From NCBI GenBank assembly GCA_903925955.1, contig CAIYHO010000135.1:1-43758 (forward strand): DNA of 43,758 bases, written 5' to 3'. Positions within the stretch are counted from its first letter, which is position 1; each line of letters starts with the position of its first letter. The notes under the pieces were generated by a model. It worked only from the letters and a program-made list of their open reading frames with translations. It was not told the DNA's origin and searched no databases. A program made the position numbers and the translations under genes. This DNA is from an uncultured Chloroflexota bacterium (GTDB lineage: Bacteria; Chloroflexota; Limnocylindria; Limnocylindrales; CSP1-4). This document shows positions 1 through 43,758 of this stretch, piece after piece.

Positions 1-59
1 GCACGTGGGGGCACTTTGCGGCACGCCGCGGCCCGGCGGGGCCACTTCGTGCGGGGAGT

Positions 60-136
60 TGGGGTGGCCTACGGGGCTCGAACCCGTGACCTTCGGAGCC
101 ACAATCCGATGCTCTGCCAACTGAGCTAAGGCCACC
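60..136 (-). tRNA. trnH: tRNA-His (GTG anticodon)
   Basis: Read on the minus strand this folds as a complete cloverleaf. It has a 7-bp acceptor stem (GTGGCCT with AGGCCAC), D stem GCTC/GAGC, anticodon stem TCGGA/TCCGA around a loop carrying GTG, and T stem ACGGG/CCCGT with a TTCGAGC loop. A G at position -1 faces C73, the identity feature of tRNA-His. The terminal CCA is encoded (60-62). Confidence 0.96.
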
Positions 137-417
137 ACCGCGGGCCGTCCCAGTCCTTTGCAGCGGGGGTGCGTGACCAACCCCAGGACCAGTTCAGCCG
201 CCGCCACCAATCGCCATCCGGAAACAGCGCTGATGCGGAGCAGCATCTTACCCGATCGCAACGGACCCGCTACCGGCGTGTCAGAAGCGTCCTGCTCCCG
301 TGTGGTACCCCGGACGACCCGCGATGGGACCTCCGGGGTAGGGCGCCCGGGCGGCAGGCACGGCATCATTGAAGCGCCCGGTCGAGGGACCGGCACGCAT
401 TTGAGGCTTTCAGCCAC
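137..417. other. intergenic stretch, no gene recognised
   Basis: This stretch lies between the divergently placed tRNA-His and the CAP-domain gene. Short open frames are present but have low-complexity Arg/Pro-rich translations typical of GC-rich noncoding DNA. No RNA fold or repeat was recognised; it presumably carries the two promoters. Confidence 0.5.
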
Positions 418-1395
418 ATGATCCGGACGTCCCAGCCGAACTCGAGGGTTCAACGCGCCACGCGGCGCATCACCGTGACGACCGGATTGGTGCTCGCCCT
501 TGTCGCGGGCAGCCTGGTCAGCGCCATGCCGGCCTTTGCCTGGACGGTGAGCGCGTTCAGCACCACGTCGGAAGCCTCGCTGATTCAGCAGCAGAACCAG
601 GCCCGCGTCTCAGGTGGTTTGAGCGCCCTTACGCTCGACACAGACCTGCGCGTGATCGCCCGCTGGCGCGCCAAGGACATGGCCGAGCGGAACTACCTCT
701 CGCACACCATCCTTGGCACCAGTCACAACGTGTTCTGGTACATGCAGTACCAGTACAGCTACTGCTTCAACGTTGCGGGCGAGAACATCGGCACGGTGAC
801 CTGGGTTGGCGCCACCGAGGCCCAGGTGACGGACTGGATCTTCAACCAGTTCATGAACTCCACCACCCACCGCCAGAACATCATGGGCTCGGGCTGGGAC
901 GTGGTGGCGGTTGGCGCGTTCCGGACCACCGGCGACAAGTACGTCTGGACGGCGCTCTTCTCCCAGAGCTGTGGCGCAAACCCCACCCCGACGCCAAAGC
1001 CCACGCCAAAACCCACCGCAAAGCCAACGGCCACGCCGGACCCAAACGCGACGCCCACGCCCAGGCCAACGGTCAAGCCCACGCCCAGGCCAACGGTCAA
1101 GCCCACCGCGAAGCCGGTTACAACGCCCAAGCCGGGCGCGACGGCCACACCTGCACCAACCGCCGAGCCGACGCCGTCGGCGTCGCCCACCGCCGCGCCC
1201 ACGCCTGAGCCCACTGTCGCGCCCACTGTCGCGCCCACGCCGTCCCCCACAGCCGAGCCGTCGCCGACGCCTTCACCGGCGCCCTGGATCGGCGTGATCC
1301 CGCCCGGCCAGTACCAGATCTTCGATCCGCCAGCCGACATTGACCTTGTGGACTCCCTGCTCCACGAAATATTTGCCCAGTTCTTCGGCTGGTAG
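418..1395 (+). CDS. secreted CAP-domain (SCP/PR1-like) protein with Thr-Pro-rich tail
   Basis: A 325-residue exported protein. Residues 1-41 form a signal peptide: Arg-rich start, hydrophobic stretch [14 protein letters not shown], likely cleavage after AFA. Residues about 50-185 are a CAP domain, with the family's cavity residues visible as His96 (NYLSHT), Glu122 (AGENIG) and His151 (THRQNI). The domain resembles the YkwD-type bacterial branch, whose biochemical role is generally unsettled. From about residue 188 a 100-residue tail of TPKPT and TPEPT-like units probably acts as a stalk or wall-spanning linker. A short hydrophobic and acidic segment ends in FFGW. No sorting motif is visible. 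The tail includes a perfect 24-bp duplication (1057-1080 and 1081-1104). Function beyond the fold is unknown. Confidence 0.88.
1057..1104 (+). repeat. 24-bp tandem duplication in the Thr-Pro tail
   Basis: Two back-to-back identical 24-bp units (1057-1080, 1081-1104), each encoding TPRPTVKP, sit inside the low-complexity tail of the CAP protein. They suggest slippage-driven change in linker length. Confidence 0.9.
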
Positions 1396-1536
1396 CCCTG
1401 TGGACTTCGCCCGATGCCCCGTGACCGGCTGGCCATGCCCCGGTGCACGCAGGAACCGCGGTGCGGGCACACTAGGCCTCACACTCTGGCCGCTCCACCA
1501 GTCATCGATCCACCGCAACTCGAGGCCCGTGACCGC

Positions 1537-2352
1537 ATGACCGCGCAGCAGACCCCGGCACCCGGCACTGACCAGGCACCCGGTACCCGCGTGGGCGGGC
1601 TCCAGCCCATTCTTGAGGCGCGCGCGGTGACCAAGCACTACGCCATGCCCGGCGAGAGGGTTGACGCTGTCCGTGGCGTTTCGCTCACGGTGATGCCCGG
1701 CGAGTTTGTCGCGCTCATGGGCCCGTCCGGCTCGGGCAAGTCCACACTGCTCCAGGTCCTCGGGGGGCTTGACCGGCCCACCGAAGGAGAGGTGCTCATC
1801 GAAGGTGAGCCCATCTCCCGCCTCAACGACTCGCAGGCCACGAAGCTCCGCCGCGATCGCACGGGCTTTGTCTTCCAGTCGTTCAACCTCGTGCCGCTCC
1901 TCAACGTGGTGGAGAACGTGGGGTTGCCATTCACGATTGCCGGCCTCGATCCCAAGTCCGCCGAGTTGTCGGCGCGGATCAAGGAGGCGATCGCCTTGGT
2001 GGAGCTCACCGGCAAGGAGCGCCACAAGCCAGACCAGCTCTCTGCGGGCGAGCAGCAGCGAGTTGCGGTCGCACGCGCCATGGTCACCCGGCCCGCCCTG
2101 TTGTTTGCTGACGAGCCCACCGGAAACCTGGACTTCACAACCGGTCTCGACATCCTCAATGCGCTCTGGCGTGCCTGCGTTGACCGTGGCCAGACTGTGG
2201 TCCTGGTGACGCACGACGCCAAGGCTGCCGCCTACGCTGATCGGGTCTTTGTCATCGAGGACGGGCGCGTCTTGGACGAGATCTACCTTGGCAGACGTGA
2301 GGACCACGCTGCAGCCCCGCTGATTGGGCGCCTCGCCCAGCTTGGGCTGTAG
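1537..2352 (+). CDS. ABC transporter ATP-binding protein (LolD/MacB type)
   Basis: A 271-residue ATPase of the LolD/MacB/FtsE family that would energise the FtsX-type permease encoded 6 nt downstream. Walker A is GPSGSGKS (residues 62-69). The Q-loop region reads FVFQSFNLVPLLNVVENV, the signature LSAGEQQRVAVARAM, Walker B LLFADEP followed by TGNLD, and the switch histidine is in VTHDAKAA. The first 30 residues are a Pro/Gly/Thr-rich extension before the conserved LEARAVTKHY strand. An in-frame ATG at 1414 would add 41 residues, but these are Arg/Pro-rich and unlike the family, so ATG 1537 is preferred. Substrate cannot be told; candidates are lipoproteins, macrolides or peptides. Confidence 0.92.
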   Translation: MTAQQTPAPGTDQAPGTRVGGLQPILEARAVTKHYAMPGERVDAVRGVSLTVMPGEFVALMGPSGSGKSTLLQVLGGLDRPTEGEVLIEGEPISRLNDSQATKLRRDRTGFVFQSFNLVPLLNVVENVGLPFTIAGLDPKSAELSARIKEAIALVELTGKERHKPDQLSAGEQQRVAVARAMVTRPALLFADEPTGNLDFTTGLDILNALWRACVDRGQTVVLVTHDAKAAAYADRVFVIEDGRVLDEIYLGRREDHAAAPLIGRLAQLGL

Positions 2353-2358
2353 CGGTTT

Positions 2359-4908
2359 ATGCGCGGTCTCACCCGCTACGCATGGCGCAGCCTCGTTGCG
2401 CGCCCCGCACGCAGCCTCCTCACAATCCTGGGCATCGGGCTTGGCGTGGGCCTGCTCGTGGCATCGCTCGGGGTAAACGCCGGCCTCGACGCGTCCGTCG
2501 CCCGGACCGTCACGTCAATGACCGGGCGGTCAGACCTGCGTGTGTCCGCGTTTGCCGAAACCGGCCTCTCCGCGGCGAGTCTCGATCAGCTTGCTGCGGT
2601 CCCGGGCGTGGCCCTGACCGCTCCCGCAATCGAGCGCCGCTCCTACCTCTCGTCCGATCCGGGTCGTCCCACGTCGTCTCTGCCAGTCACGATTCTGGGT
2701 GTGGATCCGGTCCGTGAGGCACGCATCCGAGATCTCGCGCTGAGTTCTGGCGCGCCGCTTTCAGCGATTGACGCGGCCGAGGCGCTTGTCACCGAGCAGG
2801 TTGCCCGTGCGCACGGCCTCGTGCTTGGCACCAAGCTGGCCATCCTTGGCGCAGGCGCACCCGTTCGGGTGACAGTGGTTGGGATTTTTGCAGGCACCGG
2901 CCCCGAAGTGGGCTCCTCCGGCCAGACAGTGGTCATCCCCATCCGTACTGCGCAGCTGCTCAGCGTCCGGGACGGCCAGCAGGTCCCGGCGGGTCTCACG
3001 GGGATTACGCGGATTGATGTGGCCGTTACCGCGGGCGCCACTGTTGACGGTGTCGTTGCCGCCATCGGGCAGACCCTCAACGTGGAGCCCTACGTTGTCA
3101 CGCTGCCGCGTGACACGGCAGCCACGCTGCGCGGCTCCACCAGCGACATCCGCTCGACGATGGGCCTGCTCGCGGTTATCACGCTGTTTGCGGCGGCCAT
3201 CCTCATCCTCAACACCATGGCCATGACGGTTGTGGAGCGCGTCCGCGAACTGGGCCTCTTGCGCGCCGCGGGCGCTTCGCGCGGCCAGGTTGTCCGGATC
3301 ATCGTCTTCCAGGGCCTGGTGCTTGGCATCGCGGGCTCCGTGCTGGGGACTGTGCTGGGCCTCGTGCTTGCGTATGTGACCGCAATCTGGCTGCGGGCGG
3401 CAGGCTCCCCAACACTTGAAGGCCCGGCGATTACCCCGCTGGTCCTTGCGGGCGGCCCCATTGCGGGCCTCGCCATCACGCTTGTCGCAGCCTTTGAGCC
3501 AGCCCGGCGCGCCGCCGGCATCAGCCCCGTGGCCGTCTTGCGGTCCCGGTCCGATCCAACCATCCTCGTGCGGTCGCACACCCGCTGGCTCATCCTCGTG
3601 GTCGTGGTCCTTTCGGGCGTCTCAATGCTCCTGCTGCCCGGCGGCTCCACCAGCCTGAGCGTGCCCATCCGCGCGCTGCTCATCAACGCCATTCTGCTGT
3701 TCACCGTGCTTGCCATCCCGCCCCTGCTCGGTCCGCTCTCGCGGATCTGCGGGCTCCCGTTCCGCCTCTTTGCGGGTTTCGAGGAGCGTCTGGCGCGGGC
3801 CGCCATCCGGCGTGACCCGGGCCGCACAGCGCTCACAGCGGGTGCCCTGGTGGCGGGCATCTCCATGGTGGTGGCCCTCTCGTCGATTGCCTCGACAACC
3901 CGGTTTGCCGCGACGGCGTGGCTGGCCGACGTTGTGCCCGGGGATGAGGTGCTGACCACCGTCTCGCCGTTCCCGTTTGACGGCTCTAGGATTGAAAGCC
4001 AGCTGCTCGCGATTGATGGCGTTGAGCGGGTGACCCCGCTTGCGGCGTTTGACGTGGCCCGTAACGGGATCCGTCTTGATGCAGTGGCGATCCACGGGGC
4101 GGACTTCCTCGCGGATGGCCGTCTGACGTTTACGGCCGGCGATCGCGACGCCGCCCTGCGTGCGCTGGACACTGGCGGCGCCGTTGTGCTGCCCGAGACG
4201 CGGGCCGCCCGGCTTGGCGTGGGCGTAGGCGACAGTCTGCAGATTGCCTCGTCGAGCGGGCTCCTCAACCTCAAAGTAGTGGGCCTTGTTGCCCGCTCGT
4301 TCCCCGGACGCACAGGCGATGCGCTCATTGTGGGGTGGACTGACGCGGCTGCCAGGCTGGGCATCTCGGGCGCCGATTCGATCGTCGTCCGCTACGACCC
4401 GGCCAAACTCGCGCAGGCCCAGCCGCAGGTGGACGAACTCGCGGCGCAGCTGGCGCTCACAGGTGTTCCCGCGTCGCGGATTGCCGGCGCCGTGGGCGAC
4501 TCGCTCGACAAGCTCTTCGGGCTGATGGATCTCCTCGCGATTGCCGCCGTGGCCATTGCGGGACTCGGGATCGTCAACACGCTCTCGATGGACACGCGCC
4601 AGCGGCTGCGTGAACTTGGCATGCTCCGAGCCGCGGGCATGAGCCGCGTGCAGGTCTGGCGCAGCGTGCTGATCGAGGCGGGCATCCTGGGCGCCGTCGG
4701 CGGCCTGATGGGCTGTGCAACGGGTCTGGTGATGGGGGTTCTGCTGGCTGGCGCAGCGAGTGGCGGACTGAATGTCAACATCGTGGTCCCGTGGCCAACC
4801 GTCGCGGCATCCTTTGCCTCCTGTATCGCCCTCTCGATGGTGGCCGCGTTCCAGCCCGCGCGGATGGCGGGGCAGGTCTCCATCGTCGCCGCGGTCCGCG
4901 GGGAGTAG
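2359..4908 (+). CDS. FtsX-like ABC transporter permease, two-domain
   Basis: An 849-residue integral membrane protein pairing with the upstream ATPase (6-nt gap, same operon). It has an N-terminal membrane helix (about residues 15-38), a MacB-like periplasmic domain, and a first FtsX domain with the typical MAMTVVERVRELGLLRAAGASRGQ stretch in two parts. Central helices follow (LILVVVVLSGVSMLLL and after), then a second extracytoplasmic domain and a second FtsX domain with RQRLRELGMLRAAGMSRVQV. The C-terminus ends in the common SIVAAVRGE. This duplicated 10-helix layout is typical of Gram-positive and Chloroflexota exporters without an outer-membrane partner. It acts in the cytoplasmic membrane; substrate unknown. 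Confidence 0.92.
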   Translation: MRGLTRYAWRSLVARPARSLLTILGIGLGVGLLVASLGVNAGLDASVARTVTSMTGRSDLRVSAFAETGLSAASLDQLAAVPGVALTAPAIERRSYLSSDPGRPTSSLPVTILGVDPVREARIRDLALSSGAPLSAIDAAEALVTEQVARAHGLVLGTKLAILGAGAPVRVTVVGIFAGTGPEVGSSGQTVVIPIRTAQLLSVRDGQQVPAGLTGITRIDVAVTAGATVDGVVAAIGQTLNVEPYVVTLPRDTAATLRGSTSDIRSTMGLLAVITLFAAAILILNTMAMTVVERVRELGLLRAAGASRGQVVRIIVFQGLVLGIAGSVLGTVLGLVLAYVTAIWLRAAGSPTLEGPAITPLVLAGGPIAGLAITLVAAFEPARRAAGISPVAVLRSRSDPTILVRSHTRWLILVVVVLSGVSMLLLPGGSTSLSVPIRALLINAILLFTVLAIPPLLGPLSRICGLPFRLFAGFEERLARAAIRRDPGRTALTAGALVAGISMVVALSSIASTTRFAATAWLADVVPGDEVLTTVSPFPFDGSRIESQLLAIDGVERVTPLAAFDVARNGIRLDAVAIHGADFLADGRLTFTAGDRDAALRALDTGGAVVLPETRAARLGVGVGDSLQIASSSGLLNLKVVGLVARSFPGRTGDALIVGWTDAAARLGISGADSIVVRYDPAKLAQAQPQVDELAAQLALTGVPASRIAGAVGDSLDKLFGLMDLLAIAAVAIAGLGIVNTLSMDTRQRLRELGMLRAAGMSRVQVWRSVLIEAGILGAVGGLMGCATGLVMGVLLAGAASGGLNVNIVVPWPTVAASFASCIALSMVAAFQPARMAGQVSIVAAVRGE

Positions 4909-4916
4909 GCTGAGAT

Positions 4917-4931
4917 CGGGGCGCAGCCCCG
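4917..4931 (+). terminator. GC hairpin after the ABC operon
   Basis: CGGGGC-GCA-GCCCCG forms a 6-bp stem with a 3-nt loop, 8 nt after the permease stop. No T-run follows, so this is a hairpin of the kind seen at GC-rich gene ends rather than a proven intrinsic terminator. Confidence 0.45.
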
Positions 4932-4959
4932 CCGCGTCCACAGCAGGCGAGTGACCGGG

Positions 4960-4965
4960 TAGACT
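4960..4965 (+). promoter_or_regulatory. -10-like box TAGACT upstream of bioY
   Basis: TAGACT lies 42 nt before the bioY ATG. Together with the preceding hairpin it would separate bioY from the ABC operon. A GAGGA ribosome-binding site at 4999-5003 supports the ATG at 5008. No clear BirA-type inverted operator was seen. Confidence 0.4.
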
Positions 4966-5007
4966 TCGCGCCAGTACAGGCCGCATCAGGCCAACCTCGA
5001 GGAACTC

Positions 5008-5652
5008 ATGTCCTACGCTGTCCCCTCGCTCGTCCGGGTGCCCCTCGCGGAGAAGGGCCTCACGATCGCGGACTTCCTTGTCCCGGTCCGGGTGGGAGAG
5101 CGCGTGTCACCGCTTGTCCGGCATGCCGGGCTGGTGGCCGCGGGGATTGCGCTGCTTGTGCTGGCCGCCCGCATCGCCATCCCCATCCCGGGCACCCCCG
5201 TCCCGTTTGTGCTGACCAACTTTGGCGTTCTCGTCGTTGGCGGATCGCTTGGCCTGCGCCGGGGAGCCTTCGCCGCGCTGGGCTACGTCCTCCTTGGCGT
5301 TGTCGGCCTGCCCGTGTTTGCCGAGGGCCACGCGGGTTTCGCTGTGCTGCTTGGCGCCCGAGGCGGCTACCTGCTGGGCTTCATTGCGGCCGCGGCCCTC
5401 GTTGGCCGGCTTGCTGAACTTGGCTGGGACCGCCGGTTTGGCGGCGCAATCGGCGCAACGCTGCTGGGGACCGCGGTCATCTACCTCATTGGTGTGCCGT
5501 GGCTTGCGCTCACGACAGGCATGCCGCTTGGTGACGCCGTCGTAAAGGGCCTGGAGCCGTTTGTCCTCGCAGATGCCGCCAAGCTCGCGGCGGCCGCGAT
5601 CCTGTTCCCGGCCACGTGGTGGGTTGTCGGCAGGCGCCCTAGCGACCGCTGA
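5008..5652 (+). CDS. bioY: biotin transporter substrate-binding subunit BioY
   Basis: A 214-residue membrane protein of the BioY family (S component of ECF transporters), which captures biotin at the cytoplasmic membrane. The hydrophobic core starts near residue 40 with AARIAIPIPGTPVPFVLTNF. It continues with the family stretch from GSLGLRRGAFAALGYVLLG to GLPVFAEGHAGF and the RGGYLLGF loop; together these are diagnostic. About 30 hydrophilic residues precede the first helix. No bioM/bioN or ecfA/T genes are adjacent, so it either works alone or shares a distant energising module. The 3-prime end overlaps the convergent acetyltransferase gene by 14 bp. Confidence 0.92.
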   Translation: MSYAVPSLVRVPLAEKGLTIADFLVPVRVGERVSPLVRHAGLVAAGIALLVLAARIAIPIPGTPVPFVLTNFGVLVVGGSLGLRRGAFAALGYVLLGVVGLPVFAEGHAGFAVLLGARGGYLLGFIAAAALVGRLAELGWDRRFGGAIGATLLGTAVIYLIGVPWLALTTGMPLGDAVVKGLEPFVLADAAKLAAAAILFPATWWVVGRRPSDR

Positions 5653-6235
5653 TCGCTTCCGCCAGTTCAGGCGTGCCCAGGAGGCCGGGGAGGGGACGGA
5701 GGGCGTCCGGCGCCACCCCATCGCGTCGCGGCCCCAGTTCCAGCATGTAGAAGTCCACGCCGTGCCAGGCGTCCGCCTTCCAGCCCACCTTGTCGAATTG
5801 GCCGATGCGCCTGAAGCCGAGGGCCTGGTGCAAGCCGACGGACGCGTCGTTGGGGAGCGTGATCCCGGCAATCACCGAGCGGTATCCCTGCAGCACCAGC
5901 ACCCGGATCAGGGCGTTCATCAGGGCGCGCCCGATGCCCTTGCCGCGGAGGCCACTTTCCACGTAGACGGTTGACTCGGCCGTCCAGTCGTAGGCGGCGC
6001 GTTCGCGGAAGTGCCCGGCATAGGCATAGCCGCGCACGGCGCCGTCAACCTCGGCCACCAGCCACGGCGAGCGTTCCATCACCCGTGCGACGCGTGCGGC
6101 CATCTCCTCGGCCGTCGGCGCGTGCAGTTCAAAGGAAATCGGCGTCTGCTCCACGTAGGGCCGGTAGACCATCGCGATCGCAGCGGCGTCGGCAGGGGAG
6201 GCGAGGCGGATGCGGATGGCGTTGGGCGGGGGCAT
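5639..6235 (-). CDS. GNAT family N-acetyltransferase (phosphinothricin acetyltransferase-like)
   Basis: A 198-residue cytoplasmic acyltransferase using acetyl-CoA. The N-terminus IRLASPADAAAIAMVYRPYV followed by QTPISFELHAPTAEEMAARV is typical of the Pat/Bar (YncA-like) branch. Motif A reads VESGLRGKGIGRALMNALI with the R-G-x-G-x-G/A loop, then GITLPNDASVGLHQALGFRRIGQFDKVGWK. That branch acetylates amino groups such as phosphinothricin or methionine sulfoximine/sulfone; the real substrate here is unknown. The ATG at 6235 has a TACCAT box 7 nt upstream. It is convergent with bioY. Confidence 0.88.
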   Translation of the reverse strand: MPPPNAIRIRLASPADAAAIAMVYRPYVEQTPISFELHAPTAEEMAARVARVMERSPWLVAEVDGAVRGYAYAGHFRERAAYDWTAESTVYVESGLRGKGIGRALMNALIRVLVLQGYRSVIAGITLPNDASVGLHQALGFRRIGQFDKVGWKADAWHGVDFYMLELGPRRDGVAPDALRPLPGLLGTPELAEAISGR

Positions 6236-6242
6236 GGGCGCG

Positions 6243-6248
6243 ATGGTA
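6243..6248 (-). promoter_or_regulatory. -10-like box TACCAT, near-leaderless start
   Basis: On the minus strand TACCAT precedes the GNAT ATG by 7 nt, with GC immediately before it. This fits the box-to-start pattern seen at many genes in the window. Confidence 0.5.
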
Positions 6249-6288
6249 GCGCCGCGCGTTCGGGCCAGCGGCCGAGGTCGGCCGGGGC

Positions 6289-6294
6289 GATACT
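6289..6294 (+). promoter_or_regulatory. -10-like box GATACT, leaderless start
   Basis: GATACT is followed by 6 nt and the ATG at 6301, so transcription would begin at or next to the start codon. No Shine-Dalgarno sequence fits in between. Confidence 0.5.
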
Positions 6295-6300
6295 CGAGTC

Positions 6301-7743
6301 ATGACGCTTGGTGACCCTGCTCCGCCGCACGCCCCCGCAACACCCGCTCCCGTCCGTGGTGATGGCCCCGGCTTGCTTGCCGCCATCGCCGAACGCGAGC
6401 CCTCTATCCGCATCCTGGTGGACCCCGGCGCGCGCGAGTCCCACCGTCGGGATGAGACCGCCTGGCTTGAGACCGGGCTGCCGCTGGCTGTGGCGGAGCC
6501 TGCCACCACGGCACAGGTTGCGGCGCTTGTGCGGCTCTGCGCCGAGTTTGGTGTGCCCATCGTTCCGCGTGGGGCGGGGACCGGCCTCTCGGGTGGCTCC
6601 GCAGGCATCGAAGGCGCGCTGACCATCTCGTTCATGCGGATGGCGCGTGTTCTTGAGATTGACCACGCCAACCTCACCGTCACAACGCAGCCGGGCATTG
6701 TCAACGCTGACCTCAAGGCGGCGGTCGCCGCAGAGGGCCTGTTCTACGCGCCGGACCCGGCGTCCTACGAAACGTGCACCATCGGCGGCAACTTGGGCAC
6801 CAACGCAGGCGGCCTGTGCTGCGTGAAGTACGGCGTCACGCGGGATGCGGTGCTGGGCCTCGAGATTGTCACGGCCGCCGGGACCGTTGTCCGTCTGGGC
6901 GGCAAGAACATCAAGGATGTGGCCGGCTACGCCCTGATCCCGCTGATCGTGGGCAGCCAGGGAACACTGGCGCTGGTGACGGAGGCAACGCTGCGTCTGC
7001 GTGTCGCGCCCCCTCCGCACACCACGCTGCTCGCGTTCTTCCCCACCATCGATGCGGCGGGGGAGGCGGTGGCGGCCATGACGATGGGCGGGCTGGTGCC
7101 CGTGACCCTTGAGTTGATGGACCGGATCACGGTTCGAGCGGTTGACGACGTCCACCACTTGGGCCTCGACCGTGATGCTGCCGCGATGCTGCTGGTTGAG
7201 TCGGACCTGCCCGGCGCGGCAGGGATCGCCGAGATCGAGCAGGCAGACGTTGCCTGCCAGACGGCGGGGGCATCAATGACCATGCGGGCCGCGGACGCGG
7301 TGGAGGCTGACTGGCTGCGAGCCGGCCGTCGTCTCGCGTACAGGGCCCTCGAGGAAATGGGCGTGGCGCGCATGGAGGACATTGGGGTGCCGCGCAGCCG
7401 GATCCCGGACATGCTGCGTGCGATTGAGTTGATCGCGGCTAACCATCGCGTGACGATCGGGACGTTTGGCCACGCTGGCGACGGGAACCTCCACCCTACC
7501 TTCGTGCTTGACCGCAACGAGCCCGAGGCGGCGGGGCTTGAGCGGATCATGGGCGCGAAGGCAGCGCTGTATGAGGCGGCGCTTGCCTTTGGAGGCACCG
7601 TCACCGGCGAGCACGGGATTGGCGCGTCGCGCCAGGCCTGGCTCCACCGGCAGCGCGGCGAGGACGCCATGGCGATGATGCGCGCCGTCAAGGGGGCCTT
7701 GGACCCCGCCAACCTGCTCAACCCGGGACGCGTGCTGGGTTAG
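6301..7743 (+). CDS. glcD: FAD-linked oxidase, GlcD-like (glycolate/D-lactate dehydrogenase family)
   Basis: A 480-residue flavoprotein of the GlcD/D-lactate dehydrogenase family, which oxidises 2-hydroxy acids to 2-oxo acids. The N-terminal FAD-binding PCMH domain shows VPIVPRGAGTGLSGGS (pyrophosphate binding) and YETCTIGGNLGTNAGGLCCVKYGVTRD. The C-terminal FAD-oxidase domain ends with the family signature GTVTGEHGIGASRQAW and LDPANLLNPGRVLG; TFGHAGDGNLHP carries the conserved metal-site histidines. It stands alone: no glcE or glcF (FeS subunit) gene is adjacent, so a D-lactate or D-2-hydroxyglutarate dehydrogenase-like role is equally possible. Confidence 0.9.
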   Translation: MTLGDPAPPHAPATPAPVRGDGPGLLAAIAEREPSIRILVDPGARESHRRDETAWLETGLPLAVAEPATTAQVAALVRLCAEFGVPIVPRGAGTGLSGGSAGIEGALTISFMRMARVLEIDHANLTVTTQPGIVNADLKAAVAAEGLFYAPDPASYETCTIGGNLGTNAGGLCCVKYGVTRDAVLGLEIVTAAGTVVRLGGKNIKDVAGYALIPLIVGSQGTLALVTEATLRLRVAPPPHTTLLAFFPTIDAAGEAVAAMTMGGLVPVTLELMDRITVRAVDDVHHLGLDRDAAAMLLVESDLPGAAGIAEIEQADVACQTAGASMTMRAADAVEADWLRAGRRLAYRALEEMGVARMEDIGVPRSRIPDMLRAIELIAANHRVTIGTFGHAGDGNLHPTFVLDRNEPEAAGLERIMGAKAALYEAALAFGGTVTGEHGIGASRQAWLHRQRGEDAMAMMRAVKGALDPANLLNPGRVLG

Positions 7744-7777
7744 TCCGTCTCCGCCACCTCCGCTGCGTGCCCAAGCG

Positions 7778-7792
7778 CCCCTTTATCAGGGG
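7778..7792 (+). terminator. hairpin after glcD
   Basis: CCCCT-TTATC-AGGGG forms a short stem 35 nt after the glcD stop. It lacks a T-run; a possible terminator only. Confidence 0.35.
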
Positions 7793-7860
7793 GCACGGCG
7801 GCCCGGCACAGGGGCCCGTCGGCCCTCCCGGACGACAGCGTGCGCCGCGACGATCCATGT

Positions 7861-8436
7861 ATGGATACGCGGCGCGTCCTCGTAGCGTTCTCTAGCCGGA
7901 CTGGTTCCACCGCCGGAACAGCATCCGTTATCGCTGCGGAGCTGCGCGCGGCCGGCATGGCCGTAGATCTTCGTCCCGCCGCAGACGTCGCCAGCGTCGC
8001 CGTCTATGACGCCATCGTTCTGGGCAGCGGAATGTTTGTGGCCAGCCACGCCTCTGACGGAGGTGGGTTCCTCACGCGGTTTGCGGACGCCATCGCGCCA
8101 CGCCCGGTCTGGCTCTTCTGCGTTGGCCCCATCGGCCGCGAGCCTGCTCGAGGGGTTGGGACATCCGCGCCCGTTGAAGGGGACTGCGGCGCCGCAGCCG
8201 TGGCACGCGCTATTGGTGCGCGGGGCATCGCGGCCTTTGGCGCATCAGGCGTTGGGACGGAGCCGGAGGCTGTCCTGTCCCTGCTCCCCGAAGGTCTGTC
8301 TGAAGCGCGAGCATGGGCCCGCACCATCGCGGCTGAGCTGCGGGCTGACACCGCGTCCCCACCACCTGCGCTGCGGGTCCACCAATCGCGCCGCCGCCAC
8401 CGCGGGTCGCGATCCGGGTTTGCTCCTGCCGGCTGA
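7861..8436 (+). CDS. flavodoxin-domain protein (HemG-like)
   Basis: A 191-residue protein beginning with the flavodoxin phosphate-binding loop: VLVAFSSRTGSTAG, residues about 6-19, in the position expected for FMN binding. It continues with DAIVLGSGMFVASHASDGGGFL, similar to flavodoxin-like protoporphyrinogen oxidase (HemG/COG4635) proteins that reduce or oxidise via FMN. The C-terminal 40 residues are Arg/Pro-rich and unlike the family. ATG 7861 places the loop at the normal distance from the start; a GTG at 7840 would add 7 residues. The next gene follows after 10 nt, so the two are probably co-transcribed. No haem genes are nearby, so the exact redox role is open. Confidence 0.72.
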   Translation: MDTRRVLVAFSSRTGSTAGTASVIAAELRAAGMAVDLRPAADVASVAVYDAIVLGSGMFVASHASDGGGFLTRFADAIAPRPVWLFCVGPIGREPARGVGTSAPVEGDCGAAAVARAIGARGIAAFGASGVGTEPEAVLSLLPEGLSEARAWARTIAAELRADTASPPPALRVHQSRRRHRGSRSGFAPAG

Positions 8437-8446
8437 CGCTGTCGCT

Positions 8447-8818
8447 GTGGAGCCGCTCGCCACAGGCAATTCGCTGGACTTCTCAGCGCCCCACGTCGTG
8501 GCCGTGGTGCTGGCTGCGGCAGTTATCGGGCTGATTGGCGTGGCCACTCGGCGCTTCCTGCTCGCGTCGGGCTATGAGCTTGCGGACCTGGGGCGCCAGC
8601 TTGCCCACTGGGTGGCCTTCCGCGTGCTTCGTCGCCGGACGCTCCCCGCATCGCCCTGGATCTGCGCTCGCTGTCTGTCGCACAACCCTCTGGGCGCGTC
8701 TGGGTGCTATCGCTGCAGCGCCTTGCGTGTGGACAGCGAGATGATGCCGCCCATTGGGGCCGAGGCACCGGCCGGACCGGGTGCCGGGAGATCGGTCAGG
8801 CACCGTCGCCGGAGCTGA
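8447..8818 (+). CDS. small membrane protein with RanBP2-type zinc finger
   Basis: A 123-residue protein of unknown role. Residues about 16-36 form one membrane helix (VVAVVLAAAVIGLIGVA). An amphipathic stretch follows, then a zinc finger WICARCLSHNPLGASGCYRC that exactly fits the RanBP2 pattern W-x-C-x2-C-x3-N-x6-C-x2-C. The tail is Pro/Ala/Arg-rich. GTG 8447 is the first plausible start after the preceding stop; an open frame extends upstream inside the flavodoxin gene but is an out-of-frame shadow. In eukaryotes this finger binds RNA or ubiquitin, and related single-finger domains occur in bacteria; function here is unknown. Start choice is uncertain. Confidence 0.62.
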   Translation: MEPLATGNSLDFSAPHVVAVVLAAAVIGLIGVATRRFLLASGYELADLGRQLAHWVAFRVLRRRTLPASPWICARCLSHNPLGASGCYRCSALRVDSEMMPPIGAEAPAGPGAGRSVRHRRRS

Positions 8819-8841
8819 CGGGAACACCCGTTGTGGCGCGC

Positions 8842-11430
8842 CTACGCGTTGGCGTCTGGTGCGCGCAGATCCGCCAGCCCAATGGCTTCCGGGGCATCGA
8901 GCGCCGCGCGGACGGCCTCGACGATCATGCGCCGCCGGTACGGCTTCTCAACGAGTGGCAGGCCCGACTCGATGACGCCCTCAAGGTCAACACCCGCATA
9001 GCCCGAGGCAAGCACGATGCGCAGGTCTGGGAGCTCCATGCGCGCACGCCGGGCCAGCTCAAAGCCGCCGTATGCACCCGGCATGATCACGTCCGTGAGC
9101 AGGAGCTGAGGCCGGACGGCGCGAACGATCTCCAGAGCCTCGGGGCCGGACGACGCGGTATGCACCTGATATCCCGCAGATCGCAGCCACGCGGACGCGA
9201 TATCGCGCAAACCGGACTCGTCGTCAACCACCACCACTCGCTCCGTCCCGGTCACCTTGACGGGGGCCGCAACCGGTGCCGGCGCAGGTACGTCGCCACG
9301 GGCCGGTGGCAGACGGAGTGTGACCGTGGTGCCCACGCCAACGGCAGAGTCAATGCTCACGCCGCCGCCAGACTGCGCCGCAAACCCCTGGACACTCGCG
9401 AGACCGAGGCCCGTCCCGCCGGCGCGGGTTGTGAAGAACGGATCAAAGGCGCGGGCGAGCACGTCAGGTGGCATTCCTGAGCCCGTGTCCGTCACCGCCA
9501 CCGAGCAGCCGCTTTCGTCGCGACGGCTGATGACGCGGACGACGCCGCCCGATGGCATGGCATGGGCGCTGTTGATCACCAGATTGAGAACCGCGTTGCC
9601 AAGCCCGCCCGGATCCAGATGGGCAAGGACGCGACCGGGCGCCAGGTCAAGAGCCACCGCGATCTCGCTGCCCGCGGCCTGCCGAAGCAGCGGGGCCACC
9701 TCCAAGATTGCCTCGTTGACGTCGATGTCGGCGGGCGCAAGCGCCTGGCGGCGGGCGACGGCAAGCAGCGCCTTGGTGATGTCCGTCCCCCGGACACCGG
9801 CGTTGATGGCCATGTCGAGCAGCGCCTGCACATCGGGCCGTTCCTCAAGGTCGTCGCGGGCGAGGTCCAGCGTGCCAACAATGATCCCAAGCAGGTTGTT
9901 GAAGTCGTGGGCGAGTCGACCTGTCAGGTCGCCGATTGCATCGCGGGCGCGAGCCCGCATCAACTCCTCGCGGGCCTGGCGGCGGTCGGTCACGTCGCGG
10001 ACGAAGCAGGCGACGCTCCAGCGTGCCGAGGTGGGCGAGACAGCCATCGTGACTTCGACTGGGACCGTTGTCCCGTCAGCACGCAGGCCGACGAGCTCAA
10101 GCGAAAGCGCCTCACCTTGACCGGGGAGGCCCGCGAGGATCCGTTCCATCCCGGCGGCTGACCTGTCGATGCCGGCGCCTGCCCGTGGCACAGACAACAG
10201 GGAGGAGACCTCACGGCCGATGGCCTCGTCCCGCCGCAGCCCGAAGAGGCGCAAGGCCTGGTCGCTCCAGTCCACAACCCGACCAAGCTCGTCAACTCCG
10301 ATAAACGCATCGGGCGACGCTGCCAGCACGCTCCGCAGCCGCGCAGCGGCCCTCCCCAGCGCGCCTTCAAAGCGCCGGCGCTGCAGGCCGTACAGGCCCA
10401 CGGACGCCGCAGCCGCTGCGGCGGTGAGCAGGATGGGCAGCGGGTTTGTCAGGAGGTGCGAGCCGTAGCTGGTGCCCGGGAGCAGCAGCAGAAGGAGACG
10501 CCGATTGCCGAAGGAGACGTCCTCGACAAGCGCCGAAGGGTCATCTGCCAGCGCAATCACGGGTGCATTCGTGTCTGTTGAGAACGTGTCGTGGCGCGCA
10601 GCAGCAAGCGCGGCGTCTGTGCGACCGGTGGTTCCCGACGGCCCAATGTCAAAGAGATAGACAGCGACATCCTCGCTTGCGAGACCAAGCGTTGCCCGGT
10701 CCAGAAGCTCCTGCGGCCGGTAGACCGTCACCGCCACGCCCAGGAATGACGCCCGGCGTTCAATAACTGTGGGCGGGACTGCGCCTCCGGCGTAGACCGG
10801 GACCATGAGCAGCACGCCGCGGCCACCAATGGCCAGGTCTAGCGGCGGGGTTGCGATGTAATGGCCCGTGTCCCTCGCAGTCTCGATGGCCACCCGCCGC
10901 GTGGCATCCGCCCCATAGTCCATGCCGATGACATCCTGGTTGTCTGCGAATGGCTCTGCGTAGACCACCGGGAAGTAGTCGGCTCGCTGGCCAACGGGGA
11001 CACGAGCGCCATCCGTACCGGACTCAACAACGGTGAAGTCAAGCGAGCCCGCAAACTGGATCTTCGCCTCGAACGTCGCCAGGCTTGCTGCGGGCACGGC
11101 GGGCACCCACTCCAGGGCAATGAGGAGGGCGTTGTCCAGCAGCGGCGCAGAGAACGCGTTGAAGCTTGCTCGCGTGACCACATCAGGGCCAAGTGTCGCG
11201 ATGAGCCCCGCTACTGCCACGGGCGGCACGGTGAGCCCCGTGCCAGCACGGTCGAGGAGCCCGGTTGTCACGGCAGCGTCCGCCGTCAGCCGTCCCCTCA
11301 CGGCACTGGCGTTGGCGTCCCCGGTGACACTCCACGAGCTGACTGCAGCCAGCACGATTGCCGCAATCGCGACGGCCAGCACGACGTCGCCCGTCGCCGG
11401 TCGAAACCGAAGCCAGCCAAGCGCTCTCAT
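8842..11430 (-). CDS. CHASE-PAS hybrid sensor histidine kinase with C-terminal receiver
   Basis: An 862-residue membrane sensor. Domains in order: helix (about 15-34); extracytoplasmic CHASE domain (about 85-235) with EWVPAVPAASLATFEAK, DYFPVVYAEP and ARDTGHYIATPPLDL; second helix (about 330-348); PAS (about 364-490); dimerisation/phosphoacceptor His508 in GRLAHDFNNLLG; HATPase with N box NLVINSAHAM, G1 DTGSGMP, F box FDPFFTT and G2 GGTGLGLASV; and a receiver (about 731-846) with acidic pair VVDDE, phosphoacceptor Asp780 and Lys829. CHASE domains bind small extracellular ligands. All catalytic residues look intact. It lies 37 nt downstream of the receiver-EAL gene on the same strand, so the pair probably works in one pathway. 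ATG 11430 is chosen because upstream residues are unlike the family. Confidence 0.9.
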   Translation of the reverse strand: MRALGWLRFRPATGDVVLAVAIAAIVLAAVSSWSVTGDANASAVRGRLTADAAVTTGLLDRAGTGLTVPPVAVAGLIATLGPDVVTRASFNAFSAPLLDNALLIALEWVPAVPAASLATFEAKIQFAGSLDFTVVESGTDGARVPVGQRADYFPVVYAEPFADNQDVIGMDYGADATRRVAIETARDTGHYIATPPLDLAIGGRGVLLMVPVYAGGAVPPTVIERRASFLGVAVTVYRPQELLDRATLGLASEDVAVYLFDIGPSGTTGRTDAALAAARHDTFSTDTNAPVIALADDPSALVEDVSFGNRRLLLLLLPGTSYGSHLLTNPLPILLTAAAAAASVGLYGLQRRRFEGALGRAAARLRSVLAASPDAFIGVDELGRVVDWSDQALRLFGLRRDEAIGREVSSLLSVPRAGAGIDRSAAGMERILAGLPGQGEALSLELVGLRADGTTVPVEVTMAVSPTSARWSVACFVRDVTDRRQAREELMRARARDAIGDLTGRLAHDFNNLLGIIVGTLDLARDDLEERPDVQALLDMAINAGVRGTDITKALLAVARRQALAPADIDVNEAILEVAPLLRQAAGSEIAVALDLAPGRVLAHLDPGGLGNAVLNLVINSAHAMPSGGVVRVISRRDESGCSVAVTDTGSGMPPDVLARAFDPFFTTRAGGTGLGLASVQGFAAQSGGGVSIDSAVGVGTTVTLRLPPARGDVPAPAPVAAPVKVTGTERVVVVDDESGLRDIASAWLRSAGYQVHTASSGPEALEIVRAVRPQLLLTDVIMPGAYGGFELARRARMELPDLRIVLASGYAGVDLEGVIESGLPLVEKPYRRRMIVEAVRAALDAPEAIGLADLRAPDANA

Positions 11431-11467
11431 CGGTCGATTACGGCTCGCCGGGCAGCCATGGTCCGGG

Positions 11468-12682
11468 TCATCCGGCGCTCCTGGCTGCGGCCATGTCGCC
11501 AAACTCGGCGGGCCACGTGGGACGCGCGATGAGATAGCCCTGCGCCACGTCGCACCCGGCCTCTCGCAGCCAGTCCATGATGCCCGGGTGGTCCACGCCT
11601 TCGGCCACGCAGCGGAGGCCGAGCGCGCGCGCAAGCGTGATGGACTGCGCGGCAATTGTGCGCGCCCAGGCATTCTCCCGGACCTCGCTCACAAAGCTGC
11701 GGTCAATCTTGAGCTCTGTGAAGGGGACCTGGTTCAGCCGGTCAAGGCTGGAGTGCCCGGTGCCAAAGTCGTCGATTGAGAGCTGGAAGCCGCGCATGCG
11801 GAGCCGGGTCAGTGTGCTGAGCGCTGCTGGCCCTGAGGCCGGCGCAACCTCGGTCACCTCAAGCACCACATCGGCGGGGTCAAGCTTCGCTGTCGCCACC
11901 GCGTCCACGATGAGCGCGGCCAGCCCCGGATCCGAGAGTGCAAGCGGGTGGACATTGATGGAGATGGTGAGGTTCTCACCCGCTCGGCGCTGAATGTCAA
12001 CCCACTCCCGGGCAGCGCGCCGGACGACAGCCCCAGTGAGGTCGGCCGCCAGGAGCTCGTCGTTCACGAGGGGCAGAAACTCAGCCGGCATGAGCAGGCC
12101 GCGCTCGGGGTGCTGCCAGCGGACGAGGGCCTCGGCGCCGATCCAGCGCCCTGTCTCCAGCGACACCTGGGGTTGGTACGCAAGGCTAAGCTCGTCGCGG
12201 ACCAGGGCGCGCATGAGTTCTTCGCGAGTGAGCGGCGCTCGCCCGTCGGTTTGCGCGGGCTTGGTGTCGCGCGCCACCGCCGGCACCCGGTCGCTGGGGC
12301 TGCCAAGGAGTTCCCGCAGTTCGGCCGCGCGGAATGGCTTATGGACTTGGCCAAGGACCGACAGTCCCAACTGATCGGCAACGCGCCGAGCACCCGCGAT
12401 GACACGCTCGTCCATCCCCGAGACGAGGATGATCTCCGGTGCGTGCCCGGCATCCGCGAGGCTGCGCAGCAACTCCACGCCGTCGGTGCCAGGCACCATC
12501 AGGTCAAGCGTCACGATGTCAACCGGGCCCTCAAGCGCTCGAGCGAAATCGGCAGCGGTTGTGACGAGTTGGGCTTCGTACCCTGCGCGGCGCGCAATCT
12601 CCACCACAATGCCGCCCATGACTGGGTCGTCATCGAGGGCGACCAGATTTGCTGTGGGGGGACGGATGTCGGCTGTGGTCAT
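11468..12682 (-). CDS. response regulator with EAL c-di-GMP phosphodiesterase output
   Basis: A 404-residue cytoplasmic protein. The receiver domain (about 12-125) has acidic residues LDDDP, phosphoacceptor Asp60 (IVTLD) and Lys115 (VHKPF). The EAL domain (about 150-395) hydrolyses cyclic di-GMP. Its catalytic set is visible: EAL at 184-186 (GAEALVRW), SINVHP, the LEVTE glutamate, SIDDFGTGHSS, LKIDRSF, VAEGVD and the QGYLIARP glutamine. No position looks degenerate, so an active phosphodiesterase is expected. It is the first gene of a two-gene unit with the CHASE kinase, its likely phosphodonor. There is no GGDEF domain in the window. Confidence 0.92.
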   Translation of the reverse strand: MTTADIRPPTANLVALDDDPVMGGIVVEIARRAGYEAQLVTTAADFARALEGPVDIVTLDLMVPGTDGVELLRSLADAGHAPEIILVSGMDERVIAGARRVADQLGLSVLGQVHKPFRAAELRELLGSPSDRVPAVARDTKPAQTDGRAPLTREELMRALVRDELSLAYQPQVSLETGRWIGAEALVRWQHPERGLLMPAEFLPLVNDELLAADLTGAVVRRAAREWVDIQRRAGENLTISINVHPLALSDPGLAALIVDAVATAKLDPADVVLEVTEVAPASGPAALSTLTRLRMRGFQLSIDDFGTGHSSLDRLNQVPFTELKIDRSFVSEVRENAWARTIAAQSITLARALGLRCVAEGVDHPGIMDWLREAGCDVAQGYLIARPTWPAEFGDMAAARSAG

Positions 12683-12961
12683 GCGATCTGGTGGTAACTC
12701 GTTCGCCCAACGGTGGAAGTGGTGACCTCACGGTAGGCCCGCGCGGCCCGCGCGGCTAGGCCGGGACGGACCAACCCGCTGTGGTATTGCGCGCCACCCC
12801 CTCACTCGTCTTCCTACATTCCGTAGGGAATAACCGGCGTCCCCGCCGGAAGCCACAACTCCGTTTGCCCCGCTGATCTGACGGCGACGTGCCTGGCGCA
12901 GGTCCAGCATGGGTACCAGCCGGACGTGCGCCTCCTTGGCGTCGGCGGATGGGACAGTTGC
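12683..12961. promoter_or_regulatory. divergent intergenic region between signalling pair and exported-protein cluster
   Basis: About 280 bp between the minus-strand signalling genes and the plus-strand exported-protein genes. It holds two inverted repeats: CCTAC-ATTCC-GTAGG (12813-12827) and CCGGCG-TCCC-CGCCGG (12834-12849). They are only 6 nt apart and could be operator or leader structures. No known riboswitch was recognised; GEMM-type c-di-GMP aptamer sequences were looked for and not seen. Confidence 0.4.
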
Positions 12962-13447
12962 ATGAACGACCAGATTGAACCCGAGAAGGGCCAGCAGAGC
13001 CAGACCCGCCGGACGCTCTTGACGGGCGCCCTCGGCGCGGCGGCTGCGTGGGGCGCTGGGCTATTCGCCTTTGCTGCTCCTGTGGCTGCGGCGACTGCAG
13101 TGAACTTGGGGGTTGCCAACTCGGCAACCGCCACAACGTCGATCACGACCACGGTCGGCACCGGCCTGGCCGGCACCGGCCCCATCGGCATCAGCGGTAC
13201 CGCCAAGGGCACGGCTACCACCGCGGCTGGTGTGTATGGCGTGAGTGCGTCAACTGCAAACTATGGTGTCTATTCGTCGGGCAAGCTTGGCGTTGTGGGT
13301 CCCATCGAAATGTCGGTGCTCACCATCACGAACTACGCCGGGCCGGTAGCGGGCAAGGCATTCCTGTACGTCAAGACCAACGGGGCCATCACCGAGTTGC
13401 ACGTGAGGTTCCCGTCCGGCATCGACAAGATCATCACGTCGGGCTAA
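12962..13447 (+). CDS. small twin-arginine exported protein, family member 1
   Basis: A 161-residue protein with a Tat-type signal: TRRTLLTGALGAAAAWGAGL, cleavage probably near PVAAA (about residue 42). The mature part has Thr/Ala/Gly-rich segments (TATTSITTTVGTGLAGTG, GTAKGTATTAAGVYGVSAST) with GVYGV-like units that resemble repetitive beta-rich surface or fibre proteins. It ends in a conserved module LYVKTNGAITELHVRFPSG followed by IDKIITSG. No enzymatic motif is visible. It is first of three tandem related genes. ATG 12962 puts the RR motif at residue 16; an earlier in-frame GTG at 12926 would add 12 residues. Probably extracellular or surface-located; function unknown. Confidence 0.78.
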   Translation: MNDQIEPEKGQQSQTRRTLLTGALGAAAAWGAGLFAFAAPVAAATAVNLGVANSATATTSITTTVGTGLAGTGPIGISGTAKGTATTAAGVYGVSASTANYGVYSSGKLGVVGPIEMSVLTITNYAGPVAGKAFLYVKTNGAITELHVRFPSGIDKIITSG

Positions 13448-13450
13448 ATC

Positions 13451-13693
13451 GTGAACACCGCCGCGGACCGAGCCTGTTGGCCAGGTACCGCCATCAGTCC
13501 TAGCCGCCGCCGGTGGGCCTCGCCGCTGGCCCTGTTGCGTGGCCTGAGCCACCGTGTCGCTGGCGCCGAGGTTGCCGTTCAGGCGAGTCACCCCGCCGAT
13601 GCGTCCCAGTTGTACATCAGCAACACGAATGCGTTGGCCGAGGTTCGCCTGCGGCTTCCATCAGGAGTAGACCTCCTGATTGCGCGCGGGTGA
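13451..13693 (+). CDS. truncated family member 2 carrying only the C-terminal module
   Basis: An 80-residue frame starting with GTG 3 nt after the previous stop. Its last 27 residues (LYISNTNALAEVRLRLPSG then VDLLIARG) align with the C-terminal module of both neighbours (LYVKTNGAITELHVRFPSG, LYAKTNLKVTELHVKFPSG). The N-terminal half is Arg-rich, has no signal peptide and lacks the Thr/Gly-rich segments. It is probably a decayed or rearranged copy; a short functional protein is possible because the frame is open and its TGA overlaps the next GTG. Confidence 0.5.
   Translation: MNTAADRACWPGTAISPSRRRWASPLALLRGLSHRVAGAEVAVQASHPADASQLYISNTNALAEVRLRLPSGVDLLIARG
13660..13680 (+). repeat. perfect 8-bp inverted repeat
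   Basis: ATCAGGAG-TAGAC-CTCCTGAT: 8-bp stem, 5-nt loop, ending 9 nt before the GTG of family member 3. The left arm holds an AGGAG ribosome-binding-like sequence that would be buried in the stem. Confidence 0.7.
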
Positions 13694-14175
13694 AGGGGAT
13701 GGACGCCTCCGCGCCAACAACCGGCACAGGTGGACGCCGCAACGCCCTGGCGGTGATTGCGGGCAGCATCCTTGCCATGCTTGGCCTAGCCAAGACAGCG
13801 TCGGCGGCCAAGGCGGCTAGCGCCGTGATACTGGGTGCAGCCAACAAGGCCACTGCCACCACATCAATCACCACCACCGCCGGCGTCGGCCTTGCGGGCA
13901 CGGGTGTCACGTACGGCGTGTCGGGCACGGCCGTTGGCACCGCCACCACGGCAACGGGCGTCTTGGGCACGGCCAAGGACACCACCGGGTATGGCGTCAT
14001 GTCCAACGGCAGGCTGGGGGTGAAGGGACCCGTCGAACTGGCCGTGGTCACCGTCACCTCGTACGCAGGCCCCGCCGCTGGCAAGGCGTATCTCTACGCC
14101 AAAACCAATCTCAAGGTCACGGAGCTGCACGTGAAGTTCCCGTCTGGCAAAGACGTGGTGATCACCAGCGGCTGA
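13690..14175 (+). CDS. small twin-arginine exported protein, family member 3
   Basis: 161 residues from GTG 13690, exactly the length of family member 1, which supports this start; its GTGA overlaps the previous stop. An ATG 9 nt later is the alternative. The signal has twin arginines (GRRNALAVIAGSILAMLGLA) and likely cleavage after TASA. The mature part shares TATTSITTTAGVGLAGTG, a GTAVGTATTATGVLGTA unit, YGVMSNGRLGVKGPVELAVVTVTSYAGPAAGKA and the end module LYAKTNLKVTELHVKFPSG with member 1. No catalytic motif is seen. Together the cluster looks like a tandem duplication of a secreted structural or binding protein. Confidence 0.78.
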   Translation: MKGMDASAPTTGTGGRRNALAVIAGSILAMLGLAKTASAAKAASAVILGAANKATATTSITTTAGVGLAGTGVTYGVSGTAVGTATTATGVLGTAKDTTGYGVMSNGRLGVKGPVELAVVTVTSYAGPAAGKAYLYAKTNLKVTELHVKFPSGKDVVITSG

Positions 14176-14212
14176 GGACGCCCCCCACGGGGGCAGGTCT
14201 TGCCCGGGCGGC

Positions 14213-14218
14213 TAGTAT
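14213..14218 (+). promoter_or_regulatory. -10-like box TAGTAT, leaderless start
   Basis: TAGTAT preceded by GC lies exactly 6 nt before the ATG at 14225, leaving no room for a ribosome-binding site. Confidence 0.5.
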
Positions 14219-14224
14219 CCGGGC

Positions 14225-16330
14225 ATGGCCCACGCGGATCCTCCCCTCCACCCCGCCAACCGGCTCGCCGGCGAGACCAGCCCGTACCTGCTCCAGCATG
14301 CCCGCAACCCGGTTGACTGGTATCCATGGGGCTCCGAAGCGCTTGCGCGCGCCGTGGCGCTGGATCGGCCAATCATGCTGTCAATTGGCTATGCGGCTTG
14401 CCATTGGTGTCACGTCATGGAGCGCGAGTCCTTTGAGGACCTGGACACGGCCCGGGTCCTGAACGAGGGCTTCGTCCCGATCAAGGTGGACCGCGAGGAG
14501 CGCCCGGACCTGGACCAGCTCTACATGGGCGCCGTGCAGGCCCTCACAGGCCGAGGCGGCTGGCCGCTCACCCTCTTCCTCACGCCAGATGGTCGCCCCT
14601 TCTACGGGGGCACGTACTTCCCGCCGGTGCCTCGCCACGGGATGCCGGCGTTTACGGCGGTGCTTGGCGCCGTGCTGCACGCCTGGAGTGGTGACCGTGC
14701 CCGGGTGGCACAGACTGCCGCCGCCGTTGCAGAGGCGCTGGCGGAGGCGCCGGCCACGGGCGCCGCGGCTGCCGGGCTGCCGGGGCCATCGTTGCTGGCT
14801 GATGCGGCGGATGCAGTTGTGGCTGCCTTTGACGGGGTTGGCGGCGGCTGGGGCCGCGCTCCCAAGTTCCCGCAGCCCATGCTGGTGGAGTTCCTGTTGC
14901 GCCGCCACGTTGCCACCGGTGATCCGCGGCTGCTTGCAGTGGCGCGCCGGACGCTTGACGCCATGGCGGCGGGCGGCATCCGGGACCAGTTGGGCGGCGG
15001 ATTCCACCGTTACGCCACGGACGCGGCCTGGCTGGTCCCGCACTTCGAACAGATGCTGTACGACAACGCGCAGCTGGCCCGCGCGTACCTCCACGCCTGG
15101 GCGCTGACGGGCAACGCCGCCTACCTTGACGTGGCCACGGGCGTGCTGGACGCGCTGCTGCGTGACTTCCGGACACCGGGTGGCGGGTTCGCGGCAAGTC
15201 TTGACGCCGACACCGCGGGCGTTGAGGGCCTCACCTACACGTGGCCCGCGGGCGAAGTCACCGAGCTGCTGGGTGATGACGCGCCGCTGTTTGAGGCGGC
15301 CTATGGCGTGACGGACGCGGGAAACTGGGAGGGCGTCTCCATCCTGTCGCGGGTGACAGACGACCGCGTGCTGGCGGGGCAGTTTGGCTTGCCGGAGCCG
15401 GTGGTGGTATCCCGTTTGGCCAACGCCCGGCTGCGGCTGCTTGAGGCGCGGGCACTGCGTCCCCAGCCGGCGCGCGACGACAAGGTGCTGGCCGCGTGGA
15501 ATGGCCTTGTCATTGGGGCACTGGCCGACGCCGCCAGGGCCATCGACGCCGGGGCGCCCGGGCTTCCCGGAATGGCCGCTCGGGCGGTGGACTACCGGGC
15601 GGCGGCCGTTGCCGCGGCGACGGACGTTCTGGGCGGGTTGCGAGTGGCGCCGGGACGACTGCGGCGCTCGTGGAAGGACGGGCGAGCCACGGCGGACGGC
15701 GTGCTGGAGGACTACGCGGACCTTGCCGAGGGTCTGCTGGCGCTCTTTGAGGCAACCGGCGAGGATCGCTGGTACAGCGAAGCGGTGACGCTGGCGGACG
15801 CGATGCTCGAGCGCTTCGGCGACCCGACGGGTGGCTTCTTCGACACCGCAGTTGATGCGGAGGCCCTGGTGGTTCGCCCGAAGGACGCGCAGGACAACGC
15901 CGTCCCGTCAGGCGGGGCGATGGCGGCCGCGGTGCTGCTCAAGCTGGCCGCACTCACCGGTGAGCCGAGTTACCAGGCGGCGGCCGAGCGGTCCATCGGC
16001 TCGGTGTCGGTGCTGATGGCGCGCTTCCCGATGGCAGCCGGTCAGTGGCTGGGCGTCCTGGAGGCGGCGCACCACGGGCTGGCCGAAGTGGCGATCACGG
16101 GCGACGCTCAGGACGAGGCGACGGCGCGTCTCGTGCGGGCGGCCAACCACGGGTACCACCCGTTCCGGGTGCTGGCGTTTGGAGGGTCTCCCGCAACAAG
16201 CGCGGTCCCGCTGCTGCGCGATCGGTTCATGCTCAACGGGCGACCAACAGCGTTTGTGTGCCGCAACTTCGCCTGTCGCCAGCCCGTGCACGAGCCGGAG
16301 GCGCTGGACGCGCTGCTCGCGGGCACGTAG
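14225..16330 (+). CDS. DUF255 thioredoxin-domain protein (YyaL/SPATA20 family)
   Basis: A 701-residue cytoplasmic protein, normal length for the family. Residues about 10-170 are the thioredoxin-like DUF255 domain: [35 protein letters not shown] with the CHWC motif at 59-62, [15 protein letters not shown], and [20 protein letters not shown]. The rest is an alpha/alpha-toroid related to glycoside hydrolases and N-acylglucosamine 2-epimerases ([53 protein letters not shown]). The family is widespread but its reaction is not established; a redox role and sugar binding are inferred from folds. It sits alone after the exported-protein cluster. Confidence 0.92.
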
Positions 16331-16360
16331 CCCGGGGCGGGATCTCGGGCCAGCCTCAGA

Positions 16361-16549
16361 TCAGGCCTGCGTCTCGTCCTTGTCGCCCTTGCGCTCGGCG
16401 GCGTCCTGCTTCATCCCGTCGATTTCCTTGCGGGCCTCCTTGACGCCCTGGCCAAAGGCCTTGCCGAGGATCGGCAGCGTCTTGGGGCCGCGCCAGACAA
16501 GCACGGCGACGAGGATGATGACGAGGAGCAGCATCATGTCAGTAGGCAT
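16361..16549 (-). CDS. tatA: twin-arginine translocase subunit TatA/Hcf106
   Basis: A 62-residue protein: one membrane helix (about residues 5-19, MMLLLVIILVAVLVW), the family hinge R-G-P-K, an amphipathic helix LPILGKAFGQGVKEARKEIDGMKQ in two halves, and a charged tail. This is the short TatA form that makes the Tat pore. The hinge more often reads FGPKKLP, so WRGPKTLP is a mild variant. No tatB or tatC is adjacent. The window encodes two Tat substrates 2-3 kb away. The ATG at 16549 has a TACCAT box 6 nt upstream. Confidence 0.87.
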   Translation of the reverse strand: MPTDMMLLLVIILVAVLVWRGPKTLPILGKAFGQGVKEARKEIDGMKQDAAERKGDKDETQA

Positions 16550-16555
16550 GCGCGG

Positions 16556-16561
16556 ATGGTA
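16556..16561 (-). promoter_or_regulatory. -10-like box TACCAT, leaderless start of tatA
   Basis: On the minus strand GCTACCAT is followed by 6 nt and the tatA ATG, so the transcript would start at the initiation codon. Confidence 0.5.
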
Positions 16562-16967
16562 GCAGCGGCGTGGCGGGAGGGGGCCGCAGGTCCCGGGCCA
16601 TTGACGTGCCGGAGACCCTGCCGAAGGGCCCTGCGCGTCCCCGATCAACGGGCAACGCGGCCCGCGCGCAACCAGGGGTCCGGACGGCACACTGACAACA
16701 GGCTCAGAACAGACGGGATGCGCGAGCAGCCCGGATGCCGGAGCCGGCCTCGCACACTACCGCCTGGACCTGGCAGGGTCCAGGCATCGGTCGGGGAGGA
16801 CCCACCTCCACCTCGGCCACCAGATCGCACCGCTGCAGGGCGTCGGCTTCCGGCCTCCTCCCTCCCCCTCCACCGGGGGCTGACGCAGCAGCGGCTCCCA
16901 AATCGGCGGGCTACCCGGCTCGCCGATTGCGATTCCCGGGGACAATCGCGGGGCCGCCGGGCGCGCC
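16562..16967. other. long intergenic region between tatA and lhr
   Basis: About 400 bp between two divergent genes, well beyond promoter needs. It contains a perfect hairpin CCTGGACC-TGGCAG-GGTCCAGG (16763-16784) and other GC-rich inverted segments. No SRP RNA, RNase P, tmRNA or riboswitch core was recognised, and no frame has a convincing protein. A noncoding RNA remains possible. Confidence 0.4.
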
Positions 16968-16973
16968 TATACT
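16968..16973 (+). promoter_or_regulatory. -10-like box TATACT before lhr
   Basis: TATACT lies 9 nt before the GTG start at 16983, implying a 5-prime leader of at most a few nucleotides. Confidence 0.55.
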
Positions 16974-16982
16974 CGCGATCCC

Positions 16983-19900
16983 GTGGCCCCGTCCGTCCCG
17001 CCTCCCCGACGCCCGACGCCTGATCCGCTGGCCCTGTTCGGTCCCGCCGTCCGGGCGTGGTTTGCGGCGAGCTTCGCTGCGCCAACCGAGGCGCAGACCG
17101 GCGGCTGGGCGGCCATCGCCGCCGGATCCCACACGCTGATCCACGCGCCAACGGGGAGCGGGAAGACGCTTGCCGCGTTCCTGTGGTGTCTGGACACGAT
17201 TGCCCGCTCGCCGCGGCCGGCGGCAACCCGCGCGGACCCAGGCTCCGTGCGTGTCCTGTACATCAGCCCGCTCAAGGCGCTCGCCTATGACGTGGAGCGC
17301 AACCTGCGGGCGCCGTTGGCTGGGATCGCGCTGGCGGCAGAGCGTCTGGGGCTGGAGCCGCCGCGCATCACCATCGCGTCGCGCACGGGCGATACGCCAG
17401 CCGATGCGCGCCGGGACCTTGTCCGCCACCCGCCGGACATCCTGGTCACCACGCCCGAGAGCCTGTACCTGCTCCTCACCAGCCAAGCGCGCGAGATCCT
17501 CCGCGGCGTGGAGCAGGTGATCGTGGACGAGGTCCACGCGGTGGCCGGGACAAAGCGCGGCGCGCATCTCGCGCTGAGCCTCGAGCGGCTGGAGCGGCTT
17601 CGGCCGGCCGATGCGCCTAGGCTCCAGCGGATCGGCCTGTCGGCCACCCAGCGCCCCCTCGAGACCATCGCGCGGTACCTCGGTGGGGCGGGGGAAGGGC
17701 GCGAGGTGGCCGTCATCGACGCCGGCGCCCGCAAGCCGCTGGACATCCGCGTGGTGGTCCCGGTGGAGGACATGTCGCGCCTGGGCGAGGTGCTGCCCAT
17801 GGACCAACAGCCCGGCGGCCCAGGCCTGGGCGGCGAGATGCGCTCGTCGATCTGGCCGGCCGTCCACCCCCGGATCCTGGAGCTGATCCGCGCGCATCGC
17901 AGCACCATCGTGTTCACCAACAGCCGCCGGCTTGCGGAGCGCCTCGCTCAGCGGCTCAACGAGCTTGCGGGCGAGGAGCTGGTCCGCGCCCACCACGGGT
18001 CCATCGCCCGCGAACAGCGCCTTGAGATTGAGGAGGAGCTCAAGGCCGGCCGGCTGCCCGCGCTCGTGGCCACAAGCTCGCTGGAGCTCGGCATCGACAT
18101 GGGCGCGGTGGACCTGGTGATCCAGGTGGAATCGCCGGACTCGGTGGCGCGCGGCCTCCAGCGCATCGGCCGGGCGGGCCATCAGGTTGGCGAGCCGTCG
18201 AAGGGCGTGATCTTTCCCAAGTACCGCGGCGACCTGCTCGAGACCGCCGTTGTGGTCCGCGGCATGCGCGACGGGTCCGTGGAGGCAACAACGCTCCCGC
18301 GCAACCCGCTGGATGTGCTGGCGCAGCAGCTCGTGGCGATGCTGCTTGCCGAGTCCTTCACCGTTGACGACCTGCTGGTTGTGGTCCGCCGGGCAGCCCC
18401 GTTTGCAACGCTGGCGCGCGAGGCGCTTGAGGGCGTGCTGGGCATGCTGGCGGGCGCGTATCCATCGGACGAGTTTGCGGAGCTCAAGCCCCGCATCACG
18501 TGGGACCGCGTGACGGACGTGGTTGCGGCGCGCCCGGACGCGCGCACCGTGGCCATCACGTCTGGCGGCACCATCCCGGACCGCGGTCTCTTCCCTGTGT
18601 TTCTGGAGGGCGAGGCCGGCACCCCGGGCCGACGCGTGGGCGAGCTGGACGAGGAGATGGTCTACGAGCTGCGCGCGGGGATGCACGGCGACGTGATCGT
18701 CCTTGGCGCCTCGTCATGGCGCGTGGCGGACATTACGGCCAACCGCGTCACCGTGACGCCGGCGCCGGGCGTGCCCGGGAAGCTGCCGTTCTGGAAGGGT
18801 GACGCCGTGGGGCGCCCGGTGGAGCTTGGCCGCGCCATTGGCGCCTTCACGCGTTTGGCCGAGGCCGATCTGGCTCGCGGCGCGCGCGGTCGAGCTGCTG
18901 CAGGCGAACGCTTTCGCCGCGACCACGACCTTGACGATTTCGCGGCCGAAAACCTGCTCTCCTATCTCGAGGACGAGCGCGAGACCGCGGGCGCCCTGGC
19001 CACGGACAAGCGGATTGTGGTGGAGCGATTCCGCGACGAGCTTGGCGACTGGCGGCTGGTGATCCTCTCGCCGTTTGGCGGCCGCGTGCATGCGCCGTGG
19101 ACGCTGGCGCTGGAGGCGCGGCTGCAGGAGCGGCTGGGCCTCTCGGTCCAGACCATCTGGTCCAACGACGGCATCGCCATCCGGCTGCCCGAGGGCGACG
19201 GCACGCTGGACGGGGTGGAGGAGCTGCTGTTCCCGGACCCAGACGAGGTGGAGGACCTGGTGGTGGGGCGCGTTGGGCAGTCGTCGCTCTTTGCGTCGCG
19301 GTTCCGCGAGAACGCGGCGCGGGCGCTGCTCCTGCCCCGGCGCCGCCCCGGCATCCGCACGCCGCTCTGGCAGCAGCGCCAGCGGGCCGCGGACCTGCTG
19401 GCAGTGGCGTCGCGCTACGGCTCGTTCCCAATCCTCGTGGAGACGTATCGCGAGTGCCTCGCCGACGTCTTTGACCTGCCCGCGCTCCGGGAGGTCCTTG
19501 GCGGCGTTGCCAAACGCGAGATCGCGGTCCACTCCGTGGAGACCGCCAAGGCATCGGCCTTCGCATCGTCATTGCTCTTCGACTACGTCGCCGCCTACAT
19601 GTACGAGGGCGACGCGCCGATGGCCGAGCGCCGGGCGCAGGCGCTCACGCTTGACCGCGACCTGCTGGCCGGGCTGCTTGGCCAGGAGGAACTGCGCGAG
19701 CTGCTGGATCCCGATGCGCTGGCCGAGCTTGAGCTGTCGCTGCAGGCGCTTGTGGAGGACCGGCGCGCGGACACGGTGGACCAGGTGCACGACCTGCTGC
19801 GGCGGCTGGGCGACCTGTCCGCGGACGAGGTGGCGGCGCGTTGTGCGGGCAGCGCGGTGTTGTCGGCCCCCGCTGCCGCCGACGCCTGGTTGGCCGAGCT

Positions 19901-21698
19901 GGCTGGGTCGCGGCGGGCGGTTTTGGTGCGTGTGGCGGGTGAGGCGCGCTGGCTGGCGATTGAGGACGTGGCGCGGTACCGCGATGCCGTGGGTGTTGCC
20001 GCGCCGCCCGGGGTGCCCGCGGCGTATCTCGCGCCCGTCGTGGGTGCACTGGACTCCTTGTTGGCCCGCTGGGCGCGGACACACGGGCCGTTTACCGCGG
20101 ACGGTCCGGCGCGGCGCTGGGGGCTGCCGGGTGGGGTGGTTGCCGATGCGCTGGCGCGGCTGGCTGGCGCCGGGACGCTGATGTCCGGCGAGTTCCGGCC
20201 GGGCGGTGCCGGTCGCGAGTTGTGCGACCCCGAGGTGCTGCGGCTGCTCCGTCGCCGCTCGCTGGCGCGACTTCGGCACGAGGTGGAGCCGGTTGACCCG
20301 CAGGTGCTTGCGCGGTTCCTGCCCGCGTGGCAGGGCGTGGCGGCGGTTGGCGGTTTGGCCGCCCCGGTTCGTGCGGGTCCGTCGGCACTGGAGCGTCTTG
20401 CGCAGGTGGTGGACCAACTGGCGGGGCTGCCCATCCCGGCGTCCGTCCTGGAACGCGACGTGCTGCCCGCGCGCGTGCCGGGGTATCTGCCGCGACTGCT
20501 GGACGAGCTGGGCGCCATGGGCGAAGTGGCGTGGGTGGGACGCGGGAGCCTTGGCCGCGACGATGGGCGCGTGGTGCTGTATCGGCCGGGCAGGGAGGTG
20601 CTGCGGCCGATTGGGCTGCCAGACGGTGTCGCCGCCCCGACCGGCGTCCTCCACCAGCGGTTGCGAGCCCATCTTGCGCGGCGCGGCGCCTGCTTCTATC
20701 GCGAGCTCTTCACGGCTGTCGGCGGCAAGACCGACCGCGAGGTGCTGGACGCGCTTTGGGACCTCGTCTGGGCGGGCGAGGTCACCAACGACACGTTTGG
20801 CCCGCTGCGGGCACTGCGCTGGAAGCGACCGTCGGGTGCGACGCGGCAGCGGCCCAGCGTTGGGCGGCTGACCGCGCTGGGTCCCCCGGAAGCGGCTGGG
20901 CGGTGGTCGCTGGTGGCGGATCCGGTTGTGGAGGTTGGCGCGGCCGCCGACCCGACGCCCACGGAGCGCCTCCACGCCCAGACGCTGGCGCTGCTGGACC
21001 GCCACGGCGTCCTGACGCGGGAAGCGGTTGCGGGCGAGGCCATCGAGGGCGGCTTTAGCGCCGTGTACCCGGTGCTGCGCGCACTGGAGGAGCGCGGCCG
21101 CATTCGCCGCGGCTACTTCGTGGACGGCCTTGGCGCGGCGCAGTTCGCGCTGCCGGGAGCCGTGGACAGGCTGCGGGCCATGCGTTCGGGCCCGGGCGAG
21201 GCGTCGGCGGCGGACGGCGGCCCTGGCGGTGCGCGCGACGGCAGCAGCCGCGACGGCAGCAGCCGCGACGGCAGCAGCCGCGACGGCAGCAGCCGCGAGG
21301 TCCACCTGCTGGCTGCGGCCGATCCCGCCAACCCATACGGTGCAGCCCTGCCGTGGCCCCGGCGTGACGAGCACGATCGGCGGCCGCTCGGGCGTGCGGC
21401 GGGCGCGTACGTCGTGATGGTGGACGGCGCTGCGGCGCTGTATCTCGATCGCGGCGGCACGTCGCTGGTGGCCCTGCCCCCGGCGGACGCCCCGGACGTC
21501 CTGGCCGCCGCCTTGCCGGCGCTGGGCGCGCTCGTGGCGGATGGCCGCGTGCGGGAATTGGTCCTTGCCAAGGCGGACAGCGAGCCCGTCGCCGCCTGGC
21601 CGCGCCGCGATGCACTGCTCGCCGCTGGGTTCGTCCAGGGCTACCGCGGGTACGTCCTGCGTCCTGGCAAGGCCGTCATCGGGCGACCCGCCAGATAA
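16983..21698 (+). CDS. lhr: Lhr-family ATP-dependent helicase
   Basis: A 1571-residue superfamily 2 helicase, close to the full-length (about 1500 residue) Lhr of actinobacteria. These enzymes move 3-prime to 5-prime on single-stranded DNA and unwind RNA:DNA hybrids in DNA repair. Motif I APTGSGKT (Lys61), motif II DEVH (182-185), motif III LSATQRP, and motif VI QRIGRAGH (393-400) are intact, followed by the Lhr core and a large C-terminal region. Near residue 1418 is a low-complexity insert of four RDGSS repeats. In mycobacteria lhr lies next to nei2; here an antitoxin-toxin pair and a truncated nei follow. GTG 16983 is preferred since a TATACT box precedes it by 9 nt. The codon TAA ends it at 21698. 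Confidence 0.93.
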   Translation: MAPSVPPPRRPTPDPLALFGPAVRAWFAASFAAPTEAQTGGWAAIAAGSHTLIHAPTGSGKTLAAFLWCLDTIARSPRPAATRADPGSVRVLYISPLKALAYDVERNLRAPLAGIALAAERLGLEPPRITIASRTGDTPADARRDLVRHPPDILVTTPESLYLLLTSQAREILRGVEQVIVDEVHAVAGTKRGAHLALSLERLERLRPADAPRLQRIGLSATQRPLETIARYLGGAGEGREVAVIDAGARKPLDIRVVVPVEDMSRLGEVLPMDQQPGGPGLGGEMRSSIWPAVHPRILELIRAHRSTIVFTNSRRLAERLAQRLNELAGEELVRAHHGSIAREQRLEIEEELKAGRLPALVATSSLELGIDMGAVDLVIQVESPDSVARGLQRIGRAGHQVGEPSKGVIFPKYRGDLLETAVVVRGMRDGSVEATTLPRNPLDVLAQQLVAMLLAESFTVDDLLVVVRRAAPFATLAREALEGVLGMLAGAYPSDEFAELKPRITWDRVTDVVAARPDARTVAITSGGTIPDRGLFPVFLEGEAGTPGRRVGELDEEMVYELRAGMHGDVIVLGASSWRVADITANRVTVTPAPGVPGKLPFWKGDAVGRPVELGRAIGAFTRLAEADLARGARGRAAAGERFRRDHDLDDFAAENLLSYLEDERETAGALATDKRIVVERFRDELGDWRLVILSPFGGRVHAPWTLALEARLQERLGLSVQTIWSNDGIAIRLPEGDGTLDGVEELLFPDPDEVEDLVVGRVGQSSLFASRFRENAARALLLPRRRPGIRTPLWQQRQRAADLLAVASRYGSFPILVETYRECLADVFDLPALREVLGGVAKREIAVHSVETAKASAFASSLLFDYVAAYMYEGDAPMAERRAQALTLDRDLLAGLLGQEELRELLDPDALAELELSLQALVEDRRADTVDQVHDLLRRLGDLSADEVAARCAGSAVLSAPAAADAWLAELAGSRRAVLVRVAGEARWLAIEDVARYRDAVGVAAPPGVPAAYLAPVVGALDSLLARWARTHGPFTADGPARRWGLPGGVVADALARLAGAGTLMSGEFRPGGAGRELCDPEVLRLLRRRSLARLRHEVEPVDPQVLARFLPAWQGVAAVGGLAAPVRAGPSALERLAQVVDQLAGLPIPASVLERDVLPARVPGYLPRLLDELGAMGEVAWVGRGSLGRDDGRVVLYRPGREVLRPIGLPDGVAAPTGVLHQRLRAHLARRGACFYRELFTAVGGKTDREVLDALWDLVWAGEVTNDTFGPLRALRWKRPSGATRQRPSVGRLTALGPPEAAGRWSLVADPVVEVGAAADPTPTERLHAQTLALLDRHGVLTREAVAGEAIEGGFSAVYPVLRALEERGRIRRGYFVDGLGAAQFALPGAVDRLRAMRSGPGEASAADGGPGGARDGSSRDGSSRDGSSRDGSSREVHLLAAADPANPYGAALPWPRRDEHDRRPLGRAAGAYVVMVDGAAALYLDRGGTSLVALPPADAPDVLAAALPALGALVADGRVRELVLAKADSEPVAAWPRRDALLAAGFVQGYRGYVLRPGKAVIGRPAR
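21234..21293 (+). repeat. four tandem 15-bp repeats inside lhr
   Basis: CGCGACGGCAGCAGC is repeated four times without change and in frame, encoding RDGSS x4 followed by RE. It interrupts the C-terminal region of Lhr in a Gly/Ala-rich linker; copy number may vary between strains. Confidence 0.95.
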
Positions 21699-21726
21699 GC
21701 GACCGCTAAGCGGCCGTCGCTATAAT
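21696..21726 (+). promoter_or_regulatory. toxin-antitoxin promoter and putative operator
   Basis: TATAAT (21721-21726) lies 6 nt before the antitoxin ATG, giving a leaderless transcript. Just upstream are two direct repeats TAAGCGACCG (21696-21705) and TAAGCGGCCG (21707-21716), spaced 11 bp, which also contain a palindrome CCGCT-A-AGCGG (21703-21713). Their position over the -35 region suits an antitoxin autorepressor site. The lhr stop codon lies inside the first repeat. Confidence 0.6.
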
Positions 21727-21732
21727 CGCCAC

Positions 21733-22086
21733 ATGAGCGAGCGAAAAAGCGCCACAAAGCGAACCCGTGAGGCGGCGGCGCCTCTGGCTGCCACAGACCC
21801 GTACGCCGAGATCAGCGTGGGTATCCGTGAGCTGCGGGATCACCTCTCTGCCTATCTGGACGTGGTGAAGGGTGGCCGGGCCGTCAAGGTCACGGAGCAC
21901 GGCACGGTGATCGCCGCCATCGTGCCAATGCACATCTCCGCGTTGACGCTGAAGCTCTACCAGCAGGGCAAGGTGGGCCTGCCGAGGCTGCCGAAACGAG
22001 CCGCAGCTGATCTCATCACGGCGGACATCCCGGGCGGGATCACGGACATTCTGCTTGAGATGCGGGACGAGGAGCGCAACGGGTGA
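21733..22086 (+). CDS. Phd/YefM-type antitoxin
   Basis: A 117-residue antitoxin partner of the PIN toxin. The core ISVGIRELRDHLSAYLDVVK followed by GGRAVKVTEHGTVIAAIVP is the Phd/YefM DNA-binding fold (residues about 23-65). The C-terminal half, LTLKLYQQGKVGLPRLPKR onward, is the region expected to wrap the toxin and contains the acidic end EMRDEER. It has an unusual Lys/Arg/Thr-rich start (MSERKSATKRTREAAA). In this family the antitoxin represses its own promoter, alone or with toxin. The stop overlaps the toxin GTG by 4 nt, so translation is coupled. Confidence 0.88.
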   Translation: MSERKSATKRTREAAAPLAATDPYAEISVGIRELRDHLSAYLDVVKGGRAVKVTEHGTVIAAIVPMHISALTLKLYQQGKVGLPRLPKRAAADLITADIPGGITDILLEMRDEERNG

Positions 22087-22502
22087 CGGCGTACTTCGAC
22101 ACCTCCGCGCTGTTCAAGCTTGCCGTGCCAGAGTCTGGCACCGAGGCGGCGGATCGTGTCTGGGATACTGGCGGCGCGCCATTCGCCTCGCTGATCGGCT
22201 ACACGGAACTGCACGCGGCGCTTGGTCGAGCCGTGCGCGACGGGCGCGACGTGGGGATCGGGTGGGTCGCAATCGAGGACCTGTGGGGGCAAGTCACGCC
22301 GGTTGCGGTGGACGCGGAACTCGTCCGGTGGGCGGCTCGCCTGGCGGTCCGATACGGCCTGCGCACGTTGGACGCCGTTCATCTGGCGTCGGCGCTGGTG
22401 ATTGCGAAGGTGGACGCGGAGATGGCGTTCGTCACCTTCGATGCTCGCCTCCGTACGGCCGCCGCGGCCGAGGGGTTCCTGGTCCTCCCCGTGGTGGTCT
22501 AG
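22083..22502 (+). CDS. vapC: PIN-domain ribonuclease toxin (VapC-like)
   Basis: A 139-residue PIN nuclease, the usual toxin size. The metal-binding acidic residues are present: Asp6 (YFDTSAL), Glu42 (YTELHAAL), Asp97 (LDAVHLASA) and Asp120 (VTFDARL). VapC toxins cut tRNA or rRNA at single sites when released from the antitoxin; the target here is unknown. It starts with GTG overlapping the antitoxin TGA (GTGA), so the antitoxin is made first. The stop TAG is followed directly by the GTG of the truncated nei gene. Confidence 0.9.
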   Translation: MTAYFDTSALFKLAVPESGTEAADRVWDTGGAPFASLIGYTELHAALGRAVRDGRDVGIGWVAIEDLWGQVTPVAVDAELVRWAARLAVRYGLRTLDAVHLASALVIAKVDAEMAFVTFDARLRTAAAAEGFLVLPVVV

Positions 22503-22900
22503 GTGCCCGAGGGCGACACCCTCGCCAGGACCGCCGCCGGGCTGCGGCCGTGGCTGGTGGGCCGGCCGATCCTGGCGGCACGCACCAACGGCCCCGGCGC
22601 ACAGCCCAGTGTGGAGCGCGTTGTGGGCGCAACGGTGACGGCCGTGGATGCCGCGGGGAAGAACCTGCTGATCCGCCTCGACAACGGGCTGGAGCTGCGC
22701 ACGCACCTGCGGATGCACGGCTCGTGGCACCGGTACGCGCCGGGGGAGCGGTGGCGTCGGCCGGCTGCCCGGGCCAGGCTGGTGCTGGAGGTGGAGGGGT
22801 CGGTGGCGGTCTGCTTTGCCGCCCCGGTGGTGGAGCTGTTTGAGCAGCGCGCGGAGGCGGTGCACCCATCGCTGTCGAGGCTTGGGCCGGACCTGCCCTC
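22503..22900 (+). pseudogene. nei: truncated Fpg/Nei-family DNA glycosylase, N-terminal domain only
   Basis: The frame starts with the catalytic N-terminus of Nei2-type glycosylases (PEGDTLARTAAGLRPWLVGR; processed Pro1 and Glu2 present), then GKNLLIRLDNGLELRTHLRMHGSW, all matching the beta-sandwich domain. Similarity stops at HPSLSRLGPDL, about residue 131, exactly where the convergent M28 peptidase gene ends (22899). The helix-two-turn-helix DNA-binding domain and the C-terminal zinc finger, about 130-150 residues, are absent. The open frame runs on to 23228, but that portion is antisense to the peptidase. Without H2TH and finger, glycosylase activity is unlikely. It is probably a deletion remnant, or a misjoin in assembly. 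Confidence 0.82.
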
Positions 22901-24335
22901 AGCGGCTGATCAGGGACGGGGTGGTCGCCAGACGCACCGTGAGATCTGCCAGACCGGCCGTGAGCAGGCGGGCCAGCGGGAGGTTCACGTTGTCCATCGT
23001 GTCGCAGGCGAGGTGGTAACAGGTATCGGCGCGCGCCCCCATCGTGCCGCCAAAGGTTGCGGCCTGCGCCGCGTCCAGCACCTCCGACGCGCCCGAGAAC
23101 ACGCCGCCCGTGGGGATTCCCGCCTGCTGGAAGGGCACGTGGTCGGAGCCGCCGCCAAGATCGATGCCAATAGGTGTTGTGCCAAGCCGCGTCAGTCCAG
23201 CAGCGAGGAGCGCCCGCACGGCATCTGAGCCCGCAGCCGCGGCCTCCTCGTCGTAGACGCCCACAAACCCGTTGGGCGAGCCCACCATGTCAACGTTGAG
23301 GTAGGCCACGATCGCTTGGGCGGCGCTCTGGCTGAGCGAGCGCACGTAGTGAGCCGATCCCTGGAGCCCCACCTCCTCGCCGGTCCAGAACGCCAGCCGG
23401 ATGGTGGCCGTGGGCTGCGTCCCGGCCAGTGCGCGGGCGATCTCCAGCAGCGCGGCAACACCCGTGGCGTTGTCGTTCATGCCGGGGCCATCGATGACGG
23501 AGTCGAGGTGCGCTCCGAGCAGCACCGCCTGATCCGGGGCGGTCCCGGGCAGCTCCGAGAGGATTGACGCCGTCTCCGTCAGCCGCGTCTTTGCGTGGGT
23601 CTCCAGACGCGCCGTGGCGCCGGCGGCAGCCGCGTCCGCGAGCGCCTGGGCCGCCTCGGCCGACACCGCAGCCGCAGGTATCGCCAGCCCGTCGGGGGGT
23701 ATGAGCGTGGGCCGCAGCACCACGCCAGCGGGCAGCCCCGGGATGACCGCAACAAACCCGGCGGCACCCGCAGCCTGCGCGGCAAGCACCTCGTCACGCC
23801 GATAACAGGGGCCAGAGCGGACGAGGACGATGGCGTTGGCGGGCAGGTTGCCGTAGTCGGCGGGCTTGCAGCCCTTGGTGCCGGGTCCGGTGGCATGCGG
23901 GTCCCAGTCGATGGCGACAACCGGCCCTGCTGCCTCGCCAGACGGGGCGTAGATCAGCGGCTTGATCTCGCCGCCCGTGAAGCTGTGGCCGCCCACCTCG
24001 AGTTGGGATCCGCCCTCGTCCTCGAAGACCGGCGCCATGAACCGGTCTTCGGTCACCGTCCACCCGGCGGCGATGAGTTGGGCGCGCACAACGGCTGCGG
24101 CCGCATCGAAGCCGGCGGTGCCCGTGGCCCGAAAGGTGTCGAAGCCGGCCGATGCTGCCGCGAGCCGGTCAAGCTGCGCGCGAAGCCCCGCTTCGGCGAT
24201 GGCGTCGGTGACCGCCGCGGCGTTGGGAGGCGGGCGGAGCTGGGCTGCCGCGGACGGCAATGGCGCTGGGCCGCTGCAAGCCGCGACGCACAGCGCGGCC
24301 GCGACGCACAGCGCTGCGAGTCGGTGGGTGCGCAT
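22899..24335 (-). CDS. M28-family zinc aminopeptidase, lipoprotein with PA domain
   Basis: A 478-residue exported peptidase. The N-terminus has a lipobox VAAC with Cys20, so it is probably lipid-anchored outside the cytoplasmic membrane. A protease-associated (PA) domain lies about residues 95-240 (YGNLPANAIVLVRSGPCYRR, AGAAGFVAVI). The M28 catalytic domain shows all ligands of a two-zinc aminopeptidase: GAHLDSV (His/Asp), GPGMNDNATG (Asp), WTGEEVGLQGS (Glu-Glu), LNVDMVGS (Asp) and CYHLACDT (His). The fold resembles Streptomyces griseus aminopeptidase. It follows the secreted unknown protein by 13 nt on the same strand. Its 3-prime end abuts the truncated nei gene. Confidence 0.92.
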   Translation of the reverse strand: MRTHRLAALCVAAALCVAACSGPAPLPSAAAQLRPPPNAAAVTDAIAEAGLRAQLDRLAAASAGFDTFRATGTAGFDAAAAVVRAQLIAAGWTVTEDRFMAPVFEDEGGSQLEVGGHSFTGGEIKPLIYAPSGEAAGPVVAIDWDPHATGPGTKGCKPADYGNLPANAIVLVRSGPCYRRDEVLAAQAAGAAGFVAVIPGLPAGVVLRPTLIPPDGLAIPAAAVSAEAAQALADAAAAGATARLETHAKTRLTETASILSELPGTAPDQAVLLGAHLDSVIDGPGMNDNATGVAALLEIARALAGTQPTATIRLAFWTGEEVGLQGSAHYVRSLSQSAAQAIVAYLNVDMVGSPNGFVGVYDEEAAAAGSDAVRALLAAGLTRLGTTPIGIDLGGGSDHVPFQQAGIPTGGVFSGASEVLDAAQAATFGGTMGARADTCYHLACDTMDNVNLPLARLLTAGLADLTVRLATTPSLISR

Positions 24336-24348
24336 CGGGGATCGCGGG

Positions 24349-24786
24349 CTAGGAGGTGCCGGCCTGATTGCAGGTGGACACGACCTCGCGCCCGCCCGCG
24401 CCGCCCGCGATGACCACGGTCTCGATGCCGCCCACCTTGGCCGCAAGCGAGCGGACGTGCATGCAGAGGTACATCGCGGGCACCCCGGATGCCTCCGTCT
24501 TGGCCATGGAGGTGAAGACCGTGGCGGTGGACCCCGACATCTCCACGTCCGGCAGGTTGCCGCCTCGGCGGATGTAGCCCACGAAGCCGTTCGTGTCAGG
24601 CGGTGCGTCCCGGATGGCCACGGCCAGCGCCAGGGCGGCTTCCAGTTCGCCCGGCGTGTGCGAGCCGGCGGGCAGCGGCGCCAGGGGATCCGGCGTGGGC
24701 GACACAAGCAGCGGCGCCGATTGCGCCAGCGACGCAGCAAGCGCCAACGCCAGCCCGGCGACGATCGCCCCAATCAGCTTCCGCAT
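24349..24786 (-). CDS. secreted protein of unknown function
   Basis: A 145-residue protein with a Sec signal peptide (MRKLIGAIVAGLALALAASL, cleavage about residue 23 after AQS). It has a short Pro/Thr linker, then a compact domain with two cysteines (YLCMH and STCNQ) that may form a disulfide. Segments GFVGYIRRGGNLPDVEMSG, TATVFTSMAK and VGGIETVVIAGG suggest an alpha/beta fold. I do not recognise the family. It is first in a two-gene unit with the M28 lipoprotein peptidase, so a link to extracytoplasmic proteolysis, for example as substrate, inhibitor or chaperone, is conceivable but unproven. The ATG has a GATACT box 6 nt upstream. Confidence 0.78.
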   Translation of the reverse strand: MRKLIGAIVAGLALALAASLAQSAPLLVSPTPDPLAPLPAGSHTPGELEAALALAVAIRDAPPDTNGFVGYIRRGGNLPDVEMSGSTATVFTSMAKTEASGVPAMYLCMHVRSLAAKVGGIETVVIAGGAGGREVVSTCNQAGTS

Positions 24787-24792
24787 GCGGGA

Positions 24793-24798
24793 AGTATC
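24793..24798 (-). promoter_or_regulatory. -10-like box GATACT, leaderless start
   Basis: On the minus strand GATACT is separated from the ATG at 24786 by 6 nt, as at glcD. It would drive the secreted unknown and the M28 peptidase. Confidence 0.5.
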
Positions 24799-24823
24799 GC
24801 CCTCCCGGCTGCCATTTCACCAG

Positions 24824-25028
24824 CCGTCCTCCTGGAGGACGGTATCCAAGTTGGCCGCCACGTCAGCCGCCGCCCCACGCACGGGACGGACCCGAGTTTG
24901 CGTCTACGGTCCTCCCCACGGACGGTAGCCAGAAACTCGTTGGCTACCGTCCTCCCCACGGACGGTAGCGAATTTGGGACCGACGGGCCCGGGGCCGACC
25001 GTGCCTACCGTCCTCCCCGCGGACGGTA
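24824..25028. repeat. cluster of GGACGGTA hairpin repeats
   Basis: Four related palindromic elements fill this intergenic region. 24824-24842 is a perfect palindrome CCGTCCTCC-T-GGAGGACGG. 24904-24929, 24943-24969 and 25006-25028 share TACCGTCC, a TCCCC(A/G)C loop and GGACGGTA. The second has a perfect 10-bp stem (GCTACCGTCC/GGACGGTAGC), the third 8 bp, the first one mismatch. Each of the three is followed by a similar A/T-rich step (GAAACT, GAATTT, GGATTT). They look like dispersed palindromic (REP-like) elements; a regulatory role for the flanking divergent genes is possible. Confidence 0.85.
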
Positions 25029-25071
25029 CGGGATTTCGGCACCTGCGCCACGCGTCATGGCGTGATCCGTC

Positions 25072-25077
25072 TATGAT
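25072..25077 (+). promoter_or_regulatory. -10-like box TATGAT
   Basis: TATGAT lies 9 nt before the ATG at 25087, giving a near-leaderless transcript for the glutamine amidotransferase gene. Confidence 0.45.
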
Positions 25078-25086
25078 CCCGGGCCT

Positions 25087-25812
25087 ATGTGCGAACAGTT
25101 CGTTGCCCGTGCCGCCACACCGTTCCGCCTTGCGGAGCTCTGGCCCCTGGCCGAGCGCATGGAGGAGTGGGGGAGCGCCCGCTTCGGCTGGGGCGCCACT
25201 TGGCTGACCCCGGACGGCACGCTGGCCACCCATCGGGACATCGGCCGCTTCCGCGACGATCGCCGTCTGGAAACGCTCGGCGCCATCGAGACCACGAGCC
25301 TGCTGGTCCACCTTCGGCGCCCGTCGCGCCTGTCCACGCTGGCGCTGCCCGATACGCAGCCCTTTGATGATCCGGCCGGCCGCTTTGCGTTCAGCCACAA
25401 CGGCGACCTGCTGGACTACAAGCCGCACCGTGCCCGATATCGAGCGCAGGGCCGCATCCAGGGTCGAGCCGACAGCGAGGTTGGCCAGCGCTGGCTTGAG
25501 GACGCCTGGTCCGACACGGAGCCCGTGGGCCATCTGCTGGGCGCGCTGCATGACGCGTTTGGCGGCGAGGCAAACCTTGCGGTGATCACCGCGGGCGGCG
25601 CCTGCCACCACTACGCGGGCAACCCCGAGAACCCGGTGTTCACGTACCGGCTGGGCTCCATTGGCCTGGCGTCCACGGCCATCTACTCGGTGGACCGCTC
25701 GCTGTTCAAGTACGCGGCGAAGGGCGCCACCGACAAGGCGCTGGTCCGGCTGCACGCAACCGTGGCGCTGGACGAGGCCGGGCGGCCAATCGAGGCGAGT
25801 CGCCGGGCGTAG
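25087..25812 (+). CDS. class II glutamine amidotransferase
   Basis: A 241-residue Ntn-type amidotransferase (YafJ/EgtC-like). Cys2 directly follows the start Met and is the expected nucleophile after Met removal (MCEQFVARA). Other family marks are FGWGATWLTPDG, LVHLRRPSRL (Arg binding glutamine), FSHNGDLLDY (Asn-Gly oxyanion site) and the GRADSEVGQRW stretch. It hydrolyses glutamine or an amide, or transfers gamma-glutamyl in EgtC-like members. There is no synthetase domain and no ergothioneine gene beside it. It is convergent with the GT87-like gene, 9 nt apart. Substrate unknown; free-standing members may act as small-molecule amidases. Confidence 0.88.
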   Translation: MCEQFVARAATPFRLAELWPLAERMEEWGSARFGWGATWLTPDGTLATHRDIGRFRDDRRLETLGAIETTSLLVHLRRPSRLSTLALPDTQPFDDPAGRFAFSHNGDLLDYKPHRARYRAQGRIQGRADSEVGQRWLEDAWSDTEPVGHLLGALHDAFGGEANLAVITAGGACHHYAGNPENPVFTYRLGSIGLASTAIYSVDRSLFKYAAKGATDKALVRLHATVALDEAGRPIEASRRA

Positions 25813-25821
25813 CCCCGGACC

Positions 25822-26859
25822 CTAGTCCCCGGTCTTCACCGCGTCGCGGTGCCCGGGGATCTGGTCCGCCACACGGCGCCGCTGCCAAGGAGCGGGCTGC
25901 GCCTCATGCAGCCCCACGAAGCGCGCTGCCCAGATCCGCAGCCGTGCAACCGCGCGACGAGCCGTTGGGTCCGGCGCCGCCCGGAATGAGCGCGCCCATG
26001 AGGCCGCCCGCCCGCCGACGCGGCGCCCCGCCACACTCCACGCCCGCGGAGAGAGAAACGCAAACGGGTGCGCCAGTCGCCACCACCAGGGCATGGCGGC
26101 CCACGCAAAGATCAGGAAGTCTGCGCGCAGGGGTCGTGGCCCAAAGCCAAACAGGGCTTGGAGCTGCACGATGGTGAGCGGCAGCATCACCAGCGAGAGG
26201 AGTCCCGAGCACGCCAGCACGATCAGCCCCCAGCCGCGTGCCCGCGCCGGCAGCACAAGCCACAGCGGCGCTGGCACCCATTTCATCCACGTGGCGAGGC
26301 CCCAGATCAGCCCGCCAAGCCTGCCATGGCCAAACTGTGCGCCAAACAGCGCCACCGCAAGCAGCAGGTTGATGTTGCCCGTGTCGAGGTTTGTGCCAAT
26401 GGGGATTGCCAGCGCCAGCAGCACGAGCGCCGTGGGGAGTGGTCTGCGGGCGTACGCCCAGCGGATGGTCCAGAGCAGCAGCAGGATGGCCAGCCCGCGC
26501 CAGACGAACCACGCGGCATCCCATGGCAGCATGGCCCAGGGGATGAAGAACGGCAGCATCCACGGTGCGTACACATAGGGCAGAAACGGCCCCGTGGGGT
26601 GGTATGGGTCACCGCCGTCAAGCCAGATGCGGACTGCGGCCCAATACGCGCGGGCATCGGCGCCGGCAGTGTCGGCCCGGGCGGCCATCGCGGCCAGCAG
26701 CACGGCGAAGATGACAATGAGGAGGGCCATCGCCGCGATCCTGTGCGGTTCGCTCAGCCGGACAGCTTCCCGCCGCAGTGCGCGCCGGACGACGCCCTCG
26801 TGATGAGGGTGTCCTGCCGGGTTGGGGCGGGGGAGCGCGTTGGCCGCGGGGATCGTCAT
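25822..26859 (-). CDS. GT87/DUF2029-like membrane glycosyltransferase
   Basis: A 345-residue polytopic membrane protein. After a 35-residue basic start come about eight hydrophobic helices (first IAAMALLIVIFAVLLAAMAA). The first outer loop has the signature GADARAYWAAVRIWLDGGDP then YHP, with an aspartate placed as in polyprenol-phosphate-sugar dependent GT-C enzymes. WKWVPAPLWLVLPARARG and FIFAWAAMP-like segments fit DUF2029/GT87 alpha-mannosyltransferases. The basic C-terminal 80 residues are soluble. It would add a mannose-type sugar to a lipid or polymer on the outer face. Family assignment is by eye and moderate. Divergent from cyanophycinase. Confidence 0.68.
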   Translation of the reverse strand: MTIPAANALPRPNPAGHPHHEGVVRRALRREAVRLSEPHRIAAMALLIVIFAVLLAAMAARADTAGADARAYWAAVRIWLDGGDPYHPTGPFLPYVYAPWMLPFFIPWAMLPWDAAWFVWRGLAILLLLWTIRWAYARRPLPTALVLLALAIPIGTNLDTGNINLLLAVALFGAQFGHGRLGGLIWGLATWMKWVPAPLWLVLPARARGWGLIVLACSGLLSLVMLPLTIVQLQALFGFGPRPLRADFLIFAWAAMPWWWRLAHPFAFLSPRAWSVAGRRVGGRAASWARSFRAAPDPTARRAVARLRIWAARFVGLHEAQPAPWQRRRVADQIPGHRDAVKTGD

Positions 26860-26917
26860 CGGATCGCCATTGTCGCGCGTCGGCGGGCGTATCGTCGGGA
26901 TTGCGGTCAGACGCCCG

Positions 26918-26923
26918 TATACT
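26918..26923 (+). promoter_or_regulatory. -10-like box TATACT before cphB
   Basis: TATACT lies 9 nt before the GTG start at 26933, the same arrangement as at lhr. Confidence 0.55.
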
Positions 26924-26932
26924 CCCCGGGCT

Positions 26933-27769
26933 GTGGCACAGGGAACCGTGATGGTGATCGGGGGCGCTGAGGACAAGGTCCGTGACCGGGTCATCCTCGG
27001 CAGGTTTGTCGCGCTCGCCGGCGGTGAGACGGCCAAGATCGCCGTGATCAGCACCGCGTCCTCGTTTGGCGTTGAGGCCGGCGAGCGGTATCGCGAGATC
27101 TTCACGGGTCTGGGCGCGGCCGACGTCACCCCGGTCCACGCGGTGACACGCCAAGAGGCCAACGACGAGCACGTGGCCCAGGGCGTTGCCGATGCCACCG
27201 GCGTCTTCATGACCGGTGGCAACCAGCTTCGGCTCTCGTCCATGATTGGCGGCACCAAGCTCGCCGCAGCCATCGTGGAGCGGTTTGAGCATGGCGCGGT
27301 TGTCGGGGGCACCTCGGCCGGCGCAAGTGCGGTCAGCAGCCACATGATTGCGTTTGGCGCATCGGGCGCCACGCCCAAGCACCGCATGGCGCAGATTGCC
27401 GCGGGTCTGGGGCTGCTGCCCGGGGTCATCGTGGACCAGCACTTCCAGCAGCGGAACAGGCTTGGGCGGCTGCTCAGCCTCATCGCGCAGAACCCGATGC
27501 TGCTGGGCCTTGGCGTGGACGAGGACACGGCGGGCGTCGTGGGTCCGGACGGCGTCATGGAGGTCATCGGCCGGGGCTCGGTGACGGTGGTGGACGGTGC
27601 GGCGTCCGAGACCGATGCCTGGGAGATCCGCGGTCACCGGCCCCTGATGATCAGCAACGTGGTGCTCCACTCGCTGCCCGCGGGCTACCGCTTTGACCTT
27701 CGTCGGCGCACGCGCGTTGACGCGCCCAAGCTTGTCGTGGTCGAGGGCGAGGCGCTCGCGTCGTCCTGA
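26933..27769 (+). CDS. cphB: cyanophycinase (peptidase S51 family)
   Basis: A 278-residue intracellular hydrolase that cuts the storage polymer cyanophycin (poly-aspartate with arginine side chains) to beta-Asp-Arg dipeptides. Seen: GTVMVIGGAEDK at the N-terminus, FMTGGNQLRL, the nucleophile elbow GGTSAGASAV with Ser128, and the family-specific DQHFQQRNRLGRL and GLGVDEDTA. There is no signal peptide, unlike secreted cyanophycinases, so it mobilises internal reserves. GTG 26933 is chosen because TATACT precedes it by 9 nt and conserved sequence starts at once; an upstream frame from 26822 is Arg/Gly-rich. The end of the gene forms one copy of an 18-bp direct repeat. cphA follows on the same strand. 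Confidence 0.93.
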   Translation: MAQGTVMVIGGAEDKVRDRVILGRFVALAGGETAKIAVISTASSFGVEAGERYREIFTGLGAADVTPVHAVTRQEANDEHVAQGVADATGVFMTGGNQLRLSSMIGGTKLAAAIVERFEHGAVVGGTSAGASAVSSHMIAFGASGATPKHRMAQIAAGLGLLPGVIVDQHFQQRNRLGRLLSLIAQNPMLLGLGVDEDTAGVVGPDGVMEVIGRGSVTVVDGAASETDAWEIRGHRPLMISNVVLHSLPAGYRFDLRRRTRVDAPKLVVVEGEALASS

Positions 27770-27993
27770 CCTGACACCTGGATGTCGGTGCGATCGGCAC
27801 CACCGATCGATTCCCCGCGCGGGCGGTCGATCCGATCGGCACCACCGATCATTTCGACGTGCGATGTCGCCCAACGGGCAGGAAGCCGGTCGATTTGATC
27901 GGCACCACCGATCACCTGAGGGTCTGGTGCGCGAAATCGATCGGCCCCACCGATCACGACGGACCAAGGGGGCTGGCGTCGTCCTGACCTGAC
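27758..27993. repeat. 18-bp direct repeats flanking the hairpin array
   Basis: GCGTCGTCCTGACCTGAC occurs at 27758-27775, covering the cphB stop codon, and again identically at 27976-27993, 218 bp apart. The hairpin array lies between them, as if inserted or amplified with duplication of the end of cphB. Confidence 0.9.
27792..27955. repeat. array of four phased 17-bp hairpin repeats
   Basis: GATCGGCACCACCGATC at 27792-27808, 27834-27850 and 27897-27913, with a single-base variant GATCGGCCCCACCGATC at 27939-27955. Each is a 6-bp inverted repeat (GATCGG/CCGATC) with a 5-nt loop. Copy starts are 42, 63 and 42 bp apart, all multiples of 21 bp (two helical turns), so all copies face the same side of the DNA. 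The array sits between cphB and cphA, about 60 bp before the cphA -10 box, suggesting an operator field. Confidence 0.9.
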
Positions 27994-28012
27994 CTCCGGC
28001 CACTGGGCCGCG

Positions 28013-28018
28013 TACACT
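28013..28018 (+). promoter_or_regulatory. -10-like box TACACT before cphA
   Basis: TACACT lies 41 nt upstream of the cphA GTG. Unlike most genes here the leader carries a ribosome-binding site (AGGAGGG, about 28048-28054), so cphA uses ordinary initiation. Confidence 0.45.
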
Positions 28019-28059
28019 CCGCACCCACAACGCAGGCGAGGGACGCGAGGAGGGAACAG

Positions 28060-30915
28060 GTGGCCCAAGTGGATCCGACACCAAGGAAGCGGACCAAGCA
28101 GACCCCGGACGAGCCCGCGGCGGCGGCTGCCGGCGTGCCCGCCGCGGCGCCCGACGCCACGCCCGGCGGCCCCCAGCCCACGCTCCGCATCCTTGACACG
28201 AAGATCATGCGCGGCCCCAACTACTGGTCGCCCAAGCCCGTCATCCGGATGGTGGTGGACCTGGGTTCGCTGGAGGAGTTCCCAAGCTCCACGATCCCGG
28301 GGTTTGTGGACACGCTTGTGGGGCTGCTGCCCAGCCTTGATGACCACGCCTGCTCGCTGGGCCGCCGCGGCGGGTTCATCTCCAGGATGCGCGATGGCAC
28401 GTGGGCAGGGCACGTCGCCGAGCACGTTGCCTTGGAGCTGCAGAACCTGGCCGGGACAGATGTCCGCCACGGCAAGACCCGCGGCACCGGCGAGTACGGC
28501 CGCTACAACGTGATCTACGAGTACCGCGCCGAGCAGGTGGGCATCGACGCCGGCAAGCTTGCCGTCAGGCTTGTCAACCACCTGGTGGCGCCGGGCGATC
28601 CCGAGCACGCGTTTGACTTCCAGGACGAGGTGGACACGCTCATCCGCAGCGCGGAGCGGCTGGCCTTTGGCCCGTCAACGCAGGCGCTTCTCGATGAGGC
28701 GGCCAGCCGCGACATCCCCTACATCCGCCTTGACCGCTTCAGCCTGGTCCAGCTTGGCCAGGGCGTGCACCAGCAGCGCATTCGCGCCACGATGACCAGC
28801 CGGACCGGCGGGATCGCCGTGGACATCGCGTCTGACAAGAAGCTCACGAACAGACTGCTCGATTCGGCCGGCATGCCCGTCCCGCGCTCCGAAGTGGTGC
28901 AGAGCGAGGATGAGGCAGTCGCGGCCGCCCGACGCCTTGGCTACCCCTGTGTGGTCAAGCCGCTGGATGGCAACCACGGCCGTGGCGTGGCGCTGGACCT
29001 GCGAGACGAGGCCGCAGTCCGCGGCGCCTTCCCCGAGGCCCTCCGCCAGAGCCGCAGCCGCGACGTCATCGTTGAGACCTACATCACCGGGCGCGATTAC
29101 CGCTGCCTCGTGATCGGCGGCAAGCTGGCCGCCATCGCCGAGCGTGTCCCCGCAAGCGTCACCGGGGACGGCGTGCACACGATCCGTCAACTCGTGGAGA
29201 CCGTGAACGCGGATCCCCGCCGCGGCATCGGCCACGAGAAGGTCCTCACGCGCATCAAGCTTGACGCCAACGCCGAGGAGGTCCTGGCGGGCCAGGGCTA
29301 CACCTACGACGACATCCCCGAGGGCGGCGCCTTCGTCAAGCTTGCCCTCACCGGCAACATGTCAACCGGCGGCACGTCCATCGACCGGACGCATGAGGCC
29401 CATCCCGACAACATCGAGATTGCGGAGACAGCGGCCCTGGTGGTGGGTCTTGACATCGCGGGCATCGACTTTGTGTGCCCGGACATCACGGAGCCTGTGC
29501 GCGAGACCGGTGGCGGCATCGTGGAGATCAACGCGGCCCCGGGCTTCCGGATGCACACGCACCCCACCGAGGGCGAGCCGCAATACGTGGCGAAGCCCGT
29601 CATCGATCTGCTCTTCCCTCCGGGCGCCAACGCGCGCATCCCCATCCTTGCGGTGACGGGCACCAACGGCAAGACAACCACCGTCCGCATGCTGTCCCAC
29701 ATCCTCAAGATGATGGGCAAGCGGGTGGGCATGACGTCCACCGACGGCATCGTCATCGATGGACGCCTGATGAAGCGCGGCGACATGTCCGGGCCAAAGT
29801 CCGCCCAGATGGTGTTGCAGAACCCCACCGTGGACACAGCGGTCTTTGAGGTGGCCCGCGGCGGCATCCTGCGCGAAGGCCTGGGCTACGACCGCAACGA
29901 CGTGGCCGTGGTCACCAACGTCACCGGAGACCATCTGGGCCTCGGCGGGATCGACACGCTGGGCCAGCTGGCAAACGTCAAGGGCGTCCTGGTGGGCGCG
30001 GTGCCGCGATCCGGGTCAGCCGTCCTCAACGCGGATGACTCCCACGTCTACCGGATGGGCCGCCATTGCGCGGGCCGCGTGATCCTCTTCTCGATGTCGA
30101 AGAACAAGGGCGAGGACGGCTTCGATCGCGTGGACGGCCACACGTCGCGCGGCAATGCCGCGTTTGTCCTGCAGGACACGCCGCAGGGCGAACTGATGGT
30201 GCTCCGCCACGGGCCGCGCGTGATGCCGGTCCTGTACACGCACCTCATGCCGGCCACGTTTGGCGGCAAGGCGCGGATGAACGTGGCCAACTCGCTTGCC
30301 GCGGCCGCTGCAGCGTGGGCGTCTGGCGCCCACCTCCACGACATTCGCCAAGGGCTGCGGACGTTCACCACGTCGTTCTTCCAGGCTCCCGGCCGGCTCA
30401 ACATGGTGGAAGTTGGCGGGATGCGCGTCATCATCGACTACTGCCACAACGTGGACGGCATGCGCCAGCTGGCTGACTTTGTCAACCGGATGGTGACCGA
30501 TGCCCACGGGCGATCCGGGCGGGCCATCGGGATTATCGGGACGCCGGGAGACCGTCGCGACAAGGACCAGTACGACTATGGGTACCTTGCCGCCTCTGCG
30601 TTTGACGAGATCATCATCCGCGAGGACAGGGGCCTCCGCGGACGCACGCAGGGTGAGACAGCCGGGCACGTGGCGGAAGGGGTGCGGGCCGCCCGCGCCT
30701 CCACCGAGGGTGCGCAAACCACGCACGTGGAGACAATCCTCGAGGAGAGCGCCGCGGTCCACGTCGCGTTCCGACGGGCTGTTCCGGGCGACCTGATCGT
30801 GGTGTGCGCGGACGACTCCGTGGGGGTCTATCGCGCCGCGATGGAGTTTGGCGCAAAGGCACAGGGCGGTTCAGCGCTTGCGGATCCGGGCGAGCTGGGG
30901 TCGTTCCTGGAGTAG
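28060..30915 (+). CDS. cphA: cyanophycin synthetase
   Basis: A 951-residue enzyme that polymerises aspartate and arginine into cyanophycin using ATP. Domains: a 45-residue Ala/Pro extension; N domain (about 45-215) with ILDTKIMRGPNYWSPKPVIR and RDGTWAGHVAEHVALELQNL; ATP-grasp domain (about 260-520) with YPCVVKPLDGNHGRGVAL, ETYITGRDYRCLVI and GGIVEINAAPGFRMH; and Mur-ligase domain (about 525-930) with P-loop VTGTNGKTTTVRM (about 533-540), EVARGGILREGLGYD and IIDYCHNVDGM. Length and order match CphA1; the N-terminal extension is the only oddity. The ATP-grasp domain adds Asp and the Mur domain adds Arg in characterised enzymes. The GTG start is supported by AGGAGGG. It faces the ATP-grasp-less paralogue across 56 nt. 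Confidence 0.96.
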   Translation: MAQVDPTPRKRTKQTPDEPAAAAAGVPAAAPDATPGGPQPTLRILDTKIMRGPNYWSPKPVIRMVVDLGSLEEFPSSTIPGFVDTLVGLLPSLDDHACSLGRRGGFISRMRDGTWAGHVAEHVALELQNLAGTDVRHGKTRGTGEYGRYNVIYEYRAEQVGIDAGKLAVRLVNHLVAPGDPEHAFDFQDEVDTLIRSAERLAFGPSTQALLDEAASRDIPYIRLDRFSLVQLGQGVHQQRIRATMTSRTGGIAVDIASDKKLTNRLLDSAGMPVPRSEVVQSEDEAVAAARRLGYPCVVKPLDGNHGRGVALDLRDEAAVRGAFPEALRQSRSRDVIVETYITGRDYRCLVIGGKLAAIAERVPASVTGDGVHTIRQLVETVNADPRRGIGHEKVLTRIKLDANAEEVLAGQGYTYDDIPEGGAFVKLALTGNMSTGGTSIDRTHEAHPDNIEIAETAALVVGLDIAGIDFVCPDITEPVRETGGGIVEINAAPGFRMHTHPTEGEPQYVAKPVIDLLFPPGANARIPILAVTGTNGKTTTVRMLSHILKMMGKRVGMTSTDGIVIDGRLMKRGDMSGPKSAQMVLQNPTVDTAVFEVARGGILREGLGYDRNDVAVVTNVTGDHLGLGGIDTLGQLANVKGVLVGAVPRSGSAVLNADDSHVYRMGRHCAGRVILFSMSKNKGEDGFDRVDGHTSRGNAAFVLQDTPQGELMVLRHGPRVMPVLYTHLMPATFGGKARMNVANSLAAAAAAWASGAHLHDIRQGLRTFTTSFFQAPGRLNMVEVGGMRVIIDYCHNVDGMRQLADFVNRMVTDAHGRSGRAIGIIGTPGDRRDKDQYDYGYLAASAFDEIIIREDRGLRGRTQGETAGHVAEGVRAARASTEGAQTTHVETILEESAAVHVAFRRAVPGDLIVVCADDSVGVYRAAMEFGAKAQGGSALADPGELGSFLE

Positions 30916-30971
30916 GGGAGCGACGGGGCGGCGCTCACAGTTGGGCCGCCGCGTCCGGCGCGCTGAGCGCG

Positions 30972-32678
30972 TCAAGCGTGGTTGCCGTTGCGTGCCTTCG
31001 CGCCCAGTTGCGCCAGCAGCGCGAAGACCTCGTCCCGCTGCTCGTGGCAGAACAGAACGATGACCTGGGGCGCGTCCGCGCCCGACAGCTCGGACTCCAG
31101 CGCGGCAACCTCCGTCTCGTAGACCGGCACGTCGGCAAGGTTTGCGCCACCCTCGGCAAGCCCTTCGCGCAGCAGCCGCACCACATCGGCAGCCGGTCGG
31201 CCGCGAAGGTAGGCGCGCGTCTCCTTGACCGCTACCCGCTGGGCACGCCCCGCAGTGATGCGGCCGATACCGCGCAGCGTGTCGTCCGGGCGATCACCCG
31301 CGGTCCCGATGATCGCCGTGACCGGGGCCGTGACCGGGGCCGTGACCGACGTGGCGCCCGCGCCCGCCGCCACGGCTGCGGCAACGGCGAGGATTGCTTC
31401 AGCACCTGCCTCGTTGTGCGCAAAGTCCACGATCACGATGCGCTGGCCCAGCGTGAAGAGGTTCATCCGGCCTGGTGAAAGCTCTGCCGAGGGTCGGAAG
31501 TCGCGCAGCCCGTCGGCAACCTCCTCAAGCGTGGCACCCATCGCCCGCGCCCCGGCCGCTGCCGCCAGCGCGTTGGCCACGTTGTAGGGGGCCAACCCCC
31601 CAAGGGCCACGGGCAGGTCTGCAACGGCCAAGAAGGGCACGGCCGCACCGTCCTCGCGGGCCACCAGATATCCGTCCTCAAGCGTGTACGCGCGGGCGCC
31701 CTTGACCCGGTGGCGGGCAAGCACCGCTGAGCCCGGAAGGTCTATCGAGAACCACGCCACTTTTGCCCGGACCCGCCGGGCCAGCGCCGCCACGTACGGG
31801 TCGTCGGCGTTGAGGACGACCCAGCCGTCCGCGCGCGTGATGCGGCACACCGTGGACTTGACTTCTGCAAGCTCCGCCAGCGTGTGGACGCCACCCAAGT
31901 CCAGGTGGTCAGACGACACATTGGTGAAGACCGACGCCTGGTTTGACTCGTAGCCAATGCCGCGCTGGACCAGCCCGCCGCGCGCCGTCTCCAGGACCGC
32001 CACGTCCACGTCTGAACGGCCGAGAACCGCCGCCGCACCGCCCGGCCCCGTCCAGTCGCCAGCCTCTACCAGTTGCTCATCCACAAGGATCCCGTCGGAT
32101 GTGGTGGTCCCGACGCGGCGGCCGGAGCGCAGCAGGATGTGCGTGATCAGCCGGGTGACGGTTGACTTGCCATTGGTGCCGGTGATGGACACCACGGGGA
32201 TGTGGCGCGCTTCATCGCGGATCCACCCGGGGGGCGTTGCTCGCGCGGCCGTGATCCGCTCCGTCCAACGACCGAGCACCCGTGTCTGCATACCTGTGAG
32301 CCGCACGTGGCGACCCGGCGACACCGAGCGCAGCGCAAGGTCCACCGCCGCCTCGGCGATCAGCCGTGCGCGCTCCGCCCCGCTCCACGGCCACGTGATG
32401 ACCCAGCGGCCAGCGTCGGACGCTCGATGCACCGCCACGGGCCCAGCGTGCTCTGCATGGTCTATGCGCAGCCGCCGCGTCCAGGCGACAAGGTCCGTGA
32501 CCGGGTCCGGCCACTCGTCCGCGGCAACCGGTCGCGCAAGGTGGACCAGGCTGCCGTCCTGTTCGGTTCGCGAGCCGCGCCAGACCCGCGTCCGGCCCAC
32601 GGCAACCTCAACCTTGACCACCGGCAGCAGCCGGTAGACGGAAGGCCCCTCAAACAACCGAATCTCAACGAGTCGCAC
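30972..32678 (-). CDS. CphA-like Mur ligase lacking the ATP-grasp domain
   Basis: A 568-residue relative of cyanophycin synthetase with unusual architecture. Residues 1-150 resemble the CphA N domain (VEIRLFEGPSVYRLLPVVKV against LDTKIMRGPNYWSPKPVIRM; later HRASDAGRWVITWPWSGAER). The Mur-ligase domain follows directly: P-loop SITGTNGKSTVTRL (167-172), TTTSDGILVDEQLVEAGDWT, ETARGGLVQRGIGYESNQAS, NVSSDHLDLGGVHTL, APYNVANALAAAAGA and VDFAHNEAGA. The 300-residue ATP-grasp domain is absent without frameshift. Mur ligases use ATP to join an amino acid to a carboxylate, so it may modify cyanophycin or a related polymer; the substrate is unknown. A 12-bp repeat near the C-terminus encodes TAPV. The GTG start has TATCCT 9 nt upstream. 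Confidence 0.85.
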   Translation of the reverse strand: MRLVEIRLFEGPSVYRLLPVVKVEVAVGRTRVWRGSRTEQDGSLVHLARPVAADEWPDPVTDLVAWTRRLRIDHAEHAGPVAVHRASDAGRWVITWPWSGAERARLIAEAAVDLALRSVSPGRHVRLTGMQTRVLGRWTERITAARATPPGWIRDEARHIPVVSITGTNGKSTVTRLITHILLRSGRRVGTTTSDGILVDEQLVEAGDWTGPGGAAAVLGRSDVDVAVLETARGGLVQRGIGYESNQASVFTNVSSDHLDLGGVHTLAELAEVKSTVCRITRADGWVVLNADDPYVAALARRVRAKVAWFSIDLPGSAVLARHRVKGARAYTLEDGYLVAREDGAAVPFLAVADLPVALGGLAPYNVANALAAAAGARAMGATLEEVADGLRDFRPSAELSPGRMNLFTLGQRIVIVDFAHNEAGAEAILAVAAAVAAGAGATSVTAPVTAPVTAIIGTAGDRPDDTLRGIGRITAGRAQRVAVKETRAYLRGRPAADVVRLLREGLAEGGANLADVPVYETEVAALESELSGADAPQVIVLFCHEQRDEVFALLAQLGAKARNGNHA

Positions 32679-32687
32679 GGTCGGGTG

Positions 32688-32693
32688 AGGATA
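32688..32693 (-). promoter_or_regulatory. -10-like box TATCCT, near-leaderless start
   Basis: On the minus strand TATCCT is 9 nt before the GTG of the CphA-like gene. The divergent M20 peptidase box lies 60 bp away, so both promoters share one short region. Confidence 0.5.
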
Positions 32694-32753
32694 CGGCAGC
32701 GCGCCGCCCGGTTTTGGGCGTTCGCGCCGTCCGCGCTACAAACCCGCCCCGGC

Positions 32754-32759
32754 TATCCT
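32754..32759 (+). promoter_or_regulatory. -10-like box TATCCT, leaderless start
   Basis: TATCCT preceded by GGC is followed by 6 nt and the ATG at 32766 of the M20 peptidase. Confidence 0.5.
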
Positions 32760-32765
32760 GCGCCG

Positions 32766-34043
32766 ATGGACCTTCCCCTCGATCTCGTTGCCCACGACGA
32801 GCTGGCCGCCCTGCGCGAGGCGGTTGAGCGCACCCATAACGCGTACATCGCCGACCTTGAGCGCCTGGTCAACACGGACTGCGGCAGCTACACCAAGGAT
32901 GGCGTGGACGCGGTTGGCCGCTTTACCGCCGCCCGGCTTCGGACGCTCGGCGCGCACGTTGTGAGCCACCCAAATGATCAGGACCTGGGTGAGACGGTGG
33001 TGGCGGAGTTTGCCGGGGCTGACCCCGCCGGGCCCACGCTGCTCTGTATCGGCCACATGGACACCGTGTTTGATCCGGGCACCGCGGCGGAGCGCCCGTT
33101 TGAGATCTCCGGCGGCATCGCCACTGGGCCAGGCGTCACCGACATGAAGAGCGGGCTGTTGGCCGGGCTCTACGCGATTGGCGCCATCCGCGATGCCCTC
33201 GGCGGTCTGCCGCTGGCGCGCTTGGTGTTTGTGGCAAACCCGGACGAGGAGATCGGCTCGATGGTCTCGTCGCCCCACATCCGGCGGATTGCCGCTGAGG
33301 CGGACCTCTGCTTTGTGCTGGAGTGCGCCCGCGCCAACGGCGACATTGTCTCGCGCCGCAAGGGCACGCTGGACGCGGTGATCACCGTGTTTGGCAAGGC
33401 GTCGCACGCAGGGGTTGAGCCCGAGAAGGGCCGCAGCGCCATCCTTGAGGCTGCCCGGCTGGTCACAGACCTGCATGCGCTCAATGGCCGCTGGCCGGGC
33501 GTGACGGTGAACGTGGGCGTGCTGGAGGGTGGAACGCGGCCCAACGTGGTTGCCGAGCGCTGCTCAATGCAGGTGGACGTCCGCGCCGTGACCCGCGAGG
33601 GCCTGATTGCCGTTGAGGCGGCCATCCGCGAGCTGATCGCCGCTCCGCGCGCCGTACCGGACGTGACCTTTGAGCTGGTGGAGGCTGGCCGCCATTGGCC
33701 GATGGAGAAGCTGGAGCGATCCGGCCGCCTCGTGGACCATGCCGTGTCCCTGGCTGATGCCATGGGCTTTGAGCTGCGCGATGCCGCCACGGGCGGGGCG
33801 TCCGACGCCAACACGACTGCCGGCATGGGCGTGCCGACGATTGACGGGCTTGGGCCTATTGGCGGGCTTGACCACTCCCCGGGCGAGTACCTGGAGGTCT
33901 CGTCCATCGTGCCGCGAACGACGCTGCTGGCGGCGCTGATCACGGCTGCCGGGCGCGATCCCGTGGTCCGCGGCTGGGCGGCAGAGCGGCGGGCGAAGGC
34001 GGCGGCGTCCGCGGCCCCGGCTTCGGCGGCGTCTCCGAAGTGA
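32766..34043 (+). CDS. M20-family zinc peptidase (carboxypeptidase G2-like)
   Basis: A 425-residue cytoplasmic metallopeptidase without signal peptide. Two-zinc ligands are visible: CIGHMDTVF (His, Asp), GPGVTDMKSG (bridging Asp), NPDEEIGS (Glu-Glu, catalytic and ligand), LECARANGD (Glu) and GGLDHSPGEY (His). The dimerisation lid starts near GTLDAVITVFGKASHAGVEP. The family removes C-terminal Glu or acyl groups, or hydrolyses dipeptides. Its place beside the cyanophycin genes makes a dipeptide-hydrolase role possible (for example on beta-Asp-Arg), but this is inference. The tail is Ala/Ser-rich. Its stop overlaps the RidA GTG by 4 nt. Confidence 0.9.
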   Translation: MDLPLDLVAHDELAALREAVERTHNAYIADLERLVNTDCGSYTKDGVDAVGRFTAARLRTLGAHVVSHPNDQDLGETVVAEFAGADPAGPTLLCIGHMDTVFDPGTAAERPFEISGGIATGPGVTDMKSGLLAGLYAIGAIRDALGGLPLARLVFVANPDEEIGSMVSSPHIRRIAAEADLCFVLECARANGDIVSRRKGTLDAVITVFGKASHAGVEPEKGRSAILEAARLVTDLHALNGRWPGVTVNVGVLEGGTRPNVVAERCSMQVDVRAVTREGLIAVEAAIRELIAAPRAVPDVTFELVEAGRHWPMEKLERSGRLVDHAVSLADAMGFELRDAATGGASDANTTAGMGVPTIDGLGPIGGLDHSPGEYLEVSSIVPRTTLLAALITAAGRDPVVRGWAAERRAKAAASAAPASAASPK

Positions 34044-34426
34044 CGCATCGGCGGATCTCCAGCGGCGGACCCTGGGAGGCGGTTGCGGGCTATTCGCGGG
34101 CGGTCGTCGCTGGCGACACCTGCGAGGTGGCGGGCACCACCGATGCGGGCCCCGACGGCGAGTCGCGCCATCCCGGTGACGCTGGCGCCCAGACCCGGGC
34201 CGCGTTTGAGGTTGTGGAGCGGGCGCTGCGCGAAGCCGGCTTCTCGCTCCGTGACATCGTCCGGACACGGATGTACCTGGTGGACGCGGCCGATATCGAC
34301 GCCGTCCTCGCCGTCCACGGGGAGCTGTTCCGCGACATCCGCCCCGCGGCAACGCTCCTCCTTGTGGCTGGGCTGATCCGCCCAAGCCTGCGCATCGAGG
34401 TGGAGGCCACGGCCCGGCGGGGCTGA
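34040..34426 (+). CDS. ridA: RidA/YjgF-family protein
   Basis: A 128-residue protein, typical size. RidA proteins hydrolyse reactive enamine/imine intermediates made by PLP enzymes, releasing ammonia and ketoacid. Seen: GPWEAVAGYSRAVVAGDTCEVAGTTD, the QTRAAFEVVERALREAG helix, RTRMYLVD with the substrate-binding Arg, and LRIEVEATA at the end with the conserved glutamate. It starts with GTG overlapping the M20 stop, so the two are translationally coupled and probably act together on nitrogenous compounds. It is convergent with azlD. Confidence 0.9.
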   Translation: MTHRRISSGGPWEAVAGYSRAVVAGDTCEVAGTTDAGPDGESRHPGDAGAQTRAAFEVVERALREAGFSLRDIVRTRMYLVDAADIDAVLAVHGELFRDIRPAATLLLVAGLIRPSLRIEVEATARRG

Positions 34427-34469
34427 TCCCAGCCGCGGTGACACACCTGCGCGCAAGCCAATGGAACGA

Positions 34470-34802
34470 TCAGGCCGCGCCCAGCGCCCTCGCCACCGCG
34501 ACCAGCGCCATCCCGCCGATCAGGCCCAGCAGCAGGTTCCGCCGCCACGCCGTGAGCACCACGCAGAGCAGCACGCCTGCTGCAGTCACGTCGAGGTGGA
34601 GGGCGCGGACGCCGTCGGTGGAGGTGACCACAAACGTGTTCGCCGCCGCCAGCGACGCCAGCACCGCCGGGCCCACCAGACGCAGGTACTGCAGCGCGCG
34701 CGGCGGCAGCTTCTCAATGCCCGGAGCCAGCATCGGCAGCGCTCGGGACGGATACGTGGCAAGCCCCATCAGGATTGCCAGCAGGACAAGCTGGGTGCTC
34801 AC
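34470..34802 (-). CDS. azlD: AzlD-family branched-chain amino acid exporter subunit
   Basis: A 110-residue membrane protein with four hydrophobic segments. TYPSRALPMLAPG, PPRALQYLRLVGPAVLASLA and the hydrophobic C-terminus are the AzlD pattern. Together with AzlC it forms a small two-subunit exporter of branched-chain or related amino acids. The start GTG (34802) overlaps the azlC stop (GTGA), typical of coupled azlCD. Confidence 0.9.
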   Translation of the reverse strand: MSTQLVLLAILMGLATYPSRALPMLAPGIEKLPPRALQYLRLVGPAVLASLAAANTFVVTSTDGVRALHLDVTAAGVLLCVVLTAWRRNLLLGLIGGMALVAVARALGAA

Positions 34803-35602
34803 GGAGCAACCTCCGGCATCGTCGCCAGGTCAGCAATCGCCTCATCGAGATCCACCGGCCGTCCAGCCAGTTCGGACTCGGGCGACCCCGCACGCGGCCC
34901 GCCAGCCCCGGCGACATCGGGCCCCGGCATCGCCATGCCCGCCAGGGGCCCCAGCAGCCCGCCGATCATGATGCCCACGCCCGGCCCAAGGGCCAGGGAC
35001 GCGCCCACGCCCACCAGCGCACCCGTGCAGGCCGCAACAATCTCGCGCCGGCCCAGCATCAGCCCCACGGCAAGACCGCCCATGGCGGCCGGGAACACGA
35101 TGTCCAGCCCGAACTTGGACGGGTCCGGGATGGCGCCGCCCAACAGCACGCCCGCAAGCGTGGAGAGGTTCCAGGGGATGAACACGCCGCCGAGTGCCGC
35201 GATCCAGTACCCGCCCTCATCGGCATGGCCAATCCGGTGGAAGTGGGCGGCTGTGAGCGCAAAGGCCTCATCGGTGAGGAAGTGGGCCATGAGCGCCCGA
35301 CGCGGCGCCGAGAACTCGCGCAGCCGGGGCGCAAGCGCGGCGCTGTACAAGATGTGGCGCGCGTTGAGGAACAGCGTGAGGACGACGATGGGTGCCCACG
35401 GGAGCCCGGCCGCCACATAGCCCACGCCCGCAAACTGGGCAGCCCCCGCGAAGAGGAACGTGCTCATCGCCATCGCCTCAAGGGGCGAATAGCCGGCGTT
35501 GCGCGCGGCCAGCCCAAACATGAAGCCAAACGCGATGATGGACGCGTTGATGATCAGCGTGTCGCGGATCAGGCGACGGCGCGACTCGCGCTGCGTGATC
35601 AC
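34799..35602 (-). CDS. azlC: AzlC-family amino acid exporter subunit
   Basis: A 267-residue permease. Family marks: FGFMFGLAARNAGYSPLEAM, the STFLFAGAAQFAGVGYV helix, FLNARHILYSAALAPRLREF, and FLTDEAFALT. Usual AzlC is near 230-240 residues; the last 44 residues (from MPGPDVAGAG to TMPEVAP) form an extra hydrophilic tail. GTG 35602 is chosen as start; TTG 35605 is equally possible. It is downstream of the zinc-ribbon gene by 16 nt and upstream of azlD with overlap, so all three probably form one transcript. Substrate unproven. Confidence 0.9.
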   Translation of the reverse strand: MITQRESRRRLIRDTLIINASIIAFGFMFGLAARNAGYSPLEAMAMSTFLFAGAAQFAGVGYVAAGLPWAPIVVLTLFLNARHILYSAALAPRLREFSAPRRALMAHFLTDEAFALTAAHFHRIGHADEGGYWIAALGGVFIPWNLSTLAGVLLGGAIPDPSKFGLDIVFPAAMGGLAVGLMLGRREIVAACTGALVGVGASLALGPGVGIMIGGLLGPLAGMAMPGPDVAGAGGPRAGSPESELAGRPVDLDEAIADLATMPEVAP

Positions 35603-35618
35603 CAAGGGTGGCGCGCGG

Positions 35619-35891
35619 TTAGCGCAGGAACGTCTTGGCGCAGGTCCCATCGCAGACGACGTACACGGCGTGCTTCTCGGCCGCATAACCCGCGGCGTGC
35701 AGCAGACCGGCGCAGCCCTTTGTGGGGCACTTGTAGACCCACCAGCGGTCCTGCGCGTCTAGCGGCGTGGTATCGGCCGCCAGCGTTGCGGCGAGGTCCG
35801 CCCGCGCCGCCAGCAGCGACGTGATCGTCTCGGCGCGCTGCGCCTCAGGCTCGCTTGTGTAGGGGTAGCTCTGGCCGACGTTTGAGGTCAA
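35619..35891 (-). CDS. small cysteine-rich protein, putative zinc ribbon
   Basis: A 90-residue protein of unknown function. The C-terminal part has Cys pairs YKCPTKGCAG and VVCDGTCAKTF spaced by 24 residues, a probable zinc ribbon. The N-terminal half is helical (QRAETITSLLAARADLAATL). No ATG or GTG fits; TTG 35891 is supported by GGAGG 5 nt upstream (35897-35901), a better ribosome-binding site than most in the window. It precedes azlCD in the same direction. It may be a nucleic-acid or protein-binding regulator. Confidence 0.6.
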   Translation of the reverse strand: MTSNVGQSYPYTSEPEAQRAETITSLLAARADLAATLAADTTPLDAQDRWWVYKCPTKGCAGLLHAAGYAAEKHAVYVVCDGTCAKTFLR

Positions 35892-36023
35892 CGATGCCTC
35901 CGAAATCTCATGCGAAGCCGGCGGCAGATCGGTGTGAGCGCGGCTGCCACCGGCGGGGCCGAGGATACCACTCGGCCACCGGCGATCGGGCCTGTGGCGA
36001 ACCGCAGCACACCCCGGCACGCC

Positions 36024-37682
36024 CTAGCGGACCGCCGCGAGCCCCGCGCTGCGCGGGTCAGCGATGGCCGCAAGCGTCCCGCCAACCGCCGGTCCGCCGT
36101 CCACCAGCTCAATGGCGTGCTCATGGCCAAGACCGCCGTCAAACCCTATTCGGTTGATCCCGTGCCCGAGCGCCCGCAGGCCCGCTTCGACACCGTCGGC
36201 CAGTTCGCCATCGACCAGCACCCGCGTGGGCGGCGCCAGCCACCCGTCCGGCTCCACGGTGATGCGTGGCGCAGCAACGGCTGTGGCGATGTCGGCGCCC
36301 CCGTCCACCAAGGCGGACACCAGTTGCACGTGGATCTGGGGCTGGATGTCCCCGCCCATGGACCCAGCCACAATCCACGGCCGGACCCCGCCCTCGCGGA
36401 ACAGCATCCCTGGCAGCAGCGTGTGGGCCGTGCGCCGTCCGGGTTCCAGCACGTTGGGGTGTGCTGCTTCCAGCGAGAACGAGGCGCCGCGGTCTTGGTA
36501 GTGGATCCCGGTCACGGGGTCCACAACGCCCGAGCCAAAGCCCGCAGCGTTGGACTGGATCAGGCTCACCGCGTTGCCCTGCGCGTCTACCACCGCCAGG
36601 TAGATCGTCCCGCCCACAAGCGTCCGCACCGGGGTGGGGGAGGGATCAGCTCGCCCCGGATCAAGGCGCCCTGCCAGCTCCCGTGCGTGCTCGGCCGAGA
36701 GCAGCCAGTCCACCGCGATGTCCCGGAACGCAGGATCCGCGAGGTGGGCATCGCGGTCCGCATAGACAAGCTTGGCGGCTTCGAGCCACAGGTGGGGCCA
36801 CGCGGGATTGCTCCAGCCGCGCCCGTCAAATGACGCTCCCGGCGGCGGCTCCATCTGTGCAAGCACGTTGAGGATCTCCAGCGCCAGCACGCCGCTGCTG
36901 TTGGGCGGATGCGTGGTGACGCGGACGCCGCGATACGTGGTGGCGAGTGGCGTGGTCCAGTCGCTGTGGTGGGCGTGCAGATCCGCCGCGGTGTGCGTGC
37001 CGCCGGCCTTGGCCAACCCCGCCGCGATCCTGTCGGCCAGATCGCCGTCGTAGTACTCGTCAAAGCCCCGGTCCGCAAGCGTGCGCAGCGTGCCGGCCAG
37101 CGCGGGCAGGCGAATGACCTCGCCGGGGCGCCAGGGTTGGCCGTTTGGGCGCCAGACTTGCCGGAACCCGGCGGTCCAGGGCTCTGTGCCGATGGACGCG
37201 TTGGTCCCCTCGACAGCCTCTACCAGCCCGTCCCACGCCGGGAACCCTGCGTCCGCGTGTTCAATTGCCGCGGCCAGGACGGCCGAGCGCGACAGGCGGC
37301 CCCAGCGGCGATGGGCGTCCGACCATGATCGGACCGCGCCCGGAATGGTGATGGGCAGTGGCCCGCGCAGCGGCATGCGGGTGAGACCAGCTGCCCGGAG
37401 CGCCGATGCGGAGATCCCCGCGGGCGCACGTCCGGAGCCGTTGAGCGCCACTTGCTCGCCAGCCGCCTCGTCCCAGACCAGCCAGAACGCGTCGCCGCCG
37501 ATGCCGCACCCGTTGGGCATGACCACGCCCAGGACGGCGTTTGTGGCGATAGCGGCATCAACGGCGTGACCACCTGCCGCGAGCACGGCGAGGCCCGCGG
37601 CACTTGCCAGATGGTGAGGCGCGACAACTGCACCGCGCGCGCCACGGATGGCCCTGGCCGGGACGAGTGCTGGGTTGCGCAT
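36024..37682 (-). CDS. gamma-glutamyltransferase family protein
   Basis: A 552-residue Ntn hydrolase with the gamma-glutamyltranspeptidase fold. VVAPHHLASAAGLAVLAAGG, VDAAIATNAVLGVVMPNGCG, GIGGDAFWLVWD and PITIPGAVRSW belong to the large subunit. The processing site is Thr359 in LVGGTIYLAVVDAQGN, where autocleavage would free the catalytic threonine; NAAGFGSGVV follows. No signal peptide is seen, unlike classical exported GGT, so it may be one of the cytoplasmic homologues acting on gamma-glutamyl or other amides. It is 22 nt downstream of the MFS gene on the same strand. Confidence 0.9.
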   Translation of the reverse strand: MRNPALVPARAIRGARGAVVAPHHLASAAGLAVLAAGGHAVDAAIATNAVLGVVMPNGCGIGGDAFWLVWDEAAGEQVALNGSGRAPAGISASALRAAGLTRMPLRGPLPITIPGAVRSWSDAHRRWGRLSRSAVLAAAIEHADAGFPAWDGLVEAVEGTNASIGTEPWTAGFRQVWRPNGQPWRPGEVIRLPALAGTLRTLADRGFDEYYDGDLADRIAAGLAKAGGTHTAADLHAHHSDWTTPLATTYRGVRVTTHPPNSSGVLALEILNVLAQMEPPPGASFDGRGWSNPAWPHLWLEAAKLVYADRDAHLADPAFRDIAVDWLLSAEHARELAGRLDPGRADPSPTPVRTLVGGTIYLAVVDAQGNAVSLIQSNAAGFGSGVVDPVTGIHYQDRGASFSLEAAHPNVLEPGRRTAHTLLPGMLFREGGVRPWIVAGSMGGDIQPQIHVQLVSALVDGGADIATAVAAPRITVEPDGWLAPPTRVLVDGELADGVEAGLRALGHGINRIGFDGGLGHEHAIELVDGGPAVGGTLAAIADPRSAGLAAVR

Positions 37683-37704
37683 GGGATTGCCGGGTCTCCT
37701 GGAC

Positions 37705-39060
37705 CTAGTGGGTCTTGGGAGCGGTGCCGTCCACCAGCACGGGCGCTCCCACGTGGTGCTCGTACCGGCGCAGCCGCCGAATGGGGAGGACGGCCACGCC
37801 AAGCAGCACCACCGAGGCGCCAAAGATGCCGTCAAGTCCGTAGCCCTGCGCAGCCAGACCGCCAAGCGTGCTGCCGATGATCTGGCCCAACCCGAGGAAC
37901 ACCGAGTACAGGCCCATGATGGCGCCGCGATCGTCCGGGTACGCCTCCGTCATGTCGGCGAGCAGGCCAATGGCTGCGGGCGTTGCCCCCGCCAGCACAA
38001 ACAGCCCTACGCCTGCCACCCCAATCAGTGCCAGCGTCACCGGCAGCGGGGCACCGGCAGCGTGATTGATCAGCGCGCCCGCCACCAGCAGCACAGCCCC
38101 GCCGACGATGCCGCGCAGGATGATCGTTGTGCGCGCCATGTACTTGAACCGGCCGCCCCAGTAGAAGAGCCCGGCGAAGAAGAGCAGTCCTGCGAGGCCA
38201 AGCCCAACGCTGATCTGGACTGGCGAGAACCCGCCCATCAGCTGCTGGCTGGCAAACGCAGGATCCGGCGCCCGGACCAGCTGAAAGAGCGTCTGGCTGG
38301 TGTACAGACCCAGCGTTGCGTTGATGGCGATCCAGGTGGGCGCCAGGACCCAGACGTGGCTGCCGCGCAGGATCCGTGTGTAGCGCGCCAGACCCTCCGT
38401 CTTGTCGTGGTTGGCCGACGCCGACGCGGGCTCTGCATCCTTGCGGACGCCAAAGCGGTACAGCGCAAACGACACCCCGTACAGCACCGCGTTGATCAGG
38501 AACGCCCACGCGTGCAGCAGCGGAAAGAGGAACCCGGCCAGCACCATGCCCACCATGAGGCCCGCCAGCGTTGCCGCCTCAAACCGCGCCACAGCCTTGC
38601 CGCGGGCAAGCTCGTTGCTGGCGGTGGCAAAGGCGATGAAGCCTAGGATCGAGGGCACGGACGCGGCCGTTGAGGCACCCTCCAGCAGGCGGGTGGCCCC
38701 GATGACGATCAGGCTGGTGGTGAAGGCCGTGATGATGACGGCGATGGCGCCAAACGCCGGACCCACCAGCATCATCCGCCTATGGCCGATGCGGTCCGAC
38801 AAGATGCCGAAGATGGGCGAGCCAACCAGCTCTGACAGGTAGAACAGCGCGCCGAGGATCCCCACTTCCCACGGCTGCACTGCGGCGGCGCCGAATGAGG
38901 GGAACGACGCGTAGTAGAAGAGCAGCATGGTGCCCGTGACGCCGGTGGCGAGGCGCAGGGTGAACGTCCCAAGCGTCACCGCTAGGACCGGCGAGCCGCC
39001 GGATGGCAGGCTGCGCAGCTCGTCGATCAGGCGGAGGGGGGTGGCGGGCAGAGTTGTCAT
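37705..39060 (-). CDS. major facilitator superfamily transporter
   Basis: A 451-residue membrane protein with about 12 helices. The loop 2-3 motif reads GSPIFGILSDRIGHRRMMLVG, a clear MFS motif A with the D-R-x-G-x-R-R core. A central Lys/Asp/Glu-rich loop (FGVRKDAEPASASANHDKTEG) divides two six-helix halves. The C-terminal half has ATPAAIGLLADMTEAYPDDRGAI. Substrate cannot be told; the pairing with the GGT-like enzyme hints at import of peptides or amides. ATG 39060 is preceded by a TACGCT box 8 nt upstream. Divergent from degV. Confidence 0.88.
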   Translation of the reverse strand: MTTLPATPLRLIDELRSLPSGGSPVLAVTLGTFTLRLATGVTGTMLLFYYASFPSFGAAAVQPWEVGILGALFYLSELVGSPIFGILSDRIGHRRMMLVGPAFGAIAVIITAFTTSLIVIGATRLLEGASTAASVPSILGFIAFATASNELARGKAVARFEAATLAGLMVGMVLAGFLFPLLHAWAFLINAVLYGVSFALYRFGVRKDAEPASASANHDKTEGLARYTRILRGSHVWVLAPTWIAINATLGLYTSQTLFQLVRAPDPAFASQQLMGGFSPVQISVGLGLAGLLFFAGLFYWGGRFKYMARTTIILRGIVGGAVLLVAGALINHAAGAPLPVTLALIGVAGVGLFVLAGATPAAIGLLADMTEAYPDDRGAIMGLYSVFLGLGQIIGSTLGGLAAQGYGLDGIFGASVVLLGVAVLPIRRLRRYEHHVGAPVLVDGTAPKTH

Positions 39061-39117
39061 GGATGCGCAGCGTAACGGGTGCCGCGCAATGTCGATACGC
39101 CGGCGCGCGCGGGTCCG

Positions 39118-39123
39118 TATCCT
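39118..39123 (+). promoter_or_regulatory. -10-like box TATCCT before degV
   Basis: TATCCT is 65 nt upstream of the degV ATG. Here a ribosome-binding site (AGAGGAG, about 39172-39178) is present, so this is a leadered gene. Confidence 0.4.
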
Positions 39124-39188
39124 TGCTGGCCAAGAGGGGGTGTTCGTGCCGCTTGCCCGGCGGCAGACGCCCAGAGGAGAGCCGCAGC

Positions 39189-40037
39189 ATGACCCGAGTA
39201 GCGATCATCACGGACTCTGCGAGCGACATGCCGCCCGATGTGGCAGCGCTCGACGGCATCACCGTCATTCCGCTGTTTGTCAGCTTTGGTGCGGAGACGT
39301 TCCGTCCCAACGTGACGCTGACCACCGACGAGTTCTGGGCGCGGATGCTTGCGCCCGATGCGCCGTTCCCCACCACGGCCGCGGCACCGCCAGGCGACTT
39401 CCTCAATGCGTTCAACGCGGCGTTTGCCGCCGGCGCAGAGTCTGTCGTCTGCGTGCTGGTCTCGGGCGATCTGTCGGGAACATGCAAGAGCGCAGCGGTC
39501 GCTGCGGGGATGCTCCCCGACAAGGACATCCGCATCGTGGATTCGCGCAGCGCGTCGATGGGTGTGGGGCTGTTGGCGCAGCTTGGCGGTGAGATGGCGG
39601 CACAGGGCAAATCGGGGGCGGAGATCGCTGAGACGCTCGAGGCCCGCAAGTTGGATATCGACCTGTTCGTGACGCTGGACACGCTTGAGTACCTCAAGCG
39701 CGGCGGCCGGATCAGCGGCGCAAGTGCCGTCATTGGCTCGATGCTCTCCATCAAGCCAATCATCACGGTGGTGGACGGCAAGGTGGAGAACCACGAGCGT
39801 GTCCGATCTCGCCTCAAGGCCCGTGAGCGCGTGCTGGAGCTACTGACCACGCGGCCGGTGGAGCGCGCCTGCATCCTCCACACCACCAATGCCGATGTTG
39901 AGCAGTTCCGCGACCAGTTCGTCGCCCGCTCCGGCATTGACCCGTCCGCGGTCCAGGTCATGACGGTGGGCTCGTCGGTGGGTCCCCACCTGGGTCCTGC
40001 CGCCGTCGGCGCGGTGCTCCTGCTCAAGGCGCAGTAG
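39189..40037 (+). CDS. DegV-family fatty-acid-binding protein
   Basis: A 282-residue protein of the DegV (FakB-like) family, which holds a fatty acid for phosphorylation by FakA-type kinases. Family marks: IITDSASDMPPDV (start), FPTTAAAPPGDFLNAF, SGDLSGTCKSA and VDSRSASMGVGLL, which surround the lipid head group. KLDIDLFVTLDTLEYLKRGG and ISGASAVIGSMLSIKPI follow. ATG 39189 is preceded by AGAGGAG. No fakA-like kinase gene is adjacent. A stem-loop follows the gene. Confidence 0.92.
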   Translation: MTRVAIITDSASDMPPDVAALDGITVIPLFVSFGAETFRPNVTLTTDEFWARMLAPDAPFPTTAAAPPGDFLNAFNAAFAAGAESVVCVLVSGDLSGTCKSAAVAAGMLPDKDIRIVDSRSASMGVGLLAQLGGEMAAQGKSGAEIAETLEARKLDIDLFVTLDTLEYLKRGGRISGASAVIGSMLSIKPIITVVDGKVENHERVRSRLKARERVLELLTTRPVERACILHTTNADVEQFRDQFVARSGIDPSAVQVMTVGSSVGPHLGPAAVGAVLLLKAQ

Positions 40038-40079
40038 GCGGACGCACTCGGGCGCGGCGCCACCGCCGCGCAGCCGCTG

Positions 40080-40107
40080 TTCGCCCCTGCCACCAGACAG
40101 GGGCGAA
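40080..40107 (+). terminator. 10-bp stem-loop after degV
   Basis: TTCGCCCCTG-CCACCAGA-CAGGGGCGAA: a perfect 10-bp stem with an 8-nt loop, 43 nt after the degV stop. No T-run follows on the plus strand, so it is terminator-like rather than certain. Confidence 0.65.
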
Positions 40108-40168
40108 TGAGTGACGGATTGGTTGCGACAGAGTGACGGTCGGCCCCTCAGGACCGGGGCCTGATGGC

Positions 40169-40174
40169 TATACT
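40169..40174 (+). promoter_or_regulatory. -10-like box TATACT, gdhA promoter with long leader
   Basis: GGCTATACT matches the best boxes in the window, but the gdhA ATG is 140 nt downstream. The GC-rich leader (about 40181-40314) has several inverted segments and could carry regulation. AAGAGGA at 40296-40302 is a weak, distant ribosome-binding site. Confidence 0.5.
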
Positions 40175-40314
40175 CGACCGCGAGAGGCGGCTCGCTCTGC
40201 GCCCCGCGCCGCAGGGCGGCCCGGGCAGGGTGGGCTCCCGTGGGGCCGTCCGGATGACGACCCATCGCTCCGGGACGGCGTCCACCGGCCCCACCAAGAG
40301 GATCGTGCAGCTCC

Positions 40315-41580
40315 ATGACGACGGAGAGCGCTACCGCGCCCATCAATGCCTGGCAGGTCGCCCAGCACCAGTTTGACCTTGCCGCCGAGATGCTCAACCT
40401 TGACCCCGGCCTCCGCCGCGTGCTCCGTGAGCCGCGCCGCGAGCTGACGGTCCACTTCCCGGTCAAGATGGACGACGGGTCCGTTCAGGTCTACACCGGC
40501 TACCGGGTCCAGCACAACCTCGGCCGCGGCCCCGCCAAGGGCGGCATCCGCTACCACCAGGACGTGTCGCTCGACGAGGTCAAGGCCCTCGCGATGTGGA
40601 TGACCTGGAAGTGCGCGGTCGTCGGCATCCCGTACGGCGGCGGCAAGGGCGGCGTCATCGTTGACCCCAAGAAGCTTTCCAAGAAGGAGCTTGAGGGTCT
40701 CAGCCGCCGGTACTTCTCGGAGATCTCGGTCCTGATTGGCCCCGAGCGGGACATCCCCGCGCCGGACGTCAACACCACGCCCCAGATCATGGCGTGGTTC
40801 ATGGACACGTACTCGATGCATGTCGGGTACACGGTCCCGGGTGTCGTGACCGGCAAGCCGATCAGCCTGGGCGGCTCTGAGGGCCGCAACGAGGCAACGG
40901 CCCGCGGCTGCGTGTTCACCATCGTCAAGGCCGCCGCGCACTTGGGCATGGACCTCAAGAAGTGCAAGGTTGCCGTGCAGGGCTATGGCAACGCGGGCTC
41001 CATCGCCGCGCAGCTCATGGCGGCCGAAGGCAGCTCGATCATCGCCGTCTCGGACTCCAGCGGCGGCATTCGCAACATGGCCGGCCTAGACCCGGATAGG
41101 GTCCTTGCCTGGAAGAAGGAGCACGGGACCGTCAAGGGCTTCCCGGGCGCCGAGGACATCACCAACGCCGAGCTGCTTGTCACCGAGTGCGACATCCTGA
41201 TCCCGGCGGCGTACGAGAACCAGATCACCGTCACCAACGCGTCGCAGGTCAAGGCCAAGATCGTTGCTGAGGCCGCCAACGGCCCCACGACCCCCGAGGC
41301 TGACGAGATCCTGGCCGCCAAGGGCGTCTTCATGATCCCGGACATTCTCGCCAACGCCGGTGGCGTGACGGTCTCCTACTTCGAGTGGGTGCAGGACCTC
41401 AACCGCGACCACTGGACCGAGCAAGACGTCAACGCCAAGCTCAAGGTCATCATGGACAAGGCCTTTGCCGAGGTCCTGGCCCAGAGCCTGAAGCACAAGG
41501 TCAACATGCGAACCGGCGCGTATCTCAACGCCGTCCAGCGCGTTGCTGACGCTACCGCGATGCGCGGCCTCTATCCGTGA
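40315..41580 (+). CDS. gdhA: Glu/Leu/Phe/Val dehydrogenase, probably glutamate dehydrogenase
   Basis: A 421-residue amino acid dehydrogenase that interconverts glutamate and 2-oxoglutarate plus ammonia. Seen: PVKMDDGSVQVYTGYRVQHN, GPAKGGIRYHQDVSLDEVKA, the catalytic lysine in IPYGGGKGGVIVDP, DIPAPDVNTTPQIMAWFMDT, the Rossmann glycines VAVQGYGNAGS, and AAYENQITVTNASQVKAK. Length is that of hexameric NAD-type GDH (about 415-420). It may feed or drain nitrogen linked with the cyanophycin genes 8 kb away, an inference. It ends before a strong double hairpin. Confidence 0.95.
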   Translation: MTTESATAPINAWQVAQHQFDLAAEMLNLDPGLRRVLREPRRELTVHFPVKMDDGSVQVYTGYRVQHNLGRGPAKGGIRYHQDVSLDEVKALAMWMTWKCAVVGIPYGGGKGGVIVDPKKLSKKELEGLSRRYFSEISVLIGPERDIPAPDVNTTPQIMAWFMDTYSMHVGYTVPGVVTGKPISLGGSEGRNEATARGCVFTIVKAAAHLGMDLKKCKVAVQGYGNAGSIAAQLMAAEGSSIIAVSDSSGGIRNMAGLDPDRVLAWKKEHGTVKGFPGAEDITNAELLVTECDILIPAAYENQITVTNASQVKAKIVAEAANGPTTPEADEILAAKGVFMIPDILANAGGVTVSYFEWVQDLNRDHWTEQDVNAKLKVIMDKAFAEVLAQSLKHKVNMRTGAYLNAVQRVADATAMRGLYP

Positions 41581-41586
41581 TCAACT

Positions 41587-41604
41587 GCGGCCGGTAACGG
41601 CCGC
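41587..41604 (+). terminator. GTAA-loop hairpin after gdhA
   Basis: GCGGCCG-GTAA-CGGCCGC: a perfect 7-bp stem capped by a GNRA tetraloop, 6 nt after the gdhA stop. It probably protects or terminates the transcript together with the next hairpin. Confidence 0.6.
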
Positions 41605-41617
41605 GCCCGTCTGACAG

Positions 41618-41650
41618 CCAAATGGCCCGGCCCCAAGCCGGGCCGTTTGG
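41618..41650. terminator. bidirectional terminator between gdhA and GNAT gene
   Basis: CCAAATGGCCCGGC-CCCAA-GCCGGGCCGTTTGG: a 14-bp stem with one T-G wobble, flanked by AAA on the left arm and TTT on the right arm. It serves both convergent genes; the minus-strand acetyltransferase ends 30 nt away. Confidence 0.8.
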
Positions 41651-41679
41651 ATTCCCGAGGGAGCCGAACGGGCGGGAGG

Positions 41680-42279
41680 CTAGCGCCCGCCCACAGCTCG
41701 CCACATCGCGGTGATCGGCGCATCGTCAACCACTGCCTGAAAGCCGCCAACGGCCCGGAACCCGGCTCGGGCATACCGGTGGTCGTTGCCCGGATTCGTT
41801 GACTCCAGATACGAGGGGAAGCCCGCGGCGTCCCACAGCGCAAGATCGGCCGCCAGCAGCGCCTGTCCGACTCCGCGACCGCGGTGCGCCGGGTCCGTCG
41901 CCAGCAGGCTGAGGTAGTAGTGGGGCGCCTGGGCGTTCCGGCTCATGGCAAACCGGCTGTAGAGCGTCTCCATCGCCGCGCGCGCCGGCGCATCGAGCAC
42001 CTTCGCAAGCAGCGCCTCGAGAACCGCGACCTGGTCGTCGGCCAACTCGGCCGAACCGGGCGGCAACCACACGGCGCACGCCTCACCACCGGGCGTTGTG
42101 CGGACCGTGCCATGGCGCATCGCGCCGTCGACAAAGAGGCGCCAGTAGGGCTCGTGATGATCAGTCCGGCCTTCTCCTCGGCGCAGGGCTGGCTCCCAGA
42201 CCGGGTCGGTGGCGAATGCCTGCGTGACCACGCGGGTGATCGCGTCGGCCTCGGCGGCGGAGGCGGCTCGGGTTTCCAT
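41680..42279 (-). CDS. GNAT family N-acetyltransferase
   Basis: A 199-residue acetyl-CoA dependent acyltransferase. The N-terminus EADAITRVVTQAFATDPVWEP and the mid-section YSRFAMSRNAQAPHYYLSLL precede motif A LATDPAHRGRGVGQALLAADL. PSYLESTNPGNDHRYARAGF follows. This layout matches a branch of GNAT enzymes common in GC-rich bacteria (Eis/puromycin-acetyltransferase-like); substrate unknown. ATG 42279 has AGGAG 8 nt upstream. It is convergent with gdhA and divergent from the next gene. Confidence 0.87.
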   Translation of the reverse strand: METRAASAAEADAITRVVTQAFATDPVWEPALRRGEGRTDHHEPYWRLFVDGAMRHGTVRTTPGGEACAVWLPPGSAELADDQVAVLEALLAKVLDAPARAAMETLYSRFAMSRNAQAPHYYLSLLATDPAHRGRGVGQALLAADLALWDAAGFPSYLESTNPGNDHRYARAGFRAVGGFQAVVDDAPITAMWRAVGGR

Positions 42280-42378
42280 CGGGGCGCTCCTGTGGGCTGG
42301 CCGCGGACGCTACGGGCTGCTGAACTCCGCGTCAAGCCCCGGCGCCCTCCTTCGCGGTTCGCTCGCGGCGCCCCCTGC

Positions 42379-42384
42379 TACCAT
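42379..42384 (+). promoter_or_regulatory. -10-like box TACCAT, leaderless start
   Basis: GCTACCAT is followed by 6 nt and the ATG at 42391, identical in form to the tatA promoter on the other strand. Confidence 0.5.
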
Positions 42385-42390
42385 CGCGCC

Positions 42391-42996
42391 ATGCTTGATC
42401 ACGAGGAGAAGTTCCTTTTCAAAGAGGAAATCCTCCAGCTCGCCAACGCGCTCAATGACGCCGGCAGCCTCGACAATGTCGAAGACCTGCTGACGGACGT
42501 CATCACCAGCCCGCGGTTTGACTCGGAGGTCTTCACCCTCGAGCGGAGTCTGCAGGTGATGCTTGGCGCGCGCCCCGGCACCACGCTCGTTGGCCTCCTC
42601 ACCGTGGCCCCCGAGGTGTTTGAGGAGGTGGGCGAGGTCCGGATCGTCCCCGAGGTCTATGAGCGCCTCGTGGCCTGGCGGGCCCGTTTCGGCCTTGCCA
42701 TCGACAACGCCCTCAACTTCCTCAACAACCCCGATGGCATCCAGGGCCACAACTTCGGCACCCAGGTTGCCCACGTGGACGACCGGCGCGTGCTGCAGGG
42801 CAGGCTCACGATGGTCCGCTACAACAACGAGCCGCAGTTCTTCATCGCGGACGCCGCCGTGTTTCTGGGGCTGGTCACGGACATCATGGAGCGCCTCGGC
42901 CCGCATCTGGAGCCCGACTCCGTGGACGAGGAGCTGCTCACGCGCCTCCGTGAGGCCGTCGCGCTGATTGAGCGCCGGACCGCGCCACGCGGCTGA
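42391..42996 (+). CDS. acidic cytoplasmic protein of unknown function
   Basis: A 201-residue protein, rich in Glu/Asp/Leu, with no signal peptide or membrane segment. The N-terminal part is helical (FKEEILQLANALNDAGSLDN). The middle contains LVGLLTVAPEVFEEVGEVRI then LAIDNALNFLNNPDGIQGHN, and VRYNNEPQFFIADAAVFLGL near the end. I do not recognise the family. It is followed after 10 nt by the P-loop BioD/Pta-like gene, so the two probably form an operon. Codon use is like its neighbours. Confidence 0.78.
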   Translation: MLDHEEKFLFKEEILQLANALNDAGSLDNVEDLLTDVITSPRFDSEVFTLERSLQVMLGARPGTTLVGLLTVAPEVFEEVGEVRIVPEVYERLVAWRARFGLAIDNALNFLNNPDGIQGHNFGTQVAHVDDRRVLQGRLTMVRYNNEPQFFIADAAVFLGLVTDIMERLGPHLEPDSVDEELLTRLREAVALIERRTAPRG

Positions 42997-43006
42997 GCCG
43001 CGGCTT

Positions 43007-43758
43007 GTGCGCCACCTCTATCTCGCCGCCACCGGGCAGAACCGCGGCAAGACCACAGCCTCGCTTGGCCTGATTGACGGCTTCCGCCGGCGCGGCTTCC
43101 ACCCGGGCTTCATGAAGCCCGTTGGCCAGCGCACGGTCATCGAGGACGGAGTGCCAGCCGACGAGGACGCCGTCCTCATGCGTGCAACCTTTGGCTTGCC
43201 GGAGCCGTATGGGGTCATGAGCCCGGTCCACATCCCGCGCGGGTTCACCAAGGCGTACATCGCGGGCGATGTGGTGGAGGACTTGGGGGCCAAGATCCTT
43301 GCCGCCCATCGCCAGTTTGCAGATCACGACATCCTGCTCATCGAGGGGACCGGCCATGCGGGCGTGGGCGCGGTGGTGGGGCTGTCAAATGCCGCGGTGG
43401 CCGCGATGCTGGGCGCGCCGGCGGTGATCATCTCCGAGGGTGGCATTGGCCGGCCCATCGACGAGATTGTCCTCAACGCCTCGCACTTTGCCGCGCACGG
43501 AGTGCCAGTGGCAGGCGCCCTGGTGAACAAGGTGCGCGTGGACGAGCAGCCGGGGATCGAGCGGACGCTGGAGCGCGGTCTTGCCCGCCATGGCATTCCG
43601 CTGCTGGGCGTGCTGCCGTACCAGCCGATCCTGTCGAACCCCACACTGGGGATGATTCTGGCGGGTGTTGGCGGGCGGCTGATCCACCCCGGACCGGATC
43701 TTGACCGGGTGATCGACGGCGTGGCCGTGGGCGCCATGGAGCCGCATCACATGATGGA
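43007..43758 (+). CDS. P-loop BioD/Pta-N-like protein, partial (runs off window end)
   Basis: At least 250 residues, cut by the window end. It starts with GTG 10 nt after the upstream stop. The P-loop LAATGQNRGKTTASLGL (glycines and GKT) lies at residues about 6-17, followed by GFRRRGFHPGFMKPVGQR and LIEGTGHAGVGAVVGLSNAA (a Walker-B-like acidic region). Next come VIISEGGIGRPIDEIVLNAS and VAGALVNKVRV. This matches the N-terminal P-loop region of phosphotransacetylase/DRTGG proteins, related to dethiobiotin synthetase. A DRTGG or catalytic domain would lie past the end. The role is uncertain; members are often annotated phosphotransacetylase-family. Confidence 0.8.
   Translation, partial: MRHLYLAATGQNRGKTTASLGLIDGFRRRGFHPGFMKPVGQRTVIEDGVPADEDAVLMRATFGLPEPYGVMSPVHIPRGFTKAYIAGDVVEDLGAKILAAHRQFADHDILLIEGTGHAGVGAVVGLSNAAVAAMLGAPAVIISEGGIGRPIDEIVLNASHFAAHGVPVAGALVNKVRVDEQPGIERTLERGLARHGIPLLGVLPYQPILSNPTLGMILAGVGGRLIHPGPDLDRVIDGVAVGAMEPHHMM

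Follow-up and report, generated by a model that had tools for sequence, protein, structure and literature searches.

A predicted CphA-related Mur ligase without an ATP-grasp domain is encoded alongside cyanophycin synthetase in several bacterial phyla

The polymer cyanophycin is widespread as a nitrogen store and is of interest as a candidate bioplastic; its known synthesis depends on CphA1 and, in cyanobacteria, additionally on CphA2. In the Mur ligase MurE, the incoming amino acid is read by a DN[PS]R motif. CphA1 (TIGR02068; PDB 7LG5, 7LGQ, 7WAE) combines an N domain, an ATP-grasp (G) domain and a Mur ligase (M) domain. The N domain of CphA1 binds the polymer, a polymer analogue being located between N and Mcore in SuCphA1 (PMC9427784, PMC9262961), and in 83% of CphA1 it carries Cx19HxxEH, an endo-cyanophycinase zinc site that makes primers (PMC9262961). 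In the M domain, roles have been assigned to K499, E558, R731 and H748 (PMC9427784) and to D585/H586 (PMC9262961); mutation of K499 impairs the activity of TeCphA1 (PMC9427784), and the D585A/H586A exchange inactivates the M domain of SuCphA1 (PMC9262961). CphA2 (PDB 8FXH, 8FXI), a CphA1 relative of reduced length, has a single ligase site; it works through its ATP-grasp site, and its Mur site is degraded. The N domain of CphA2 is devoid of the zinc motif (PMC9262961).

The window, i.e. the whole stretch of 43,758 nucleotides of Chloroflexota DNA analysed here, contains cphB for cyanophycinase (26822-27769, + strand; TIGR02069, 259 bits against a cut-off of 126.6), which precedes a cphA gene for a full cyanophycin synthetase 1 (28060-30915, + strand). 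The product of the latter matches positions 1-855 of the TIGR02068 profile with 1135 bits, is matched by PF18921 and by the ATP-grasp and Mur models of Pfam, and has the Cx19HxxEH site. Convergent to cphA, with 56 bp between them, lies the gene under study (30972-32678, - strand), an uninterrupted frame of 568 residues with a GTG start codon at 32678; the start position is conserved among its relatives, as GTG or ATG. The initial annotation had described this frame as facing a true cphA, and as joining a CphA-like N domain to a Mur ligase with the ATP-grasp domain missing; its place, strand and orientation are as described, and Pfam and NCBIfam agree that ATP-grasp is missing from this protein and that the neighbouring CphA is complete. 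The protein is hereafter referred to as N-M.

TIGR02068 aligns with residues 156-555 of N-M over profile positions 475-858 only, and the resulting 376 bits are far below the cut-off of 850 bits, so the protein does not score as a member of the cyanophycin synthetase family. Neither PF18921 nor an ATP-grasp domain was matched by Pfam, the latter not by NCBIfam either, and the N domain joins the Mur domain directly. PF08245 (Mur_ligase_M) scores 76.1 bits against a gathering score of 24, which places the protein in the Mur ligase superfamily, while the match to Mur_ligase_C remains below threshold. An AlphaFold2 model of the whole protein has a pLDDT of 92.8 and a pTM of 0.92, and CphA1 chains are its best matches in a PDB fold search. 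N-M shares with CphA1 the type of N and M domains, the catalytic residues of M and the gene neighbourhood, but differs from it in having no G domain and no Cx19HxxEH, in a remodelled recognition loop and in forming a separate clade. As the ATP-grasp domain that defines CphA1 was tested for and is absent, N-M is not a CphA1. Like CphA2 it is a shortened CphA1 relative with one ligase site; however, it retains an intact Mur site in place of the ATP-grasp site, making it the mirror image of CphA2, as had been proposed. On the evidence of its sequence, N-M is a CphA-related ligase with a domain loss opposite to that of CphA2.

Comparison of the gene with five relatives gave dN/dS values of 0.12-0.28, and N-M is therefore a working gene under purifying selection. 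A frame error, a damaged cphA and a chance neighbour were each considered and rejected. It is scarcely conceivable that N-M represents a decaying copy of cphA from which the ATP-grasp part was recently deleted, as the purifying selection, the invariant catalytic residues and a clade apart from all the CphAs compared speak against decay, even though a possible case of such a deletion was encountered in Legionella adelaidensis. There, the 'Mur ligase family protein' WP_058462805 resembles N-M in that N is joined to M without ATP-grasp, but its N domain matches PF18921 (155 bits), it has the CphA-type SA motif and its similarity to CphA reaches 688 bits; judged from these matches, it seems to have lost G independently and to stand outside the N-M family. 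Genes for cyanophycinase and isoaspartyl peptidase follow its gene (L178:7635-9503, plasmid NZ_LR134428.1).

The N domain of N-M (residues 1-150; 32229-32678, - strand) was assigned by profile-profile alignment, fold comparison and motif scanning. Alignment of 107 N-M with 85 CphA N domains by hhalign gave a probability of 96.5% (P 8e-10) over 119 collinear columns, and the control alignments of N-M N domains with the CphA ATP-grasp and Mur profiles stayed below 1% probability. Residues 1-150 alone were modelled by AlphaFold2 with a pLDDT of 91, and when this model was compared with 350,542 PDB chains using Foldseek, the 13 best matches were all CphA1 or CphA2 (E-values 8e-4 to 0.14, probabilities 0.84 to 1.00), with no Mur ligase among the 50 matches listed. 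These models and profiles indicate that the likeness to CphA is specific but remote. The resemblance claimed for the N-terminus is thus borne out, and over the N-terminal 150 residues it is CphA that is matched, not MurC, MurD, MurE, MurF or MurT.

The HxxEH part of the zinc motif occurs in 85/85 partner CphAs, of which 81 have the full Cx19HxxEH, and in 0/107 N-M proteins. The N domain of N-M is, by this motif comparison, not equivalent to the full CphA1 N domain, the primer-making site being missing from all 107 sequences. The N-domain motif conserved best in the family is ExRxxxGPxxYxxxP, which in the window extends as EIRxxxGPxxYxxxPxxK over residues 5-22 (32613-32666, - strand) and aligns to the hydrophobic loop around Y14/I17 of SuCphA1, a loop that contacts the M domain (PMC9262961). 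By analogy with SuCphA1, this conserved motif may be the reason why N and M stay one unit without G. Since the polymer analogue of SuCphA1 lies between N and Mcore, and since the conserved motif falls on the M-touching loop, N-M without G would make a coherent unit.

The Mur part agrees with what had been claimed, a complete ligase starting at about residue 160. The core (residues 160-402; 31473-32201, - strand), delimited by profiles and alignment, contains the P-loop, the Mg ligands, the DH pair and a lysine at the carbamyl-lysine position, and the lid or C-terminal domain (residues 403-568; 30975-31472, - strand) is supported by a profile match and the AlphaFold2 model. The P-loop reads TGTNGKST (residues 166-173; 32160-32183, - strand), its K171 being invariant in 107/107 sequences. 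Counterparts of the eight catalytic positions K499, E558, R561, D585, H586, K602, R731 and H748 of CphA1 are likewise invariant in all 107 N-M proteins, and the Mg-ligand positions T500 and T522 (CphA1 numbering) are occupied by Ser or Thr. An active ATP-dependent ligase, its activity predicted from the intact Mur site, is the best reading of these residues. A role without catalysis, as a partner or regulator of CphA and for instance as a subunit of a hetero-oligomer, would agree with the strict pairing with cphA and with the N and M folds common to both proteins, but it is very unlikely given that the four core features listed above, from the P-loop to the lysine at the carbamyl-lysine position, have been kept in 107 sequences.

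MurE (TIGR01085; PDB 1E8C) shares the Mur middle and C-terminal domains and the general chemistry with N-M. Nevertheless, N-M has another N domain, scores 105 bits against the MurE cut-off of 257, and has the DN[PS]R loop replaced. The MurC, MurD, MurE and MurF profiles all remained below their cut-offs on N-M, no Mur N-terminal UDP-MurNAc binding domain was found, and the MurT profiles gave at most 37 bits against 800. No cell-wall genes were recognised adjoining N-M, the adjacent genes identified being cphA, cphB, an M20 peptidase and RidA, and the MurE of the window genome is encoded elsewhere, separate from the N-M gene. Membership of the Mur superfamily would allow a cell-wall or poly-gamma-glutamate type ligase located beside cphA by chance; the probability of this is slight, because the best sequence and fold matches are to CphA, far ahead of MurE, the N domain has the CphA fold with no Mur N domain among its listed matches, and the genome has a MurE of its own.

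The recognition loop KETRAYLRGR (residues 485-494; 31197-31226, - strand), identified by alignment with CphA and MurE, is remodelled. The loop of CphA reads [RK]EDxx-xRGR and that of MurE has DN[PS]R at the same position; in the N-M of the window one residue (Tyr) is inserted, and the RGR motif of the CphA loop is retained. D801, kept in 76/80 CphAs, is replaced by T, K, L or N in N-M. Two further positions (CphA1 numbering) differ, the Ser at 542 of CphA being Gly in 107/107 N-M proteins and the Glu at 607 being Arg in 97/107. As the altered loop occupies the position of the motif that reads the amino acid in MurE, we infer that the amine substrate has changed, and by this analogy N-M would probably use an amine other than the Arg of CphA. 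No published structure with Arg bound in CphA was found that displays the Arg pocket, and the loop argument accordingly leans on MurE. N-M might also be a second Arg-adding site which fills the side chains left bare by CphA, yielding the same polymer, as its CphA-type Mur core and lid, the identical catalytic residues and the retained RGR would permit. This is rather improbable, since the loop and the substrate-side positions 542 and 607 are consistently unlike those of CphA, the M site of CphA in the same genomes is intact, and a separate clade retained across phyla suggests a distinct job.

A tree of the Mur domains separates 38 N-M sequences from 33 CphA M domains by one branch with support of 100/100. 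The tree is unrooted, as the only usable MurE, whose branch was very long, and two long CphA-like sequences were omitted, and both an origin of N-M from CphA by loss of G and the reverse would fit it. Distances among N-M proteins follow those among their partner CphAs (25 pairs, Mantel r 0.88, 0/5000 permutations), a tracking that shared species history alone could yield.

The initial annotation had also raised the question of whether N-M occurs mainly in genomes without cphA, and the opposite was observed. Among 126 genomes of the order of the window, both genes are present in 50, cphA alone in 2 (incomplete), N-M alone in 1 and neither in 73, the lone N-M genome being a draft with the gene at a contig edge. 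Among 369 Gammaproteobacteria, both genes occur in 8 genomes, always adjacent, cphA alone in 9 and N-M alone in none. In a sample of the phylum Chloroflexota, N-M was also found in the families numbered here f3, f19, f25, f46 and f76, and families f16, f47 and f53 have cphA only. A scan of genome contigs yielded at least 80 named N-M loci, which span Limnocylindria including CSP1-4 (of the family of the window), Thermomicrobia, other Chloroflexota, several MAGs labelled Actinobacteria, and Paraglaciecola mesophila. In every one of the 15 genomes checked from the named loci there was a second, cphA-sized match, most of these genomes being without cphA on the stretch examined. The alpha- and gammaproteobacteria with N-M include Ruegeria, Shinella and Paraglaciecola. 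A search with the single protein revealed no relatives in viral contigs.

Three gene orders were observed, namely convergent cphA/N-M in most Chloroflexota, N-M-cphB-cphA in f46 and relatives, and cphB-cphA-N-M in Proteobacteria, the last also on plasmids of Ruegeria, Shinella zoogloeoides and Roseateles sp. XES5, where the N-M copies are annotated 'Mur ligase family protein'. That the linkage persists while the gene order varies is strong evidence that N-M shares a job with cphA and cphB. In f25 and some Thermomicrobia-like genomes, N-M and cphA are unlinked. In three genomes of f25, N-M lies directly behind proC for pyrroline-5-carboxylate reductase (255 bits; L078:6334-9061, also L075 and L079), and from this arrangement N-M could have another role there.

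Taken as a whole, N-M is about as probable as not to be an ATP-dependent amide ligase of the cyanophycin pathway, which would act in trans on the polymer or its pieces and with an amine that is probably not Arg. Cyanophycin or its pieces are taken to be the substrate, since in CphA1 it is the N domain that binds the polymer, with the analogue located between N and Mcore. The CphA-type N domain would dock on the Mur core and hold cyanophycin or short pieces as in CphA1, and the Mur site would phosphorylate a carboxylate of the bound chain, which, more speculatively, might be the beta-carboxylate of an Asp still unmodified or, on an Arg side chain, the alpha-carboxylate that remains free. The activated carboxylate would then be joined to the amine substrate, probably other than the Arg of CphA, whose identity is a matter of speculation. 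Working after or beside CphA, N-M may thereby decorate, tune or cap the polymer. CphA1 itself admits Lys, ornithine, citrulline and others (PMC8560796), which makes variant polymers chemically plausible, and decoration of side chains, or addition of an amino acid other than Arg, as initially suggested, is consistent with the remodelled loop. Counting against this explanation, N-M and cphA are unlinked in f25, and about half of the sampled cphA-bearing Gammaproteobacteria manage without N-M. The stronger proposal, that N-M constitutes a third family of cyanophycin-polymer ligases in several phyla, attaching an amino acid other than Arg or extending the Arg side chain via its free carboxylate, is put forward tentatively, at somewhat less than even probability.

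Attempts to name the added residue from gene neighbours were rejected, as the support for Lys (saccharopine-dehydrogenase genes in Ruegeria), for Glu (M20 and GGT neighbours) and for Pro (proC in f25) comes in each case from only one or two lineages.

The flanking genes bear on a further reading, in which N-M takes small pathway molecules rather than the polymer as its substrates, either adding an amino acid to the beta-Asp-X dipeptides released by CphB or synthesising starter peptides. M20 peptidases act on small peptides, and a gene for an M20 metallopeptidase resembling glutamate carboxypeptidase (32766-34043, + strand; PF01546, PF07687) starts 87 bp from the start of N-M and is divergent to it, a place that it keeps throughout f1 and f3, two families within the class of the window. 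In the window genome (92.5% complete), IaaA gave no match and IadA none above its cut-off, which makes the M20 enzyme a candidate for the last degradation step; as a beta-Asp dipeptidase for the final step of cyanophycin breakdown, it is, on its profile matches and position, a lead. This divergent neighbour and the missing IaaA and IadA matches, together with the near-constant presence of N-M with cphA and usually with cphB, and the N-M-cphB-cphA order of f46 and relatives, would suit an enzyme acting on small molecules. Such a role is nonetheless unlikely, although it deserves some weight, in view of the retained N domain, which is the polymer-binding part in CphA1; as to starter peptides, 81/85 partner CphAs own the primer-making zinc motif, so that a separate primer maker is unneeded.

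If N-M indeed attaches a residue other than Arg to the polymer, or extends its Arg side chains, the store of many bacteria now credited with plain cyanophycin would be a chemically different polymer. With a third, conserved ligase encoded next to cphA in Chloroflexota, Proteobacteria and MAGs labelled Actinobacteria, the polymer there may differ from the textbook one, and the enzyme could broaden what can be attached to a polyaspartate backbone. The family reaches cultured strains, e.g. Shinella zoogloeoides ATCC 19623 and Paraglaciecola mesophila KMM 241, in which the question is testable. It appears to have been overlooked, its N domain being invisible to Pfam and its NCBI label, as in the RefSeq name, only 'Mur ligase family protein'. 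No dedicated entry for N-M is contained in the copies of NCBIfam, Pfam and PDB that were searched, and no mention of the family was found among 5.4 million open-access papers, subscription papers and preprints being outside that scope; the words 'Mur ligase' are absent from the main text of a survey of cyanophycin genes (PMC10206079). The characterisation of N-M as an undescribed branch fits these sources.

Several smaller observations were made at these loci. Downstream of the M20 gene, the window carries genes for RidA, AzlC, a gamma-glutamyltranspeptidase, an MFS protein and DegV (34040-39060), an order kept beside N-M in many f1 genomes, the conserved neighbours having been counted with known proteins as queries because the high G+C content gives many false and antisense frames. 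Enzymes resembling GGT are able to cut isopeptide polymers. In Ruegeria sp. AD91A, cphB-cphA-N-M is preceded upstream by genes of the saccharopine-dehydrogenase-like and aldehyde dehydrogenase kinds (L175:966-3587), which were not seen in Shinella. A record labelled Candidatus Thermoplasmatota archaeon encodes a divergent CphA (CG 394 bits; L162:4844-7660) with no N-M adjoining. MAG contigs labelled Steroidobacteraceae (L129), Actinobacteria (L126) and Dermatophilaceae (L153) carry N-M genes of the Chloroflexota type, L126 and L153 having been placed with Chloroflexota N-M in a tree that included MurE and L129 having been assigned by its f3-like neighbours; errors of binning or naming may account for these labels. 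Finally, one genome has two cph cassettes (L064, G099:C21; L065, G099:C24), one of the f1 type and the other f3-like, which suggests horizontal transfer of a cassette or a mixed bin.
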